Part shown: piece by piece, positions 1 through 64,000 of the stretch
Position numbering within the stretch: position 1 is the first letter of the stretch
Layout of the letters: the number at the start of each line of letters is the position of its first letter
DNA from: Archaeoglobus profundus DSM 5631
GTDB taxonomy: Archaea > Halobacteriota > Archaeoglobi > Archaeoglobales > Archaeoglobaceae
Length of the DNA: 64,000 nucleotides
Assembly (NCBI RefSeq): GCF_000025285.1
Contig: NC_013741.1
Span: forward strand, 806,001-870,000
Direction: 5' to 3'
Made by a program: the position numbers and the translations under genes
Notes under the pieces: generated by a model
What the model was told of the DNA's origin: nothing
Databases searched by the model: none
The model's input: the letters and a program-made list of their open reading frames with translations, nothing else

Positions 1-419
1 CCCGTAATCACAAAATTACCTTTCGAAGTCTTAACTACGAGAGACTGCTCCTTTACAATCCTCCCAAGCGATCCAGTGGTAACGAAGTTTTCGAACTCTA
101 TGGGCTCTACAACCTCGATGAGCTCCGCTTTAGAACTTATGAACCCCTTTAACCTTCTTGAGAAAGTTTTTAGGGCTAAAACGTAAGAGGTCTTTTCAAT
201 TACCGCACTTAAACCCCCTACGTGGTCGTAGTGCTCGTGAGAAAGGACGACGTAATCGAAGTCATCAACCCCGATTAACGACAGGTTGTGTGATAGGATC
301 TCTGGACTTGCACCGGTGTCGAATAAAACTCTGATGCGAGATTCGATTAGACAGGAAAAACCCCAATCTGCTATGAACGGACTTTTTGCCTCGTTGTCGT
401 AAACTACCGTGATTTTCAT
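1..419 (-). CDS. MBL-fold metal-dependent hydrolase, COG1237-like (N-terminal part, cut by window edge)
   Basis: Only the first 139 codons are present; the gene runs off the left edge. The translation starts [11 protein letters not shown] and carries the metallo-beta-lactamase signature [10 protein letters not shown] near residues 74-83 (HxHxDH, two-metal site). An N-terminal strand with VLFDTGAS precedes it, as in COG1237 proteins, some of which are annotated as dihydropterin-type ribofuranosylaminobenzene phosphate synthases. The fold is clear; the substrate is not. It is divergent from rpl40e; a reverse-strand TATA-like TTAAAAAT lies near 436-449, about 25 bp before the ATG, so the mRNA may be leaderless. 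Confidence 0.8.
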
Positions 420-493
420 GGATCAAACTTTGTAATTCAATTTTTAATATCTATCTACGAAACTGTTATATACAGTCTATAGAAGTGCAAGCC

Positions 494-649
494 ATGGCAA
501 GGTTTCCAGAGGCGGAAGCGAGACTCTTCAATGTCAAGATATGCATGAGATGCAACGCGAGAAACCCCATGAGAGCTACAAGATGCAGAAAGTGCGGTTA
601 CAAGGGATTGAGACCGAAATCTAAGGAGAGGAAGGGTAAGAGGAAGTGA
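494..649 (+). CDS. rpl40e: 50S ribosomal protein L40e
   Basis: A 51-residue basic protein starting [12 protein letters not shown], too short for most ORF callers. It has a zinc ribbon with Cys17-x2-Cys20 and Cys31-x2-Cys34, ending in a Lys/Arg-rich tail. This matches archaeal L40e in length and motif. It is a small structural protein of the large ribosomal subunit. A TATA box (GTTATATACA, about 466-475) lies about 23 bp upstream. The stop codon abuts the stop of the convergent ABC ATPase gene with no gap. Confidence 0.93.
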
Positions 650-1432
650 TCATTTTCTCATTAATTCGAAGTATAGATCTTCGAGCCTCTTTACCTCCAC
701 ATCTATACTCAGAACTTTTTCATTTCTCAGCACATCGACAAGTTCGCTAACATCGTTAGTCCTAACGACTCCTTTCTCAGTCTTAATCACGTAAGTCTTC
801 AAGCCCCTTATCTCCTCAACGTCCCCCTCGTAGATAACTTCTCCCGATTTCATTATTACAACCCTATCGCAAAGGTATTCGACGTAGTAAAGGTTGTGGG
901 CGGAAAACAGAATGGCCTTATTCTTTAAACTTTTCAGGAAGTCTGCGAGCGTTAGAGACACCATTGGGTCTAGGCCACTGAAAGGTTCATCGTATATCAA
1001 GTAATCTGGATTGTGGATGAGCGAACGAGCTACAGACACTTTTCTCTTCATTCCCTTGGACATTTCCCCTATCGCTTTATTCGGGATTCCAAGCTTGTCC
1101 ATTATCTCTCTCTTAAATTTTACACCGTAGAGGCTTGCAAAGAATTTGAGATATTCCTCAGCTGTCATGTCATCGTAGAGGGCATCAACTTCGGGAACAT
1201 ATCCTATCCTACGCTTTAATTCATCCAAATTCGAAAAGAAGTCGACGCCATCGTACTCAACCACTCCAGAAGTAGGAGTTATTAGACCTACGAGTATCCT
1301 TATCGTAGTACTCTTCCCAGCTCCGTTCTCTCCTATCAAGCCGAGTATTTCCCCTCGCCTAACTCTGAAACTCACACCTTTCAAAGCTGTAAAGTCTCCG
1401 TAAGTCTTTACTAGTCCCTCAACTTTGAGCAC
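650..1432 (-). CDS. ABC transporter ATP-binding protein (ABC-2/NatA type)
   Basis: Cytoplasmic ATPase of an exporter. Walker A GENGAGKST is at residues 36-44 of the longest form, Walker B ends LIYDEP at 147-152, and the signature loop is the degenerate MSKGMKRK (126-133). The Q-loop position has Glu (YVPEVD), common in NatA-like ATPases. The longest ORF begins with TTG at 1438. I prefer GTG at 1432 because a reverse TATA-like ATAAATAG (1453-1460) lies 25 bp upstream, giving a leaderless start. It is divergent from the two membrane genes at 1471-4043, which are probably its permease partners. Confidence 0.9.
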   Translation of the reverse strand: MLKVEGLVKTYGDFTALKGVSFRVRRGEILGLIGENGAGKSTTIRILVGLITPTSGVVEYDGVDFFSNLDELKRRIGYVPEVDALYDDMTAEEYLKFFASLYGVKFKREIMDKLGIPNKAIGEMSKGMKRKVSVARSLIHNPDYLIYDEPFSGLDPMVSLTLADFLKSLKNKAILFSAHNLYYVEYLCDRVVIMKSGEVIYEGDVEEIRGLKTYVIKTEKGVVRTNDVSELVDVLRNEKVLSIDVEVKRLEDLYFELMRK

Positions 1433-1470
1433 GGACAAAGTTTTAAGTTAGGCTATTTATCTTTGATCGA

Positions 1471-3048
1471 ATGCTAAAGATTGCAAAGCTCGAAATGAGG
1501 CTTAAGAAGGGATCAAAGAAAGTATCCTCAATCGCAATAGCTTCCCTCATTCTGACCTTAATGCTAATGTATCAGATAGCTTCAAGTGGAGTGAGGCTGG
1601 ATGAGGGAATTTACTCATCAAACTTGGAGATAGGACACAGATCGTTCACAGTCTCAGAAAACCCAGACATACTGATCGAACACGGTAAGGTGTACTTAAG
1701 AGGAGACTTGAAAAGTTTATCAGCCTTTGATGAGTTTAGAAAATATCTAAGAGAGGAGTACAACAAGTGGATTTACGAAAAGTACGGTGAGAAGGCTTTT
1801 CCAGTGCTCGTAAATCTGCATGAGATTCCAACTGAGGTAAAGATTGCTATCAAGTCAATAGAAAGACCTGAGAAAGTTGTAACTCCTAAAGAAAAAGAAG
1901 TTGGAACTCCAAAGCCCGTAACAACCGTTGAGGAAAGAACGACAGTTGGAGAAAGTGAAACACAAGAAGTTGTGCCGACCTTTAAAGAGTTCAAAACCGA
2001 AGTAAGGTACACTATCCCTGAAAACCTGCAACCGCCGATACTTCTCGAAAAGTTTGTCTACGCATTTCTATTAGTGATGCCATTCTACTTCGTAGCACAG
2101 ATATTTTCATCCTCATTCATGGAGGACAAAGTCAAAAGGAGGTTTGATGTTATTCTTACAGTCGTTTCAGCTAGAGAATTTTTGCTTGGGAAGATGATAC
2201 CCTACGTAACCTTAGGATCGGCTATCTCGATCGCAATTGCTATAATCTTCGGTAAAGCTCTGATAATGGTTTTATTAATTTCAATCTTAATATTGATGTT
2301 ATCGATAGATTCTTTCCTAGTTTTTCTTTCTAGGAGTTACAAGGAGATGTCGTTCATATCAGTTGTCGTTACTCTTGTTGTAACCGCTTACCTGTTCATT
2401 CCAGCCGTTTTCAGCTTCATACCCATGAGTAAACTTTCACCAGTAACACTCTTGGTCGAATCCATTGAAGGTGGTGAAACTGACCTAAGATATGTGCTCT
2501 TGTCTGTATCTCACCTAGCTTTAATGTCCTTCATTCTGATCAATCTTACATCAAACTCTTTCGAGTTCATGTACACACGTGGGTTAATTGAGAAGGTTGT
2601 TGAGCTAACGGCAAAGTTGACTGATAGATACTACAAGGTCTTTACGTTTGTGTTAGTCTCAATCCCTTTCGTCTTGTTGACAGAGTTATTTACCATAGCG
2701 ATAACTTTTCCCTTAAGGGACTACATATTTCCAGTTCTGATAGTTTTAGCTCTTGTTGAGGAGTTCTTTAAGGGTTTATTCATCTACTCGGCAAGTATGA
2801 ACAAGCTGAATCCTTACGTGTCCGCAATACTATCCGCTTCGGGGTTCTTTGTCGGAGAAAAATTGATACTAATTCCCCTTATACCCGCAAACGTCCTAAG
2901 CCTACTGCTATTACCACTTCTTGCACACATAGTTTCTTCATTGATCTTTGTTATAACCATGAAATGGGGGTTTAGAGTTGGTTTGGCAGTCTCGTCAATC
3001 CTACACTCAACATACAACGGGTTGATGGTATGGATGCTCTTAATATAG
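1471..3048 (+). CDS. ABC-2 type permease fused to a PrsW/CPBP-like intramembrane protease domain
   Basis: 525 residues. The N-terminal part is ABC-2 permease-like: a membrane segment near 20-37, a roughly 150-residue outside loop with a Thr/Glu/Lys-rich stretch (130-165), then several membrane helices from about 195 to 360. The C-terminal 130 residues look like a PrsW/CPBP protease: EEFFK (430-434), FFVGE (459-463) and HSTYN (512-516) fit the EExxK, FxxxE and HxxxN/D motifs. Comparable permease-CPBP fusions are known in bacteria. TATA TTTTAAGTTA (1441-1450) predicts a leaderless mRNA. The next gene overlaps by 19 nt. The transported substrate is unknown. Confidence 0.75.
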   Translation: MLKIAKLEMRLKKGSKKVSSIAIASLILTLMLMYQIASSGVRLDEGIYSSNLEIGHRSFTVSENPDILIEHGKVYLRGDLKSLSAFDEFRKYLREEYNKWIYEKYGEKAFPVLVNLHEIPTEVKIAIKSIERPEKVVTPKEKEVGTPKPVTTVEERTTVGESETQEVVPTFKEFKTEVRYTIPENLQPPILLEKFVYAFLLVMPFYFVAQIFSSSFMEDKVKRRFDVILTVVSAREFLLGKMIPYVTLGSAISIAIAIIFGKALIMVLLISILILMLSIDSFLVFLSRSYKEMSFISVVVTLVVTAYLFIPAVFSFIPMSKLSPVTLLVESIEGGETDLRYVLLSVSHLALMSFILINLTSNSFEFMYTRGLIEKVVELTAKLTDRYYKVFTFVLVSIPFVLLTELFTIAITFPLRDYIFPVLIVLALVEEFFKGLFIYSASMNKLNPYVSAILSASGFFVGEKLILIPLIPANVLSLLLLPLLAHIVSSLIFVITMKWGFRVGLAVSSILHSTYNGLMVWMLLI

Positions 3049-4043
3049 CCAAGAAGGATTTGAGAGCCTTAGCGAAGGAAAGGACCGTGTTAGTTGCCGT
3101 GCTCTTACTCATATCACTCTCATCACTTTCCCAAATCGTTGCAATGGGATTAACTATTTTGTACAGTCCAAGCTCCAGCGCCAATATTAAGATTGGTTTG
3201 GTTGGTAGTGCTCCTATTTTTGAACGGATTGCACACCCCGTTAAGTTTGATAGCTTGGAAGAGGCACTTGCAAGCTTAAAAGTTGGTGAAGTTGATGCGA
3301 TTATAGTTTTGAATGAAAGTCTGAAAGAGATAAACTATGTTGACGTTTACATCCCAAAAGAAGATGTTAAAGCTGTAAAGGTAATTCCAGCCTTAAGAAA
3401 GATCCTTATGGATTATCAAGACACTTTGAGAGCCTATAGAGGAATACCGATTTTGAAGGTTGGAACGTACGATTTGAGCGGTAAACCTGTAGATGTTCCG
3501 GAGGGAATTTCTATCCAGTTCAGATTCATGTACACGGCGTTAATTCCGCTGATAGTCGTCTTAACTTCAATAATACTAGGCGTGTACATCATAGACATAC
3601 TCTACGAAGAGCTCGGATGTTTGGAGGTCTTGCTCTGCTGTGTTCGATTAAGGGATGTTATACTTGCAAAGATTTTAGCAGTAACATTCGTTTCAGCAGC
3701 TCTAACTGCTACGTGGTTACTGGGATTGATTGCGAATGGTGTGAGTATTAATGTACCTCTGACTGTAATTTCGTCCTACATTACTTACATCCTTTCGGTT
3801 TCAGTAGCCATGATAGTTTTCAGATTTTCGAGAAATAGAGAGGAAGCTCAACTCATATACTCATTAATCTTCATACCCCTGATATTATCTCTCCTGACGT
3901 TCAGTCCATCTCCCTTGAGCTTAATCGTTAAATCATCTCTCTCCATTTTTGATCTTGCCATCGTAGCATTCTTAGCAATTGATCTTATCTTGATAACCCT
4001 AGCTATAAAGTTAGCTGAATTTGCAATGAGTAAAAATTTATAG
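3030..4043 (+). CDS. ABC-2 type transporter permease
   Basis: 337 residues. One membrane segment lies near 20-45, an extracytoplasmic domain of about 115 residues follows, then around five hydrophobic helices from 165 to the end. This is the NatB/ABC-2 topology. It overlaps the preceding permease by 19 nt in another frame, so the two are translationally coupled and likely form a heterodimeric membrane part for the divergent ATPase at 650-1432. The sequence does not reveal the substrate. Confidence 0.8.
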   Translation: MDALNIAKKDLRALAKERTVLVAVLLLISLSSLSQIVAMGLTILYSPSSSANIKIGLVGSAPIFERIAHPVKFDSLEEALASLKVGEVDAIIVLNESLKEINYVDVYIPKEDVKAVKVIPALRKILMDYQDTLRAYRGIPILKVGTYDLSGKPVDVPEGISIQFRFMYTALIPLIVVLTSIILGVYIIDILYEELGCLEVLLCCVRLRDVILAKILAVTFVSAALTATWLLGLIANGVSINVPLTVISSYITYILSVSVAMIVFRFSRNREEAQLIYSLIFIPLILSLLTFSPSPLSLIVKSSLSIFDLAIVAFLAIDLILITLAIKLAEFAMSKNL

Positions 4044-4065
4044 GTGCCTTCGAGGAATGTAATAG

Positions 4066-6651
4066 ATGAATTCGAAAAAGATTATCGCACTAATAATATT
4101 CACCCTAGCAGATTTAATCATCCTCGATGTATTTGTCAACGTTTACACAGAATATCTCTGGTTTGAATCTCTAAATTACGGGCACGTATTTATCGAAATG
4201 CTGAAGTATAAGCTTTTAACTTTCCTTCTAGCATTCTCAATCTCTTTTACCATTCTAACTCTAAATGCAGTTCTGCTCAAAAGAGCTATAATAGAGTTTA
4301 TTGGCGAAAAGATAAGGTATTTCCACGAAATAGATGCAATAGTTTCCTTGATAGTTGCCTACGGATTTTCAGAATACTGGCTAAAGCTAGTGTTTTTCAT
4401 GAATTCAACGGATTTCAATCTTAAAGATCCTATATTCGGTTACGATGTATCTTTCTTCGTCTTTAAGCTCCCATTTGTTGAAATAATTCTGCAGATCATT
4501 GCATTTTCAACTTTTCTGTGTTTTGTAAACGCCTTTACATACTACATCTACCACTTCAGATGGGTTAGAAGTTGGGAGGAATTTAAGGAGGTATTCCCAG
4601 ATTTGGGTTACCTTCACATCTCGATACTCTCAGCTGTTGTATTCTTCTTGATTGGAATCTATCTGTACATTGAGAGGTTTGAGTTGCTATTTTCGCAACA
4701 TGGTGTGGTTAGTGGTGCGAGTTGGGTAGAGGTAAATGTGCTGATGCCAGCCCTCCTCTTGATTTCTTTTGCATCATTCGGATTTGGCTTAGCTTGTCTT
4801 AAAATCAGGGGATTTGAGAGAGTTGCAATACTCTTCGGAATTTACATAATAGTTGTAGCGTTCACATTGGGTGTAATCCCATTTGCCGTTCAAAAGCTCA
4901 AGGTTGAACCAAATGAGCTTCAGATGGAGCGGGATTACATAAACTACAGCATTCACTACACAAGATTTGCATTTGGCTTGGATGAGATCAAGGAGTTTCC
5001 CTACGAAGTCAGGTACGATTTAAGCTATGAGAAGCTTGAAAAACACAAAGGAACGATTAGGAATGTAAGACTTTGGGATCACAGACCTCTCTTAGACGTT
5101 TACAGGCAACTGCAACAGATAAGAACATACTACTTTATTAGCGACGTTGATGTGGACAGATACTACATCGATGGAAATTACACTCAGGTGATGATTTCTG
5201 CAAGGGAGCTTTCAACAGATTTGTTACCAACAAGAGCCAAAACTTGGGTAAACGAACATCTTGTTTACACGCACGGCTACGGAGTTATAGCATCCCCCGT
5301 AAACGTTGTGTCAAGAGAGGGTTTACCAGATTTCATCATCAAGGACATACCTCCAAAGGGAAAGGTGAATGTTACAGAGCCGAGAATATACTACGGAGAG
5401 CTTACAAAGGATTATGTAGTTGTCAAGACCAAGCTTAAGGAGTTCGATTATCCCATGGGTGAAGAGAACATTTTCACAACGTATAACGGAACTGGAGGAG
5501 TTAGAATTGACGGCATTAAGAAGTTTCTATTCGCGATGCGCTTTGGAGATGTAAACCTGCTTCTAAGCCAGTACATAACGGATGAAAGCAGAATAATGAT
5601 TCACAGGAATATAGTCGATAGGGTCAAAACTATAGCTCCATACCTCAAATACGACTCCGATCCGTATGTGGCAGTGATAGACGGTAAAATTTATTGGATA
5701 ATAGATGCCTACACAATTCTCGACAGGTTTCCATATTCGGACATTCACGATGGTATCGCCTACATAAGAAACCCTGTCAAAGTATTTGTAGATGCGTACA
5801 ACGGAACCGTAGAGTTCTACATCGTTCAGGAGGATGCAGTTCTAAAGACTCTTGAAAAGGCTTTTCCAATTTTTAAGAGAGATATGCCTAACGATTTCAG
5901 AAAGCATATAAGGTATCCTATAAACCTATTCGAGCTTCAGGCTAAGGTTTACGCGATATACCACATGACAAACGTTGAGACGTTCTATAATAGAGAAGAT
6001 GCTTGGGAAATACCTCAAGAAGTCTTTGAGAGCACTAGAGTGCCAATGGAACCCTACTACGTCATTTTGAGTATTGAGGACAAGCCCGAGTTTGCCCTCA
6101 TGATACCGTTTACACCCAAAGGTAGGGAGAACATGATAGCTTGGATGTGTGCTAGGTGCGATGAGCGTTACGGAGAAATAATAGTTTACGAGTTTCCGAA
6201 AGGAGAGCTAGTTTATGGACCTATGCAAGTAGAAGCGAGAATTGATCAGAATCCCGAAATTTCCAAGCTCTTTACACTTTGGGGTCAGGTAGGATCGAGG
6301 ATAATAAGGGGCAATCTGCTAGTGATACCGATAGAGGGTTGTATACTCTACATCGAACCGATATACTTGAAAGCTGAGAAGTCGCACATTCCTGAGTTGA
6401 GAGGCGTTATAGTAGCTTATAACGACTACGTCGTAATGAGAGATACACTCGAGGAGTCCCTTAAAGCAATATTGGGCGAGAAGATTGAAAAGCCCGAGAA
6501 GGTTGAAAGTACGGAAGATTTGGTCAGAAAAGCTCTAGAGTATTACGAAAAGGCGATGGAGAGTGTTAGAAGTGGCAATTGGAGTGCCTTTGGAGAATTC
6601 TTGAGGAAGCTTGGTGAGACTCTGAGGTTGTTAAATGAGAGTGTAAGATGA
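4066..6651 (+). CDS. UPF0182 family large membrane protein
   Basis: 861 residues. About seven hydrophobic helices fill the first 290 residues, and the remaining 570 form a soluble domain, probably outside the cell. The segment with EYLWFESLNYGHVF (about 29-42) is typical of UPF0182 (COG1615), a family with no established function. The C-terminus is a charged, possibly coiled stretch (EKPEKVESTEDLV onward). The length is close to the family norm. It lies 22 nt after the ABC permease and overlaps the next gene by 4 nt, so it is probably in the same operon. Confidence 0.88.
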   Translation: MNSKKIIALIIFTLADLIILDVFVNVYTEYLWFESLNYGHVFIEMLKYKLLTFLLAFSISFTILTLNAVLLKRAIIEFIGEKIRYFHEIDAIVSLIVAYGFSEYWLKLVFFMNSTDFNLKDPIFGYDVSFFVFKLPFVEIILQIIAFSTFLCFVNAFTYYIYHFRWVRSWEEFKEVFPDLGYLHISILSAVVFFLIGIYLYIERFELLFSQHGVVSGASWVEVNVLMPALLLISFASFGFGLACLKIRGFERVAILFGIYIIVVAFTLGVIPFAVQKLKVEPNELQMERDYINYSIHYTRFAFGLDEIKEFPYEVRYDLSYEKLEKHKGTIRNVRLWDHRPLLDVYRQLQQIRTYYFISDVDVDRYYIDGNYTQVMISARELSTDLLPTRAKTWVNEHLVYTHGYGVIASPVNVVSREGLPDFIIKDIPPKGKVNVTEPRIYYGELTKDYVVVKTKLKEFDYPMGEENIFTTYNGTGGVRIDGIKKFLFAMRFGDVNLLLSQYITDESRIMIHRNIVDRVKTIAPYLKYDSDPYVAVIDGKIYWIIDAYTILDRFPYSDIHDGIAYIRNPVKVFVDAYNGTVEFYIVQEDAVLKTLEKAFPIFKRDMPNDFRKHIRYPINLFELQAKVYAIYHMTNVETFYNREDAWEIPQEVFESTRVPMEPYYVILSIEDKPEFALMIPFTPKGRENMIAWMCARCDERYGEIIVYEFPKGELVYGPMQVEARIDQNPEISKLFTLWGQVGSRIIRGNLLVIPIEGCILYIEPIYLKAEKSHIPELRGVIVAYNDYVVMRDTLEESLKAILGEKIEKPEKVESTEDLVRKALEYYEKAMESVRSGNWSAFGEFLRKLGETLRLLNESVR

Positions 6652-7730
6652 AGGCGGTAATATTCGGTTCAACTCTGGCAGGCATAATGGGTGTTGCTAT
6701 ACTTTCTCCAGCCTTTCCAGAGGTTCAAAGAGCCTTGAATTTGAACGACTTTCAAGTTGGACTGTTAATAACAGTATTCACACTTCCGGGGATTTTCTTT
6801 GCTCCCTTAATGGGGTATCTAGCAGACAAATACGGGAGAGGAATACTGTTGTCAGCAAGTTTAATCTTATTCAGTCTTTCAGGATTTGCATGTGCCTTTG
6901 CAGATTACAGCACCATGCTTCTGCTGAGATTCGTTCAGGGAGTTGGTGGCTCCGCCTTAACGTCTTTAGCCGTTACGTTAATTGGTGACATCTTTGAAGG
7001 CATCGAGAGAGCTAAGATGCTAGGATACAATGCAAGCGTTCTGAGTATGGGTCTGGCATTTTACCCCCTTTTAGGGGGAATTTTGGCTGAGATAGACTGG
7101 AGACTGCCTTTCATAGCTTTCATTTCAGCCTTACCGATTGGTCTGATGGCTATTAGAATAAAGTCAAGGGGTCACCATAATAAATTCAGACTGGAAATTA
7201 ATAGGGATATAATCGTAGCATTCGTATTGGGCTGTGCAGTCTTCATATTTACGTACGGTGTGTTCTACCTTTACGTTCCTCTAACCTTGGAAAATAAATT
7301 TAGAGCTAGCCCAATCTTAAGGGGTTTGGTTCAATCGTCAACCCTCATTTTCACAGCGCTGGTTGCTACAAGGCTTGGCACATTTGTTAGCAGATTTGGA
7401 GTATACAGAACAATAAGTTTCGGCTTTCTAGGTTACAGCCTATCCCTGCTTCTTATACCGCTCTCTCCCGACATATTAACAGCTACAATATCGACAACAA
7501 TTTACGGTTTTGGACACGGAACAGTTTTGCCAGCCCTTCAGAACCTGTTGGTCGAGAGAACTAGTTTGGAAAGTAGAGCAACAGTAATAGCGACATACAA
7601 TTCAATGATAAGGGTAGGCCAAACCGTAGGCCCAATTTTCGCGTCTTTGATAGGTTTCAACAGCTACTTCCTAGCCTCTCTGATGTCTTTGATACTCTTT
7701 GCAATTACGTTCAAATTCTGGAAAGGTTGA
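6648..7730 (+). CDS. Major facilitator superfamily transporter
   Basis: 360 residues made almost entirely of hydrophobic helices. The MFS motif A is clear in the first cytoplasmic loop (GYLADKYGRG, 56-65). The start shares ATGA with the stop of the UPF0182 gene, a coupled start. It is somewhat shorter than the 390-420 residues usual for drug-efflux MFS proteins. The substrate is unknown; multidrug or sugar efflux are both possible. Confidence 0.87.
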   Translation: MKAVIFGSTLAGIMGVAILSPAFPEVQRALNLNDFQVGLLITVFTLPGIFFAPLMGYLADKYGRGILLSASLILFSLSGFACAFADYSTMLLLRFVQGVGGSALTSLAVTLIGDIFEGIERAKMLGYNASVLSMGLAFYPLLGGILAEIDWRLPFIAFISALPIGLMAIRIKSRGHHNKFRLEINRDIIVAFVLGCAVFIFTYGVFYLYVPLTLENKFRASPILRGLVQSSTLIFTALVATRLGTFVSRFGVYRTISFGFLGYSLSLLLIPLSPDILTATISTTIYGFGHGTVLPALQNLLVERTSLESRATVIATYNSMIRVGQTVGPIFASLIGFNSYFLASLMSLILFAITFKFWKG

Positions 7731-7835
7731 GTTGTTTCAGCAAATTTGTGTACTTCAAACTGGAGAAATTTGGCGGAGTTAAGTAGGGTGAATGAGTACG
7801 AAAATTATTTATTGTGATAGATTCCCCGCTGAAAC

Positions 7836-9065
7836 ATGATTGATCTTTTGCTTGATGAAGGTTCACAGTCCCGCTTCTCGGATGGTTACTTTGGAACCGT
7901 TGACGGTAGACCCGTATGCGTTCTCTATAAGGAAGGTGTATTCAGCGGTTGCAGTTGCAATGTGATCGATCTGGCTTTGAAGGTTGGAGTTCCGATTGTA
8001 AACATATTCAACTGCGAAGATTTTGAAATTAGCATGAAAACTCTTCTCGATACTTCAAAGTTCTTGACTAAGATGGGTTTAGCGAATGGTGTCATCCCCA
8101 GAATAACTGTCTTTCTCAACAAAGCGCATTGGTTGTTGAGTTATCAAACAGATTTCGTCGGGATGAGTGAAAACGTTGAATATAGCGTTGTTATGCCAGG
8201 AATAATAAAGTCCTTCACTGGAAAAGATGTTGAGATTTCAGCTGAGTTTCATGCAAAGTCTGGAAACTGCCATTTCATTGGAGAGAGCGATGAAGCCGTT
8301 TTGAGCTCCATTAGAAAACTTCTGAGCTTTCTACCTTTGAACAACATGGAAGACCCTCCACTTGCAGAGACGAGAGACGATGTTAGGAGAACAATAGATT
8401 TCGAAATTCCATCAGATCCCTATCAGCCCTTCGATATGAAAGCTCTAATAGCTCAAGTACTCGATGACGAGGATTTCTTTGAAATTCAGGGTAGCTACGC
8501 TCAGAACGTTATAACGGGTTTCGGTAGACTGGATGGAATGAGTGTGGGCATTGTAGCAAACGATCCCGCCTACAACTTGGGCTGTCTGGATGTGGAAGGA
8601 ATTAAGAAGATGCTATCGTTTGTAAGGTTTTGCGATGCCTTCAACATACCAATCGTAAATTTCGTAGACACACCCGGATTTTTACCGGATTTCGATCAGG
8701 AGATTGGAGGTCTGGCTAAGTACATGAGTAGGCTTGTGGATATATATTCGCAGGCAACAACCCCTGTGATTTCTGTCGTCGTTAGAAAAGCATATTCAAG
8801 CTTCGTCGTAATGGGTTTAACTGGATCTGATTTCATTTTTGCCTACCCTAATGCGGAGTTTGCCGTAGTAGATGCCGATACAGATTCCACTAAGCTTGAA
8901 AAAGATAGAGGTGATTACGTCAAAGAATTTAGAGAGAAAGCTTTTGAAATGTTCGTTAACGAAGTCATAGACATTAAGTGGACTAGAGCCAAGTTGATAA
9001 ATACCCTCAGATTACTCGAAACTAAGAGGAAGAAGCTACCTCCAAAGAAGTGTGATGTGATATGA
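7836..9065 (+). CDS. Divergent carboxyltransferase-domain protein (methylmalonyl-CoA decarboxylase alpha / PccB-like)
   Basis: 409 residues against about 510 for the family. The C-terminal half is clearly carboxyltransferase: FGRLDGMSVGIVAND (229-243), RFCDAFNIPIV (264-274), VDTPGFLPDFDQE (278-289), RKAY (317-320). The N-terminal half starts at what is normally an internal IELLLDEGS and lacks the usual glycine-rich acyl-CoA sites: NDSGGARIQEG is replaced by a non-glycine stretch near 59-70 and GGAVYSP by AHWLLSYQ (97-104). The GG after RKAY is SS. Catalytic competence is therefore doubtful. The TATA-like AATTATTTATTG (7802-7813) precedes it. Two tiny genes follow with 4-nt overlaps. Confidence 0.8.
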   Translation: MIDLLLDEGSQSRFSDGYFGTVDGRPVCVLYKEGVFSGCSCNVIDLALKVGVPIVNIFNCEDFEISMKTLLDTSKFLTKMGLANGVIPRITVFLNKAHWLLSYQTDFVGMSENVEYSVVMPGIIKSFTGKDVEISAEFHAKSGNCHFIGESDEAVLSSIRKLLSFLPLNNMEDPPLAETRDDVRRTIDFEIPSDPYQPFDMKALIAQVLDDEDFFEIQGSYAQNVITGFGRLDGMSVGIVANDPAYNLGCLDVEGIKKMLSFVRFCDAFNIPIVNFVDTPGFLPDFDQEIGGLAKYMSRLVDIYSQATTPVISVVVRKAYSSFVVMGLTGSDFIFAYPNAEFAVVDADTDSTKLEKDRGDYVKEFREKAFEMFVNEVIDIKWTRAKLINTLRLLETKRKKLPPKKCDVI

Positions 9066-9190
9066 CTCCAGAGGAGTTCTTGGCATGTGTTGCGGCAATT
9101 AAGAAGTATTTAGAGGACAAGAAGAACATGCCAAACGATTACGTCAGGCAGATAAGCTACTGGAAACGCTTAGGGAGGATGAGACTGTGA
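9062..9190 (+). CDS. Small 42-residue protein in the carboxyltransferase operon
   Basis: Starts MTPEEFLACVAAIKKYLEDKK and ends YWKRLGRMRL. The start overlaps the carboxyltransferase stop as ATGA, and its own stop overlaps the next start as GTGA. In size and place it resembles the small delta/epsilon-type subunits that accompany archaeal and bacterial acyl-CoA carboxylases and decarboxylases, but it has no hydrophobic segment. The function is inferred from position only. Confidence 0.6.
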   Translation: MTPEEFLACVAAIKKYLEDKKNMPNDYVRQISYWKRLGRMRL

Positions 9191-9303
9191 AGTACAGAAT
9201 TAAGGTCTTGGGAAAAGAGTACGAAGTTGAAGTCGATGAAGTTTATAAGAATGTTTTTGAAGTAGTTGTCAACGGTAAGAGGGCAATAATTAAATTGGAG
9301 TGA
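9187..9303 (+). CDS. Truncated biotin-carrier-like protein (38 residues, no biotinyl domain)
   Basis: Starts at GTG (overlapping GTGA) with MKYRIKVLGKEYEVEVDEVY and stops after 38 residues. This resembles the first segment of methylmalonyl-CoA decarboxylase gamma / BCCP proteins (typically KxKVxVNGKEYEVEVEE). The linker and the biotin-accepting domain with its MKM lysine are absent. The stop codon lies directly against the 3' end of the convergent tRNA-Arg gene, so the missing part may have been lost when sequences were joined there. Confidence 0.6.
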   Translation: MKYRIKVLGKEYEVEVDEVYKNVFEVVVNGKRAIIKLE

Positions 9304-9377
9304 TGCCCCCGCCGGGATTCGAACCCGGGTCTGGGAGTCCGCAGCCCCCAAGGATATCCAAGCTACCCCACGGGGGC
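9304..9377 (-). tRNA. tRNA-Arg (GCG)
   Basis: Complete cloverleaf on the minus strand. Acceptor GCCCCCG/CGGGGGC, anticodon loop CTGCGGA (anticodon GCG, reads CGC/CGU), T arm CCGGG-TTCGAAT-CCCGG, discriminator A. CCA is not encoded. No intron. Confidence 0.93.
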
Positions 9378-9388
9378 ATTAAAAAAAG

Positions 9389-9511
9389 TTAGAACTTCTT
9401 TTCTCTCTTTCTTCTTCTCTTCGGTCTATCGTTCAGCAATTCCTCGAACTCCTCATCCGTTACGGGTCTCAAGTTTTCTAGCTCTTCCTTCAATCTCCTC
9501 TCCCACTTCAT
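9389..9511 (-). CDS. Small highly charged conserved-looking protein (40 residues)
   Basis: Reads MKWERRLKEELENLRPVTDE, then EFEELLND, ending in a basic RPKRRRKREKKF tail. A TATA-like GTTATATACC on the minus strand (about 9538-9547) lies roughly 30 bp upstream of the ATG. The acidic helix plus basic tail suggests a nucleic-acid- or ribosome-associated small protein. I do not recognise a family, and the function is unknown. Confidence 0.55.
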   Translation of the reverse strand: MKWERRLKEELENLRPVTDEEFEELLNDRPKRRRKREKKF

Positions 9512-9582
9512 CCCTAAACCTTAAGCTTTCAAAGGGGGTATATAACTTTAATGCAGTAGGCATAATCCCATTCTATGAGAAC

Positions 9583-9600
9583 GTTCCCACAAAATGGAAC
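9583..9600. promoter_or_regulatory. Inverted repeat GTTCC-N8-GGAAC, possible operator of the aro operon
   Basis: A perfect 5-bp inverted repeat with an 8-bp spacer ends 11 bp before the TATA box of the aro transcript. This position is typical of archaeal activator or repressor sites next to BRE/TATA. The binding factor is unknown. Confidence 0.4.
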
Positions 9601-9611
9601 AAATCGAAATG

Positions 9612-9619
9612 TTTAAATA
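9612..9619 (+). promoter_or_regulatory. TATA box of the aro leader transcript
   Basis: TTTAAATA preceded by a purine-rich BRE-like CGAAATG. The expected transcription start (22-27 bp downstream of the box centre) is about 9638-9643, which places the leader-peptide ATG (9643) at or within a few nucleotides of the 5' end. Confidence 0.65.
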
Positions 9620-9642
9620 TTGCCTTAGCTAGTCGATTCGTG

Positions 9643-9705
9643 ATGCATAAGATGAAAATACCCTATAACCCTTGGAGCTTTTTCTTCTTTAGCTTTAGCT
9701 TCTAA
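9643..9705 (+). CDS. Aromatic-rich leader peptide upstream of aroA'-aroB'
   Basis: A 20-codon ORF reading MHKMKIPYNP-WSFFFFSFSF, then TAA. Eight of 20 residues are aromatic: Tyr8, Trp11, Phe13-16, Phe18 and Phe20. It starts almost at the predicted mRNA 5' end, 25-30 bp below a good TATA box, and ends 50 nt before the gene for the first enzyme of archaeal aromatic amino acid synthesis. This composition and place are those of bacterial attenuator leader peptides (pheL, trpL, pheA leaders). The product itself is probably not functional; its translation is the likely signal. Confidence 0.65.
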   Translation: MHKMKIPYNPWSFFFFSFSF

Positions 9706-9750
9706 TACGTGCAAGGTCTTTCCTAAATCTCTACAACCTTCGGGGGTGTT
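9670..9750 (+). promoter_or_regulatory. Putative attenuator with three mutually exclusive pairings ahead of aroA'
   Basis: Segment 1, CCTTG (9670-9674, Pro-Trp codons), can pair with segment 2, CAAGG (9712-9716, after the stop). Segment 2 as AAGGT (9713-9717) can instead pair with segment 3, ACCTT (9736-9740). Segment 3 (ACC, 9736-9738) can pair with GGT (9745-9747), masking the GGGGGTG Shine-Dalgarno of aroA' and closing on a CTTCGG turn. A ribosome stalled on the Phe run would cover segment 1 and favour 2:3; one at the stop would cover segment 2 and favour the masked form. The stems are short (3-5 bp), so this is an inference. Confidence 0.45.
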
Positions 9751-9755
9751 TTGCC

Positions 9756-10514
9756 ATGTCCAAAAAAAGGCGCTTGAAAAGGGTTTTGCGGGATGGAAGG
9801 ACTGTGATAGTACCGATGGATCACGGAGTATCCAAACCAATAGCGGGGCTTGAGGAGGTTGAGAGAATTCTTAAGGAGATAGATGGAATTGTCGATGCGG
9901 TGGTTCTGCATAAGGGGGTAGCTAAAAGGGTTGATTACGTGAACGAAATGGATATGGGGCTTATAGTCCATCTGAGTGCTTCAACATGCTTGGTTGAACC
10001 AAACGAAAAGGTGTTGGTTACTTCAGTTGAGAAGGCTATAAAGCTTGGTGCCGATGCCGTAAGCATTCACGTAAACTTGGGGAGCAAAACCGAAAGAGAG
10101 CAGTTGAGAGATTTGGGGATAGTTTCGGAGATATGTGACGATTGGGGCATTCCGTTACTTGCAATGGTTTACGCGAGGGGGGAAGGCTTGAACGAAAGGG
10201 ATCCCGAGCTAGTCAAGCACTGCGTTAGAGTTGCGTATGAGCTTGGAGCAGATATTGTGAAAACTGCTTACACAGGAAGTGTAGAAAGCTTTGCAGAGGT
10301 CGTGGAACTTGCAGAAATCCCAGTGGTAATCGCCGGGGGTAGCAAGAAGAGCGAGTTTGAAATTTTGAGAGAAGTAGCTGAAGCCATGAATGCCGGTGCA
10401 AGTGGAGTTGCAATAGGTAGAAACGTTTTCCAGCATAGAAATCCGAAGGCCATGGCAAAGGCTTTAAGGATGATAGTTCATGAAAATGCGAGCTTGAAAG
10501 AGGTGATAATTTGA
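9756..10514 (+). CDS. aroA': 2-amino-3,7-dideoxy-D-threo-hept-6-ulosonate (ADTH) synthase
   Basis: 252 residues of the DhnA/class I aldolase family. The archaeal enzyme condenses a 6-deoxy-5-ketofructose phosphate-derived unit with aspartate semialdehyde, the first committed step of the alternative archaeal route to dehydroquinate. MDHG (21-24) and Lys169 in IVKTAYTG, the Schiff-base lysine, are present, as is the C-terminal phosphate-binding GVAIGRNVF. The next gene, DHQ synthase II, overlaps by 4 nt, which supports this role over a glycolytic FBP aldolase. GGGGGTG at 9742-9748 is the ribosome-binding site, possibly masked by a leader hairpin. Confidence 0.9.
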   Translation: MSKKRRLKRVLRDGRTVIVPMDHGVSKPIAGLEEVERILKEIDGIVDAVVLHKGVAKRVDYVNEMDMGLIVHLSASTCLVEPNEKVLVTSVEKAIKLGADAVSIHVNLGSKTEREQLRDLGIVSEICDDWGIPLLAMVYARGEGLNERDPELVKHCVRVAYELGADIVKTAYTGSVESFAEVVELAEIPVVIAGGSKKSEFEILREVAEAMNAGASGVAIGRNVFQHRNPKAMAKALRMIVHENASLKEVII

Positions 10515-11515
10515 AGGAGATTTGGCTATTAGCTTTGGGTGAGAACTGGGAAGATGAGAAGGAGAAGATAAAGGATGCCATTGAAATAGGATTTACGGGA
10601 GTTGTCGTCAGGAAAGAGTTCGAAGATTTAGCTAAAAAGCTTGGAAGGATAAAGGTCTTTGGGGTTGAGGATGGCGTTGGAGAGAACGCGATATTCTTTG
10701 AGATAGAATCAGCTGAGGATCAGAACAAAGCTGTTGAGCTTTCTGAAAAGTTCGATTATCTCTTCCTGAAGTTTTCAGATTGGAAGGTAATACCGCTCGA
10801 AAACCTCATAGCGATGAAGAAGAAAGCCAAGCTTATAGCTATAGTGAACGATTTAGATGAGGCAAAGGTAGTTCTGACCACGCTTGAGAAAGGTGCAGAT
10901 GGAATTGCTATCGCAGAGGATAGGAGAGAAATGATGAGAAGGTATTACGAGCTCGCAAGTGGAGAAAAAGGCTTTGTGGAGCTTAAGAGGGCTAAGATAG
11001 TTGAGATAAAGCCCCTTGGAGTTGGAGACAGAGTTTGTATTGACACCGTGACGTTGATGGGTGTTGGAGAAGGAATGCTCGTTGGCAATAGAGCTGGTTT
11101 CATGTTTTTAGTTGCGAGTGAGAGTGAAGAGAGCGAGTATGTTTCATCAAGACCCTTTAGAGTAAATGCTGGGAGCGTTAATGCATACATAAAGGTAGGA
11201 GATAGGACAAAGTACTTGGCTGAGCTTAAGGCGGGAGATTCAGTTGAAATAGTCAACTACAAGGGAGAAACAAGGAGAAGCTATGTCGGGAGAGTTAAGA
11301 TAGAGAAAAGACCGTTAATATTGATTAGGGCTGTTGCCAACGGAGAAGAAGGAACTGTAATACTTCAGAATGCGGAGACGATTAAATTAGTTAATCCAGA
11401 GGGTAAGCACGTTTCAGTTGCGAATCTAAAGGAGGGAGACGAGGTTTTGGTTTGGATCGGAGAAAAGGCAAGACACTTCGGCGTAGGTATAGACGAATTT
11501 ATAATTGAGCGTTGA
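10511..11515 (+). CDS. aroB': 3-dehydroquinate synthase II
   Basis: 334 residues, the archaeal type II enzyme that oxidatively deaminates and cyclises ADTH to 3-dehydroquinate. It matches the family along its whole length, including the region VKIEKRPLILIRA near 263-275 and a C-terminus ending FIIER. The start is TTG inside the overlap TTGA with the aroA' stop; GAGGTGAT lies just upstream, so the unusual start is well supported and implies coupled translation. Confidence 0.92.
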   Translation: MKEIWLLALGENWEDEKEKIKDAIEIGFTGVVVRKEFEDLAKKLGRIKVFGVEDGVGENAIFFEIESAEDQNKAVELSEKFDYLFLKFSDWKVIPLENLIAMKKKAKLIAIVNDLDEAKVVLTTLEKGADGIAIAEDRREMMRRYYELASGEKGFVELKRAKIVEIKPLGVGDRVCIDTVTLMGVGEGMLVGNRAGFMFLVASESEESEYVSSRPFRVNAGSVNAYIKVGDRTKYLAELKAGDSVEIVNYKGETRRSYVGRVKIEKRPLILIRAVANGEEGTVILQNAETIKLVNPEGKHVSVANLKEGDEVLVWIGEKARHFGVGIDEFIIER

Positions 11516-11571
11516 TGTTCATCTTTTTCGGAGTAAAAGATTTATATCGATATCCTACCCTATTTCATTGT

Positions 11572-11645
11572 GGGCTCGTAGCTCAGCCAGGTAGAGCAAC
11601 GGGCTTTTAACCCGTTGGTCGCGGGTTCAAATCCCGTCGAGCCCG
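11572..11645 (+). tRNA. tRNA-Lys (TTT)
   Basis: Acceptor GGGCTCG/CGAGCCC, anticodon loop CTTTTAA (TTT), T arm GCGGG-TTCAAAT-CCCGT, discriminator G. No intron and no CCA. TATA TTTATATC lies at about 11540-11547. rpoH starts only 26 nt downstream with no separate promoter visible, so tRNA and RNA polymerase genes may share a transcript. Confidence 0.95.
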
Positions 11646-11671
11646 CTCCCACCAAAATTTGGTGATGAACT

Positions 11672-11962
11672 ATGAAGATAAGGCTTCAGGATCATATCTT
11701 GGTTCCAAAGCATGAACTACTGAGTGAAGAAGAGAAGGAAGAAGTACTTAAGCTACTTGGCATAAAACCCGAACAGTTACCGAAAATAAGAGTAGATGAC
11801 CCAATAGCCAAAGAGATAGGGGCTAAGGTGGGAGATATTGTTAGGATAATAAGGGAAAGCCCTACTGCTGGCGTTAGTATTACATACAGATATGTCGTCC
11901 CCCCTGTTGTTGTTAAGGTTGAGGAGGAGAGAGTTGAGGAGGAAGAAGAGGAAGAAGAGTGA
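11672..11962 (+). CDS. rpoH: DNA-directed RNA polymerase subunit H, with acidic tail
   Basis: 96 residues; archaeal RpoH is usually about 75-85. The body from DHILVPKHELLSEEE (7-21) to SITYRYVVPP (69-78) is the Rpb5 C-terminal-like domain, which contacts downstream DNA in the polymerase. The extra C-terminus is almost pure glutamate (EEERVEEEEEEEE). GGTGAT precedes the ATG. First gene of the RNA polymerase operon; it overlaps the longest rpoB2 frame by 4 nt. Confidence 0.95.
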   Translation: MKIRLQDHILVPKHELLSEEEKEEVLKLLGIKPEQLPKIRVDDPIAKEIGAKVGDIVRIIRESPTAGVSITYRYVVPPVVVKVEEERVEEEEEEEE

Positions 11963-11979
11963 AAATTTTGGTGATAGCC

Positions 11980-13515
11980 ATGTTGGATAGGCGTGTTCTG
12001 GCGAGAGCTTACTTTACCCACGATCGACTCGTAAGGCATCAGATAGACTCGTACAATAGATTCCTAGATGAGGGACTGCAGAGAGTAATAGATGAGCAGA
12101 GAATAATAGAGCTTGACATACCAAACACCTACGTAAAGCTTGGAAGAGCTTGGGTTGGTAAGCCAATAGTAAAGGAAGCTGATGGAATAAGGAGACTTCT
12201 CTTGCCCGCAGAGGCTAGACTAAGAAATCTAACCTATGCAGCACCAATATATGTTGAAGCTCAAGTTGTTGATGAGGGTAAGGAGCTGGAGTGGGAGACC
12301 GTTGAGATAGGCATGTTGCCAGTGATGGTAAAATCGAAGATCTGCAACCTCCATCCAGACAACATAGATGAGGCTTTGAAAGCATTCAGAAGAACCGATA
12401 ACATTCCAGATGACTACGAAAAGAAGCTGTGTTTAGCAGGAGAAGATCCTCTCGATCCCGGTGGCTATTTCATTATAAACGGAACTGAAAGGGCTCTGGT
12501 AACCTTGGAAGATTTAGCTCCAAACAAGATCCTCCTCGAAAAAGAGGAGAAGTACGGTGAAGAGTTTGAAGTAGCGAAGTGTTTCAGTCAGAAGGCTGGT
12601 TACAGGGCATTGGTTGTTGTTGAAAGAACGAGAGGTAACATTTTGGAAGTTACATTCCCGCAACTGCCAAAGCCGATCCAATTCGTAGTTCTGATGAGAG
12701 CTTTGGGTGTAGAAAGCGATAAAGAGATTGTTGAGATGGTCAGCACGAATCCTGAGATAATGAAGTTCATGCTCGAAAACTTAGAGGTTGCTGAAGTAGA
12801 AACGCAGGAGGAAGCAATAGATTACATAGGGAGGAGAGTTGCTCCCGGTCAGAGTAGAGATTACAGGATTCAGAGAGCAAATCAAGTCTTGGATCAGCAC
12901 TTCCTACCTCATTTGGGAACTGAGCCAGAGGCGAGAAGAGCCAAAGCGTTCTTCCTAGCCAGAATGGCTGAGATGGTTTTTGAGTTGCATTTGGGATTGA
13001 GAAGAGAAGACGACAAGGATCATTACGCTAACAAGAGGTTGAAGCTTGCTGGCGATTTAATAGAGGAAATATTCCGTGTAGCTCTGCTTAGGCTTATAAA
13101 GGATGTGAAGTACCAGCTTGAGAGGGCCAAGGCGAGAGGAAGACCAATGAAAATGACAACAGCTGTTAGAGCAGATGTCCTCACCGATAGAATAATGCAT
13201 CCTATGGCTACTGGAAACTGGGTCGGTGGAAGGACGGGAGTTTCACAGCTTATCGATAGACACAATTACATGTCAATTCTGTCCCACCTCAGAAGAGTTG
13301 TTTCTCCTCTCTCAAGATCACAGCCACACTTCGAAGCGAGAGACTTGCACCCAACTCAGTGGGGAAGGCTCTGTCCTAACGAAACTCCTGAAGGTCCGAA
13401 CTGTGGTTTAGTAAAGAACTTTGCTCAATATGCAGAAGTTAGTGTTGGATGTGATGAAGAGAATGTTAAGAAGACGTTATTCAGCTTGGGTGTCGAGCCC
13501 ATAAGGGGTGGTTAA
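11980..13515 (+). CDS. rpoB2: DNA-directed RNA polymerase subunit B''
   Basis: N-terminal half of the split second-largest subunit (511 residues from this start). The fork-loop segment RDLHPTQWGRLCPNETPEGPNCGL (about 459-482) is the universal B-subunit motif. An upstream GTG (11959) is in frame, but ATG 11980 has a GGTGAT ribosome site 4 nt before it and gives the usual MLDRRVLARAYF beginning. The stop is followed directly by the rpoB1 ATG. The split B is typical of many euryarchaea. Confidence 0.95.
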   Translation: MLDRRVLARAYFTHDRLVRHQIDSYNRFLDEGLQRVIDEQRIIELDIPNTYVKLGRAWVGKPIVKEADGIRRLLLPAEARLRNLTYAAPIYVEAQVVDEGKELEWETVEIGMLPVMVKSKICNLHPDNIDEALKAFRRTDNIPDDYEKKLCLAGEDPLDPGGYFIINGTERALVTLEDLAPNKILLEKEEKYGEEFEVAKCFSQKAGYRALVVVERTRGNILEVTFPQLPKPIQFVVLMRALGVESDKEIVEMVSTNPEIMKFMLENLEVAEVETQEEAIDYIGRRVAPGQSRDYRIQRANQVLDQHFLPHLGTEPEARRAKAFFLARMAEMVFELHLGLRREDDKDHYANKRLKLAGDLIEEIFRVALLRLIKDVKYQLERAKARGRPMKMTTAVRADVLTDRIMHPMATGNWVGGRTGVSQLIDRHNYMSILSHLRRVVSPLSRSQPHFEARDLHPTQWGRLCPNETPEGPNCGLVKNFAQYAEVSVGCDEENVKKTLFSLGVEPIRGG

Positions 13516-15327
13516 ATGAGGAAGTGTAGAGTTTACGTTAACGGAGCCTTAATAGGATTTCACGATGATGGACAAAAGTTAGCTGAAATGATTAGAGAGT
13601 TAAGAAGAAAGGGAAAAATTTCAGATCAGGTTAACGTTGCTTACTACCCAGATTCCAATGAGGTCAGGATAAATACCGATCCGGGAAGGGCGAGAAGACC
13701 GCTTATAGTCGTTAAAGATGGAAAGCCTTTGGTAACTGAGAAAGACATAGAGAAGCTTAAGAGAGGAGAGATAACATTTTACGACTTGGTTAAGCAGGGT
13801 AAGATTGAATTTCTGGATGCTGAAGAAGAAGAGAATGCCTACATAGCTGTGAATGAGGAGGATTTAACCCCTGAACACACACACCTTGAACTCGATCCAT
13901 CGTTGATAGCGGGAATCTGTCTGGGTTCAATCCCTTATCCAGAGTACAACGCATCTCCACGTAACACGATGGGTGCCGCAATGATAAAGCAGAGCTTGGG
14001 TCTACCGTATTCAAGCTTACACTGGAGAACTGATACGAGAGGACACCTAATGCACTATCCGCAGATCCCCATAGTGACTACGGATACTCAGAAGGAGATC
14101 AGATTTGATGAGAGACCTGCCGGTCAGAATTTCGTTGTGGCTGTTTTGAGTTACGAAGGTTACAACATAGAAGATGCCATAATTTTGAACAAGGCAAGCG
14201 TAGATAGGGGATTGGCAAGAACGCACTTCTTCAGAACTTACGAAGCTGAAGAGTTGAGGTATCCCGGAGGTCAGGAGGACAGATTCGAAATTCCTCCGTC
14301 AGATGTTGCCGATTACAGAGGAGCAGAAGCTTACAAGAATTTGGATGAAGATGGTCTGATATTCCCCGAAACTGAAGTGGGTCCAGATGACGTTTTAATA
14401 GGAAGAACATCACCGCCTAGATTCCTAGAAGAACCAACGCTTGGAATTTCACCGCAGAAGAGGAGAGAAAGCTCAATAACTATGAGAAGCAACGAGAAGG
14501 GTATAGTGGATGCGGTATTTCTGATGCAGTCGGAAAGTGGTTCAAAGTTGGCTAAAGTTAGAGTTAGAGACTTGAGAATTCCAGAGATTGGTGACAAATT
14601 TGCTTCAAGGCATGGACAGAAAGGAGTTGTTGGCTTGATAGTTCCTGAAGAGGATATGCCTTGGACTGAATCAGGAATAGTTCCGGACATGATAATCAAT
14701 CCTCACGCAATTCCATCAAGAATGACCGTTGGACACATACTGGAGATGATAGGTGGAAAGGTTGGCTGTTTGGAGGGAAGGAGAGTAGATGGAACAATAT
14801 TCCACGGAGAAAAAGAGAAAGACCTTAGAGAGGTTTTGAAGAAATACGGATTTGTCCATACCGGTAAGGAAGTCATGTATGATGGAATAACCGGTAAGAG
14901 GTTTGAGGTTGATATATTCGTTGGAGTAATCTACTACCAGAAGCTCTACCACATGGTCGCGAATAAGATACATGCAAGGAGCAGAGGACCTGTGCAAATC
15001 TTAACGAGACAGCCCACCGAAGGAAGGGCAAGGAAGGGAGGTCTGAGACTGGGAGAGATGGAGAGAGATGTGTTGATAGGGCACGGTGCCGCACTGCTTT
15101 TGAAGGATAGACTGCTCGAGGAATCGGACAAGGTTGAGGTGTGGGTTTGCGCGAAGTGTGGTCACGTAGCAACTTACGATTACAGGAGGAACACAGCTTA
15201 TTGCCACGTGTGTGAGGATGACAGCCATGTGTATAAGGTTGAGATGAGTTACGCATTCAAGTTGCTCTTGGATGAGTTGAAGTCCATGCTTATAGCACCT
15301 CGATTGATACTTGGAGATAAGGCGTGA
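13516..15327 (+). CDS. rpoB1: DNA-directed RNA polymerase subunit B'
   Basis: C-terminal half of the split B subunit, 603 residues. Key motifs are [31 protein letters not shown] and the basic [16 protein letters not shown] near the end, all part of the catalytic centre and hybrid-binding surface. A zinc ribbon with CAKC and CHVC lies in the last 65 residues. It begins directly after the rpoB2 stop. Confidence 0.96.
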
Positions 15328-15336
15328 GGTGGTGAT

Positions 15337-19087
<3,751 letters not shown>

Positions 19088-19092
19088 AGGGT

Positions 19093-19371
19093 ATGGACGT
19101 TGAGAAGGTGCTCAAGAAGGCTCTGAAGGGGAAGGTGTATTTCGGTAGCAAGAGGACTATAAAGGCCTTAAAGAGAGGGGAAGCTAAGTTGGTGATAGTG
19201 TCCGCAAACTGTCCGAAAGACATCAGAGAAAAGATAGAGAAATACAAGAAGAATGTTCCGGTGCTAGTCTATCCCGGGACAAACATGGAACTTGGTGCAG
19301 CATGTGGAAAACCCTTCAGCGTAGCATCTCTAGCCGTAATAGATGCAGACATAGAGTTGCTCACAGTCTAA
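19093..19371 (+). CDS. rpl30e: 50S ribosomal protein L30e
   Basis: 92 residues of the L7Ae/L30e kink-turn-binding family: NCPKDIREKIEKY and VLVYPGTNMELGAACGKPF are characteristic. A GTG at 19084 is in frame, but GAGGTGA at 19081-19087 is placed to serve ATG 19093. Its position between rpoA2 and nusA is the normal archaeal order. Confidence 0.95.
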   Translation: MDVEKVLKKALKGKVYFGSKRTIKALKRGEAKLVIVSANCPKDIREKIEKYKKNVPVLVYPGTNMELGAACGKPFSVASLAVIDADIELLTV

Positions 19372-19396
19372 ACTTCAATTTTTGAGAGGGATAGAT

Positions 19397-19816
19397 ATGG
19401 GAGTTAAGCTATCTGAGGAGAGTATAAGATATTTGACCCTTTTTGAAAGTCTAACCGGTGCAAGCGTTAAGGACTGTATCGTTCAAGATGATAAGGTCAT
19501 ATTTGTCGTCAAGAAAGGAGATATGGGATTGGCAATAGGAAAAGGGGGAATAAATGTTGAAAGAGCCAGAGAAATTATTGGAAAGAAGATAGAAATAATA
19601 GAACACTCCGACAATCCTGAAGAGTTTATTGCAAACATATTCAAGCCTATAAAGGTTAACGTCAAGATTATTGAGAAAGGTGGCAAGAAGATAGCTATTG
19701 TGAGTGTAAATCCACAGTACAAAGGTTTGGTAATAGGGAAGGGAGGTAAGAACATAAACAAGGCTAAAGAGCTTGCTAAGAGGCATCACGATATAGACGA
19801 CGTCATAGTTAAATAG
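19397..19816 (+). CDS. nusA: NusA-like KH-domain protein
   Basis: 139 residues, the short archaeal NusA with only two KH domains. The KH GxxG loops are GKGG at [12 protein letters not shown] and [12 protein letters not shown]. It lacks the bacterial N-terminal polymerase-binding domain. It probably binds rRNA or nascent RNA during transcription. A TTG at 19382 is in frame, but ATG 19397 follows a GAGAGGGAT ribosome site. It ends with TAG. Confidence 0.93.
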
Positions 19817-19856
19817 CGAGAAAGATTTTAAAAATCGATACTGGGAGGTGATGGTC

Positions 19857-20285
19857 ATGGGATATGGGTTATTCGCTGCGAGGAAGTTGATCGAAAATAG
19901 GAAGAAGTTTAGGTGGAGCGATAAGAGATTCGTTAGAAGGATCCTCGGTCTGAAAGAGAAAGCTGATCCGTTAGAAGGTGCTCCACAGGCGAGAGGAATA
20001 GTACTCGAGAAAGTTGGAATAGAAGCTAGACAGCCAAACTCAGCTATTCGAAAGTGTGTCAGAGTTCAGTTAATCAAGAATGGAAGGCAGGTTACAGCGT
20101 TCTGTCCCGGTGACGGTGCTATAAACTTCATCGACGAGCACGATGAGGTAATCATTGAAGGTATTGGAGGTAGAATGGGAAGATCAATGGGTGACATTCC
20201 CGGTGTGAGGTACAAGGTCGTGAAAGTAAACGGTGTATCACTTGAAGAATTGGTAATGGGTAGGAAGGAGAAACCGCTCAGGTGA
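19857..20285 (+). CDS. rps12: 30S ribosomal protein S12
   Basis: 142 residues starting [17 protein letters not shown], the archaeal/eukaryotic S23-like form. It carries the decoding-centre loop [13 protein letters not shown] and a later [17 protein letters not shown]. Upstream GTG and ATG codons are in frame, but GGGAGGTGAT at 19843-19852 fits ATG 19857. Confidence 0.95.
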
Positions 20286-20289
20286 TAGT

Positions 20290-20874
20290 ATGAAGTACGG
20301 ATTCACAAAAGAAGAGCTAAAGGTCTTCGGAAAGTGGGATGTCGAGGAGGTCGTTGTAAACGATCCAGCGCTGAAGAACTACATATGCCTAGAACCGAGG
20401 TTTGTCCCACATACGCACGGAAGACATGCAAATACTCCGTTTGCGAAGCAGAAGGTCTTCATCGTTGAAAGGTTGATAAATAAGGTGATGAGGAAGGGTA
20501 GAAACACTGGCAAGAAGCACCTAGCTTACGACATTGTCAGAGAAGCTTTTGACATAATTTATCAGAGAACGAAGAAGAACCCGATTCAGGTTTTGGTTGA
20601 TGCTATAATAAATGCAGGGCCAAGAGAAGAGGTAGTTAGGCTCAAATACGGTGGTATCGCTGTTCCTAAATCTGTTGATACTTCTTCTCTTAGAAGAGTT
20701 GATGTTGCCTTGAGGAACATATGTGAAGGTGCTAGGCAGAGGGCTTTCAAGAATCCTAAGAGTATCGCAGAGTGCTTGGCTGAGGAGCTGATCTTAGCTT
20801 CGAAGAACGACCCGAAGAGTTATGCTGTAGCTAAGAAGGAGGAAGTTGAAAGAATTGCCAAGTCTGCGAGGTAA
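20290..20874 (+). CDS. rps7: 30S ribosomal protein S7
   Basis: 194 residues, matching archaeal S7 through [18 protein letters not shown] and [24 protein letters not shown]. It binds the 16S rRNA 3' domain. It starts 5 nt after rps12 with GATAGT between them; same operon. Confidence 0.95.
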
Positions 20875-20907
20875 CCTTTTTTAAACCTTTATCGTAGGTG
20901 TTGAGTT

Positions 20908-23097
20908 ATGACGAGGGCAAAGAAGATGATCGACAAGATCAAGGAACTGATGTACATGCCAGAGAGGATCAGAAACATGGGCATAGTCGCGCACATCGAC
21001 CATGGTAAAACCACATTATCTGATAACTTGCTGGCTGGAGCTGGGATGATCAGTGAGGAGTTAGCTGGACAGCAGTTGTACCTTGACTTCGATGAGCAGG
21101 AGAGGGAGAGAGGAATTACGATAAATGCCGCAAACGTTTCGATGGTTCACGAGTACAAGGGTAAGGAGTACCTTATTAACCTGATAGACACACCCGGTCA
21201 CGTTGACTTCGGTGGTGACGTAACGAGAGCAATGAGAGCTGTAGATGGAGTAATAGTTGTAGTTGATGCAGTTGAGGGAGTGATGCCTCAGACCGAAACA
21301 GTCCTAAGGCAAGCTCTGAGAGAAAACGTTAAGCCTGTTCTGTTCGTAAACAAGGTTGACAGATTGATCAGAGAGCTTGAGCTTACTCCAGATCAAATGC
21401 AGGAGAGGCTTATCAAGGTCATAACAGAGGTAAACAAGCTGATAAAAGCGATGAAACCAGAGAAGTACAAGGAGTGGATGATAAAGGTTGAAGATGGAAG
21501 TGTCGCATTCGGTTCTGCCCTTTACAAGTGGGCTGTAAGCGTTCCAGCAATGAAAGAGACGGGCATAGGATTTAAGGAAGTTTACAAGTATTTGAAAGAG
21601 GATAACTGGAGAGAGCTGGCTAAGAAGTCTCCACTCCATAGAGTTGTACTGGATATGGTCATAAAACACCTCCCTTCACCTATAGAAGCACAGAAGGAGA
21701 GAATTAAGGTTATCTGGAAAGGAGACATAAACAGCCCAGAAGGGCAGGCAATGGTGAAATGTGATCCTAAAGGACCTGTTGCCTTGATGATAACGAAGAT
21801 AATTATTGATCCTCATGCAGGTGAGGTTGCTGTCGGTAGGCTCTACAGCGGTACTCTCAGACCGGGAATGGAGCTTTACATAGTAGACAGGAAGGCGAAG
21901 AACAGAGTGCAGACCGTAGGAGTTTTCATGGGTCCCAAGAGGATTGAACTGCCAGAAGTCCCGGCTGGAAACATAGTCGCTGTAGTCGGTTTGAAGGATG
22001 CAGTCGCTGGTTCAACATGCTCAACACTTGAGAACTTCACACCGTTCGAGTCGATCAAACACATAAGTGAACCAGTAGTTACGATGGCCATAGAGGCTAA
22101 GAATCCAAGAGATCTGCCTAAGCTGATAGAGGTTTTGAGACAGCTGGCTAAGGAAGACCCAACACTCCACGTAACACTCAACGAGGAGACTGGTGAGCAC
22201 TTGATAAGTGGAATGGGTGAACTACACTTGGAAGTTAAGGTTGAGAAGATCAGAAGAGAGAAGGGAATCGAGGTAATCACGTCACCACCAATCGTAGTGT
22301 TCAGAGAGACAGTTACCAAAACATCACCAGTTGTTGAGGGTAAATCTCCGAACAGGCACAACAAGTTCTACATAGTGGTTGAGCCACTACCACAGGAGGT
22401 TATTCAGCTGTTCAAGGAGGAGAATATAGACATAAGGAAGGCCGATAAGAAGGAGTTGAGAAAGAAGCTCATGGAAGCTGGATTAACTAAGGAGGAGGCT
22501 GACGGAATTCAGGATTACTACGAAGGTAACGTATTCTGCGATGTTACAAAGGGTATCCAGTACTTGCATGAAACGATGGACTTGATAATTCAGGGATTCA
22601 GGGAAGCTATGAGCGCTGGTCCTTTAGCTAAAGAGCCTTGCATGGGTGTGAAGGTTAAGCTTGTCGACTGTAAGTTGCACGAAGATGCAGTTCACAGAGG
22701 TCCAGCACAGGTTATTCCAGCTGTGAAGGGAGCGATATACGCCGCAATGTTGCAGGCAGGCCCAACTCTGCTTGAGCCATATCAGAAGGTTTACATCACA
22801 GTTCCACAGGACATGCTCGGAAACGTCACAAGAGAGATACAGGCTAGAAGAGGACAGATACTTGAAATGAGATCTGAGGGCGATCTAGTTACAGTAATAG
22901 CCAAGGCACCAGTTAAAGAGATGTTCGGATTCGCAAACGCAATTAGATCTGCGACAGCTGGAAAGGCCATGTGGAGCGTCGAACATGCAGGATTCGAGCC
23001 TGTACCTCAAGCTTTGCTCGAGCAGTTCATAATGGAGGTCAGAAAGAGGAAGGGACTGAAGCTCGAACTGCCCAAACCAGAGGACTTCCTACCTTAA
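20908..23097 (+). CDS. fusA: Translation elongation factor EF-2
   Basis: 729-residue GTPase that moves tRNAs and mRNA through the ribosome. G1 AHIDHGKT (28-35), DTPGH and NKVD are intact. The diphthamide-accepting histidine lies in the motif [12 protein letters not shown], at His596. The usual archaeal neighbours tuf and rps10 do not follow; an unknown small gene does. Confidence 0.97.
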
Positions 23098-23128
23098 AAC
23101 TTTTATTTTTCTTTAACAAAATTTCTAC

Positions 23129-23407
23129 ATGCCTACATACGTGTTCAATGAAAACTCGTTCTTGGATTTCATCAAAAAGAATGTCGAAGGTAAAGTTGCA
23201 GTTGTCTCAAGCGATGTTCTAGATGTCGACATCGAGGAGATGGAAACACATCTGGGTGTCAAAAAGCACTTCGTTGTGAAGTTCGCGATATCAGCTGATG
23301 TTTTCAAAGAAGTAGATTTAGACAAGTTTGACGAGATCTTGAAGTACTGTGTCGTCTTTGTTGAATCTGATGAGCTTAGTGAAATAGGAAAGAAAGCTAT
23401 GCGTTAA
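23129..23407 (+). CDS. Hypothetical 92-residue protein
   Basis: Soluble, acidic, with alternating hydrophobic segments (VAVVSSDVLDVDIEEME; HFVVKFAISADVF; YCVVFVESDELSEIGKKAM) suggesting a small alpha/beta fold. I do not recognise a family. A T-rich TATA-like stretch (about 23100-23112) is about 25 bp upstream, compatible with its own leaderless transcript after EF-2. Confidence 0.65.
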   Translation: MPTYVFNENSFLDFIKKNVEGKVAVVSSDVLDVDIEEMETHLGVKKHFVVKFAISADVFKEVDLDKFDEILKYCVVFVESDELSEIGKKAMR

Positions 23408-23443
23408 TTAGGTCATTCGCCGTGGAAGCGGAACAACTGAGAT

Positions 23444-23731
23444 TTATGGACATTTACCATAGCAGTTTGCTTTCAATTGCTTTTTAATGGCGGCTTCAGC
23501 TGTTTTCAGATCTGAGAATCCCATAAAGCCACCAATTACCTTACCATCTTTTACGAGGATTAATGTCGGGACAATTTCAATATTAAATTTTTCAGCTAAA
23601 TCAGGATTTTTTGAAATGTTAACCACCTCAAACTCTATTGGAAATTTCCGTTTGAGTTCATTCAATACTATCTTTTCGAAAATTCTGCAATACGGACAGC
23701 TATCACTTGTAAATACTATTGCCTTTATCAT
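23444..23731 (-). CDS. Thioredoxin/glutaredoxin-like protein
   Basis: About 95 residues. The redox motif CPYC sits in FTSDSCPYCRIF close to the N-terminus, followed by VVNISKNPDLAEKFNIEIVPTLILVKDG with the cis-proline VPT: a thioredoxin fold. An extra Cys pair lies at the C-terminus (CYGKCP). An in-frame start at 23752 exists, but reverse TATA TTTTTAAATT (about 23750-23759) points to ATG 23731 as a leaderless start. Confidence 0.88.
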   Translation of the reverse strand: MIKAIVFTSDSCPYCRIFEKIVLNELKRKFPIEFEVVNISKNPDLAEKFNIEIVPTLILVKDGKVIGGFMGFSDLKTAEAAIKKQLKANCYGKCP

Positions 23732-23804
23732 CAAACTACGAGTTGCTTTCAATTTAAAAAGTTTCTTGGCTAATAAACTCTAGATAGCCATACACAACAA
23801 GATA

Positions 23805-23879
23805 TGGGCCCGCGGGGATTTGAACCCCGGACCTTGCGCTTATCAGGCGCACGCTCTAACCAGGCTGAGCCACGGGCCC
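23805..23879 (-). tRNA. tRNA-Ile (GAT)
   Basis: Minus-strand cloverleaf with acceptor GGGCCCG/CGGGCCC, anticodon stem-loop TGCGC-CTGATAA-GCGCA (GAT), T arm CGGGG-TTCAAAT-CCCCG, discriminator A. No intron, no CCA. Confidence 0.95.
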
Positions 23880-23930
23880 TCATGAATGAGGAAGGGTTCA
23901 CAACTTAAATAGTTTACCATAACTTAGGGC

Positions 23931-24443
23931 ATGGATATCTACGTCCTGAGGTTGGGGCATAGGCCCGAAAGGGACAAGAGGATTTCCACTCATGTAGCAT
24001 TAACTGCGAGAGCTTTCGGCGCTAAGGGAATATACTTCGATACTTACGATAAGAAAGTGTTTGAGAGTGTTAGGGATGTCGTAAGAAGATGGGGTGGCGA
24101 TTTCTTCATAGAGCAAGCCAACTGGAAGAAGCTTTTGAAAGATTTTGACGGTTTGAAAGTACACCTCACCATGTACGGCATTCCGCTAATTGAAAGGATA
24201 GACGAAATAAAGAAGCATGAGAAAATTCTTGTCGTAGTTGGTGCGGAAAAAGTGCCGTGGGAAGTTTACGAACTATGCGATATGAACATCGCAATAGGGA
24301 ACCAACCGCACAGCGAAGTTGCAGCTTTGGCCGTATTCTTGGATAGGGTCTTGGATGGCTTGGTTTTTAGGTTGGAGTTTGAGGATGCAAAGATTAAGGT
24401 AATTCCATGTGAGAGAGGTAAGAGAGTAATAACCAAAAACTAA
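23931..24443 (+). CDS. trm56: tRNA (cytidine(56)-2'-O)-methyltransferase
   Basis: 170 residues of the archaeal SPOUT-family aTrm56, which methylates the ribose of C56 in the T loop. It begins [29 protein letters not shown] and has the SPOUT knot region [36 protein letters not shown] near 102-141. It lies between two tRNA genes. Confidence 0.93.
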
Positions 24444-24471
24444 AAATACCCTATAGACTAGATATCATCAA

Positions 24472-24545
24472 GCCCGGGTAGCTCAGCCTGGGAGAGCGCG
24501 CGGCTGAAGACCGCGTAGTCCCCGGTTCAAATCCGGGTCCGGGCA
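24472..24545 (+). tRNA. tRNA-Phe (GAA)
   Basis: Acceptor GCCCGGG/TCCGGGC, anticodon stem-loop CGCGG-CTGAAGA-CCGCG (GAA), T arm CCCGG-TTCAAAT-CCGGG, discriminator A. A TATA-like CTAAAAATAC lies about 27 bp upstream. No intron. Confidence 0.95.
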
Positions 24546-24576
24546 TATACAATCTCTTCTTAAGTCTTAAAAAAGG

Positions 24577-25365
24577 TTAAAAATCAATGTCAATTTGCCT
24601 TCTCTTCCTCTTAGCTCCTTCCCTAACAGCTTTAACGAAGGATTTAACCCTTTCAACGGCGTTGTCGATTTCAAAAGCAGTTCCTACTTGGACGGCATCG
24701 GCCCCACATTCTATTATCTTTTCAGCTTCCTCAGGTCTTCTAACTCCTCCGGCCACCACGTAAGGAATGCTAATAGAATTTGCAACTTCTCTAACCATCT
24801 CAAGGGGTATGTGCCCCTCTTTGGGATTGCTCCCCGCATCGGTAACTATGAATCTGAAACCCATAAACTGTCCAGCCAGTGCGTAAGCTGATGCCAACTT
24901 AGGTCTATTTCTCGGAATCAAATCAGCTTCACCAACATACCCAACCGTTCCACCCGGCTCGACGACTATGTAACCGACTGGTAACGGTTCCAAGCCAAGA
25001 GTCTTTATCAAGTGAGCTGCCTGCATCTGAGCCCTTGTAATCCAGTAGGGGTTTCTCGAGTTTAGTAAGGACATAAAGTAGAGGGCATCCGCATACCTTG
25101 TTATCGTCCCAATATTTCCGGGGAAGAGAACAACAGGAATATCCACAGACTTTTTTATTTCCCTGACAACGTAATCCAATGGTTCCCCCTGAACTCCTAT
25201 GCTACCTCCAACGAGTATTACATCAGCTCCTCCCTCGTACACCCTTCTGGCAGTCTCGACAGCATCATCTAGACTCTTGTAATCCAAGGGATCTATGACT
25301 CCAAATAACAATCCTCCTTTATCAACTACGTTTTCCAAGATGTATCTCTCCACCTTCCCTCTCAT
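24577..25365 (-). CDS. Geranylgeranylglyceryl phosphate synthase
   Basis: 262 residues of the PcrB-like TIM-barrel family. It links geranylgeranyl diphosphate to sn-glycerol-1-phosphate, the first step of archaeal membrane lipid assembly. Phosphate-binding loops VVAGGVRRPEEAEKI and DAVQVGTAF near the C-terminus and VILVGGSIG near 50-58 are typical, as is VVEPGGTVGYVGEADLIP. The first ATG overlaps the epimerase gene upstream by 44 nt; no clear later start gives a full barrel. Confidence 0.93.
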   Translation of the reverse strand: MRGKVERYILENVVDKGGLLFGVIDPLDYKSLDDAVETARRVYEGGADVILVGGSIGVQGEPLDYVVREIKKSVDIPVVLFPGNIGTITRYADALYFMSLLNSRNPYWITRAQMQAAHLIKTLGLEPLPVGYIVVEPGGTVGYVGEADLIPRNRPKLASAYALAGQFMGFRFIVTDAGSNPKEGHIPLEMVREVANSISIPYVVAGGVRRPEEAEKIIECGADAVQVGTAFEIDNAVERVKSFVKAVREGAKRKRRQIDIDF

Positions 25366-26218
25366 TTAAACGCCTCCAGTAATCGACTACTTCTCTAATT
25401 CCACCCCAAATATCTCTCGGATTGAAGCCTAAATATTTCATCGCCTTTCTTATATCAAACACTCTGTCGCTTGTGAGCACCTTCACATGCTCCTCCAAAC
25501 TTAGTGGCTTTGCCAGAGCTTTGGCTAAGCTCTTTGGTATTCTTAGGATAAAAAATCTTCTCCTCAAAAGCTTAGCCGTGAATATCATTATATCCCTGAG
25601 CTTCTCGGGCTTTCCACACACTATGTAAACACCCTGAATATCCTCCTTTAAAGCGTTTAGAAAGCATTGGGCCACATCCTCGACATGAACGAATGGAATC
25701 CTGTTATCCCCACTACCTACAATCGGAACAATACCCTTGCTGATTAGAGAGATCATCTTGATGTACTCGTTAAACTGAATTCCGTAAACTGTTCCAATCC
25801 TCAGGATGACATGTTTTCTATGAGATGATACTATCTCCTCTGCAAGAGCTTTGGTCTTCGCGTAGTAGTTGTCAGGATTTATTGGCGTTTCTTCATTAGC
25901 CATGTAAGGTGGATTTGATCCGTAGACAGCTATGGAACTGGCAAAAACGATTTTTGCGTCGTCCGGCACTGCGTTGACTACTTTTTCTGTCAATTCAACG
26001 TTTCCCTTCCACAGGGATTTTCTATCTTTAAATTTAACGCTTCCAGCTATGTGTAGAACCGCTCTGGCATCTTTGAATATCCTTCTGAGATCCTCAACCT
26101 CGTAACTAGTTACTATTTCATTCGGTAGCCCGCAACTCCTCCTTACGATTGCAATACCCTTAACTTTCTCCAAAACAACTCTACCTATTCTTCCGTTCGC
26201 TCCGGTAACGTAGATCAT
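25322..26218 (-). CDS. NAD-dependent epimerase/dehydratase (extended SDR)
   Basis: 298 residues. The N-terminal dinucleotide-binding motif is TGANGRIGRVVL (residues 5-16) and the catalytic YAKTK (YxxxK) lies near 134-138, with a Ser in SSIAVYG. The family covers UDP-sugar epimerases and related dehydrogenases; the substrate cannot be fixed from sequence. It overlaps mch by 4 nt upstream and GGGP synthase by 44 nt downstream, which suggests co-translation but does not prove a lipid role. Confidence 0.85.
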   Translation of the reverse strand: MIYVTGANGRIGRVVLEKVKGIAIVRRSCGLPNEIVTSYEVEDLRRIFKDARAVLHIAGSVKFKDRKSLWKGNVELTEKVVNAVPDDAKIVFASSIAVYGSNPPYMANEETPINPDNYYAKTKALAEEIVSSHRKHVILRIGTVYGIQFNEYIKMISLISKGIVPIVGSGDNRIPFVHVEDVAQCFLNALKEDIQGVYIVCGKPEKLRDIMIFTAKLLRRRFFILRIPKSLAKALAKPLSLEEHVKVLTSDRVFDIRKAMKYLGFNPRDIWGGIREVVDYWRRLNEREGGEIHLGKRS

Positions 26219-27123
26219 GTAAAGTGTCGAAGTATAGAGTCCGGATTCTTCTTCCCGAACACTTTCGTAACGTCACCAGCATTTACTACAAGTTGAGCTG
26301 GTGAAAACGCTGATGGATCTATTGCGTAAAAGTCTTCACCAAATTCCTCAAAGCTCTTGCCATAGTATGCAGTCTTATCGAAAGTTACGCTCTCAAACAA
26401 ATCGCTATAAGTATCTGCAATTATGTGAACGCTGCCGTAATAAGCTATGAAGTCGTTGGCTATAACACTCGTCTTCTCACAGACAGGTGGAATGGGACAC
26501 TTACCCATGGCGTTTCTGATCATTTTAACATCAAAGCCCAAGTTGTTCAGCTTGAATAATGCAACTTCTACAACCCTTCCAACTATTTCTATTGCTCCAA
26601 CAAGCGAATTTGGCTTTGTCACAAGCATATAAACTTCAGATGTATCTACATCACACTCGTAAGCTATGAACTCAGCAACATCCTCATCCGGCAATCGATC
26701 TGCTTCAATGGTCACAACAGCATATTCTGTATCGTCCTCATAATTCAGAAGTTCGAATACCTTCTTAGGCTTTAAGGCCAGAGCTCTTGCAGGTCCACTT
26801 GCATAGCCTTTGAATCCGTTTACCTCAATTTTCCATCCGGCCATCTGACAGCCCAAGCAGGCTAAAGCCGGATAATCAGTGTAGACGTAGACGAAGGGGA
26901 TCGAAATATCTTTGATATCTTCAAGCTGAATGTTCACACCAGCCAAACCACCCATGGATATCTGGATGAAAAACATTCCAGCATCGTAACTTCCTCTTGC
27001 ATTAACTCCACAGTCCACTACTGTAGCTCCGTTTCTCAATTCATGAACGTCAACGCAGTAGTCCTCAGCAAACTCCATTAAATCCTCAACAATCTGGTAA
27101 GCCCTCTCATTTACGCTCAACAT
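26215..27123 (-). CDS. mch: Methenyltetrahydromethanopterin cyclohydrolase
   Basis: 302 residues. It interconverts 5-formyl- and 5,10-methenyl-tetrahydromethanopterin in the C1 pathway used by Archaeoglobales in lactate oxidation and CO2 fixation. Typical segments are VDCGVNARGSYDAGM, FVYVYTDYPALACLGCQMAGW and MGKCPIPPVC. It is slightly shorter than the usual 310-320 residues. It overlaps leuD by 7 nt. Confidence 0.95.
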   Translation of the reverse strand: MLSVNERAYQIVEDLMEFAEDYCVDVHELRNGATVVDCGVNARGSYDAGMFFIQISMGGLAGVNIQLEDIKDISIPFVYVYTDYPALACLGCQMAGWKIEVNGFKGYASGPARALALKPKKVFELLNYEDDTEYAVVTIEADRLPDEDVAEFIAYECDVDTSEVYMLVTKPNSLVGAIEIVGRVVEVALFKLNNLGFDVKMIRNAMGKCPIPPVCEKTSVIANDFIAYYGSVHIIADTYSDLFESVTFDKTAYYGKSFEEFGEDFYAIDPSAFSPAQLVVNAGDVTKVFGKKNPDSILRHFT

Positions 27124-27596
27124 CGTACCACCCTCCTACAGAATTCAATCAATCCACCGCATTCGATTATTTCTTTAAGAAAGTCGGGAACAGGGTTTAT
27201 AGGATACTTCTCACCCTTGGTAACGTTTACTATAACATTTCTGTCTAGATCGAGCTTGAGCTCATCTCCATCATCTATTTTGTCTGTGTACTTACATTCG
27301 AAGGCTGGCAACCCTATGTTTATGGCATTTCTGAAGAATATCCTAGCGTAGGATTTGGCAACAACGTAAACTCCTGAAGCTTTAAGGGAAAGAGGAGCAT
27401 GCTCCCTACTACTTCCACATCCGAAGTTCTCACCAGCAACTACAAAGTCACCATCCTTAACGTTTTTGGCGAACTCTGGTCTGATGTTTTCAAAAACGTG
27501 CTTAGCTAACTCTTTCGGATCGTTTATGACCAGATACTTACCCGGAATTATCGCATCCGTATCAACGTCGTCTCCAAACTTCCAAGCTCGACCCAT
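27117..27596 (-). CDS. leuD: 3-isopropylmalate dehydratase small subunit (or homologous aconitase-type swivel subunit)
   Basis: 159 residues, the swivel domain of the archaeal LeuD/HacB group. It starts [22 protein letters not shown] and contains [14 protein letters not shown], the substrate-recognition loop. It pairs with a LeuC-type large subunit not found in this window. Homoaconitase or methylmalate dehydratase subunits look almost the same, so the exact substrate is open. Confidence 0.88.
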
Positions 27597-27600
27597 GCAG

Positions 27601-28986
27601 TTAATAATTTAGCTCGTATTTAGCGTTATCGCACAACTCACCCGGAACGCAGACGGGGTATATACCAGTTAAACAAGCTAAACACAACTCATCTTCGCCA
27701 AATCCGACAGACTTTATCAAACCTTTCAAGCTTAAATAAGCGAGGGTGTCGGCAGATATTGCTCTTCTGACATACTCCAAATCTCCGCAACTTGCTATCA
27801 ACTCCTCTCTTGTTGACATATCTATTCCGAAGTAGCACGGAGAGATTATGGGCGGGCTACCGACTCTGAAATGTACTTCCTTAGCTCCAGCACTCCTCAC
27901 AATCTCCACTATCTTCCTTGAGGTTGTTCCTCTAACTATGCTATCATCCACGAGAGTAACTCTCTTTCCTTCGATATTCTTTTTGACAACGTTCATCTTT
28001 ATTCTAACCGAGAGCTCCCTCAACCTTTGCTCCGGCATTATGAATGTCCTACCGACGTATCTGTTCTTTATCAAGGCTTCAATATAAGGTATCTTTGACT
28101 CTGCAGAATATCCTATTGCGCAAGTCGTCCCACTGTCTGGAACTGGAGAGACTATGTCGCATTCAACTGCACTCTCCCTAGCTAAGTTCCTACCCATCTT
28201 GTATCTTGCCTCATATACTGTAACGCCGTCTATCACCGAATCGGGTCTTGCAAAGTAGATGTACTCGAAAACGCATCTCGCACATCTCTTTGCCCTTGCA
28301 ATTCTCACAACTTCAAGATCCCCATTTCTTATGATAACAGCCTCTCCCGGCTTTATGTCCCTAATTTTGTTCAATTCAAGAGTGTCTAAAGCACAGCTCT
28401 CGCTCGCTATTACGTAACCGAAATCACCTTCACCTATACAGAGAGGTCTAAATCCTAGAGGGTCTCTGTAAGCTAAAAGGGTGTCGTTTATCAGAGCTGT
28501 AATTGTGTAGCTTCCAAGAAGTTTTTCGGTTAGAAGAGATAAGGATTCGTAAAGATCATGCTTCATTAAGAAATTTGACAGTAACTGAGCTATAACCTCT
28601 GTATCTGAGGTAGTTGCAAAAACTTTCCCCTCGTTCTCAAGGATTTCCCTGAGCTGGGAGTAGTTTACGAGGTTTCCGTTGTGACCTATCGCTATCTCAC
28701 CAACTTTAGACCTTACAAGTATTGGTTGAGCATTTTCCGACTTTGACTCGCCTGTAGTTGAGTATCTCACGTGACCTATTGCAATTTTTCCTTTGAGCTT
28801 TGATAGAACGTTTTCTCTAAAAACCTCGGTAACCAAGCCCATTCCCTTGTAAACCCTGACACCATCGGAATAAACGGCTATTCCAGCAGATTCTTGTCCC
28901 CTGTGTTGCAGTGCGTATAATGCGTAGTACACTAAGGTAGGTGTAAGTTCTCTGTCCTCACAGTAAACGCCAACTACGCCGCACAT
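27601..28986 (-). CDS. purF: Amidophosphoribosyltransferase
   Basis: 461 residues; first step of purine synthesis, making phosphoribosylamine from PRPP and glutamine. The nucleophile Cys2 directly follows the start Met (MCGVVGVY), so no propeptide is needed. The PRPP loop [13 protein letters not shown] is intact. C-terminal cysteines ([14 protein letters not shown]) fit the [4Fe-4S] form. It begins one nucleotide before the rpl37e stop region, in the same direction. Confidence 0.96.
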
Positions 28987-29166
28987 CTAAGTTCTGCATT
29001 TCTTCTTCTTAAGCCAGTTGTAGCTTCTGATCTTCTTGCTCCTACCGAAACCGCAATGTGCGCAGTAACCCTTTCTCTTGTGGAAAGAAACTTTACCGCA
29101 TCTCCTACACTTTACATGGACTATTTTCCTTCCCCTTTTACCCATCGCGGCCGTTCCGTCCGACAT
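28987..29166 (-). CDS. rpl37e: 50S ribosomal protein L37e
   Basis: 59 residues with [14 protein letters not shown] at the start and a zinc ribbon of Cys20-x2-Cys23 and Cys35-x2-Cys38 ([22 protein letters not shown]). It ends with a TAG codon. It is immediately downstream of the Sm-like gene, the usual archaeal lsm-rpl37e pair. Confidence 0.95.
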
Positions 29167-29172
29167 AGCACA

Positions 29173-29397
29173 TCACTCCGAGGGTGATACAAAGACTACG
29201 GTATCCCCTCTAATTACAACACTACCCAACTTCCTAACAACTTCACCGTTCTGAATTTCTTCAGCATTCTCAAGGACGATGTTCATGTGTATGTCGTAGC
29301 CATTCAGTATCCCTCTAAACTCTCTACCTCCTTTTAGCCTTACAAGTACCGGTGTCTGTAAAGCCTTGTTTAGCACATCGAGAGGTCTTTTTGCCAT
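29173..29397 (-). CDS. Sm-like archaeal protein SmAP1 (LSm)
   Basis: 74 residues forming an Sm fold that assembles as a heptameric U-rich-RNA-binding ring. Sm1 motif [27 protein letters not shown] and Sm2 motif [11 protein letters not shown] are clear. An in-frame GTG at 29418 would add seven residues, but the reverse TATA TTTTTAAATA (about 29420-29429) puts transcription start near 29400, favouring ATG 29397. Confidence 0.95.
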
Positions 29398-29433
29398 TGT
29401 CCAACGTTCGAGGGACACTATTTAAAAATATCG

Positions 29434-30303
29434 TTAGATCATAAGGAGAACAGCTATAATAACTACATCTAGCAGTAGCGTCAGTATAGAATTGATAAAG
29501 ACTATTTTGAAACCGAACTTTCCAAAAAGAGATAGATGAAGAGGTAAGGAATGTTTTGCAGATCTAACGGAAAAACTTATCACGTTGCCCAAAAGCAAAC
29601 CTATCAACGCCCATTTGTAGCTCAACCCCTTCTCGAGAAATCCAGCTGTTAAGACTATTGCTGATCTTAGGTTGAAGACTGCTACAATCGATATTGTCAA
29701 AGCTGAGGGATCTATTGGCAAAAATTCAAGATTCTTAACAAAGAAATTCAGTATTCCTGCACTGTAGAGCAGTTCGATCGCAAAATACGTTAAAAACATT
29801 ACAGCTAAGACTTTGAGAATGTTTTCAGATATGCGCACTTCGTATCTTTCAATCTCTGGCAGACCATCTCCTTTATCGAGAAGAAGATATCCTATGAATG
29901 ATTTAATCATTGCAACGGCAAATCTTAGGGCGGTGTACACTAGTCCCAAGTATCCCAAAATGGGGATTACAAATGGGATGTAAAAAGAGTAGAGGTGACT
30001 GAAAACACTTGGAAATGAATTTAAAAGCGATATAGCTATCACATCTTTATCTCTAACTCTCTTTTCTCTCCAAGCTTGAGATAGAAATGTGTACGCAACT
30101 ACAATATTAAAAAAGCTTAGCACGAAAGAAGTAAACGCTATAGAGTTCAATCTCAGTCTTTTTAATGAAAAAGCCATAATACGCAGTGCTTTTGCCAAGT
30201 AACTCCTCTTACTCAAATATGCTATAGCGAGGTAGGAGATAACTACGAAAGGAGCTGTTCTTGCAAGGAAAATTAATGTTGATATAAAAGCTTGGTATAT
30301 CAC
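29434..30303 (-). CDS. Conserved archaeal membrane protein (nucleoside-recognition/Gate-like)
   Basis: 289 residues, about eight hydrophobic helices. The composition (NSFPSVFSHLYSFYIPFVIPILGYLG; VFNLRSAIVLTAGFLEKG) resembles the uncharacterised archaeal COG3366 proteins that carry a nucleoside-recognition (Gate/SpmA-like) fold. The function is unknown. It lies one base after the response-regulator stop, probably co-transcribed. Confidence 0.6.
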   Translation of the reverse strand: MIYQAFISTLIFLARTAPFVVISYLAIAYLSKRSYLAKALRIMAFSLKRLRLNSIAFTSFVLSFFNIVVAYTFLSQAWREKRVRDKDVIAISLLNSFPSVFSHLYSFYIPFVIPILGYLGLVYTALRFAVAMIKSFIGYLLLDKGDGLPEIERYEVRISENILKVLAVMFLTYFAIELLYSAGILNFFVKNLEFLPIDPSALTISIVAVFNLRSAIVLTAGFLEKGLSYKWALIGLLLGNVISFSVRSAKHSLPLHLSLFGKFGFKIVFINSILTLLLDVVIIAVLLMI

Positions 30304-30304
30304 A

Positions 30305-30682
30305 TTAATCGGATATGTACTTCTTTACTATCTTCATTAGCTTGGCTTTTGTGAAAGGTTTGTCTAACAGTTCCAAAGCGCCAGCATCTAGCATATCCTT
30401 GCCTTTATGTCTTGCATAAGCGCTGATTGCAACTATTTTTGCATTAGGATCTATTTTCAAGATTTCTTTGGTAGCCTGAATTCCATCCATTTCTGGCATG
30501 ACAATATCCATTATAACCAGATCTGGTCTGTATACTTTGAATTTTTCAACGGCTTCCTTTCCATCTCTTGCCGTGATTATATCATAATCACCTTCCAACA
30601 TCAGTTGTAAGACCTCTAGGACCGCCAAATCGTCATCGACGATCATTATACGCTTTCTTCTACGATTATCGTTAGTTGCCAT
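30305..30682 (-). CDS. CheY-like response regulator, stand-alone receiver domain
   Basis: 125 residues, a single receiver domain: acidic pair in IMIVDDD, phospho-acceptor Asp in DLVIMDIVMPEMDG, and Lys in LLDKPF. There is no output domain. The longest frame starts at 30796, but ATG 30682 has a GGAGG site and a TATA-like ATAAATAT (30704-30711) 25 bp upstream. No histidine kinase is nearby. Confidence 0.93.
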   Translation of the reverse strand: MATNDNRRRKRIMIVDDDLAVLEVLQLMLEGDYDIITARDGKEAVEKFKVYRPDLVIMDIVMPEMDGIQATKEILKIDPNAKIVAISAYARHKGKDMLDAGALELLDKPFTKAKLMKIVKKYISD

Positions 30683-30809
30683 TTCCTCTACCCCTCCTCG
30701 ATCATATTTATGATGTCTATGATGTTTTGATGTTGTTAAGAGCTTATTTAACACTTTTCTTTTTCCTATACACTCCAATGGTTTGGCAGACAACAAAGAA
30801 GAAATACCA

Positions 30810-30883
30810 AGCCGCCGCCGGGATTTGAACCCGGGACCTGGTGATTACGAATCACCCGCTCTACCAGGCTAAGCCACGGCGGC
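30810..30883 (-). tRNA. tRNA-Thr (CGT)
   Basis: Acceptor GCCGCCG/CGGCGGC, anticodon stem-loop GGTGA-TTCGTAA-TCACC (CGT), T arm CCGGG-TTCAAAT-CCCGG, discriminator T (usual for archaeal Thr). Nearly identical to the tRNA-Thr (TGT) at 52017-52090 apart from the anticodon loop. Confidence 0.95.
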
Positions 30884-30979
30884 TTGTATTCTCTTAACTT
30901 CAATCAGTTTAATAAGGTTTTTGATTAATCGGACGGTTAGTTCGGCAAAGATAAATAAACTCTTGAAAAACCTGTCGCT

Positions 30980-32215
30980 ATGATTGTCTCAAAGAGCGAC
31001 ATTCTAAGCATTCGAAAAAAAATTGATTGGGATTTCTACATTGAGAAAGTCAAGCCGATAGTTGAAGAGGTTAAAAGGAGAGGGGACGAAGCCCTAATAG
31101 AGTTTACGATGAAGTTCGATGGAGTTAGGCAGAAATATCTAAGAGTGCCTAAGGAGGAAATAGATCAAGCTTACGACCTCGTTGATGATGAAATAATAGA
31201 TGCTCTCGAGATTGCTAGGGAGAACATAGAGAGGTTCCATTCCATAACCGCCGTAGATAGAGACATCAAGATAGATTTCGGTGATTGCATACTGGGAAAG
31301 AGGTACACTCCAATAGAATCTGTAGGAGTTTACATACCCGGAGGGAGAGCAAGTTATCCTTCAACTGCTTTAATGGCCGGGATTCCTGCCAAAATAGCCG
31401 GAGTCGAAAGGTTGGTAGCCTGCACGCCCCCAGATGAAAGTGGTGGTGTAAAGCCTTTAACGCTTGTAGCTTGCGATCTGGCCGGATTCGATGAGATATA
31501 CGTCGTTGGAGGAGCACAAGCCATAGCTGGAATGGCTTATGGAACAGAAACCATAGAGCCAGTTGAAAAGATAGTAGGTCCCGGAAACGTATACGTTACT
31601 GCGGCTAAGCTCCTAGTTCAGAAGGATGTCGCCATAGATATGCCCGCAGGACCGTCTGAAATCTTGATAATCGCAGATGAAACTGCAAATCCGAAGTACG
31701 TTGCATTCGATTGCCTAGCTCAGCTTGAGCACGATCCAAATGCGCTGGCAATAGTTTTAACGACTTCAAAGGATCTGGCTGAAAACGTTGAAAGAATTGC
31801 AAATGCTGAAGGTGGTAGCCTAAACCTAGAGAATCTGAAGATTGTAATCGTTGAGTCAATCGATGAAGCTTTAGAGCTTTCGAACAAGATTGCCCCAGAG
31901 CATCTCTCAATAGTCTGTGAAAACGCTGAAAAGTTGCTTGAAAAGGTTAAAAACGCTGGCAGTGTTTTTATAGGAGAGTTCAGTCCAGTTGCTTGTGGAG
32001 ATTATGCAAGCGGAACCAACCATATTCTTCCCACATCCGGATATGCAAGAATTTACTCTGGTTTGAGTGTTGAGACGTTTATGAAGCACATGACGTATCA
32101 AATTCTGACAAAGTCCGCACTTAACAGGATTGGAGAGGCCGTAATAAGATTGGCCAAAGCTGAAGGTTTGGAGTTCCATGCCAAGTCTGTTGAGATTAGG
32201 CTTAAGGAAGAGTAA
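30980..32215 (+). CDS. hisD: Histidinol dehydrogenase
   Basis: 411 residues; last two steps of histidine synthesis, NAD- and zinc-dependent. Diagnostic segments: PVYIPGGRA-type (GVYIPGGRASYPST), VGPGNVYVTAAK, DMPAGPSE and the metal/substrate-binding QLEHDPNA. TATA AGATAAATAAAC (about 30948-30959) lies 25 bp upstream, so the mRNA is near-leaderless. No other his gene is adjacent and no His-rich leader is seen. Confidence 0.96.
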   Translation: MIVSKSDILSIRKKIDWDFYIEKVKPIVEEVKRRGDEALIEFTMKFDGVRQKYLRVPKEEIDQAYDLVDDEIIDALEIARENIERFHSITAVDRDIKIDFGDCILGKRYTPIESVGVYIPGGRASYPSTALMAGIPAKIAGVERLVACTPPDESGGVKPLTLVACDLAGFDEIYVVGGAQAIAGMAYGTETIEPVEKIVGPGNVYVTAAKLLVQKDVAIDMPAGPSEILIIADETANPKYVAFDCLAQLEHDPNALAIVLTTSKDLAENVERIANAEGGSLNLENLKIVIVESIDEALELSNKIAPEHLSIVCENAEKLLEKVKNAGSVFIGEFSPVACGDYASGTNHILPTSGYARIYSGLSVETFMKHMTYQILTKSALNRIGEAVIRLAKAEGLEFHAKSVEIRLKEE

Positions 32216-32242
32216 TATACCGCATTGAGATACTTCGCTTCC

Positions 32243-33541
32243 ATGCAGAGGAAGTGGACGAGTGAGATAGGGGACGAAGATGTTGGGAAAGACATCTTGC
32301 TTTACGGTTGGGTTCACGAAATAAGAGACTTAGGAGGGCTAATCTTCATAATACTCAGAGACAGGGAAGGGTTTATCCAAGTAACCTTACCCAAGAAGAA
32401 AGTTCCCGCTGAAACATTTGAACTGGCAAAGAAGCTTAAAAGAGAGAGTGTGATAAAGGTCGTCGGAACGGTGAAAAAGGAACCCAAAGCCCCTCAGGGT
32501 TATGAAGTTATCCCGAAGGAAATAGAGGTTTTGAATGAGGCGGAAGTTCCTCTACCTTTAGAAGTCACAGAAAAAGTTCCTGCTGAGCTAGATACCAGAT
32601 TGGATCACAGATTCTTGGACCTCAGGAAGCCGAAAATTCAAGCTATATTTAGAATAAGGCATCAGATGCTTCAGAGCGTTAGAGCATTTCTATGTGAGCA
32701 CGGATTTATCGAAGTAAATACACCTAAGATCGTTTCCACAGCAACGGAGGGAGGAACAGAGCTCTTTCCGATAAGCTACTTTGAAAAGGAGGCTTTTCTA
32801 AATCAGAGCCCTCAGCTGTACAAACAGATACTAATGTCTGCAGGATTTGAAAGGGTGTTCGAGATAGGCCCCATATTCAGAGCTGAGGAACATAACACGA
32901 CCAGACATCTTAACGAAGCTATATCGATTGACATCGAGATGAGTTTCACAGATCATGAGGGTGTTATGAAGATTTTGGAGGAGTTGATAGTTAGAGTTTA
33001 TGAGGATGTTGTTGAGAACTGTGAGAAGTTCTTGAACTGGCTAAATTTGAAGCTTGATATACCAAGCTTGCCGTTTGAAAGAGTTACGTACGATGAAGCT
33101 TTAGAGATTGCTAGGAAAAAGGGTGAGGAGATTCCGTGGGGCGAAGATCTAACAACTCCGGCTTTGAGAGCTTTAGCCGAGGAGATTGGTGATGTTCACT
33201 ACTTCATAGTTGACTGGCCCACCGAATGTAAGCCGTTCTATGCCATGCCCTACGAAGACAGGCCAGAGATCTGCAAAAGCTTTGATCTAATGAAAGGGCC
33301 GTTAGAATTGGCAAGCGGAACTCAGAGGATTCACAAGTACGACATGCTTGTAGAGAGTATAAAGGCTAAGGGACTAAATCCTGAAAGCTTTGAATTCTAC
33401 TTAGAGGCGTTTAGATACGGTATGCCACCACATGCTGGCTGGGGTTTGGGAGCAGAGAGGTTGCTGATGTCGATGTTAAACTTAAAGAACATAAGGGAGG
33501 CAGTGCTGTTCCCGAGAGACAGGCACAGATTGCTACCTTAA
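32243..33541 (+). CDS. aspS: Aspartyl-tRNA synthetase (probably non-discriminating)
   Basis: 432 residues from this start, class IIb: N-terminal OB anticodon-binding domain, motif 2 [14 protein letters not shown] and motif 3 [15 protein letters not shown] at 32225 is in frame, but TATA-like GTAATATACC (32211-32220) puts transcription start at about ATG 32243. His25 follows LYGWV, where discriminating archaeal AspRS has Trp; this and a Pro in EPKAPQG suggest that it also charges tRNA-Asn for later amidation (inference). Confidence 0.94.
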
Positions 33542-33565
33542 ACTTAAATTTTTTTAGTTCTTAAG

Positions 33566-33623
33566 CTCCTCAGACCGTCGTGAAGTCATCACAATTCAGA
33601 CTATCGGGGAGTCATCATCGGTT
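33566..33623 (-). ncRNA. C/D box sRNA (2'-O-methylation guide)
   Basis: On the minus strand, 5' to 3': C box ATGATGA (33618-33612), 12-nt guide CTCCCCGATAGT, D' box CTGA (33599-33596), 3-nt spacer, C' box GTGATGA (33592-33586), 12-nt guide CTTCACGACGGT, D box CTGA (33573-33570). All four boxes are perfect and spaced as in archaeal sRNAs. A reverse TATA-like CTTTTAAGC (33643-33651) is about 25 bp upstream. By the N+5 rule the D guide would direct methylation of the U in ACCGU-CGTGAAG, which resembles the conserved CGUCGUGAG segment of 23S rRNA (from memory). Confidence 0.85.
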
Positions 33624-33655
33624 AAATTAAGTATCCACAACTGCTTAAAAGTTGT

Positions 33656-34534
33656 ATGATCGCTTCAGCACCTGGCAAGGTAATACTCTTTGGGGAACAT
33701 GCTGTAGTTTATGGAAGGCATGCTGTAGTTTCAGCTATAAATTTAAGGTGCTATGCTAAGGCTGAGAAGGCTAGTGATATAACAATAGAATCTCCACTCG
33801 GAAAGACTTCGTTAGATTTCAAGGTACATCCATATGTAAGCTACGCAATAAAGAGGTTTTCGGAAATAAGACCAGTTAAAGGAGTTTACCTGAAGATCTG
33901 GAGTGATATACCGATTGCATCTGGGCTGGGTAGCTCTTCAGCGGTAACAGTCGCAGTGCTGAAATCTTTAGACTTGCTTTTCGAGACCAACTTAAGCAAC
34001 GAAGAGATATTCGAACTTGCAAGAAAGGTTGAGCTTGATGTACAAGGTATTGGCAGTGGAACCGATCCTTTCGTCTCGACTTTTGGCGGGACTTGGCTGA
34101 TTCCTGAAAGAGAAAGAATTGATATAGGAGATTATTTGGATTTAACTGTAATATATACTGGGAAAGCCTCAATAACATCTGATATGGTTAGAAAAGTTGC
34201 AAACTTGAGAGAGATGTATGGAGATGTGATCGAAAGAATTTTTGATGCCATAGATTCCATATCGCTTAGATCCATTAGTGCGTTGAAAGATCGTGATTTT
34301 GAAGCTTTGTCGTTCCTTGTAAGAACAAACCAGTTGTTACTAAAGGCTTTAGGTGTAAGCTGTAGGGAGATAGATGAAATTGTTAATAAACTTGAAAATC
34401 TTGGTATTCCAGCGAAAATAACCGGTGCTGGAGGAGGAGGAAGTGTTATAGCTTTGGGTAGCGTTGATCTAGATGGTTACAAGTGTCTGAGCGTCTCTTT
34501 GAATGCTGAAGGTGTTAGGGAGGAAAAGGTTTAA
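33656..34534 (+). CDS. mvk: Mevalonate kinase
   Basis: 292 residues of the GHMP kinase family; phosphorylates mevalonate in the isoprenoid pathway that feeds archaeal lipids. Starts IASAPGKVILFGEHAVVYG, has the phosphate loop DIPIASGLGSSSA (about 90-102) and the C-terminal KITGAGGGGSVIAL. TATA-like GGTTAAATTAAG (33620-33631) is 25-30 bp upstream. The promoter region overlaps that of the divergent C/D sRNA. Confidence 0.95.
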   Translation: MIASAPGKVILFGEHAVVYGRHAVVSAINLRCYAKAEKASDITIESPLGKTSLDFKVHPYVSYAIKRFSEIRPVKGVYLKIWSDIPIASGLGSSSAVTVAVLKSLDLLFETNLSNEEIFELARKVELDVQGIGSGTDPFVSTFGGTWLIPERERIDIGDYLDLTVIYTGKASITSDMVRKVANLREMYGDVIERIFDAIDSISLRSISALKDRDFEALSFLVRTNQLLLKALGVSCREIDEIVNKLENLGIPAKITGAGGGGSVIALGSVDLDGYKCLSVSLNAEGVREEKV

Positions 34535-34580
34535 ATAACTGAATTTGGAAGTTTGCAGAAAGTAGATTGGGGGATCGAAA

Positions 34581-34838
34581 TTGGCGGAGATAACGGAAGT
34601 TAGAATATATAGAGCGAGAGGAGATGGAGCCGTAAAAGCGTATGCATCCGTGAGCTTGGACAACGAGTTCGTAGTAAAAGGTTTGAAGGTTGTTGAGAAC
34701 GAGAAGGGAGTTAGAGTTTTGATGCCAAGTAGAAAGGCTAAGGATGGAAGCTATCAGGACATATTCCATCCGATGAGTAAGGAAGCTAGGGAAAAGATTG
34801 TCGATGCAGTTTTGAAAGCTTATAGGGAACAGATCTAA
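34581..34838 (+). CDS. SpoVG-family protein
   Basis: 85 residues. The sequence EITEVRIYRARGDGAVKAYASVSLDNEFVVKGLKVVENEKGVRVLMPSRK..DGSYQDIFHPMSKEAREKI follows bacterial SpoVG along its whole length; those are small DNA/RNA-binding regulators. The start is TTG: no ATG fits, and GGGGGATC at about 34568-34575 is a suitable ribosome site. It lies between mevalonate kinase and a VIT1-like gene in one direction. Its role in archaea is unknown. Confidence 0.88.
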   Translation: MAEITEVRIYRARGDGAVKAYASVSLDNEFVVKGLKVVENEKGVRVLMPSRKAKDGSYQDIFHPMSKEAREKIVDAVLKAYREQI

Positions 34839-34844
34839 ACAGAA

Positions 34845-35441
34845 ATGGGTAACAAATTTTTAGAGTTTTTAAGAAATATTTTTGACAAATACAAACTCTA
34901 CTCTCAGATAACAGACATTTCCTCAATCTCAAGAAGATACTTTGTAATCGGATACTTTGATGGCGTTTTGACTATCATGGGTCTCGTAGTAGGAGCTCAT
35001 CTAAGTGGAGAGATATCTAATACGCTGATAATAAGTGCTGGATTCGCCACAGCACTAGCCTTAGCTGTCTCAAGCGGTTTTGGAGCTTACGAAGCTGAGA
35101 TAATAGAACAGAGTATAAGAATAAAGGAACTTGAAAAAGCTATGTTGTGCGAAGTTGGAGGGGTTATAGAGACTGCACACAAAGTAGCCATTTACACTTC
35201 AGCATTAGTCCATGCAATAGCACCGTTGATCGGAGCATTGATACCACTAATACCTTACATTATCTTACCGGCAAGTATTGCATACTACGATTCGCTTGCA
35301 ATAGGATTTTTGTCGCTATTCGCTGTTGGATTCTCCTTTGGTAGGCTTTCCAGTACAAACGTGATATTGGCAGGTTTGAAGTTTGTCTTGGCTGGGATAA
35401 TAACATTAATTGTTATAATTGTCCTTAATCCGGTGCATTAG
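34845..35441 (+). CDS. VIT1/CCC1-family membrane protein (predicted iron/manganese transporter)
   Basis: 198 residues, about five membrane helices. GYFDGVLTIMGLVVGAHLSG near 36-55 and SGFGAYEAEIIEQ near 81-93 match the VIT1/CCC1 family, whose members move Fe2+ or Mn2+ across membranes; the first helix usually carries the metal-binding Asp and the loop after helix 2-3 the Glu residues. It starts 6 nt after the SpoVG stop. Confidence 0.75.
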   Translation: MGNKFLEFLRNIFDKYKLYSQITDISSISRRYFVIGYFDGVLTIMGLVVGAHLSGEISNTLIISAGFATALALAVSSGFGAYEAEIIEQSIRIKELEKAMLCEVGGVIETAHKVAIYTSALVHAIAPLIGALIPLIPYIILPASIAYYDSLAIGFLSLFAVGFSFGRLSSTNVILAGLKFVLAGIITLIVIIVLNPVH

Positions 35442-35461
35442 CTCAGATAGCGTAACAATCA

Positions 35462-35932
35462 TCACTTCTCAGGGGCGGGAGTATTCATCATCGCCTCTTC
35501 AACGATCTGCTTCACAACCTTTATAGCTTTTGGTATTGCATTCTCAACGGGCTTCGAGAGACCTATGCCAAACTCGATAACTTCAGGTTCAACACCCACG
35601 AACTTAATTTTCGGTAATTTGTAATTAAATCCGCAAAATCTCAATGCCTCTATAAATCCTATATCGTGAAGACTAACCGGATTCTTCGTCTTAAAATCGA
35701 CTTCGTCTAAATCGAAGACATAGAGATCACCGGGTTTCCCGCCACTCTTCACGACATCGACGATTATGCAGAGATCGTAACCCTCAATGTAGTTCAGAAT
35801 TTGAATACCCAAAGTTCCAAGCTCGTAGATCGTTGCAGGCAGATTCATCTTTCTGAGTTCCTCGACAACTCTCACTCCAAAACCATCGTCTCTCATCAGA
35901 ATGTTACCAATGCCTATTACTACTACCTTCAT
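35462..35932 (-). CDS. Hydrogenase maturation protease (peptidase M52)
   Basis: 156 residues of the HyaD/HycI/VhtD family that removes the C-terminal peptide of the [NiFe] large subunit after nickel insertion. GIGNILMRDDGFGVRVVEEL is the signature, with later ELGTLGIQIL and LHDIGF. It is the last gene of the hydrogenase cluster and probably acts on VhtA at 37461-39185. Its start overlaps the AKR stop by 4 nt. Confidence 0.92.
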   Translation of the reverse strand: MKVVVIGIGNILMRDDGFGVRVVEELRKMNLPATIYELGTLGIQILNYIEGYDLCIIVDVVKSGGKPGDLYVFDLDEVDFKTKNPVSLHDIGFIEALRFCGFNYKLPKIKFVGVEPEVIEFGIGLSKPVENAIPKAIKVVKQIVEEAMMNTPAPEK

Positions 35933-36759
35933 AAGCTCTCAACGCAATTCAAAGCTCTTTCGCAATCCTCCTTACTCAATCTCCACCCCATTGCACCACA
36001 ATTTTCTCTTAAATGCTCTTTCTTTGCTGCTTTTGGTATCGCTATGACTATATCCTTTTGAATCAACCAATTCAAAGCTACTTGTGCTGCAGTCTTTCCG
36101 TATTTTCTCCCAATTTCATCCAAGCATTTATTTCTTGCGAGTAAGCCTTTTTCTAAAGGTGTGTGTGCTATTAGAGCCACTTTTTCAGATCTCATATAAT
36201 CCAGAAGTCCACTTTCCTCTGGATACCTGTGGATCAGAGAAAATCTGACTTCATTTGCGATTATTTCATACTTCTTCATAACCTCTTGCGACTTAATCAG
36301 CAGATCGAGATCAAAATTACTGACGCCTATATATCTGATAAAACCAGCGTCTGCGAGCTCTTCAAGTGCATGCAACGTTTTAACGATCCTATCGAAGTCA
36401 TCTACTGGCCAGTGAAGTAAATGTAAATCTACGTAGGTTCCTAGTCTTTTGCAACTATTTTTAACCGATTTCTTCGCACTTTCATAGCCGTAATTTGTTG
36501 GCCAGATTTTACTTATGATAAAAACGCTATCCCTGTCAACAGTCTCTATAGCCTTACCCACTATTTCCTCCGTATGGCCCGCTCCATACATTTCAGCCGT
36601 ATCTATGATATTCAAGCCCAAATTGATCCCGTATCTCAAAACATTTACGTATTCATCATCTTTAGAATAATCTGGTGTGAAACTACCTCCTATACCCCAC
36701 GTACCCATACCTATAGCAGTAACTTTGTCATCATCAATCTTTTTAAACTCCAATTTCAT
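35929..36759 (-). CDS. Aldo/keto reductase
   Basis: 276 residues, NADP-dependent oxidoreductase barrel. The catalytic set is visible: Asp and Tyr in NIIDTAEMYGAG, Lys in FIISKIWPTNYG, and His in DLHLLHWP. SNF and IPKAAK match the cofactor site. It sits between the hydrogenase cytochrome b gene and the maturation protease and overlaps the latter by 4 nt. A direct role in hydrogenase function is not known. Confidence 0.9.
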   Translation of the reverse strand: MKLEFKKIDDDKVTAIGMGTWGIGGSFTPDYSKDDEYVNVLRYGINLGLNIIDTAEMYGAGHTEEIVGKAIETVDRDSVFIISKIWPTNYGYESAKKSVKNSCKRLGTYVDLHLLHWPVDDFDRIVKTLHALEELADAGFIRYIGVSNFDLDLLIKSQEVMKKYEIIANEVRFSLIHRYPEESGLLDYMRSEKVALIAHTPLEKGLLARNKCLDEIGRKYGKTAAQVALNWLIQKDIVIAIPKAAKKEHLRENCGAMGWRLSKEDCERALNCVESL

Positions 36760-36791
36760 AGAATTGGGAAATATTTAAAATATTTAAAAAT

Positions 36792-37454
36792 TTACTCTTC
36801 CAAAACTTTTTCTCTTCTCTTTCCGGTGAACATCGATGGCAGTACTCCGAAGATGACTACAGCGTACATGTGCATGAACATTACCAGACCGAATAGATAC
36901 ATTCCAAGTCTGTGAAGCGCTCTCAAGAATGTGTAGCCGTCCATTTGTCCAGCTGGGTTGAACCAACTACCTATCGCCTGAGCCAAGTCGACAATGGGTC
37001 TAAGCTGATCTGGGTAGTACATAGCGAATCCGGTTATTCCCATTAGCAAAGCTAGAAGGACATAGATCCACCAGACCATTACCTGTGTTGGTATTATCTT
37101 TTCGACGTAATCTCTCTTCTTCAAGCTGTAACCCCTTGGATCCTTGACATGCGGTCCAAGAAGGCACCATGCCAGAGCTTCTCTGTAAAGGAACTTTATG
37201 CTGTAGGGAATTCTTCCTAAAGAGATCCACTTCCATTCTTTTGCTATCATGTAGTAACCAAACATACCCCAGAGACATCCGAAGACAAATGCTACCGTTA
37301 TGTGGATCATTAAGACGTTCTCTCCGAATACTCTGACACCGTAAAGTCCTCCCAGCTCCATTCCACTTATAGCTAAGATTAGTCCAGTAATTACTATGCT
37401 CCAGTGTACCAGCCTAATAAAAAGAGGATGACGAAGGACTTCAACGTACTTCAT
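36792..37454 (-). CDS. vhtC: Hydrogenase cytochrome b subunit (VhtC-like)
   Basis: 220 residues, about five membrane helices with conserved His residues (RLVHWSIVITG near 14-24; RALHRLGMYLFGLVMFMHMYAVV near 186-208) that bind two haems. It passes electrons from the [NiFe] small subunit into the membrane quinone/phenazine-like pool. It follows the large subunit by 6 nt. Confidence 0.88.
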   Translation of the reverse strand: MKYVEVLRHPLFIRLVHWSIVITGLILAISGMELGGLYGVRVFGENVLMIHITVAFVFGCLWGMFGYYMIAKEWKWISLGRIPYSIKFLYREALAWCLLGPHVKDPRGYSLKKRDYVEKIIPTQVMVWWIYVLLALLMGITGFAMYYPDQLRPIVDLAQAIGSWFNPAGQMDGYTFLRALHRLGMYLFGLVMFMHMYAVVIFGVLPSMFTGKRREKVLEE

Positions 37455-37460
37455 GAGTTA

Positions 37461-39185
37461 TCACCTGACATTCAGCTCTATCGTATGCACACCACAAGCG
37501 ATGCACGGATCGAAGCTCCTTACGATTGCTAAGGCTAATGAAGTGTTGTACTTCGCACCGTTTGAAGGCTCCAAGTTCAACTCTGCCAACCCGAGCGGGG
37601 CTATCGCCTTTGCAAGAGCATCTCCCCACTTCATTCCGAGCACATCCTCTTCAGGCCACAGTGCATTACAAACATCTGGCACGCTTAGGTTCTTAGGCAG
37701 CCAGCAACCCTCCAAAGCCTTTTCGACTGGCCCCGGATTTCCGAAGTCGTCTCTTGGGCCTAAGTTCCAAGTTGAGGGAACCACACATGCGTAGTTGGCT
37801 ATCACCTTGTTCTTTATCTTGGTGTAGTGTAGTAGTGCTCCTCTTGGAGCCTCCCACAATCCCCAGCCCTCTCCCTCATTCGGCACGTACTTGTAGTCCG
37901 GAATGTCCTTACTCACTATCGGGTACTCGCTTGCATAATCCTTAAGCTGCACAGCCCACTCCATTATCTTAGTCGCAAACAGCAGAGCCTGAACAACTCT
38001 TGAAGCAACTCTGTCGATTACAGATCCCTTAGGATTCATTACTTCCCAATCTACGCTGACGGTTTCACCAGTTATGGGGTTGGTTACATCGAACTTCCAT
38101 CTCAGTCCGTAGGTTACAATCATTCTCGCCAGAGGACCTACCTCATGAACTTTTCCGTCGTATCTTGGCGCCTTCATCCAAGCGTAGGCATTCGGCTTAT
38201 CCTTCCATACAATATCGTTCGTCATCTCTACATCCCAAGGCTTCATTCCGCTTATTTCATCCTTGTACCTCGAATACTTGACGTACTCAACGATCTTATC
38301 CCTCTCAAACGGCTTCAGCTCGCCGTTCTGCCAAGAACCGGCGTATATTACAGCAGACTTTCTGAAGCTCGGCTGACCATCCTGCGCCTTAACCCAGTCG
38401 TCGTAGTTTTCTGGATCTGGGAATATACCGTAGCTGAGATAGTTGCCCCAGCTTGCACCTATATCGGCAAAAGCTCTGTGCTCAATTCCAAGTAACTCGC
38501 TCAATCTTTCACTTACGATTTCATTTCTCTCCTTTATGGCTATCAAGTCCTTTAAAGCTACGTGTGCACACCACTCCCAGAGTTCAGTTGCTTTCGCCAA
38601 AGTTTGGGCAATTCTATCTCCAGTTGGCTTTACGGTAACACCACCGGGGTACTCGCACATGTGATGCGGGAACTTTCCACCCCATAAGGCAACGATTTCG
38701 TTTGCTTTCCTCTGAATATCTACACACTGAACGTAGCTTGAACCTAAACCGAGTTTTCTAATCCCCTCCTTGCCCAAAGCTGGAGGAACCATCGGCGGGT
38801 ACTTGCAAACCACTCCAATTTCTGGACCGACGAGTAAGTATGTGTGTATCAGATGATCGTATACGTAGTAAGCTGCTTGAAGGATGTTTCTTATTAGAAC
38901 TGCCGTAGGTGTCGGAGTTACGTCGTATGCATGATCCAAAGCTTGAATTGCAGCCTCACCGTGTGGTGCGGGACAGACACCACATATTCTCTGAGTGATG
39001 TAGAACGCATCTCTCGGATCTCTACCTCTCAATATTATTTCAAAACCTCTAAAAAGGTTTGTATGGCTGTAAGCTTTGTCGACAACGTCTATGGTCATCT
39101 TACCTGTGTTTACTTCCTTCGTTTCCATCGTAACTCCCAAGTGACCCTCAATTCTTGTAATTGGATCTACCCAAACTCTTGCCAT
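37461..39185 (-). CDS. vhtA: Membrane-bound [NiFe] hydrogenase large subunit
   Basis: 574 residues. The nickel ligands are RICGVC (Cys68, Cys71) and DPCIAC (Cys561, Cys564). The protein ends HTIELNVR, so processing after His567 would remove a seven-residue tail. N-terminal DPITRIEGH is typical. It takes up H2 on the outer face of the membrane as a dimer with VhtG. It is 10 nt after the small-subunit gene. Confidence 0.96.
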   Translation of the reverse strand: MARVWVDPITRIEGHLGVTMETKEVNTGKMTIDVVDKAYSHTNLFRGFEIILRGRDPRDAFYITQRICGVCPAPHGEAAIQALDHAYDVTPTPTAVLIRNILQAAYYVYDHLIHTYLLVGPEIGVVCKYPPMVPPALGKEGIRKLGLGSSYVQCVDIQRKANEIVALWGGKFPHHMCEYPGGVTVKPTGDRIAQTLAKATELWEWCAHVALKDLIAIKERNEIVSERLSELLGIEHRAFADIGASWGNYLSYGIFPDPENYDDWVKAQDGQPSFRKSAVIYAGSWQNGELKPFERDKIVEYVKYSRYKDEISGMKPWDVEMTNDIVWKDKPNAYAWMKAPRYDGKVHEVGPLARMIVTYGLRWKFDVTNPITGETVSVDWEVMNPKGSVIDRVASRVVQALLFATKIMEWAVQLKDYASEYPIVSKDIPDYKYVPNEGEGWGLWEAPRGALLHYTKIKNKVIANYACVVPSTWNLGPRDDFGNPGPVEKALEGCWLPKNLSVPDVCNALWPEEDVLGMKWGDALAKAIAPLGLAELNLEPSNGAKYNTSLALAIVRSFDPCIACGVHTIELNVR

Positions 39186-39195
39186 TTAAACCACC

Positions 39196-40254
39196 TCACT
39201 CCTCCTCTTTCTTATGCTTCTTGGCTCCGAGATGCCTTACAGCATGAATACCAATTCCCAAGAGGGTTGCACCCAAGAGTCCAGCGCCAATTGTCTCTGC
39301 GCCGACGCCAAGAACCCTCGGTAATTCTGGAACCTCAGCGTAGAACGGCGAGAACTTGTCTGGCCATCCCGGCTCGGCACAACCTATGCATATGTTCGTT
39401 TCAACACAGTAGCTCGTTCCGTTGTTCCACTTCCTTATCGCACAATCGGTGTTGCAGATAGGCCCTTTACATCCCATCTTGAATCTGCAACCCTCTTCAC
39501 CCGGCTTCGTTATGAATATACCTCTATCGTAGTAAGGTCTGTACGGACAGAGTTCGTTATGCATGTTCTTTCCGAAGAATACCTTCGGCCTTCCATACTT
39601 GTCGAGTTCTGGAACCACTCCGAGCATGAGAGATGCTAAGGTTACTATAATGTGATCTGGATGTGCTGGACAGCACGGGATGTTTATAACTGTCTTGTTT
39701 ATGCCGACCTCATACAAGAAGTCCTGAACTCCCTTCGCACCAGTCGGATTTGGTTCTCCATCCCAAGGTTTTGCACCCGGAATTCCTCCGTAAGTTGCAC
39801 ACTGCCCCACAGCAATTATGTAATCTGCGACTTCCGCAGCCTCCTTCAAATGCTCCCTGAAGTCCTTACCGTGTATGGTACAGAATCCCTCATCCTGCAC
39901 GGCTCCCTCAACTATGAGTATCTTCGCCCTCTTAGATTGTCTCCATCTCTCCTTAAGCTCTTCGGCAAGGGTTCCAGAGGCAACGTGTATAGTTTCCATG
40001 TAGTCCGGTAGAGCTATTGGCAAGCCAGAGTTTCCTACGAGTATTTCAGTCAGTATCTGTACGAGATCTGGATCTGCAGACTGCGCAAAGGAAATTGTAC
40101 AGCCCGTGCATGCTGCACCATTTAGCCAGCATATGTGCCAGTAGTCCTTTACATCCTCAAGAGCTTTTACCAAATCAGCCTTGCAAGTCGTTAGAAAAGT
40201 ACTGGCACCCATTGCGCCTACAAGCTTTAGAAAATTCCTCCTACTTAACTTCAT
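39196..40254 (-). CDS. vhtG: Membrane-bound [NiFe] hydrogenase small subunit, Tat-exported
   Basis: 352 residues from this start. The twin-arginine signal SRRNFLKLVGA (4-14) marks export of the folded heterodimer; tatC is encoded at 51172. Cys49 and Cys52 in CTGC bind the proximal [4Fe-4S] cluster, and later Cys-rich stretches bind the medial and distal clusters. A C-terminal membrane anchor (GAGLLGATLLGIGIHA) is followed by a KKHKKEEE tail. ATG 40254 has GGTGG just upstream; the longer frame from 40332 would bury the signal. Confidence 0.95.
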   Translation of the reverse strand: MKLSRRNFLKLVGAMGASTFLTTCKADLVKALEDVKDYWHICWLNGAACTGCTISFAQSADPDLVQILTEILVGNSGLPIALPDYMETIHVASGTLAEELKERWRQSKRAKILIVEGAVQDEGFCTIHGKDFREHLKEAAEVADYIIAVGQCATYGGIPGAKPWDGEPNPTGAKGVQDFLYEVGINKTVINIPCCPAHPDHIIVTLASLMLGVVPELDKYGRPKVFFGKNMHNELCPYRPYYDRGIFITKPGEEGCRFKMGCKGPICNTDCAIRKWNNGTSYCVETNICIGCAEPGWPDKFSPFYAEVPELPRVLGVGAETIGAGLLGATLLGIGIHAVRHLGAKKHKKEEE

Positions 40255-40283
40255 AGAACCACCTTGAAATGTGTCCAAAATGT

Positions 40284-40291
40284 AATATTTA
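40284..40291 (-). promoter_or_regulatory. TATA box of the hydrogenase operon
   Basis: Reverse-strand TTAAATAT, about 33 bp before ATG 40254. Transcription would start near 40263, leaving just enough leader for the GGTGG ribosome site. Confidence 0.5.
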
Positions 40292-40378
40292 AGCTTTTTT
40301 CTTAATGAAGATTTAAAATTATTATTTTGCAAAGTGTTAGTAGCATGATTTATGAAAAAATAAAGAATTGCTTAACAT

Positions 40379-41227
40379 TCAGAGATATTTGCCCAAGAAT
40401 ATGCCCAACTTTCTCCTCGCTTGAGGTGTTATGTAATCCTTGTGAGTCGTTATTGCAAACTTCAAGGCATCCTTACACGGACACTTCCTTTCCACTGGAA
40501 TCTTTGGAATCAACTTCTTCAGAAGGTTTCTAACCCTCTCCTCACTCTTTGCCATGTTTTCGAGGACCATTGCAACATCTACTTCCTCTTCCTTCCAAAC
40601 GTCGTAATCAGTTACCGTAGCCACGGTTAGGTAACATATCTCAGCCTCCCTCGCAAGTTTAGCCTCAGGTAAAGCTGTCATACCTATTATGTCAAAGCCT
40701 AAAGCCCTGTGAACTGCAGATTCCGCTTTTGTTGAGAATTGCGGTCCCTCTATACAAACGTAAGTCCCATTCTCGTGAAAACTGTATCCCAAGTCCTTTA
40801 ATACTTCTATCGCTACCTTCCTTAATTCTGGGCAGAATGGCTCAGCAAAGCCGACGTGAACTACAACTTCTTCGAAGAAAGTGTTTGGCCTGAACTTGGT
40901 TTTGTCGTAAAGCTGATCTGGAATGACGATATCCAAAGGCTTTATCTCCTCCTTGAGAGAGCCTACAGCACAGACGCTTATTATTCTCTCCACTCCAAGC
41001 TTTTTTAGTGCGTATATGTTGGCTCTGTACGGGACGTTTGTCGGAGAGTATACATGCCCCCTTCCATGCCTTGGCAGGAACGCAACTTTAACGCCTTCAA
41101 GCTCCCCTACAAAGATTGAATCAGATGGCTTTCCAAAAGGCGTATCCACATCAATTTCCTTAACATTTTCAAGCCCCAAACCCTCATAAATACCAGTTCC
41201 TCCAATTATGGCAATCTTAACATCCAT
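40379..41227 (-). CDS. mtnP: S-methyl-5'-thioadenosine phosphorylase
   Basis: 282 residues of the MTAP branch of purine nucleoside phosphorylases. Phosphate and substrate loops are present: GGTGIYEG near 9-16, FLPRHGRGH, and EGPQFSTKAES; DYDVW marks the purine-binding region of MTAP. It cleaves methylthioadenosine from polyamine or SAM metabolism. An MTI/6-oxopurine phosphorylase role is an alternative in archaea. Confidence 0.92.
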   Translation of the reverse strand: MDVKIAIIGGTGIYEGLGLENVKEIDVDTPFGKPSDSIFVGELEGVKVAFLPRHGRGHVYSPTNVPYRANIYALKKLGVERIISVCAVGSLKEEIKPLDIVIPDQLYDKTKFRPNTFFEEVVVHVGFAEPFCPELRKVAIEVLKDLGYSFHENGTYVCIEGPQFSTKAESAVHRALGFDIIGMTALPEAKLAREAEICYLTVATVTDYDVWKEEEVDVAMVLENMAKSEERVRNLLKKLIPKIPVERKCPCKDALKFAITTHKDYITPQARRKLGIFLGKYL

Positions 41228-41265
41228 GCTTTTTGGGAAAAAGCGGAAGTAAAAACGTTTTCGAT

Positions 41266-41925
41266 TTACTTCAACCTGTAATAAGTTTTGTCATCTACAA
41301 CTACTTTCTCAATAACATCTCTCATCTCCATAACTCTCAGAACGCTCTCAAACCTTCCCGGGTTTATTATGTCAAGGTATATCGGATCTATTTGAAACTC
41401 ATCGTAAATTGCATTCTTTATCTCCCAAACCGTCCAAAGCTCTTTATTCTTCATTACCGCTCTTATTAAGCTTGAAAGATCTTCAACAATATTCCAAGGA
41501 AATATTACCCAAGAAAATCTTTCCAGATATTCTCCGAAGTAGTTCGGGACAAATTTAGATGTAGATACAAGAAGTAAGCAAGCTGTCCTAACTTCTTTTG
41601 CATTCTTCTCTACTATCTCCTTCGCCTTGGTCATGCTCTTACCGGTATTAACTAGATCGTCGACTATCAAAACCCTCTCCCTGTATTCTAAACTAATTTC
41701 CCCTCTAACTTTCAACTCCCCCCTGTCATATCCGATGTAGTGCTTTATTCCCAAAGAGACCAACTCATCTAAACCGAGTGCATCACAAAGGACGCTACCA
41801 ACAAACCATCCTCCTCTTGCAATTGCAACTATTGTATCGGGCTCAAATCCGTCTTCCATTATCTGCTCAGCCACTTTCCTACAGAGGCTGTCCAAGTAAT
41901 CCCAGTTCGTTATGACACATCTCAT
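41266..41925 (-). CDS. Phosphoribosyltransferase (COG2236-like) with C-terminal extension
   Basis: 219 residues. The PRPP-binding motif is RVLIVDDLVNTGKSM, and AIARGGWFVG is the phosphate loop. The last about 70 residues (after NIVEDLSSLIRAVMKNKE) look like a separate small helical domain ending DKTYYRLK, possibly a winged helix. It could salvage a purine base or act as a regulator. It overlaps tpt1 by 4 nt. Confidence 0.82.
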   Translation of the reverse strand: MRCVITNWDYLDSLCRKVAEQIMEDGFEPDTIVAIARGGWFVGSVLCDALGLDELVSLGIKHYIGYDRGELKVRGEISLEYRERVLIVDDLVNTGKSMTKAKEIVEKNAKEVRTACLLLVSTSKFVPNYFGEYLERFSWVIFPWNIVEDLSSLIRAVMKNKELWTVWEIKNAIYDEFQIDPIYLDIINPGRFESVLRVMEMRDVIEKVVVDDKTYYRLK

Positions 41926-42554
41926 AATTTTATCACCCTTTTGATATACTGGGGAGGAATCTCCTTGGCCAAAGCGATGTACTTATTGGCTTTTATTATC
42001 CTTATCCCGTTTTCTCTTGCTTTTTTTGCATCTATCTCAAGTATTATGGGGTCATCTGTTCTAAGTCTTGCCACCTCTTCGCTCTTTTCAATAGTGGTAG
42101 ACAAATGAACGTACGTCTGATTTACGGGCTTTATACCTATTTCAAGCATCCTTTGAGCTTCCTCCTCACTAGTTCCATAATATAAAACTTCTTCTTCGGC
42201 AATCGGATAGTCATTTAGCTCGACGTTAACGCTGTGCCCGTATTTGGCTCTTATCTTGCCATCCTTTATTTCGTATCTTCCCTTACTGTCCGAGTATACC
42301 AGAGCTTTGATTAGCCACCTGTTTGCCCATTTAAACTTCCTCCTAGCAACTTTGACGAGCTTTTCAAAATCGACCCATCCGTTCTCATCCATTTCTAAGC
42401 CAAACCTTTCTGGGAAATGCCTCAGAACCCCAGATATAAACCTCCCCAGTTTCTCAACCTTTTCCTTGTCCAATATCATCTCGCCCTTCTTACCGCAATG
42501 GCAAACTTCTCCCCTGTAGAATCCGTGCTCTGGGCAGAACCTTATCTCCTCCAT
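41922..42554 (-). CDS. kptA: RNA 2'-phosphotransferase (Tpt1/KptA)
   Basis: 210 residues. Moves an RNA 2'-phosphate to NAD+. It has the archaeal N-terminal zinc finger (FCPEHGFYRGEVCHCG), then SGVLRHFPERFGLEMDENGWVDFEKL and YYGTSEEEAQRMLEIGIKP..YVHLSTT. Archaeal tRNA splicing does not normally leave a 2'-phosphate, so the target is uncertain; RNA repair is likely. It overlaps DUF531 by 13 nt and the PRTase gene by 4 nt. Confidence 0.93.
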   Translation of the reverse strand: MEEIRFCPEHGFYRGEVCHCGKKGEMILDKEKVEKLGRFISGVLRHFPERFGLEMDENGWVDFEKLVKVARRKFKWANRWLIKALVYSDSKGRYEIKDGKIRAKYGHSVNVELNDYPIAEEEVLYYGTSEEEAQRMLEIGIKPVNQTYVHLSTTIEKSEEVARLRTDDPIILEIDAKKARENGIRIIKANKYIALAKEIPPQYIKRVIKL

Positions 42555-43075
42555 CCCATCACCCTCGCAAAGTGGATCGTTGTAGCGATCACACCCATTG
42601 CTGTGCAGGTTTCCAAGCTCACACCCCTTCCCGTAGCTTCGAAGTGATACCTCGCTCTCTCCATTAAATCTTTCGGCAGGCCTCTCCTACCCAGACCTAT
42701 TAAAAATGTTACCGATCTCTCTCTTATAACCCTTGCCATATCCTCAAAGCTCAAAGCTTTCTTTCTATCAGGTTCGGGAGTGGTAGCAATAAGTTCGCCA
42801 AAGTGGGCTGGAAAGTTGTCGATAAGATGTATCTTATTCTTATCGAGCATTTGATAGGCGTAATCTGGCTCCCCTATCGTTGTATAACTCACAACTTCAT
42901 CAACCATCTCCCTCTCATTTTTCCAGAAGTTGAAATCGTAAAGTGCCAGATGAAAATCGAAAGCGTAGCAGAGTGGGATTGCCCTCGCAATGCTTCTCAA
43001 ATGAATTTCATGCTTCTTCAGCTTATCGTACGTATTAACCAAACACAGCACTATCACGTTTAAAACTTTAAACAA
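42542..43075 (-). CDS. DUF531 protein, predicted SPOUT-like RNA methyltransferase
   Basis: 177 residues matching the archaeal DUF531 family (SPOUT superfamily by prediction): LGRRGLPKDLMERARYHFEATGRGVSLETCTAMGVIATTI is the knot-like C-terminal region. It overlaps tpt1 and so joins an apparent RNA-modification and repair operon. The target is unknown. Confidence 0.8.
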   Translation of the reverse strand: MFKVLNVIVLCLVNTYDKLKKHEIHLRSIARAIPLCYAFDFHLALYDFNFWKNEREMVDEVVSYTTIGEPDYAYQMLDKNKIHLIDNFPAHFGELIATTPEPDRKKALSFEDMARVIRERSVTFLIGLGRRGLPKDLMERARYHFEATGRGVSLETCTAMGVIATTIHFARVMGWRR

Positions 43076-43105
43076 ACGTTAAAAATACGTTGACAACTTC
43101 CCGAT

Positions 43106-43678
43106 ATGGACATAATAATAGTCGGCGTGGGAGGACAGGGCATACTGACGTGCTCAAATATACTGGCAAGGGCTAGCATGAATGCGGGTTTGAACGTAAT
43201 CACTTCAGAGGTACATGGAATGGCTCAGAGAGGCGGCAGTGTCGAAGTCCATGTAAGAATTGGAGATGTTCACTCTCCTCTAATACCGTTAGGATCTGCC
43301 GATGCTATGATTGCTCTAGAGCCAGTGGAAGCTTTGAGGAAGGCAGAGTTCATCGGTAAGGATTCGCTCGTTGTGGTAAACACGAAGCCGATAGTACCTG
43401 TAAGTGTCACACTCGGGTTAGCGAGATATCCAGATGTAGATGAAGTTATAGATGCTATCAAAAGTGTCGCTGACAGAGTTGTGCATTTAAACGCATTTGA
43501 AATAGCCGAAAAGGCTGGTGACGTTAGAAGTGCCAATGTAGTCATGCTTGGCGCTTTCGCTAAACATACAGAGCTGTTTACACTTAAAGAGCTTGAGAAA
43601 GCTGTTAAAGATGTTTTACCAGAGAAAGTCCACGATGTTAACATTAAGGCGTTGAGATTAGGTTATGAGCTTGCGTAA
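43106..43678 (+). CDS. iorB: Indolepyruvate ferredoxin oxidoreductase beta subunit
   Basis: 190 residues of the 2-oxoacid:acceptor oxidoreductase gamma-type domain. It starts IIIVGVGGQGILTCSNILARA and has EVHGMAQRGGSVEVHVRIG. With IorA it oxidatively decarboxylates aryl pyruvates to aryl acetyl-CoA. iorA is not adjacent here, which is unusual. Confidence 0.9.
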   Translation: MDIIIVGVGGQGILTCSNILARASMNAGLNVITSEVHGMAQRGGSVEVHVRIGDVHSPLIPLGSADAMIALEPVEALRKAEFIGKDSLVVVNTKPIVPVSVTLGLARYPDVDEVIDAIKSVADRVVHLNAFEIAEKAGDVRSANVVMLGAFAKHTELFTLKELEKAVKDVLPEKVHDVNIKALRLGYELA

Positions 43679-43681
43679 AGT

Positions 43682-43957
43682 TTATACGTCTAAAGTTGAA
43701 TGGGCAGTAAGGGCTCGTGGTCTAGGGGTTATGACGTCGCCTTGACGAGGCGAAGGTCCCCGGTTCGAATCCGGGCGAGCCCATGCCAATTCCTTTTCAT
43801 AGACCGCTACCAATTCAATTATCTTTGGTTCTAGGAGATCAGCGATAGATCTTCCCTCTGCTTCCGCTATTTTCTTTAATCTCTCGTATAGATGCCTGTC
43901 AATCCTCAGACAAAAGTTCACCCTACCACTAGGTCGCCTTCCCACATTAATTCTCAT
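43682..43957 (-). CDS. Ribbon-helix-helix-like small protein whose frame runs through antisense tRNA-Val
   Basis: 91 codons. The first about 58 residues look like a real RHH-type DNA-binding protein: GRVNFCLRIDRHLYERLKKIAEAEGRSIADLLEPKIIELV (11-50). The C-terminal third is simply the antisense translation of tRNA-Val (ARPDSNRGPSPRQGDVITPRP). So either the protein really ends this way, or an original 3' end has been replaced by the tRNA. GTG 43945 is an alternative start. A 16-bp perfect palindrome spans the ATG. Confidence 0.6.
   Translation of the reverse strand: MRINVGRRPSGRVNFCLRIDRHLYERLKKIAEAEGRSIADLLEPKIIELVAVYEKELAWARPDSNRGPSPRQGDVITPRPRALTAHSTLDV
43711..43783 (+). tRNA. tRNA-Val (GAC)
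   Basis: Acceptor GGGCTCG/CGAGCCC, anticodon stem-loop TCGCC-TTGACGA-GGCGA (GAC), T arm CCCGG-TTCGAAT-CCGGG, discriminator A. No intron. The antisense reading frame of a minus-strand gene passes through the entire tRNA. Confidence 0.94.
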
Positions 43958-43965
43958 ATGAGAAT
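43950..43965. promoter_or_regulatory. 16-bp perfect palindrome over the RHH start codon
   Basis: ATTCTCATATGAGAAT reads the same on both strands and contains the ATG (43957-43955) of the small RHH-like gene. RHH proteins often repress their own genes through such sites. Two tandem 11-bp copies of TAAGTTCTTCC (43972-43993) lie just upstream. Confidence 0.5.
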
Positions 43966-44024
43966 AAAAATTAAGTTCTTCCTAAGTTCTTCCATTTTTT
44001 CCCAAGATTCAAGTACAATCCGAC

Positions 44025-44798
44025 TTAAGCGTGTTCACATCTCGTTAAAGGAATAACGTATCTTAGACCGTTCTCATTTTTAACAATGGCTTTTACACCG
44101 TAAACACTTTCTATCACGTTCTCACTCAACACTTCAGCAGGTTTACCGTTGGCTAGAACTCTCCCATTTTTCATAATCACAATTTTGTCCGCATATCTCA
44201 AAGCAAGGTTTAAATCGTGCAAAGCTACGATTGCAGTCTTTCCATCTTTCACTACGTCTCTTATTATATCCATTACCTCGAGTTGGCTGTTCAAGTCGAG
44301 ATTGTTCGTTGGTTCATCTAGAAGAAGGATCGAAGGCTCTTTAGCCAAAGCCATAGCTAAAAGAACTTTCTGTCTTTGACCTCCACTCAGCTCGTTCAAA
44401 TTCTTCCAAGCCAAGTTCTCTATTCCCAGCAACTTCATTGCATTTCTGACAGCCTCAATGTCAGATTGACTTGGTGTCCAGCCTAAGTATGGCAAACGAC
44501 CGATTAGAACTGATTCAAAGACCGTAAGCGGAAAAGTTCGTTCAATTGCTTGAGGAACGTAACCAATTAACTTCGCCAACTCAATTGGATCAAAATCGAA
44601 AATATCTACTCCATTTATAATTATCCTCCCTTTCTGAGGTCTTAACGCCCCAAGTGTACACCTCAAAAGCGTTGATTTGCCCGCACCGTTTGGACCAAGC
44701 AGGCAAACTATCTCACCCTCTCTAGCATTCATTGTTACATCTCTTAGCACTTGAAATCCTCCGTAGCTGAATGAAACGTTCTTAACACTTACCACCAT
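44025..44798 (-). CDS. ABC transporter ATP-binding protein (FecE/BtuD family)
   Basis: 257 residues. Walker A GPNGAGKST (35-43), signature LSGGQ (137-141), Walker B LLLDEP (158-163), Q-loop YVPQ. This is the ATPase of an iron-chelate, haem or cobamide importer. It overlaps the permease gene by 10 nt; last gene of the five-gene operon. Confidence 0.93.
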   Translation of the reverse strand: MVVSVKNVSFSYGGFQVLRDVTMNAREGEIVCLLGPNGAGKSTLLRCTLGALRPQKGRIIINGVDIFDFDPIELAKLIGYVPQAIERTFPLTVFESVLIGRLPYLGWTPSQSDIEAVRNAMKLLGIENLAWKNLNELSGGQRQKVLLAMALAKEPSILLLDEPTNNLDLNSQLEVMDIIRDVVKDGKTAIVALHDLNLALRYADKIVIMKNGRVLANGKPAEVLSENVIESVYGVKAIVKNENGLRYVIPLTRCEHA

Positions 44799-45856
44799 GC
44801 CCTTTCACCTCTCTTTATGATCAAGTATATGAACAGTGGAACTCCCAAGAATGATGTGAATATTCCTACTGGTAAAGTTAGAGGAAGGAACAGCGTTCTC
44901 GAAGCTGTATCTGCAACGAGCAATATTATTGCTCCAATCAAACATGATGAAGGAATTAAGTATCTGTGATCACTTCCCAAAGCAAGTCTTGCTATATGCG
45001 GTGAAACCAAGCAAACAAAAGATATTACACCGAGAAAAGAGACTGCAGTTGCCGTTAAGAGCGATGCTATGACCATACCTACCAATCTCATCCTCCTCGC
45101 ATCGACACCCAAGCTTTTCGCAATGTCATCCCCCAAATAGAGAGCATTAAACTTCCAGCACCATCTGTAGGATATGAAGAGAGTTATGAAAAGTACAAGA
45201 CTCATAACTTCAAGGCTGACCCAAGTTGTCTTCGATAAACTACCGAACAGCCAGAATACTATTGCAGCAACTTGCTCAGTCGTACCGAAGTACTGTATGA
45301 GCGATGTAGCTGCTGAAAAGAGAAATAAAATTGCAAGTCCAGCTAAAACGATAACTGCTGGAGAAGCTCCTTTCATTTTGGAAATCGTGAGAATTGCAAA
45401 TGTTGCTATGAGCGAGAAGGCAAACGCACTAATGATTACTACGTAAAAGTTTGTAATTTGAAAACCTCCAAGGGCTGTTTCAAGCATAATTCCTCCTACT
45501 CCACTAACTATTGCCAAAGCTGCGCCGAAAGCTGCAGCAGATGATATTCCTAGCGTGAATGGTGATGCGAGGGGATTCCTCAATACAGTTTGAGTAATTA
45601 GTCCAGATAAGGCTAACCCAGCCCCCGCAGATACAGCCATCAGAACTCTCGGCAACCTTATATTCCAGATTATAGTTTCAGCTTTCTCTGTTCCCGTTCC
45701 CATCAAAGCATCAATGACAGTTTTACAGTCAAGCCGTGATGATCCGACAAGTAACGAGTAAATTGAGGCTAGTATTAAAAGGAATAGCAAAGAAATTACA
45801 AAAATTGTTCTTTTCCTGATAAAGTTTCTATAATCTGCTAATGATACCTCCATCAT
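44789..45856 (-). CDS. FecCD-family permease
   Basis: 355 residues with nine to ten membrane helices. Typical FecCD/BtuC segments: RLPRVLMAVSAGAGLALSGLITQTVLRNPLASPFTLGIS and FVCLVSPHIARLALGSDHRYLIP. It overlaps the binding-protein gene by 4 nt. Confidence 0.94.
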   Translation of the reverse strand: MMEVSLADYRNFIRKRTIFVISLLFLLILASIYSLLVGSSRLDCKTVIDALMGTGTEKAETIIWNIRLPRVLMAVSAGAGLALSGLITQTVLRNPLASPFTLGISSAAAFGAALAIVSGVGGIMLETALGGFQITNFYVVIISAFAFSLIATFAILTISKMKGASPAVIVLAGLAILFLFSAATSLIQYFGTTEQVAAIVFWLFGSLSKTTWVSLEVMSLVLFITLFISYRWCWKFNALYLGDDIAKSLGVDARRMRLVGMVIASLLTATAVSFLGVISFVCLVSPHIARLALGSDHRYLIPSSCLIGAIILLVADTASRTLFLPLTLPVGIFTSFLGVPLFIYLIIKRGERAWW

Positions 45857-46923
45857 TGGGGCGTCAGCTCCCGAGAAAGGTAAACTCCTCTGTTCTTGAT
45901 GACTTCGTGGAACACTTCTGCACCCTTCTCCCCGTAGAAGAATGTAAACATCTCTTCGCCCTTCTTCATAACATCTACATCCTCAAACCTCTCTGGGTAT
46001 AGCACTTTTGCTGCCCAGTACAGATCTACTATCATTGTCTTTGGATCGTAGCCAATGAATGGTCCGAACAATCCGTAAACTTTCCCTTCTTCCACAGCTT
46101 TTACCTGCTGAAGAGCAGGATCGTTCAGTATTTCATCAACTGCAGATTTTCCTTTGTAGCCGTGTATGAAGATGGCATCTGGATTCCACTCTATTATCTG
46201 CTCCTTTGTAACCTCCATGTAGTGTGCTGGAATGTTCTCAGCTACGTTTCTCGCTATCAAATCAATTGGAGCATAGTTCTTCACAGTCCAGCCGATTCCA
46301 TACCTGTAAGCCCAGTTCGAAAGGAAGACTTTCGGCTTTTGTTCCTTTGGAATATCTTCAACTCTCTTTGTAACATTTTTTATTTCAGAATCTAAGTATT
46401 CTATTATTTCTTCAGCCCTCTCCTCTTTTCCAAGAATTTTTGCAACAAGCCTGATCGTCTCGTAGAAGTCGTTAAGTTTTCCTGAGTAAATCGAAGTGTT
46501 TATACAAACAACAGGAACTCCTGTGTTCTTTTCTATAGTATCGGCTATTTGGGCATAAGCAGACTCAATAAAGATAACATCTGGCTTGAGCTCGGCAATC
46601 TTTTCCATATCTGGTTCATTAACGGAACCTATTCTCTCCGCTTTTAGCAGTTCTGGATATGCGAGGGCATCTTCAAGCTTGTCTCCGTACCTATCAAAAT
46701 AATTGCTGACTCCAACGACTTTATCCGTTGCGTTAAGCATCACGATTATCCTTAAGTTCGCAGGGAAAAGAGTGGCAACCCTTTCAACATTCTCTGGAAT
46801 TTTGACAGTCCTACCAGCCATGTCCTTTATTTCGATATATCCTGCTTTTGATTCCTCTTTAACACATCCGGCGATAAGAGTAGCGACGGCAATTAATATA
46901 AGGAGCGTAGCGAACTTTTTCAT
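45853..46923 (-). CDS. Periplasmic-type binding lipoprotein (iron chelate/cobamide family)
   Basis: 356 residues. An N-terminal signal ends in the lipobox LIAGC (Cys20), so it is anchored outside the membrane. The fold is PF01497: DMAGRTVKIPENVERVATLFP near 33-53 and LKPDVIFIESAY near 110-121. Its ligand class (ferric chelate, cobamide, tungstate-like) cannot be told from sequence. It overlaps the cupin gene by 4 nt. Confidence 0.92.
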   Translation of the reverse strand: MKKFATLLILIAVATLIAGCVKEESKAGYIEIKDMAGRTVKIPENVERVATLFPANLRIIVMLNATDKVVGVSNYFDRYGDKLEDALAYPELLKAERIGSVNEPDMEKIAELKPDVIFIESAYAQIADTIEKNTGVPVVCINTSIYSGKLNDFYETIRLVAKILGKEERAEEIIEYLDSEIKNVTKRVEDIPKEQKPKVFLSNWAYRYGIGWTVKNYAPIDLIARNVAENIPAHYMEVTKEQIIEWNPDAIFIHGYKGKSAVDEILNDPALQQVKAVEEGKVYGLFGPFIGYDPKTMIVDLYWAAKVLYPERFEDVDVMKKGEEMFTFFYGEKGAEVFHEVIKNRGVYLSRELTPQ

Positions 46924-47264
46924 TTCTCAAACCTCCTCAGGATAGACTTCAGCTCATCCAAACTCTTGTAACCCGGATTGACCGAGATGAGAATAGCTTC
47001 GGCCTTTTCCTCGCATTCCATTCCAACTTCGAAATTCGCTGAAATGTAGGCAAAGTCGTAGGCTTTCAATTCGACATCGTTCAATTTAACTCTTCCTTTT
47101 GTAACAATCATCGCTCCATCCCTCGGATGGGAGTGTGGCTCAACTTTTAGACCAGCAGGAATCTTTAAGTATATCACTGCAATTTTTTCCGAGACAAAAA
47201 GAGGTTTCATTATACCCTCTGGCGTGTTAAACTCTTCCATCTCATTAAATCTCACGACCTCCAT
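46920..47264 (-). CDS. Cupin-domain protein
   Basis: 114 residues. The first cupin motif is LKVEPHSHPRDGAMIVTKGRVKLN, with His residues for a metal; the second motif is weaker (YKAYDFAYISANFEVGMECEEKA-type). It is a single-domain cupin that could bind a metal or small ligand. It lies between the methyltransferase (4-nt gap) and the binding protein (4-nt overlap), so it likely acts on the same compound. Confidence 0.82.
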   Translation of the reverse strand: MEVVRFNEMEEFNTPEGIMKPLFVSEKIAVIYLKIPAGLKVEPHSHPRDGAMIVTKGRVKLNDVELKAYDFAYISANFEVGMECEEKAEAILISVNPGYKSLDELKSILRRFEK

Positions 47265-47268
47265 AAAA

Positions 47269-48273
47269 TCACCCCCTCTTAGCGACTACAATTATCTTGG
47301 AGGGGCTGTAAGACTTGCCAATGTCTATGATATCAACAACTTCAAATCTGCACGATTCGAGAATGTCGCAGAATTCGGGTGTTGAGTAAACACTGTCAAC
47401 TTCCTCGAGTATTGCGAACATGAGGTCGAAGAATACAGCAGTGGAATCCTCTTTTAAGTCATCGATATGCCAGTGCTTCGATATTAGTATACCATCATCG
47501 TTGAGAGATTCATGGACTTTTTTAAGAATTTGAGTTAATTCCTCACGAGGTCTGTAGAAAACGTCTGATGCAAAGACTATGTCATATCCTGAGCCAATAT
47601 CATCCTTTGTAAAATCTCCCGCTATAAGTTTAACTCTGTCTCCAACGAATTTCTTCGCAACTTCAATCACTGGGGGTAAATCGAAAACGTAGGCGTCGAG
47701 TTCTGGATTTATCTCTTTAAAGGCTAGTGCGTATAGTCCGTGCCCTCCTCCCAAATCGAGGAGCTTTCTAGCTCTCTTAAATTCAGGCAACTCTTTGACG
47801 ATTTCAACAGTCCTTGGCAAATCCCATCTTACAGCCCCTTCAGCCATTGCAAGTATGAAGCTTTCATTGAAGACAGATTGATCTCTTCGGAAACTCAAGG
47901 GACATTTTCTTAAGGCTTCTCCGAGCCTGTTCCACCTCTCCTCTCTCGTCTTCTTATAAAGCTTTATCAAGTTTCCCTGATAGAACGGCGAATCGCTCAA
48001 AAGGAAGACTTTCGATACCTCAGTTAAGGCGTACTTACCGTTAACTTCTTTTAGAAAGCCCGAAGCTGCCAAAGCGTTACACACCTTTTTTGTTAGTCTC
48101 TTATTGAGTTTAAGTTCCTTAGCAACTTCTTCAGCACTTTTAGGCTTCTTGAAGTGGTCGAATAGGTTTAATTCAACAGCCGTGGCTAGAACGATGAATT
48201 TTTCGACCGATTGGGCTAATTCGGAGATTACGTTCGGATTAATCGGCGGGTAATTTAATATCTTTTCTAGCAC
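47269..48273 (-). CDS. SAM-dependent O-methyltransferase family 2 protein with N-terminal winged helix
   Basis: 334 residues. The N-terminal dimerisation/winged-helix domain (LFDHFKKPKSAEEVAKELKLNKRLTKKVCNALAASGFL) precedes a Rossmann methyltransferase with LLDLGGGHGLYA (171-182). The architecture is that of small-molecule O-, N- or C-methyltransferases. The start is GTG with GGGGGTGA 8 nt upstream. First gene of the operon with cupin and FecBCD-type transporter; it may modify the ligand that is imported. Confidence 0.88.
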   Translation of the reverse strand: MLEKILNYPPINPNVISELAQSVEKFIVLATAVELNLFDHFKKPKSAEEVAKELKLNKRLTKKVCNALAASGFLKEVNGKYALTEVSKVFLLSDSPFYQGNLIKLYKKTREERWNRLGEALRKCPLSFRRDQSVFNESFILAMAEGAVRWDLPRTVEIVKELPEFKRARKLLDLGGGHGLYALAFKEINPELDAYVFDLPPVIEVAKKFVGDRVKLIAGDFTKDDIGSGYDIVFASDVFYRPREELTQILKKVHESLNDDGILISKHWHIDDLKEDSTAVFFDLMFAILEEVDSVYSTPEFCDILESCRFEVVDIIDIGKSYSPSKIIVVAKRG

Positions 48274-48300
48274 AATCTGTCACCCCCTAGTCCTTCTTAA

Positions 48301-48352
48301 TACTATATCTCATAAGTTTCTTAAATCTTACTATATCGGCTGGTATAATACC
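48301..48352. repeat. Direct repeats TACTATATC and palindrome GGTATAATACC in the methyltransferase-ABC operon promoter
   Basis: TACTATATC occurs at 48301-48309 and 48329-48337 (28 bp apart, same face of the helix roughly), and GGTATAATACC (48342-48352) is a perfect palindrome. They lie 28-80 bp before the GTG start. They may be binding sites for a metal- or ligand-responsive repressor, or overlap the core promoter. Confidence 0.4.
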
Positions 48353-48429
48353 CTACTTAGTATCTTTTATCGCAGTCTGTTGTAAAACTGAAAATTAGTT
48401 ATTTTGAATTTTGAAAGGTATTTTGAAAG

Positions 48430-48657
48430 GTGTATGGTCTACCAAGTGGCTACAGTTACGGCAAAATTTGGACATTACGCTATCCTGAGTCATTTTACCA
48501 TCCGAAGTTTCATAAGAGCTTTGTAAACTACGTATTAGACAACATTGAAGAAGATGAAGAGGTAATGGAGGATGTTTTGAAGTGCAACAGATTCTGGATT
48601 AAGGCATACATTGAAGACGAATATTTGGTAATCAAACTGATGCTCGCGAAGTGGTGA
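48430..48657 (+). CDS. Hypothetical 75-residue protein
   Basis: Starts at GTG (MYGLPSGYSYGKIWTLRYPE) with GAAAGG just upstream. Rich in Tyr, Lys and acidic residues; soluble; no motif recognised. A 12-bp sequence ATTTTGAAAGGT is tandemly duplicated directly before the start, so the ribosome site exists twice. It stands between two minus-strand operons. Confidence 0.5.
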   Translation: MYGLPSGYSYGKIWTLRYPESFYHPKFHKSFVNYVLDNIEEDEEVMEDVLKCNRFWIKAYIEDEYLVIKLMLAKW

Positions 48658-48776
48658 GAGAATTAGACAATGCTTTACAGTCTTAAGACTCCTTGTAGGC
48701 TTGCCAGTTTACTTTCTTTCGATTTTAACGTGATTAGGAACTATCCTAGCCATCTTTATCTTCGGTAGAAGGCTTT

Positions 48777-49616
48777 TTAACCCCTTACTCTTATCCAGCA
48801 TCTGTTTGGGCATCTTGAACAGAACCCTTTTTCCCAACATCTATTCCAGCAAACGACGTCGTGTTTGTAGGCGTTTGAACAACATGCAGATCTGTAAACG
48901 ATTAAGCCCAACTCTTTTGCGTATTTCTCGAGAATAGTCTTTCTCTCGTAGTAATCCTTTGGTAGCGATTTTATGCCTAGTTTCCTCTTCACAATGCTCG
49001 TTAGTCTCAAATTTCCTAAGATCACTCTGTCCGTGTAATTCGCTATGTACTCCAATCCTCTTTTGTAGATTTCCAAATCTATCATTGGCAAAATTGGTCT
49101 CAAGAAAACACATCCTTTAACTTCCCTACAGAATTCGAGTCTTTCAGATGGGGGAGGTCTGTTGGGCTCAAACTTCTTGCAAATGTCATCAAAGGGTATG
49201 CACATAGAAACGAGGCAGTCAACCTTCTTGAGCAGGGGAACTAATTCGTAGTTTACCTCCTTTGTTGAGATCTAGATGGGATTTCCAAGCTTTAGAAGTT
49301 CTTCAATGAGTTGATGAGTGTAATCTGGATAGTCGAGAGGTTCGCAAATGGCACCTATTGCAACAAAGCTCTTCCCTACTTCGAAATGCGTATTGAGAAG
49401 AAGAGCGTAAACTAAGGCCTTCGGAGAGAGTGGATTTCTTTTAGGTTTCGTTGTTACATAGCAGTAGAGGCAGTTAGCTGAGCAACCTTTTGCAACGTGA
49501 ACTGTAAAACCACAAGGTCTTGGCTTTCTTTTCGCATGATCATCCTTCCTAGCTCTTTCGATTTCATCTTTACTTAGAACGCTTTCGTAATATCTCAGCC
49601 ATCTCTCCTTGCTCAC
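48777..49616 (-). pseudogene. Radical SAM protein (SplB-like) interrupted by an in-frame TAG
   Basis: One continuous frame of 280 codons apart from a TAG at 49274-49272 (codon 115). The first part has CSANCLYC (Cys45, 49, 52), the iron-sulfur motif of radical SAM enzymes; the part after the stop continues ISTKEVNYELVPLLKKVDCLVSMCIP..FEPNRPPPSERLE as in COG1533 proteins. Relatives usually read GNPI-Q/x-ISTK here, so a CAG to TAG change fits. The C-terminus is Cys-rich. The start is GTG 49616, leaderless under a palindromic TATA. It may be a recent pseudogene, a read-through, or a base error. Confidence 0.75.
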
Positions 49617-49637
49617 GTATTGTATGGAGAAAAATGA

Positions 49638-49645
49638 TTTATAAA
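49638..49645. promoter_or_regulatory. Palindromic TATA box TTTATAAA serving both directions
   Basis: The box is its own reverse complement. Its centre is 24.5 bp from ATG 49666 (guaAB, plus strand) and 25.5 bp from GTG 49616 (radical SAM gene, minus strand). Both transcripts would be leaderless. Confidence 0.65.
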
Positions 49646-49665
49646 GAAACGCACAAGTGGGCATC

Positions 49666-50580
49666 ATGGTCAATGTAAAGGAATTCGTCGAGAAAGCCAT
49701 TAAGGAGATTAGAGAGAAGGTAGGTGACGGTAAGGCGATAATAGCCTTATCTGGTGGTGTTGATAGCTCAGTATGTGCCGTGCTAGCTTATAAGGCCATT
49801 GGGGACAGGTTAATCCCTGTATTCGTTGACACTGGCTTGATGAGGGAAGGTGAACCTGAAAGAATTAAGGAGATATTCGGACACATGGGTTTGGTATTTG
49901 TAGATGCCAAGGAGGAGTTCTTCAAGGCTCTGAAAGGTGTCACGGATCCTGAAGAAAAGAGAAAGATCATCGGGGAACTCTTTGTAAGAATATTCGAGAG
50001 GGTTGCCGAGGAACATAAAGCCGATTACCTCATTCAGGGAACTATATATCCAGATATAATCGAGAGCATGGGTGGTATAAAGAGCCACCACAACGTCGGA
50101 GGATTCCCAACGAAATACAAATTCAAGGGAGTCATAGAGCCATTAAGAGAACTTTACAAGGATGAAGTTAGAGAGGTAGCCAGGTACCTCGGGTTGCCCA
50201 AGGAGATCTGTGAAAGGATGCCTTTCCCTGGTCCGGGATTAGCCGTTAGAATCGTTGGGGAAGTGACTCCTGAGAAGGTCGAAATAGTCAGGAAAGCTAA
50301 CAAAATCGTTGAGGAGGAGCTCGAAGATTACGAGAAGTGGCAAGCTTTTGCGGCACTAATAGGGAAGGCTACTGGTGTAAAGGGGGATGTAAGAGTTTAC
50401 GGGTATATAATAGCCATAAGAGCAGTAACGTCAAGAGATGGAATGACGGCCGATATCTTGCCGATAGACTACGAGAAGCTTAGAAAGATAACTTTAAGAA
50501 TAACGAGCGAGATTCCCGAAGTAACTAGAGTAGTGTATGATCTAACTCCAAAGCCCCCAGCTACGATCGAATTCGAATGA
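49666..50580 (+). CDS. guaAB: GMP synthase ATP-pyrophosphatase subunit
   Basis: 304 residues; makes GMP from XMP with ammonia from a separate glutaminase subunit (not in this window), the split archaeal form. The PP-loop SGGVDSS is at 29-35, and [18 protein letters not shown] plus the C-terminal PPATIEFE are diagnostic. GTG 49657 is in frame, but the TATA position indicates ATG 49666. Confidence 0.95.
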
Positions 50581-50681
50581 TGTGAATTTTTGAATTTAAA
50601 TTCGAGAAAGCGGAATGGCCAAGACCAACTTTAGACATTTCCATAAATTTTTCTTTCCGATTTAATTTTGCCAAGGTATAT

Positions 50682-51200
50682 TTAGAATAGAAAGTTAAAT
50701 TTTCTTAGCTTCTTCAAGCAATTCTCGCAGAACCACCAGTTCTTCATGTCCACTTCGACTATCGAGTTCGAAAACCTCATAACGCACTTACCTTTACAGT
50801 GCTTTAAACCCAATACATGCCCAATCTCGTGAACAGCCTCTTTCAAGGCTCTTACCTTCAAAAGTCTCTTATCTTCAGGCAGTCCGTAAAACTCTTGCCT
50901 CAACCTCTTTAGAGATATTATTGCCCTCTTTCCAAAAAGCTCAGCCTCTCCAAAGATGAAATTCAGGTTGTCAGCGTAGAGATCTACCTCCGTAACACCC
51001 AGAGTTACATCACAAGTTGTTGGTAGTTTTCTCAAGATGACAGTCGAGTTAAACTGTCCTCTTAACGGATCGTACGCATCTGCAGATACATCTATCGGCT
51101 CCAAAATCTCGCACTCTCCAAAGAGTTTTCCGAGTTGCTCTTTCAAAAACTCCAAAACTTCTCTATCAACTTCACCCACTGGCTGAATGCATATCCTCAT
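50682..51200 (-). CDS. amzA: Archaemetzincin zinc protease
   Basis: 172 residues. The zinc site is HEIGHVLGLKH (His124, His128, His134), followed by the second, structural zinc motif of the family: Cys135, Cys139-V-Met, then CENC (158-161). No signal peptide, so cytoplasmic. It overlaps tatC by 29 nt. Confidence 0.93.
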   Translation of the reverse strand: MRICIQPVGEVDREVLEFLKEQLGKLFGECEILEPIDVSADAYDPLRGQFNSTVILRKLPTTCDVTLGVTEVDLYADNLNFIFGEAELFGKRAIISLKRLRQEFYGLPEDKRLLKVRALKEAVHEIGHVLGLKHCKGKCVMRFSNSIVEVDMKNWWFCENCLKKLRKFNFLF

Positions 51201-51936
51201 AGATCTTACCCTTGAGGAGAACCTTGATCGTTAAAAGACTTATCTCAAAAAACACAACCATCGGAACAGCAACCATAAGCTGTGTGAATACATCTGGGGG
51301 TGTTATAACGGCACCGATGACGAAGAAGCCCACGTAGAAGTGTCTTCTGTAATACGTCAGCGTCGAATACTTGACAACACCATTACTAACGAGTATGTAA
51401 AGTATCAGCGGCAGTTCAAAGACGAAACCAAAAACTACGAGCATCAAAACTACGAAGGATACGAATTCTGCAATTGAATAGTTGGCTGAAGCCCCCTGCT
51501 GGACTGCAAGCTGATAAAGAAATTTGAGAAAGATCGGAAGCATTATGCAGTAGCCGTAAGCAATACCTAAACCAAAGAGAATTGTAGCGACGATCAAATA
51601 TAATACAGCTTTTGATCTTGAAATGTTGAGATTGTCTAAGAGTTCTGTCCTGCTCCTAAGCGTATCGTAGATGACTTTTACTATGTACGGCATCGCTACG
51701 GCAATACCGAGATACAGGGAAATCTTAAGCTTCAGTATTAGCGGTTCGAGAGGATATAAGTAAACTATGTGAGCACCGGGAGGAAGTAGATCGTTTTTGA
51801 TCTTGGTTATGAGCGCATCTGTTACGAATGTGAATGAAATTGCCCAGACACCAGCAATTATTGCTACGATACGTATTAACTTCTTTCGCAAGCCTAAAAG
51901 GACTTCGGCAATCTCTTTTGCTGTTGGATCGGGCAT
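51172..51936 (-). CDS. tatC: Sec-independent protein translocase TatC
   Basis: 254 residues, six membrane helices; exports folded proteins with twin-arginine signals such as the hydrogenase small subunit at 39196. Family segments: PLEPLILKLKISLYLGIAVAMPYIVKVIYDT and VFGFVFELPLILYILVSNGVV. No tatA is adjacent. The 29-nt overlap with the protease gene suggests coupled translation. Confidence 0.94.
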   Translation of the reverse strand: MPDPTAKEIAEVLLGLRKKLIRIVAIIAGVWAISFTFVTDALITKIKNDLLPPGAHIVYLYPLEPLILKLKISLYLGIAVAMPYIVKVIYDTLRSRTELLDNLNISRSKAVLYLIVATILFGLGIAYGYCIMLPIFLKFLYQLAVQQGASANYSIAEFVSFVVLMLVVFGFVFELPLILYILVSNGVVKYSTLTYYRRHFYVGFFVIGAVITPPDVFTQLMVAVPMVVFFEISLLTIKVLLKGKIYEDMHSASG

Positions 51937-52016
51937 TAAAGTCGTAACATCTTGTCCACTATTTAACCTTTTGATTTCAAAAGTCTTAAATTCAAAATAC
52001 GTTTAAAGAAATCTAA

Positions 52017-52090
52017 GCCGCCGTGGCTTAGCCTGGTAGAGCGGGTGACTTGTAATCACCAGGTCCCGGGTTCAAATCCCGGCGGCGGCT
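52017..52090 (+). tRNA. tRNA-Thr (TGT)
   Basis: Acceptor GCCGCCG/CGGCGGC, anticodon stem-loop GGTGA-CTTGTAA-TCACC (TGT), T arm CCGGG-TTCAAAT-CCCGG, discriminator T. It ends directly against the stop codon of the convergent manC gene. Confidence 0.95.
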
Positions 52091-53425
52091 CTAAATTCTT
52101 CCAAAATCATCAGCAAACCTGACTATATCATCTTCGCCCAGATAATCTCCTATTTGGACTTCTATAATCTCAAGCGTAACTTTCCCGGGATTTTCGAGTC
52201 TGTGCTTAGCTCCCATAGGAATGAACGTGCTTTCGCCCTTCCTCAAAAGAAATTCCTTATCATCAACTGTTACCTTCGCCGTTCCCTTCACAACAACCCA
52301 AAATTCGCTTCTGTGATAGTGCATCTGAAGGCTCAACCTCTTCCCCGGTAAAACTGTTAACCTCTTAACCTTATAGCCATCTCCCTCCTCCAAAACGGTG
52401 TAAGATCCCCAAGGTCTGTAAACTGTGATGTGATGTTCCGCCCTTTCATCGGATCTCTCTCTCAAAGCTCTTACTACCTCCCTAACCTTTTGGGAAGATT
52501 CTCTCGGACAAACAAGTGTCACATCTTTTGTATTTACAATGACCATGTTTTCGACATCTACCGTTGTAACGAGACCTTCACTTATTATCAAGTTGTTGTT
52601 GGAATCTACACCCAAGAATTCACCCTTAACAGCGTTACCGCTCTCATCTTTTTCCATTATTTCGTATATGGCATCAAAGCTACCGACATCGCTCCAGAAG
52701 ATGTCCAACGGGACGACTGCAACTCTATTAGACTTTTCAAGAATGCCCTTATCAACGGAAATTGGCTCAATCTCCTCGTATCTACCGCTGTCAACTTTTT
52801 CTATAACATCTTTGGCATACTTTTCACATTCCTCAAAGAAGATCTCGCTGTCAAATACGAACATTCCGCTGTTCCACAAGTAACCACTCTCCACATACGT
52901 TTTCGCCGTTTCATAATCCGGCTTCTCGACAAACCTTTCAACTACAAAACCGCCACCCACTCTCTCCTTCGGCTTTATGTAACCGTATCCAGTATGAGGT
53001 TTGGTGGGTTTTATGCCAAACGTGACCAAAAATTTGTCAGATAACTTTTCAGCCTCCTTGAAAGCAGACAAATAATTCTCATTTATCTCTATTAAGTGAT
53101 CTGACGGCAGAACAGCCACCTTCGATCTGCCAAAATCCTTCACTATTTCTTTGATACCTAGATATATAGCTGGAAGCGTGTTCTTCGGCATAGGCTCGGT
53201 TAAGATCTTAGCCTTAACATCAATCTCATCGAGTTCTCTTTCAATCATAAATGCATGATCAACGTTAGTTACAACGTAAATATCATCTGAGAGCATTAAA
53301 CCTCTCTTGACTGTCTTTTGAAAGAGGCTTTCGCCGTTCAATCTAAGAAACTGCTTTGGATACTTCAATCTGCTTAATGGAAACAACCTTTCACCTACTC
53401 CACCTGCTAGAATCAGTACTTTCAT
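52091..53425 (-). CDS. manC: Mannose-1-phosphate guanylyltransferase / mannose-6-phosphate isomerase
   Basis: 444 residues, bifunctional type II enzyme. The N-terminal nucleotidyltransferase has LAGGVGERLFPLSRLKYPKQFL (6-27), and the C-terminal cupin isomerase has HYHRSEFWVVVKGTAKV and FIPMGAKHRLENPG with metal-binding His. It makes GDP-mannose for glycan or mannosyl-solute synthesis. It is divergent from the GH130 gene. Confidence 0.95.
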   Translation of the reverse strand: MKVLILAGGVGERLFPLSRLKYPKQFLRLNGESLFQKTVKRGLMLSDDIYVVTNVDHAFMIERELDEIDVKAKILTEPMPKNTLPAIYLGIKEIVKDFGRSKVAVLPSDHLIEINENYLSAFKEAEKLSDKFLVTFGIKPTKPHTGYGYIKPKERVGGGFVVERFVEKPDYETAKTYVESGYLWNSGMFVFDSEIFFEECEKYAKDVIEKVDSGRYEEIEPISVDKGILEKSNRVAVVPLDIFWSDVGSFDAIYEIMEKDESGNAVKGEFLGVDSNNNLIISEGLVTTVDVENMVIVNTKDVTLVCPRESSQKVREVVRALRERSDERAEHHITVYRPWGSYTVLEEGDGYKVKRLTVLPGKRLSLQMHYHRSEFWVVVKGTAKVTVDDKEFLLRKGESTFIPMGAKHRLENPGKVTLEIIEVQIGDYLGEDDIVRFADDFGRI

Positions 53426-53511
53426 GATTTAATTATTTTTCACAAACATTAAAAAATTTTCCCAGCTACAAAAACCGATACCATTTTATTCGAAGCAAGA
53501 GCTGTCGATTT

Positions 53512-54543
53512 ATGTTCAAGTTCACAGAGAACGCTCATGAGATATCCAAAACAAGAGAGAATTACACCATCGACATAGCGAGACGTTTAACCGTTATAAC
53601 TGCGGATAGAATACATCTGAAGAGATTTCCGATTTCAAATCCCATTACAGCCTTTAATCCAGCTATGATAGTGGAAGGAGACGATGTGTACGTTTATGCA
53701 AGGGTGGTAGTAGGGTACTACATTTATGCAAGTGCCATTGCCGAGATAAGGATGTCCCTAGCTGATGTTTATCTGGATTCTACTTCGCATTATTCTGCAG
53801 ATTTAGTGCTCTATCCGAGTGGAAAGTACGATATATGGGGTACCGAAGATCCTAGAGTTGTTGTGATAGATGGAAAGCCGTTCATGACGTACTGTGGTAG
53901 AACCGTAGCCTATTTTGATCCCCACATAAGGGTTGAAAGAACTCTACCAGTTACAGCTGTGAAAGAAAAGGGTATGTGGAGGAAGGTTTGTGTTCACAGG
54001 TTCCCAGAACCTATAAGGAAGCATATCGTCAGCGACAAGGACGCATTCATATTAAAAACAAAGGACGGCTTAAAGATGTTCCACAGACCTCACACCGATG
54101 AGGAGAATTTCTACCTCGCGGTAAGTGATATAGATGGCATTTACGAAGGATATGAGGAGGCAACACTTCTTAATACAACAGTTGTCATGACAGAGGCTAG
54201 TTTCGAGGAAAAGATTGGATGGAGTACACCGCCAGTTGAAGTTGATGGAGAGTATCTATTTTTGGCACACGGCTTAGAGAGGGATTCAAAAGCGTACAAG
54301 ATATTTGCTTTAACGATGAATAGGGATTTGGAAATTACGGCAGTGACTCCACACTACATAATGGAACCCAAAGAGATTTACGAAATTTATGGAGATAGAC
54401 CGTTTGTAGTATTTCCTTGCGGAGCTTGCATCGTTGACGATAGCCTCTTAGTCTCCTACGGATGCGCGGATTTTGCAGTAGGAATATGTGAGTTCGACTT
54501 GAGCGAATTGATGTCAATTCTGGATAAGAACAGGATTAAGTAA
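53512..54543 (+). CDS. GH130-family glycosidase/phosphorylase (beta-mannoside phosphorylase type)
   Basis: 343 residues forming a five-bladed propeller. ITAFNPAMIVEGDDVYVYARV (about 44-64), GTEDPRVVVIDGKPFMTYCG (104-123) and a late FVVFPCGACIVDDSLLVSYGCAD are typical of GH130 (PF04041), enzymes that phosphorolyse beta-mannosides. Together with manC it suggests turnover of a mannose-containing glycan. The exact substrate is unknown. Confidence 0.88.
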   Translation: MFKFTENAHEISKTRENYTIDIARRLTVITADRIHLKRFPISNPITAFNPAMIVEGDDVYVYARVVVGYYIYASAIAEIRMSLADVYLDSTSHYSADLVLYPSGKYDIWGTEDPRVVVIDGKPFMTYCGRTVAYFDPHIRVERTLPVTAVKEKGMWRKVCVHRFPEPIRKHIVSDKDAFILKTKDGLKMFHRPHTDEENFYLAVSDIDGIYEGYEEATLLNTTVVMTEASFEEKIGWSTPPVEVDGEYLFLAHGLERDSKAYKIFALTMNRDLEITAVTPHYIMEPKEIYEIYGDRPFVVFPCGACIVDDSLLVSYGCADFAVGICEFDLSELMSILDKNRIK

Positions 54544-54544
54544 A

Positions 54545-54556
54545 AAATATTTAATC
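54545..54556 (+). promoter_or_regulatory. TATA box of the second C/D box sRNA
   Basis: AAATATTTAATC, centred about 25 bp before the expected sRNA 5' end (near 54573-54576). It begins just after the GH130 stop codon. Confidence 0.5.
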
Positions 54557-54572
54557 GTTTGAAGATTGTTGA

Positions 54573-54629
54573 GTGGATGATGAATGTGGCCGTAACTGAG
54601 CTGTGATGAATAGTCCCATCCCTGATCAA
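54573..54629 (+). ncRNA. C/D box sRNA (2'-O-methylation guide)
   Basis: C box ATGATGA (54577-54583), 12-nt guide ATGTGGCCGTAA, D' box CTGA (54596-54599), 3-nt spacer GCT, C' box GTGATGA (54603-54609), 12-nt guide ATAGTCCCATCC, D box CTGA (54622-54625). All boxes are perfect and both guides are exactly 12 nt. By the N+5 rule the targets are the fifth base (G) of TTACGGCCACAT (D') and the fifth base (G) of GGATGGGACTAT (D). Located 30 nt after the GH130 stop; its 3' end reaches the tldD stop. It may be transcribed from its own TATA. Confidence 0.88.
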
Positions 54630-55903
54630 CTTCCTCCTACCAATGCTCTTATCAGTACGGGAGGAGAACCATCAGAAACCGGAACAAGCTGATCTTCTTT
54701 ACCGCAAAATCCTGGATCAAACTCCAAGTCCCTTCCTATTCTAATACCTTTCAAAATCTCGAGTGTATATCCGCTTAAAGAGACATCTCTTATCATTCCA
54801 GTCAGTTCTCCCCCTTCAATCAAGTAGCCATACTGTGCGTTGAACTGGAAGTAACCAGTTGCTGGATTAGTTTCGCCACCTCTAGAACCTACGAGGTATA
54901 CACCATTTCTTGCAATCTCCAAGAGCTCTTCAAATCTGTGATCTCCTTTATCCAGATAAGTGTTACTCATTCTCACAATAGGAAACTTCAATCCTTCAGC
55001 CCTCGCATTACCTGCTCGAGAGTTTAAATTCAATGCAGTCTCTCTCGAATGGAGAAAGTCTTTCAAAATGCCGTTCTCAACAATTGTCCTCTTCTCAGCT
55101 TTGACACCCTCATCGTCAAACGGATAGAACCCAAATTCTCTAATAGTTGGATCGTCGTAAATGTTTACACAGTCATCCGCAACCTTTTGACCGAGTTTAT
55201 TTGCCAAAACGCTTGCACCTTGCAGAACGTGATCGCCTTCAACTGCATGCCCAAAAGCTTCGTGAACGAATACACCTGCTAAACTCGAATCAGCCACAAC
55301 ATTCATAGCTCCTGACGGTGGAGTCTTAGCATTTACGAGCTTCGTAACCACCTCGACTACTTCATTGGCCAAATTGTAAGCTCCCTTTAAGGCTTCAAAC
55401 CCTGCCGGTTTCATTACTCTCTTCGAGTAGAATTGAAGAGTTTTATCTTTTGCAACTGCCGAAATTATCAATCCTATCCTAGGAATCTCGTAAAACACTT
55501 CGTTGCCGTTCGAGTCGTAGTACCTTAACCTTCTAACATTCTCAAAATAGGCCACACTTGTGCTTACGATTTTATCGCTTTTTAAGTTCTTTTCAACATC
55601 CTTTAAGAATTCGACCTTCTCCTCAACGGAAATATCCCTAAAATCCTCCTTCGGCTTAAGCACGAATTTTCCCTTAGATGAAACATTCAGAACATCACTA
55701 TCACCCTTTCCAACTGCATTTTTCTCAGCTAGAGCTATACCCTCCCGATCGTCAACATCTCCAACGAAGTATCCCCAAAAGCCGTTCTTCAAAACTCTGA
55801 AAGCTTTTCCTCTCGACTCGTCAAACTTTACCTTCTCAACTTTCCCATTTTCAACAGATATCCTGAGACTGTAACTTTCTACAATTCTAACGTCGTAGAA
55901 CAT
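54626..55903 (-). CDS. tldD: TldD/PmbA-family metalloprotease
   Basis: About 425 residues. The zinc motif is HEAFGH (HExxxH) followed by AVEGD, near 217-227 of the longest form. TldD with TldE degrades unfolded or modified peptides. The longest frame begins GTG 55912, but reverse TATA TTTAAA (55925-55930) is 24.5 bp from ATG 55903, favouring a leaderless start there. No second TldE/PmbA gene is adjacent. Confidence 0.93.
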   Translation of the reverse strand: MFYDVRIVESYSLRISVENGKVEKVKFDESRGKAFRVLKNGFWGYFVGDVDDREGIALAEKNAVGKGDSDVLNVSSKGKFVLKPKEDFRDISVEEKVEFLKDVEKNLKSDKIVSTSVAYFENVRRLRYYDSNGNEVFYEIPRIGLIISAVAKDKTLQFYSKRVMKPAGFEALKGAYNLANEVVEVVTKLVNAKTPPSGAMNVVADSSLAGVFVHEAFGHAVEGDHVLQGASVLANKLGQKVADDCVNIYDDPTIREFGFYPFDDEGVKAEKRTIVENGILKDFLHSRETALNLNSRAGNARAEGLKFPIVRMSNTYLDKGDHRFEELLEIARNGVYLVGSRGGETNPATGYFQFNAQYGYLIEGGELTGMIRDVSLSGYTLEILKGIRIGRDLEFDPGFCGKEDQLVPVSDGSPPVLIRALVGGS

Positions 55904-55978
55904 GTTTCCCACTTAACTCCGAAGTTTAAACAATTGCGGTCAGAAGTTTTAAATACAGTTTTGGACTGTGTGGTAAAG

Positions 55979-56419
55979 ATGTTTAAGCACATAGTCAGAA
56001 TTGCGGATACGGATTTGGACGGAAACAAGCCTGTAATGATAGCGCTCACTGGGATAAAGGGAATCGGATTGAGAATGGCAAAAGCTATAACAAGTGCACT
56101 CGGATTGAATCCGAGAGCTAAGCTTGGAGAGTTGGATGATGAGACTATTGAAAGGCTCAGAAAACTCGTTGAGGAGGAGTTGGAACAGCACATACCCTCA
56201 TGGATGTTCAACAGGAGGAAGGATCCATACTCCGGTAAGGATTTGCATCTACTTTCCAAAGATGTGGATTTCGCTAAGATGCTGGATATCGAAAAAATGA
56301 TCAAGATCAAGTGCTATAGAGGTGTAAGGCACGCTAAAGGTTACAAGGTTAGAGGTCAGAGGACTAGGAGCACTGGTAGAAAGGGTATGACGGTTGGAGT
56401 CGTTAGGAGGAAGAAGTGA
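55979..56419 (+). CDS. rps13: 30S ribosomal protein S13
   Basis: 146 residues; binds the head of the small subunit. It begins MFKHIVRIADTDLDGNKPVMIALTGIKGIG and ends in the basic GQRTRSTGRKGMTVGVVRRKK. The longest frame starts at 55934, but TATA TTTTAAATA (55947-55955) sets transcription start close to ATG 55979. First gene of the rps13-rps4-rps11-rpoD operon. Confidence 0.95.
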   Translation: MFKHIVRIADTDLDGNKPVMIALTGIKGIGLRMAKAITSALGLNPRAKLGELDDETIERLRKLVEEELEQHIPSWMFNRRKDPYSGKDLHLLSKDVDFAKMLDIEKMIKIKCYRGVRHAKGYKVRGQRTRSTGRKGMTVGVVRRKK

Positions 56420-56428
56420 GGTGGTTGT

Positions 56429-56938
56429 ATGGGCGATCCAAAGAGACATAGGAAAAAGTACGTAACTCCGAGAAAGCCTTGGGATAAAGTTAGGCTTGAA
56501 AGAGAAGCTCAACTCTTGATTAAGTACGGCCTGAGAAATAAGAGGGAACTCTGGAGATTCGAAAACATTCTGAGAAAGTATAGGAGAGTAGCAAGAGACT
56601 TGCTGAGTAAGGTAAACCTGCCCGGGAGAGAGGGAGAAATCGCAAGAGCTAAAGCTAACGCCGTAATAAAGAAGCTCGTAAGGATAGGTGTACTCGAAGA
56701 GAACGCAACACTTGATGACATACTCAATCTGACAGTTGAGGACTTCCTCGAAAGGAGGTTGCAAACCGTAGTTTACAGACAGGGTTTAGCAAGAACGATA
56801 AAGCAGGCGAGACAGCTTATAACTCACGGACACATAGCCATAGACGGCAGAAGGGTTACTTCTCCAAGCTATATAGTGGAGAGAGATGAGGAAACTAAAA
56901 TAGGATTTTATCCCAATTCACCTTTTGCTAAGGGGTGA
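56429..56938 (+). CDS. rps4: 30S ribosomal protein S4
   Basis: 169 residues. Contains the S4 RNA-binding domain [40 protein letters not shown] (about 103-142). GAGGTGGT precedes the ATG. It is 9 nt after rps13. Confidence 0.96.
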
Positions 56939-56943
56939 TGTGA

Positions 56944-57339
56944 ATGGCGAAGAAGGGTGGTAAGTGGGGTATAGCTCACATATTCAGCAGTTACAACAAC
57001 ACGATAATCACGATTACCGACATCACAGGTAGTGAAACAATCGCAAGGGTAAGCGGTGGTATGATAGTAAAGGCTGATAGGGATGAGGGTAACCCCTACA
57101 CCGCAATGCAAGCAGCATTAAGAGCAGCTGAGATAGCCAAGGAGAAGGGTATTGAGGGCGTACACATAAAGGTTAGGGCACCAGGAGGTAACAAGCACAT
57201 AACACCGGGTCCGGGTGCACAAGCTGCGATTAGAGCCTTGGCAAGAGCTGGATTAAAGATCGGTAGAATTGAGGACGTAACTCCAATCCCACACGACGGA
57301 ACAAGACCACCAGGTGGAAAGAGAGGAAGAAGAGTTTAA
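56944..57339 (+). CDS. rps11: 30S ribosomal protein S11
   Basis: 131 residues with the Gly-rich core [25 protein letters not shown] and the C-terminal [33 protein letters not shown] precedes the start. Same operon. Confidence 0.96.
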
Positions 57340-57384
57340 TTCTCTTGAAAAACTTTTAAATTTGACATTTTCGAGTGATGAATT

Positions 57385-58170
57385 ATGAGGATTGAGATAC
57401 TCGAAGAGAGCGATCTCAAAGTAAGATTTATACTCCACAACGCTCCGATAGCTCTAGCCAACTCTTTCAGAAGAGCTATGAAGAGCTTGGTTCCAACTAT
57501 GGCTGTAGATTACGTAGTATTCTACATGAATACATCATTCTTATATGATGAAATAATTGCTCATAGAATAGGTTTGATCCCCATAAAGACCGATCTAGAG
57601 AGATTTAACATGCCTGACAAATGCGTATGTGGTGGGGAAGGTTGTCCAAACTGCCAAGTTTCGTTCAGATTGAACGTTGAGGGGCCTAAGGTCGTTTACT
57701 CTGGAGATTTGATCTCCGAGGATCCTGAGATCAAGCCAGTCTACGACAACATACCAATAGTCGAGCTGTATGAGGGACAACAGTTGATGATCGAAGCGGT
57801 TGCAAGGTTGGGGACTGGAAAAGAACACGCAAAGTATCAGCCAGTTTCTGCATGCTATTACAAGATAATACCCGAAATAATTGTTAAGGATAACTGTAAC
57901 AATTGTGGAAATTGTGTCTCAGCGTGTCCTAGAAACATTCTAAGGCTGAACGGTAAAGTCGAGGTAACAGATATACTATCCTGCTCCATGTGTAGGGAGT
58001 GCGTTAAAGTTTGCGAGGAGAATGCAATAGACGTTGTCGAGACCGATAACTACCTCTTTGCGGTCGAAGGAACGGGAGCCTTGCCAGTTAAAGTAGTGAT
58101 GAAGAAGGCCTTGGAAATACTCAAGGAAAAGGCTGAGGAGATGAACAGAATAATCCTCGAAATCATATGA
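57385..58170 (+). CDS. rpoD: DNA-directed RNA polymerase subunit D, ferredoxin-domain form
   Basis: 261 residues; the alpha-like assembly subunit that pairs with RpoL. An inserted ferredoxin-like domain has CNNCGNCVSACP (Cys171, 174, 177, 181) and CSMCRECVKVCEENAID (about 200-216), enough for two [4Fe-4S] sites. The clusters are thought to help assembly of polymerase. In many archaea rpl18e, rpl13, rps9, rpoN and rpoK follow; here they do not. Confidence 0.95.
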   Translation: MRIEILEESDLKVRFILHNAPIALANSFRRAMKSLVPTMAVDYVVFYMNTSFLYDEIIAHRIGLIPIKTDLERFNMPDKCVCGGEGCPNCQVSFRLNVEGPKVVYSGDLISEDPEIKPVYDNIPIVELYEGQQLMIEAVARLGTGKEHAKYQPVSACYYKIIPEIIVKDNCNNCGNCVSACPRNILRLNGKVEVTDILSCSMCRECVKVCEENAIDVVETDNYLFAVEGTGALPVKVVMKKALEILKEKAEEMNRIILEII

Positions 58171-58278
58171 CTATCATGAGAATGAAGAGAACTACTACCA
58201 ACGTAATATTCCTCAGTACAACGCAACAATAGTAACAGCAATAACTAGCTACAGCTGAAGATTTTGGCTTGAGTGGTT

Positions 58279-58830
58279 ATGATCTCTTCGAGAGGCAGTA
58301 ACCACGTAATAGCTTGCATCCTTCTTCTTGCTCTGACAGTTACGACATTCCTAACATTCAGAGGTTTTTACACCCTAACAATTGAAAAACCGACATTCGT
58401 TTACGTTGAAATCGAAGACATAACAGTAGACCATTCGAAAAGGTACAATGACCAAATAGTCATAATCAGGCACATTATCGGAGATTCACTCAATGTCAAG
58501 GATTTAAGATTGCATGTTGTGGTTTACAGGGGAGATTATCCGATAAAGTCTTGCATTCTTCAGAAGTTTCCTTGGAGACACGGTGTAGGAATAAACAATT
58601 TACCTCCAAACGCAGTTGTTGGTGATGATATTATAGACAACAATCCAAATCATTACAGCCGTTACCTTGGAGAGTTAAGCTACAAATCGGATGGGTTATT
58701 TAGTCCCGGAGAGACAATCGGGTTCAGAATAAAGAAGAGTGGCTTAACACTGGAAATTGGAGATAAGGTCGAAGTTTCGATGGAGTACAGAGGTTCGATA
58801 GTTGCTAAAGTTTCAAAGGTCTTTGAATGA
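58279..58830 (+). CDS. Archaeal type IV pilin-like (PF07790) surface protein
   Basis: About 183 residues. A short basic head (ISSRGSNHV) is followed by one hydrophobic helix (IACILLLALTVTTFLTFRGF, about 10-29), which resembles the archaeal pilin/DUF1628 leader, RGVSPVIATILLVALTV. The rest is a beta-rich soluble domain (SLNVKDLRLHVVVYRGDYPI; FRIKKSGLTLEIGDKVEVSMEYRG), probably outside the cell. GTG 58273 is an alternative start. The 100 bp before it (58171-58272) hold no gene that I can support. Confidence 0.65.
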   Translation: MISSRGSNHVIACILLLALTVTTFLTFRGFYTLTIEKPTFVYVEIEDITVDHSKRYNDQIVIIRHIIGDSLNVKDLRLHVVVYRGDYPIKSCILQKFPWRHGVGINNLPPNAVVGDDIIDNNPNHYSRYLGELSYKSDGLFSPGETIGFRIKKSGLTLEIGDKVEVSMEYRGSIVAKVSKVFE

Positions 58831-58860
58831 TTTTTAATACTCGTGCAAGTATTTTAATTC

Positions 58861-59532
58861 ATGAAGGTAGGCCTAATCTCAGACGTTCATGGCAACTTAA
58901 TAGCTCTTGAGGTCGTTCTCGACCACTTAAATCACTGCGACGAAATCTACTGCGCTGGAGACGTTGTAGGTTACTATCCATTTCCGAATGAAGTTATCGA
59001 GCTTTTCAAGGAGAACGATATAAAGAGTGTTATGGGAAACCACGATTATGCAGTTGTAACGGGAGATTTCTTTGGATTTAACGTCTATGCTAGAGAGGCG
59101 GGAGAATGGACTCGAAAGCATTTGAAGGAAGAAAATCTTGACTGGCTCATGAACCTGCCTTTGAGCATTGAGACTGAGTGGTTCAATATATATCATGGAA
59201 TGCCCGCAGACGATTTAAGAGCTTTGGAGGAGTACATCTTTCCAGAAGATCCCCGCATAGAATACAGCCTAGAAGAGCTTGAGAAAAACGTTGTAGTGGG
59301 GCACACTCACATTCAGTTTGTCAAGTGGCACAAAGGATTATTCTTCGCAAACCCGGGAAGTGTAGGACAGCCGAGGGATGGAGACCCTCGCTCAGCATTT
59401 GCAATCTACGATACTGAGAAAAACGAGATAGAGCTTAGGAGAGTTGAATACAACATTCAGGAGGTTTACGAGGCTGTGATTGAAGCTGGTTTACCTGAGT
59501 TTCTAGGCGAGAGATTATTTAGAGGCTATTAG
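58861..59532 (+). CDS. Calcineurin-like metallophosphoesterase (YfcE/MJ0936-like)
   Basis: 223 residues. Two-metal motifs are in order: ISDVHGN (6-12), AGDVVGYYPFPNE (36-48), MGNHDYAV (58-65), YHGMP and VGHTHIQF. The short C-terminus and the GDPRSAFAIYDTE strand are like the archaeal phosphodiesterase subgroup. The substrate is unknown. Confidence 0.92.
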   Translation: MKVGLISDVHGNLIALEVVLDHLNHCDEIYCAGDVVGYYPFPNEVIELFKENDIKSVMGNHDYAVVTGDFFGFNVYAREAGEWTRKHLKEENLDWLMNLPLSIETEWFNIYHGMPADDLRALEEYIFPEDPRIEYSLEELEKNVVVGHTHIQFVKWHKGLFFANPGSVGQPRDGDPRSAFAIYDTEKNEIELRRVEYNIQEVYEAVIEAGLPEFLGERLFRGY

Positions 59533-59566
59533 AAAAAGCTTTTTGAATTACAGCTAAATTAAATTG

Positions 59567-60640
59567 ATGAATTCATTATCCAAGCTACTGAGCATAGTCG
59601 AGAACATTTACGATCAGATGAAGAGAGGTGAAATTCCCGAAATCAAGCTGACTACGAGAACAAAGCAGAATATAGAGTTCAAAGAAAGCTCTGAAGTGTG
59701 GGTTTACGGTGATAAAAAGTCAGTTAGATCGGCTAAGAGTGTTAAGGGAGCTTACCAACTTTTGCGAATGGTTTACGTCATAGGATTTTTGAAGGAACAG
59801 CTTAGCCAAAACAGGTCTTCAACATTGAGAGAACTCTACTACATATCGGAAAATTGGGGAATTGCAAAATTCAATGAGCAGATGGAAAGTGATAGGCTGA
59901 TAGAAGATTTAGAGATCCTAACTGGTTTGCAGAGGGAATCCTTTAACGTTCGTCCGGAGGAGGATGGGGCAACGGTTTTTGGGGACATAAAGATCAGAGA
60001 GAAAACTAGAAGGGGTGAAAGAGTTATTCACTGTCAGGATGACGTTGGAGAGGCAGGTTATCAGATTCCCACAAACGTTGACAACATCGAGTTCCTTGAG
60101 TGTAATGCCGATTTTGTGATAGCGATAGAGACGGGAGGTATGAGAGATAGACTTGTCGAGAATGGCTTTGATGAGGATTACAATGCGATAATAGTACATC
60201 TCAAGGGTCAGCCAGCGAGGAGCACTCGTAGACTTTTGAGAAGGCTAAACACCGAATTAGGATTACCGGTTGTGGTGTTCACAGATGGTGATCCATGGAG
60301 CTACAGAATTTATGCGAGCGTCGCCTACGGTTCTATAAAATCCGCTCATCTCTCAGAATACCTAGCAACACCCTCAGCCATGTTTGTTGGCATAAGGCCG
60401 TCTGACATACTCAAATATAAACTTCCATCGGATAAGCTTACGGACGAAGATATCAAAGCTTTAAATGCTATTCTATCTGATCCTCGTTTTGACAGCGATT
60501 TTTGGAGGAGAGAGATTAAGCTTCAGCTTGAATTGGGTAGAAAGTCGGAACAGCAGGCTCTGGCTAAATACGGTCTCAGCTTCGTAACGGATGTATACTT
60601 GCCTGAGAGGCTTACAGAGCTGGGTATTTTGAAGAGATAG
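59567..60640 (+). CDS. top6A: DNA topoisomerase VI subunit A
   Basis: 357 residues. Catalytic Tyr in [10 protein letters not shown] (Tyr92 by analogy with Spo11 and other archaeal Top6A). Toprim metal residues: Glu in [13 protein letters not shown] and the Asp pair in [13 protein letters not shown]. With Top6B it relaxes and decatenates DNA by double-strand passage. top6B is not adjacent, although the two are often neighbours. It ends with TAG. Confidence 0.96.
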
Positions 60641-60693
60641 CACACTTTGATTAAAATCCTAAATCTTTTAAACAGCGGTTTTCTCAAAATTCC

Positions 60694-61800
60694 ATGAGCT
60701 GGAAGAAGGAGTTGAAAAGAAACGTCAGAACTGTTGATGAGCTTAAGGAATATGTTAACATACCTCAAGATGTCGAAGAAAAGCTGAGGAAGGTAGTTGA
60801 AATTCATCCGATGAATGTCACTAGGTATTACCTATCTCTTATCGATTGGAACGATTCGAACGATCCCATAAAAAGGATGGCAATTCCTTCACCAGATGAG
60901 CTTTCGTGCTTGGAAGGTGATTACGATACAAGCGGTGAGCACGAGAACACGAAGATGAGAGGGTTGCAGCATAAATATTCTGAAACCGCTCTAGTTTTGG
61001 CAACGAACAGATGTGCAGTCTATTGCAGATACTGCTTCAGGAAGAGAATGGTCGGCTTGACTAGAGATGAGGTTATAAGGAGGCTCGATCGAGCGGTAAA
61101 GTACATCGAAGAGCATGAAGAAGTTACAAACGTGCTTATAAGCGGTGGCGATCCATTCGTGCTCGATAATAAGATTATAAAGAGATTTTTAAACAAGCTC
61201 GTCGAAATTCCTCACTTGGACTTCATAAGGTTCGGGTCGAGAGTTCCCGTGACTTTTCCAATGAGGCTTAACGATGATGATTTACCAGAGATTCTCGGAG
61301 AATTTGCAGAGCTTAAGCGAATATACGTCGTTACGCACTACAACCATCCAAAAGAGTTCACGGAAGAATCTACGGGTGCTATTAAACGTTTGCTTGACAA
61401 CGGTATAGTTGTTAGCAATCAAGCTGTGCTTTTGAAAGGGGTTAACGATGACCCATACACCCTTGCCGAACTGCATAGATTGCTTGTTAGATACGGTATA
61501 GTACCATACTACGTCTTCCAGTGCAGACCCGTTAAGAGAGTTAAGGGAATATTTCAAGTTCCCCTCAAAGAGGGTTACAAGATTGTTGAAAGAGCCAAGG
61601 CTATGCTTGATGGACATTCAAAGCGATTCAGATATATTATGTCGCACAGAACCGGTAAGATCGAAATTGTAGGTGTAGATGGAGATTACATATATTTAAA
61701 ATATCATCAAGCTAAAGACAAGTCGATGCTTGGCAAATTATTCAGGATGAAGCTTACGGAAAATGCAGGCTGGTTGGACGACTTGGAGGTGGCTGAATGA
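60694..61800 (+). CDS. KamA-family radical SAM/PLP protein (lysine 2,3-aminomutase-like)
   Basis: 368 residues. Iron-sulfur motif CAVYCRYC (Cys107, 111, 114), followed by FRKR as in lysine 2,3-aminomutase. The canonical C-terminal PGGGGK, which supplies the PLP lysine, is not seen; the equivalent place reads MSHRTGKIEI (about 310-319). It belongs to a shorter subgroup whose reaction is not settled. No beta-lysine acetyltransferase (ablB) is adjacent. It overlaps the next gene by 4 nt. Confidence 0.85.
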   Translation: MSWKKELKRNVRTVDELKEYVNIPQDVEEKLRKVVEIHPMNVTRYYLSLIDWNDSNDPIKRMAIPSPDELSCLEGDYDTSGEHENTKMRGLQHKYSETALVLATNRCAVYCRYCFRKRMVGLTRDEVIRRLDRAVKYIEEHEEVTNVLISGGDPFVLDNKIIKRFLNKLVEIPHLDFIRFGSRVPVTFPMRLNDDDLPEILGEFAELKRIYVVTHYNHPKEFTEESTGAIKRLLDNGIVVSNQAVLLKGVNDDPYTLAELHRLLVRYGIVPYYVFQCRPVKRVKGIFQVPLKEGYKIVERAKAMLDGHSKRFRYIMSHRTGKIEIVGVDGDYIYLKYHQAKDKSMLGKLFRMKLTENAGWLDDLEVAE

Positions 61801-62549
61801 AGTTGCATGAGATTGTCGAGTTTTTGGACGATTTTCTGAAAGTTAAGGAATGGCAGGATAAATCGAACAACGGTTTACAGATTGAAGGAAAGGAGGATGT
61901 TAACAAGGTAGCGTTTGCTGTGGATGCATGTATGGATGTGTTTAGGAAAGCTAAGGAAATTGGGGCGGATATAATCGTAGTTCATCATGGCTTGATCTGG
62001 GGTGGGATAGACTATGTGAAGGGAGTTGTTAAGAGGAGACTTGAGTTTCTGCTGAAGAATGATATCTCCCTCTATGCAGCTCACTTGCCTCTGGATGCAC
62101 ATCCGTCAGTTGGTAACAACGCTCAAATTCTCAAAGCACTCGACTTAGAGCCTACTGAAAGCTTTGGTGTGTATCAGGGCAAGGAGATAGGATACATCGG
62201 AGTTTACGACGAAAGCAAACCGCTTGACTATGTTTTGGAGATGGTTAGAGAGAAAATTAATCCTTCTCTGACTGTCTTAAACTTTGGAGATAAAGATGTA
62301 AGGAGGGTTGGAGTTGTTTCTGGGAGAGGTAGCTTTGCTTTGAGTGAGGCTGTTGAGAGGAATGTCGATCTCTTCATAACTGGAGAGCAAGATCACAGCA
62401 CCTACCACCTGGCAAAGGAAAGCGGTATAAATGTCGTTTTCGCTGGACATTATGCAACGGAAACGTTTGGTGTGAAAGCTTTGATGAGAGTTGTGGGAGG
62501 GGAGTTCGAAGTCGATGTCGAGTTCATAGACGTTCCGACCGGACTCTGA
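61797..62549 (+). CDS. Nif3-like dinuclear metal protein
   Basis: 250 residues, a hexameric toroid family of unknown activity (sometimes labelled GTP cyclohydrolase I type 2). Metal ligands are apparent: VVHHGLIWGG (His63/64), HLPLDAHPSVGNN and GHYATETFGV. The start overlaps the KamA-like stop (ATGA), so the two are coupled. Confidence 0.93.
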   Translation: MKLHEIVEFLDDFLKVKEWQDKSNNGLQIEGKEDVNKVAFAVDACMDVFRKAKEIGADIIVVHHGLIWGGIDYVKGVVKRRLEFLLKNDISLYAAHLPLDAHPSVGNNAQILKALDLEPTESFGVYQGKEIGYIGVYDESKPLDYVLEMVREKINPSLTVLNFGDKDVRRVGVVSGRGSFALSEAVERNVDLFITGEQDHSTYHLAKESGINVVFAGHYATETFGVKALMRVVGGEFEVDVEFIDVPTGL

Positions 62550-63512
62550 TTAAATTAAACACCTTGCTATTCCAACACTAAACAAACATCTACTGCATCC
62601 ACATTCGTATCCGTAACAATCGAATCCGTTTTCAACGAACCAGCAGCCCTCCAAAAACTGACAGTCCCCGCACCACGGATAAGGTAGACTTTTGTCTGCA
62701 CTTTTACATTCAACAGTCAATGTTGAATAACCCAGATAAAGAGGATGTTCGTAAGCTAATTCCATGCACGGGAAAATTTTGCCGTCCGCCCTTACAAAGA
62801 CGTAATTCTCATAGGGACATTTCCTCTCACCGGCGAACATGTTTGGCTTATTCACATTCAATTCCGAGAGTAGGGATTCAAACTTGAGGGCTGTTAAAAT
62901 CCTATCAGCCTTATCGACGAGGTATCTCACATTCACGTTCTCCACGACTTCGAGCATCTTTCTGTAACGCTCAACTGCGTTTTTATCCATCTTGACAAGG
63001 TTTCTCAGGAAGTTCTCATCTCCAATGATGTCTATACAAACATCAAGCATCTTCTTACTAATTTCCGCAAAAGCTGTCTTTTCATACATCTCCCTGTTGT
63101 ATGGGATAAGGTTAGTCAAATAAACTTCTTTCGCTTTTCCAGTAACTTTCCTTATCAGATCAGCATTGTCCTTCGTTATTATTATCGAAACAGGATATCC
63201 TTCAACCTTTTTGAATTCTGAAAGAGTATCAATAGAGTAGACAAGGAGATCGATGTTTTCTCTAAAGTTATAATTCCTTGTAACCATGACTACCTCAGCC
63301 CTTTTCTTGGCAATTCTGACTATATCTCTAACGTTTTTATGGATTGTAGGATCGCCATAGCCGTAAAGCGCGATCCTCTCAGGATCGAACGTCTCTATCA
63401 AATCCTTAACTCTCTCAAGGGATATATCACAAGGTTTTGCACTCCAGATTTTCCTTACACAGTAATCGCACTCAAATGGACATCGATTTGTAAGCTCGAT
63501 CTGAATGTTCAT
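62550..63512 (-). CDS. Radical SAM protein with Cys-rich C-terminus
   Basis: 320 residues from this start. IELTNRCPFECDYC gives the CxxxCxxC cluster (Cys11, 15, 18). The C-terminus has many cysteines (CPYENYVFVRADGKIFPCMEL; WCGDCQFLEGCWF; CYGYECGCSRCLFSVGIARC), like SPASM or twitch-type auxiliary cluster domains used in peptide or cofactor maturation. A tungsten-cofactor maturase-type role is possible but unproven. TTG 63530 is in frame; the TATA position favours ATG 63512. Confidence 0.85.
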   Translation of the reverse strand: MNIQIELTNRCPFECDYCVRKIWSAKPCDISLERVKDLIETFDPERIALYGYGDPTIHKNVRDIVRIAKKRAEVVMVTRNYNFRENIDLLVYSIDTLSEFKKVEGYPVSIIITKDNADLIRKVTGKAKEVYLTNLIPYNREMYEKTAFAEISKKMLDVCIDIIGDENFLRNLVKMDKNAVERYRKMLEVVENVNVRYLVDKADRILTALKFESLLSELNVNKPNMFAGERKCPYENYVFVRADGKIFPCMELAYEHPLYLGYSTLTVECKSADKSLPYPWCGDCQFLEGCWFVENGFDCYGYECGCSRCLFSVGIARCLI

Positions 63513-63530
63513 GTTGACAATGGATAACAA

Positions 63531-63540
63531 TTTAAGTATA
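63531..63540. promoter_or_regulatory. Bidirectional TATA region TTTAAGTATA between radical SAM gene and srp54
   Basis: TTTAAGTATA on the plus strand and TATACTTAAA on the minus strand can both act as TATA boxes. The centre is 22.5 bp from srp54 ATG 63558 and 23.5 bp from ATG 63512 of the minus-strand gene, so both are predicted leaderless. Confidence 0.55.
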
Positions 63541-63557
63541 TTCGCCTACTTCAATCG

Positions 63558-64000
63558 ATGGCACTCGAAGCTCTCAAGGAGGCAGTTAGGAAGATCACTC
63601 GATCAGCAACGGTTGATAAAGCTTTGGTTGAGGAGATAGTTAAGGATATTCAGAGGGCTCTAATCAAGGCTGACGTTAATGTTCGTCATGTTAAGGAGAT
63701 AAGCGATGCCATAAAGAAGAGAGCTCTGAGCGAGGAGGTCTTAGAGGGACTTAATCCGAGAGAACACATCATAAAGATAGTCTACGAGGAGCTTTTAAAG
63801 GGAATCGGTGAAGGCTTGGAAATTCCCCTCAAAAAGTCAAAGATAATGCTTGTAGGTTTGCAGGGTAGTGGTAAAACTACCACAACTGCAAAACTAGCCA
63901 AGTACTTCAAAGATAAGGGTTTAAGAACTGCAGTAGTCTGTGCTGACACATGGAGACCTGCTGCATACGATCAGCTTAAGCAACTGGCTGAAAATTATGG
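63558..64000 (+). CDS. srp54: Signal recognition particle protein SRP54 (N-terminal part, cut by window edge)
   Basis: The first 147 codons are present. The N domain (MALEALKEAVRKITRSATVDKALVEEIVKDIQRAL) and the start of the GTPase domain with P-loop VGLQGSGKTTT (99-109) and CADTWRPAAYDQL are clear. It binds signal sequences and 7S RNA for cotranslational export. The right edge cuts the gene. Confidence 0.96.
   Translation, partial: MALEALKEAVRKITRSATVDKALVEEIVKDIQRALIKADVNVRHVKEISDAIKKRALSEEVLEGLNPREHIIKIVYEELLKGIGEGLEIPLKKSKIMLVGLQGSGKTTTTAKLAKYFKDKGLRTAVVCADTWRPAAYDQLKQLAENY

Follow-up and report, generated by a model that had tools for sequence, protein, structure and literature searches.

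The window, by which we mean the whole 64,000-nucleotide stretch analyzed here, derives from a genome of 1,563,423 bases in two contigs and contains the aroA' and aroB' genes preceded by a short open reading frame (ORF) rich in aromatic codons. The features of this unit are as follows.

9612–9619, forward strand: TATA box TTTAAATA of the leader–aroA'B' promoter, with a similar box at 46 of 46 orthologous loci
9643–9705, forward strand: leader ORF MHKMKIPYNPWSFFFFSFSF with its stop codon, predicted to be leaderless; start, frame, aromatic-rich C-terminus and stop kept at 46 of 46 loci
9664–9702, forward strand: run of putative regulatory codons, Tyr8 (9664–9666), Trp11 (9673–9675), Phe13–16 (9679–9690), Phe18 (9694–9696) and Phe20 (9700–9702), the last abutting the stop
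9679–9690, forward strand: U-rich tract TTTTTCTTCTTT made of Phe codons, with one U5 run; a candidate FttA/aCPSF1 recognition tract as judged from sequence
9742–9748, forward strand: aroA' Shine-Dalgarno (SD) sequence GGGGGTG, 14 nt before aroA'
9756–10514, forward strand: aroA', 2-amino-3,7-dideoxy-D-threo-hept-6-ulosonate synthase (ADH synthase; TIGR01949, 359 bits against a cut-off of 299)
10511–11515, forward strand: aroB', 3-dehydroquinate synthase II (DHQ synthase II; PF01959, 425 bits; NF002627 equivalog)

The leader ORF reads directly from the ATG at 9643 to the TAA at 9703–9705 and comprises 20 codons; the aromatic residues and the 50-nt gap between its stop and the aroA' ATG at 9756 are as an earlier note on this DNA had described. 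The same note identified the downstream genes as aroA' and aroB', which the profile matches bear out; the two overlap by 4 nt. The 31-nt spacing from the TATA box to the leader ATG is consistent with a leaderless start and agrees with the claim that the ORF lies at the 5' end of the transcript, with a predicted transcription start at about 9640–9643. As a chance estimate, three of the 1157 short ORFs of the window carry at least seven F/W/Y among their last 14 residues. Transfer RNA genes flank the unit (9304–9377 on the reverse strand and 11572–11645 on the forward strand), and an RNA polymerase gene cluster with a split rpoB comes after it.

A protein search over 57 genomes yielded 46 in which the aroA' orthologue came with its upstream region; they represent 14 genera, in two families, of the order Archaeoglobales. 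An aromatic-rich ORF precedes aroA' at all 46, so that the comparison proposed in the earlier note finds the ORF in close relatives throughout. The leader ORF is therefore real, being conserved at every orthologous locus, and the clustering of product codons that marks trp/phe-type attenuators is found in every leader. The leaders comprise 20–34 codons with 6–13 F/W/Y each, all three residues are present in 42 of the 46, and a TATA-like box always begins 28–32 nt before the leader ATG. F/W/Y make up 37% of leader codons versus 9.3% in the proteins of the window. What is kept is composition and position, not sequence: mean column identity is 28%, and only M1 and one F are invariant.

This arrangement appears restricted to aroA' among the genes we compared. 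No leader precedes the fructose-bisphosphate-aldolase-like paralogues of ADH synthase (L129, L130, L119, L222 and L223), none was seen in the 110 nt upstream of a truncated extra aroA' copy (L117), and no convincing aromatic leader lies upstream of the trpE, pheA or hisG loci. The word TTYRGCTTYRGC was tried as a probe for further leaders and rejected as too common. In most Archaeoglobales a fused tyrA–chorismate mutase–pheA gene lies in the aroA' operon, about 3.4 kb downstream, and a sensor of Phe, Trp and Tyr therefore fits the product. The fused gene lies outside the operon in G000, G016 and G038, with no aromatic leader of its own seen there (loci compared: G000:C1:1307502-1308023 and the G001 operon in L168).

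We consider it likely, on the basis of these sequence comparisons, that the ORF encodes a leader peptide on which ribosomes stall, so that the charging of tRNA-Phe, tRNA-Tyr and tRNA-Trp is sensed and aroA'B' controlled. F/W/Y content maintained ahead of pathway entry genes without sequence conservation suits a charged-tRNA sensor. Ribosomes would initiate at the 5'-terminal AUG and read the Phe/Tyr/Trp codon run up to the stop. When charged tRNA-Phe, tRNA-Tyr or tRNA-Trp is scarce, the ribosome would stall within the aromatic run and expression of aroA'B', which encode the entry enzymes for all three amino acids, would rise; with the tRNAs charged, ribosomes would clear the leader and expression would drop. 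We infer translation of the ORF, stalling, the direction of the response and the read-out in Archaeoglobales; that starvation raises aroA', rather than lowers it, is a matter of logic. A point against this reading is the variable distance from the leader stop to aroA', which ranges from 25 nt (in G016) to 104 nt and is 50–104 nt at most loci.

The earlier note had further described three mutually exclusive stems of 3–5 bp (CCTTG/CAAGG, AAGGT/ACCTT and ACC/GGT) following the 1:2, 2:3 and 3:4 logic of bacterial attenuators. These do exist as letters in the window, but they were not seen, as judged by eye, in the nearest relative, G016. The segment 9643–9765 folds at -20.1 kcal/mol versus -21.0 kcal/mol for shuffled sequences (z = +0.28); 121 of 200 shuffles equalled or exceeded it in stability, and the 46 Archaeoglobales loci give a median z of -0.38, six of them reaching p ≤ 0.05. 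The stems are best treated as chance, because the fold equals that of shuffles both in the window and across the 46 loci. The covariation that the note had suggested looking for was likewise absent: in 33 Archaeoglobales loci no co-evolved stem joins the post-stop segment to the aroA' SD (swap test, p = 0.44), and so no SD-burying hairpin of the erm type was found in this order. Mutually exclusive hairpins of the trp/phe type were found neither in the window nor elsewhere in Archaeoglobales, and Rfam covariance models (T-box and others) run over 9300–11800 returned only tRNAs above threshold. A ribosome-footprint accessibility model at 65 °C gave an unpaired SD probability of 0.32 in the free leader and 0.32–0.38 with a stalled ribosome in the window species, hardly any change; in G016 it rose from 0.35 to about 0.6 upon stalling, and other loci were mixed. 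With no alternative structure in Archaeoglobales, there is therefore no structural link from stalling to aroA' in the window species. The interpretation of the earlier note thus stands for an aromatic leader tied to aroA'B' and for control of aroA' by ribosome position, and falls for the specific stems.

The stem logic does reappear in five other families. In a phylum-wide sample, aromatic leaders precede the homologous aro operon in families f6, f13, f22, f23 and f24, which we presume from their gene content to be Methanomicrobiales. The operon behind them, as inspected in f24, comprises two aroA'-like genes, aroB', tyrA and pheA. In one relative (G120), the leader ends in AFVFTFTFYYYFSWCCGFLYVF and three 15-nt segments are able to pair in two exclusive ways. 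In f6, f22 and f23, as well as much of f13 and part of f24, an arm that begins a few nucleotides after the leader stop pairs with the aroA' SD, for example ACTCAGCAG with CTGCTGAGGGG in L315 and TCCCGGCAG with CTGCCGAGGGG in L316. The stem sequence varies between lineages and the pairing is maintained. Each post-stop arm pairs with its own SD at a mean of -14.3 kcal/mol versus -11.5 kcal/mol with those of other loci (p = 5e-5 from 20,000 swaps among a chosen set of 21 loci, an optimistic value as the lineages are related). Shuffling of single loci gave a weak signal, with SD pairing reaching p ≤ 0.05 at 4 of 32; we regard the swap comparison as the more informative of the two. The read-out in these families looks like translational attenuation, in which the post-stop hairpin would bury the aroA' SD unless a ribosome halted close to the stop prevented this.

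In f5, f11, f16, f20, f25 and f17 no leader was seen upstream of the genes examined, which are not confirmed as operon starts; the best-matching paralogue is not always the first gene of the operon, which masks leaders when only the region upstream of that paralogue is inspected. The methanogen-like leaders open with a conserved block, ATGTGTGGTGAATGTTTTTTCGCCGGTGAATGTTTTTATC, that is open in two frames (L224 at about 2455–2510; L260–L267), one reading MCGECFFAGECFY from an ATG and the other VVNVFSPVNVFI and running into the aromatic stretch; joining them would take either overlapping starts or frameshifting at TTTTTTC. Separately, a short ORF of the form MP[VL][DE]W (ATGCCGGTGGAATGG and variants), with Trp always at codon 5, lies at or overlaps the trpE start at 13 of 14 methanogen-like loci (L330–L342) and may be a Trp leader or merely a conserved ribosome site.

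Codon choice bears on the read-out in Archaeoglobales. Their leaders use TTT at 71% and TAT at 72%, versus 50% and 35% in the ordinary genes found at these loci (p = 5e-7 and 5e-9, optimistic values given that the loci are related), with 169 U-ending codons observed versus 109 expected. The 62 leaders of other families use TTT at 72% and TAT at 88%, versus 33% for each in a control gene set that includes some antisense ORFs. The bias thus also occurs in families where TTC and TAC are otherwise the favoured codons, which ties it to leader function and not to the composition of one genome. It need not all reflect slow decoding, as selection for a U-rich RNA tract could contribute.

We weighed transcription attenuation by FttA/aCPSF1, in line with the U-tract terminator that the earlier note had raised as an alternative. 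It would keep the leader sensor and change its read-out, with the U-rich Phe and Tyr codons doubling as the recognition tract. A stalled ribosome would cover the tract and aroA' would be transcribed; a departed ribosome would expose it and transcription would end before aroA'. FttA terminators favour U-rich RNA 30–36 nt behind the RNA 3' end (PMC11616081) and aCPSF1 requires two U4 tracts (PMC8716108), which the preference for U-ending codons and the presence of at least two U4 tracts in 26 of the 46 leaders would serve; a hairpin is unnecessary, matching the shuffle-like folding of the window and the 46 loci. Counted from sequence, U4 tracts number 0–4 per leader and 0–3 per intergenic region. 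However, AGC is the usual codon between two aromatic codons (91 cases), although it makes up 31% of Ser codons in ordinary genes, and it lowers the number of U4 tracts from the 117 expected if Ser were recoded by genomic usage to 76, as if they were avoided; AGC may therefore serve to break U runs. The window leader moreover has a single U5 run and that of G016 none, and the U-ending bias is equally present where an SD hairpin exists. As an account of the locus we regard FttA attenuation as possible and somewhat doubtful. Within the leader-sensor reading, two Archaeoglobales read-outs appear about equally plausible to us, U-tract/FttA termination and a ribosome that occupies the ribosome site with no stable hairpin involved; if anything, we lean slightly towards occupancy.

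A second SD lies 1–18 nt past the leader stop in some genera and could drive a decoy cistron (ORF2) running across the aroA' ribosome site. Stalling on the final aromatic codons would place a ribosome over this SD, leaving ORF2 unread and aroA' free. At 29 of the 46 loci a second SD is followed 2–11 nt on by a start codon and a short ORF that ends between -34 and +19 of aroA'. Neither the stop nor the peptide of ORF2 is conserved, though, both second SD and ORF2 are missing from g1 (the genus of the window), g4, g11, g12, g14 and g15, and ORF2 could instead promote aroA' by termination-reinitiation, which is the wrong direction. Such a relay is unlikely, even in the genera that have it.

It is very unlikely that the leader ORF senses no amino acids and only boosts aroA' translation through reinitiation, as has been proposed in general terms for the leader genes of bacteria (PMC4833913). 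The gap to aroA' is short at some loci, such as G016, but most lie beyond the 30–40 nt past which archaeal translational coupling fades (PMC12548453), and the compositionally maintained F/W/Y content and the restriction of the leader to aroA' would be left unexplained. Less credible still, by a small margin, is an element in the DNA or RNA that a regulator binds and whose reading frame is fortuitous: AGC and U-ending codons do build a repeated TTTAGC word, yet start, frame and stop are maintained at all loci, TTT, TGG and TAT interchange, and an Rfam-scale search gave no family. Least probable of all is a functional small protein, for although the ORF is retained everywhere, it is conserved in composition only and matches no protein family.

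In bacteria, attenuation mediated by ribosomes is textbook knowledge. Like the bacterial trpL, pheL and hisL attenuators, whose biased regulatory codons have been discussed (PMC1183508), the aroA' leader is a short ORF rich in product codons directly ahead of its operon; unlike them, it is archaeal, predicted to be leaderless and alternates Ser/Gly codons with aromatic ones, and in Archaeoglobales it has neither competing hairpins nor a hairpin terminator. As in erm translational attenuation of the ermC/ermCL type (PMC10219788), a hairpin after the leader buries the main-gene SD in f6, f13, f22, f23 and part of f24, and a held ribosome would free it. The sensor differs in being an aromatic codon run, not an antibiotic-dependent arrest peptide, and Archaeoglobales have no such hairpin. 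The U-rich RNA of the leader resembles that involved in FttA/aCPSF1 termination and polarity, which translation is thought to oppose (PMC11616081). We file the aroA' leader as a variant of leader-peptide attenuation outside the hairpin-based trp/phe class, because mutually exclusive hairpins, which define that class structurally, were looked for here and not found.

We found no description of leader-peptide-controlled FttA/aCPSF1 termination in the accessible literature, and no archaeal amino-acid leader-peptide attenuator in the full-text literature searched, whose coverage leaves out most subscription journals; a 2023 paper states in general terms that upstream ORFs act by attenuation in archaea. 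The broader proposal is that leader-peptide attenuation responding to aromatic amino acids exists in archaea and that the hyperthermophilic Archaeoglobales carry it out without a stable hairpin, the ribosome itself being the switch that masks either a ribosome site or a U-rich tract recognized by FttA; we advance it tentatively, at slightly less than an even chance. If true, coupled transcription and translation would be used for regulation of the same operon in two archaeal groups, which raises the question of how attenuation works at about 80 °C without hairpins. The aroA' leader would provide a defined reporter for the relation between FttA and translation.

Among bacteria, Desulfobacterota included, aroA'-type genes can likewise follow F/Y-rich short ORFs, for example MTQNFSGSYYSYFWYYFYNTGLPGVR in L107. 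These bacterial ORFs sit 110–150 nt upstream and were seen at L078, L089, L093, L098, L101, L103 and L106–L108, a further example being LGMVQAGFAFYYYFYFPWP.

Follow-up and report, generated by a model that had tools for sequence, protein, structure and literature searches.

Between two convergent genes of Archaeoglobus profundus DSM 5631, in the stretch of 64,000 nucleotides analysed here (the window), lies a short element which a first-pass annotation had read as a C/D box small RNA gene with its 3′ end against the neighboring tldD gene. Is this a true C/D box sRNA gene, which positions in rRNA or tRNA would it address, and does its contact with tldD have any meaning? We consider it very probably an archaeal double-guide C/D box sRNA, probably with its own TATA promoter, that would be bound by L7Ae, Nop5 and fibrillarin and would guide 2′-O-methylation of 16S rRNA at the equivalents of Escherichia coli G894 and of G230 or, more weakly, position 44. 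The features of the locus, in window coordinates, are these:

53512 to 54543, plus strand: upstream gene, GH130 family (PF04041, 297 bits)
54543 to 54555, plus strand: TATA-like AT run AAAAATATTTAAT, centered 22 to 28 nt upstream of the predicted RNA start
54573 to 54629, plus strand: C/D box sRNA, the predicted mature RNA, with ends placed from the boxes, from the Rfam C/D models aligning at 54573-54628, and from relatives
54574 to 54576, plus strand: 5′ arm of a short terminal stem, pairing with 54626-54628 (U-A, G-C, G.U), from the sequence and the snoPyro_CD alignment
54577 to 54583, plus strand: C box ATGATGA, unchanged in 7 of 7 genomes
54584 to 54595, plus strand: D′ guide ATGTGGCCGTAA, pairing with the organism's own 16S rRNA at 867-876
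54596 to 54599, plus strand: D′ box CTGA, invariant among relatives
54600 to 54602, plus strand: spacer GCT from D′ to C′, varying between genera in length and sequence
54603 to 54609, plus strand: C′ box GTGATGA, its TGATGA part invariant
54610 to 54621, plus strand: D guide ATAGTCCCATCC, pairing with own 16S 239-249, with 36-46 as second choice
54622 to 54625, plus strand: D box CTGA, invariant among relatives
54626 to 55912, minus strand: tldD/pmbA-type metallopeptidase gene, its stop codon abutting the D box

The sequence at 54577-54625 agrees with the original description of perfect C, D′, C′ and D boxes, two 12-nt guides and a 3-nt spacer; the C (RUGAUGA) and D (CUGA) boxes lie near the ends and the internal D′/C′ boxes are separated by a short spacer, as is the rule for archaeal C/D sRNAs, and no plus-strand ORF runs stop-free across the element. 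A strict double-box pattern matched three times in the window (54577 on the plus strand, 35443 and 33570 on the minus strand), making the earlier label of "second" sRNA inexact for a window with at least three such patterns, and matched in none of 100 first-order Markov sequences of equal length. Genome-wide, the C-D′-C′ pattern gave 29 matches, or 27 places once two overlapping pairs were merged, and the same pattern read backward as a control gave none. The best Rfam model was snoPyro_CD (RF00095), which aligned at full length (54574-54628) with the boxes in register but scored 38.7 bits against a gathering score of 45, so that the sRNA is not filed as a member of that family. Its fold was no more stable than those of shuffled sequences (z = –0.27); such weak folding is expected, because box C/D k-turns have been reported to remain unfolded in the absence of L7Ae (PMC5689011).

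The two other strict matches in the window, both on the minus strand, have predicted targets of their own. The sRNA at 33570-33618 looks like a conventional double guide with targets 26 nt apart, its D′ guide fitting 23S rRNA at own position 2703 (nine consecutive pairs or more) and its D guide at 2677 (ten); the D′ guide scores slightly higher at 16S position 440. The third C/D sRNA, at 35443-35491, reaches 48.8 bits with snoPyro_CD, above the Rfam gathering score, and has a D′ guide that fits 23S 1711 and recurs in the five genomes of genus g9 (below) having the sRNA studied here. Elsewhere in the genome, clusters of two and three C/D pattern matches, with both strands represented, each fit into a few hundred bases (G000:C1:1297230-1297332 and 310221-310551), and matches at G000:C1:162321-162353 and 1222493-1222525, both on the minus strand, lie a few bases downstream of tRNA genes, possibly forming tRNA-sRNA dicistrons.

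The genomes compared below belong to genus g1 (the window's own genome, G000, with G001 and G002) and to genus g9 (G010, G020, G130, G149 and G274). The exact pattern of C box, D′ guide (hereafter the h27 guide, for its target in 16S helix 27) and D box was found in 7 of the 392 genomes of the phylum, namely G000, G002 and the five of g9, and by this pattern the sRNA is missing from most Archaeoglobaceae; a D-guide pattern matched the same 7 genomes. With up to three mismatches allowed, some match to the h27 pattern appeared in 28 of the 55 family genomes, most of the extra matches having another guide (e.g. TCTGGCAGAA) and being left out of the count. Further D-guide matches, at 3 mismatches, resemble another sRNA, which in the own genome is that at window position 35443. 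The 7-genome alignment shows no change in boxes C, D′ and D or in the TGATGA part of C′ and few changes in the guides, whose cores are kept while the spacer and flanks vary; the terminal stem is absent from some relatives. G002 and G000 share the D′ guide unchanged, and their D guides differ only in the last base, amid diverged flanks and spacer. Boxes and guides have accordingly been kept in 7 genomes from two Archaeoglobaceae genera, as is expected of archaeal C/D sRNAs.

The h27 guide was also found between C/D boxes in 13 genome_contigs stretches, all archaeal by title and 7 of them outside Archaeoglobaceae, where we estimate a chance expectation of about one match (19.5 specified bases, both strands of 257 Gb); in each of the 13, the remaining pair of C/D boxes was recognized near the guide by eye. 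Such sRNAs of Bathyarchaeota, Thermoproteota, Geocrenenecus and Wolframiiraptor hold the G894 guide between C/D boxes as here, but their partner guides differ. In three genome_contigs stretches from other archaeal lineages that have the h27 guide (L185, L186 and L190), the partner guide, compared with the A. profundus 16S as stand-in, has a fit at own position 850, 20 nt away from G870.

The first-pass annotation had proposed two exact 12-nt targets, TTACGGCCACAT and GGATGGGACTAT, to be sought in rRNAs and tRNAs. Both were absent from the fetched rRNA loci (16S and 23S), and within the window the sRNA gene itself is their sole occurrence; what survived of the proposal is that near-perfect sites exist in 16S rRNA, tRNAs being poor targets. 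For the 44 tRNAs, which we rejected, the best sense-strand energies were –9.5 (D′) and –8.0 (D) kcal/mol; in a first scan 30 of these 44 loci had carried 1500-base flanks and both strands, and flank and antisense matches were removed before counting. The scan took in 16S, 23S and tRNAs; no 5S was found beside the rRNA operon. Target ranks rest on five of the seven genomes, leaving out G274 (16S not found) and G149 (16S partial), and for the guides of G020 and G130, whose own assemblies yielded no 23S, that of G010 was used. For every guide scanned, 23S sites were weaker than the best 16S site.

The 16S sequence paired by the D′ guide is GUACGGCCGCAA at own positions 867-876 (10 pairs, one G.U; –16.8 kcal/mol), the aim being own G870, which corresponds to E. 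coli G894 of helix 27 in an alignment with E. coli 16S. This was its best 16S or 23S site in all five genomes scanned, and the three g9 genomes scanned paired better there than the window's own genome (11 pairs, –20.1 kcal/mol), with a U.G pair become C-G and a terminal U.G added. When 1000 shuffled guides were scored for pairing energy in 16S and 23S, 8 reached the observed energy for G000 and 20 for G010.

Assignment of the D target is less certain. In G000 the best site is own 16S 239-249, aiming at G243 (E. coli G230; –18.0 kcal/mol), and the G230 site is best in G002 as well (–14.7); second in both genomes comes a helix 4 (h4) site at own 36-46, aiming at G40 (E. coli position 44; –14.2 in G000, and –11.6 in G002, where it is tied with another site). 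In the three g9 genomes scanned, own G40 is instead the best site (–18.0 to –18.9 kcal/mol; 11-12 pairs, one G.U). Shuffled D guides reached the observed energy in 3 of 1000 cases for G000 and 6 of 1000 for G010. We had taken own 243 as E. coli 243-244, contacting G894, and dropped this when the E. coli 16S alignment gave 230.

The strongest rival to our reading accepts the C/D sRNA as real but has its D guide act at the h4 site in all species, the fit at 230 being chance. It is a possibility to be taken seriously, though we do not favor it: the site tops the D-guide ranking in all three g9 genomes scanned and in g1 guide positions 4-11 still form a core of 8 Watson-Crick pairs with it, yet the g1 guides have a mismatch there at guide position 3, and position 230 outpairs it in both genomes by the energies given above. 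Because the two 16S sites, GGAUGGGGCUGC and GGCUGGGACUAA, resemble each other, the D guide may plausibly use both or switch between them.

With G.U counted, contiguous pairs number 10 at 16S 870 (D′) and 11 at 243 (D), and the guides, of the ~12 nt usual for archaeal C/D sRNAs, pair with rRNA, position 5 of the guide forming a Watson-Crick pair. A general criterion asks for 9 or more Watson-Crick pairs in a row with rRNA (PMC4644070). The longest such run is 7 at either best site (the one G.U of the D′ duplex in G000 leaves 7, and the D duplex at G243 has 7 pairs before its first G.U) and 8 at the alternative D site, and thus none of the g1 duplexes reaches nine. The same source reports that the rule was relaxed for some double guides and that one-third of 489 sRNAs had no significant rRNA target. 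This rule bears on confidence in the targets, not on the class of the RNA.

GH130 and tldD converge, with the sRNA in between on the plus strand, and the original observation that its 3′ end touches the end of tldD was correct: the tldD stop codon follows the D box immediately, and a mature RNA reaching 3-4 nt beyond that box would overlap the stop codon by 3-4 nt. The sRNA occupies this place in both G000 and G002, where the stop-to-stop gaps are 82 and 73; in G002 the tldD reading frame extends over the D box. In G001, of the same genus, GH130 and tldD share a contig and their stop codons abut (0 bases between); pattern search found no copy of the sRNA elsewhere in this assembly, though at only 72% completeness the genome may have one. 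The loss of boxes in close relatives that had been named beforehand as evidence against the RNA is therefore seen at the GH130/tldD place of G001, while the boxes are kept in all 7 genomes that have the sRNA. In G020, G010 and G149, the g9 genomes inspected, a phosphoglycerate kinase-like gene (pgk) lies near the sRNA (translations read by eye), and the tldD end of G010 has no sRNA adjoining it. Because it stands beside GH130 and tldD in G000 and G002 and near pgk in the g9 genomes inspected, and has no copy at the G001 place, the sRNA gene appears to have been gained, lost or moved between genomic places.

These arrangements also bear on the suggestion that the sRNA or its precursor serves as an antisense regulator by pairing with the 3′ end of tldD mRNA, which we consider very improbable. 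The abutting stop codon here and the deeper overlap in G002 would suit such a role, but the predicted mature RNA overlaps by only 3-4 nt here, its conserved part consists of boxes and guides, and the antisense arrangement itself is not conserved. Since the G001 stop codons abut without the sRNA and the g9 copies inspected adjoin pgk, the tldD overlap is probably incidental. In a published survey of C/D sRNA genes 25% overlap an ORF 3′ end, and reporter effects of 3′ overlaps were neutral or slightly negative (PMC7994747). Least credible of all is a chance array of boxes in the gap between convergent genes, or a decayed and unexpressed gene, which the sRNA-less G001 locus and the unremarkable fold might suggest but which is countered by the empty set of 100 random sequences, by the near-identity of both guides in G002 amid diverged flanks, and by the weak fold expected of unbound box C/D k-turns (PMC5689011).

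An AT-rich octamer stands about 22 to 28 bases upstream of the predicted 5′ end in all 7 genomes. An archaeal TATA box is expected at such a distance. The TATA-like run upstream of the sRNA is likely its own promoter; a bacterial promoter and terminator scan, whose models are not made for archaea, gave no match at the sRNA. Among six archaea, a TATA-like motif was reported for only about 20% of C/D sRNA genes (PMC7994747).

We observed directly the sequence, its conservation, the pairing and, in the same genome, a fibrillarin gene (PF01269, 242.5 bits). By analogy with the known family, the double-guide sRNA would be transcribed, probably from its own TATA promoter, and L7Ae, Nop5 and fibrillarin would bind its C/D and C′/D′ motifs. 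The predicted substrate is nascent 16S rRNA, in which the D′ guide would direct 2′-O-methylation to own G870, the helix 27 nucleotide equivalent to E. coli G894, and the D guide to own G243 (E. coli G230). A weaker alternative for the D guide, preferred in g9, is own G40 (E. coli position 44). Bridging of two distant 16S regions may in addition affect folding, chaperone roles having been proposed for sRNAs with distant targets (PMC4644070). With the archaeal 16S/23S C/D sRNAs described so far (PMC4644070; PMC7994747) the studied sRNA has in common its box order, two guides, N-plus-five aim and 16S-core target, and conserved predicted 16S sites are reported to be densest in the region of helices 3, 18 and 27 (PMC4644070). 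The long-range double guides Neq sR15 and sR17 (PMC4644070 Table 3) likewise have two guides to sequence-distant 16S sites; here, by contrast, closeness of the targets in the folded rRNA is only suggested by a UV crosslink between E. coli U244 and G894 (PMC2731775), U244 being 14 nt from the D target G230. The set of that survey covers seven species, none of them Archaeoglobus, and its main-text passages do not name this guide pair (PMC4644070); a text search of a cryo-EM paper (PMC11698992) found no mention of h27 or 894. No title or abstract start in the Archaeoglobus C/D sRNA literature describes this sRNA, and since that search reached titles and abstract starts, not supplements, we claim no priority for the gene.

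The sRNA thus appears to be real, functional-looking and ordinary in kind, a C/D sRNA with a predicted 16S-core target that the Rfam gathering threshold misses, and its main interest lies in relocation and a possible target switch. Tentatively, a promoter-plus-sRNA unit (73-82 bp between stops) may have moved, or been gained and lost, with its guide pair kept, the D guide shifting between 16S positions 44 and 230 via guide positions 3 and 7 while a constant D′ guide anchors the RNP at helix 27. Its relatives offer a small example of known trends, in which guide pairs reshuffle or drift and sRNA genes change place. If true, the scheme would give a tractable system in which to study target switching and the bridging of helix 27 to the 5′ domain of 16S.
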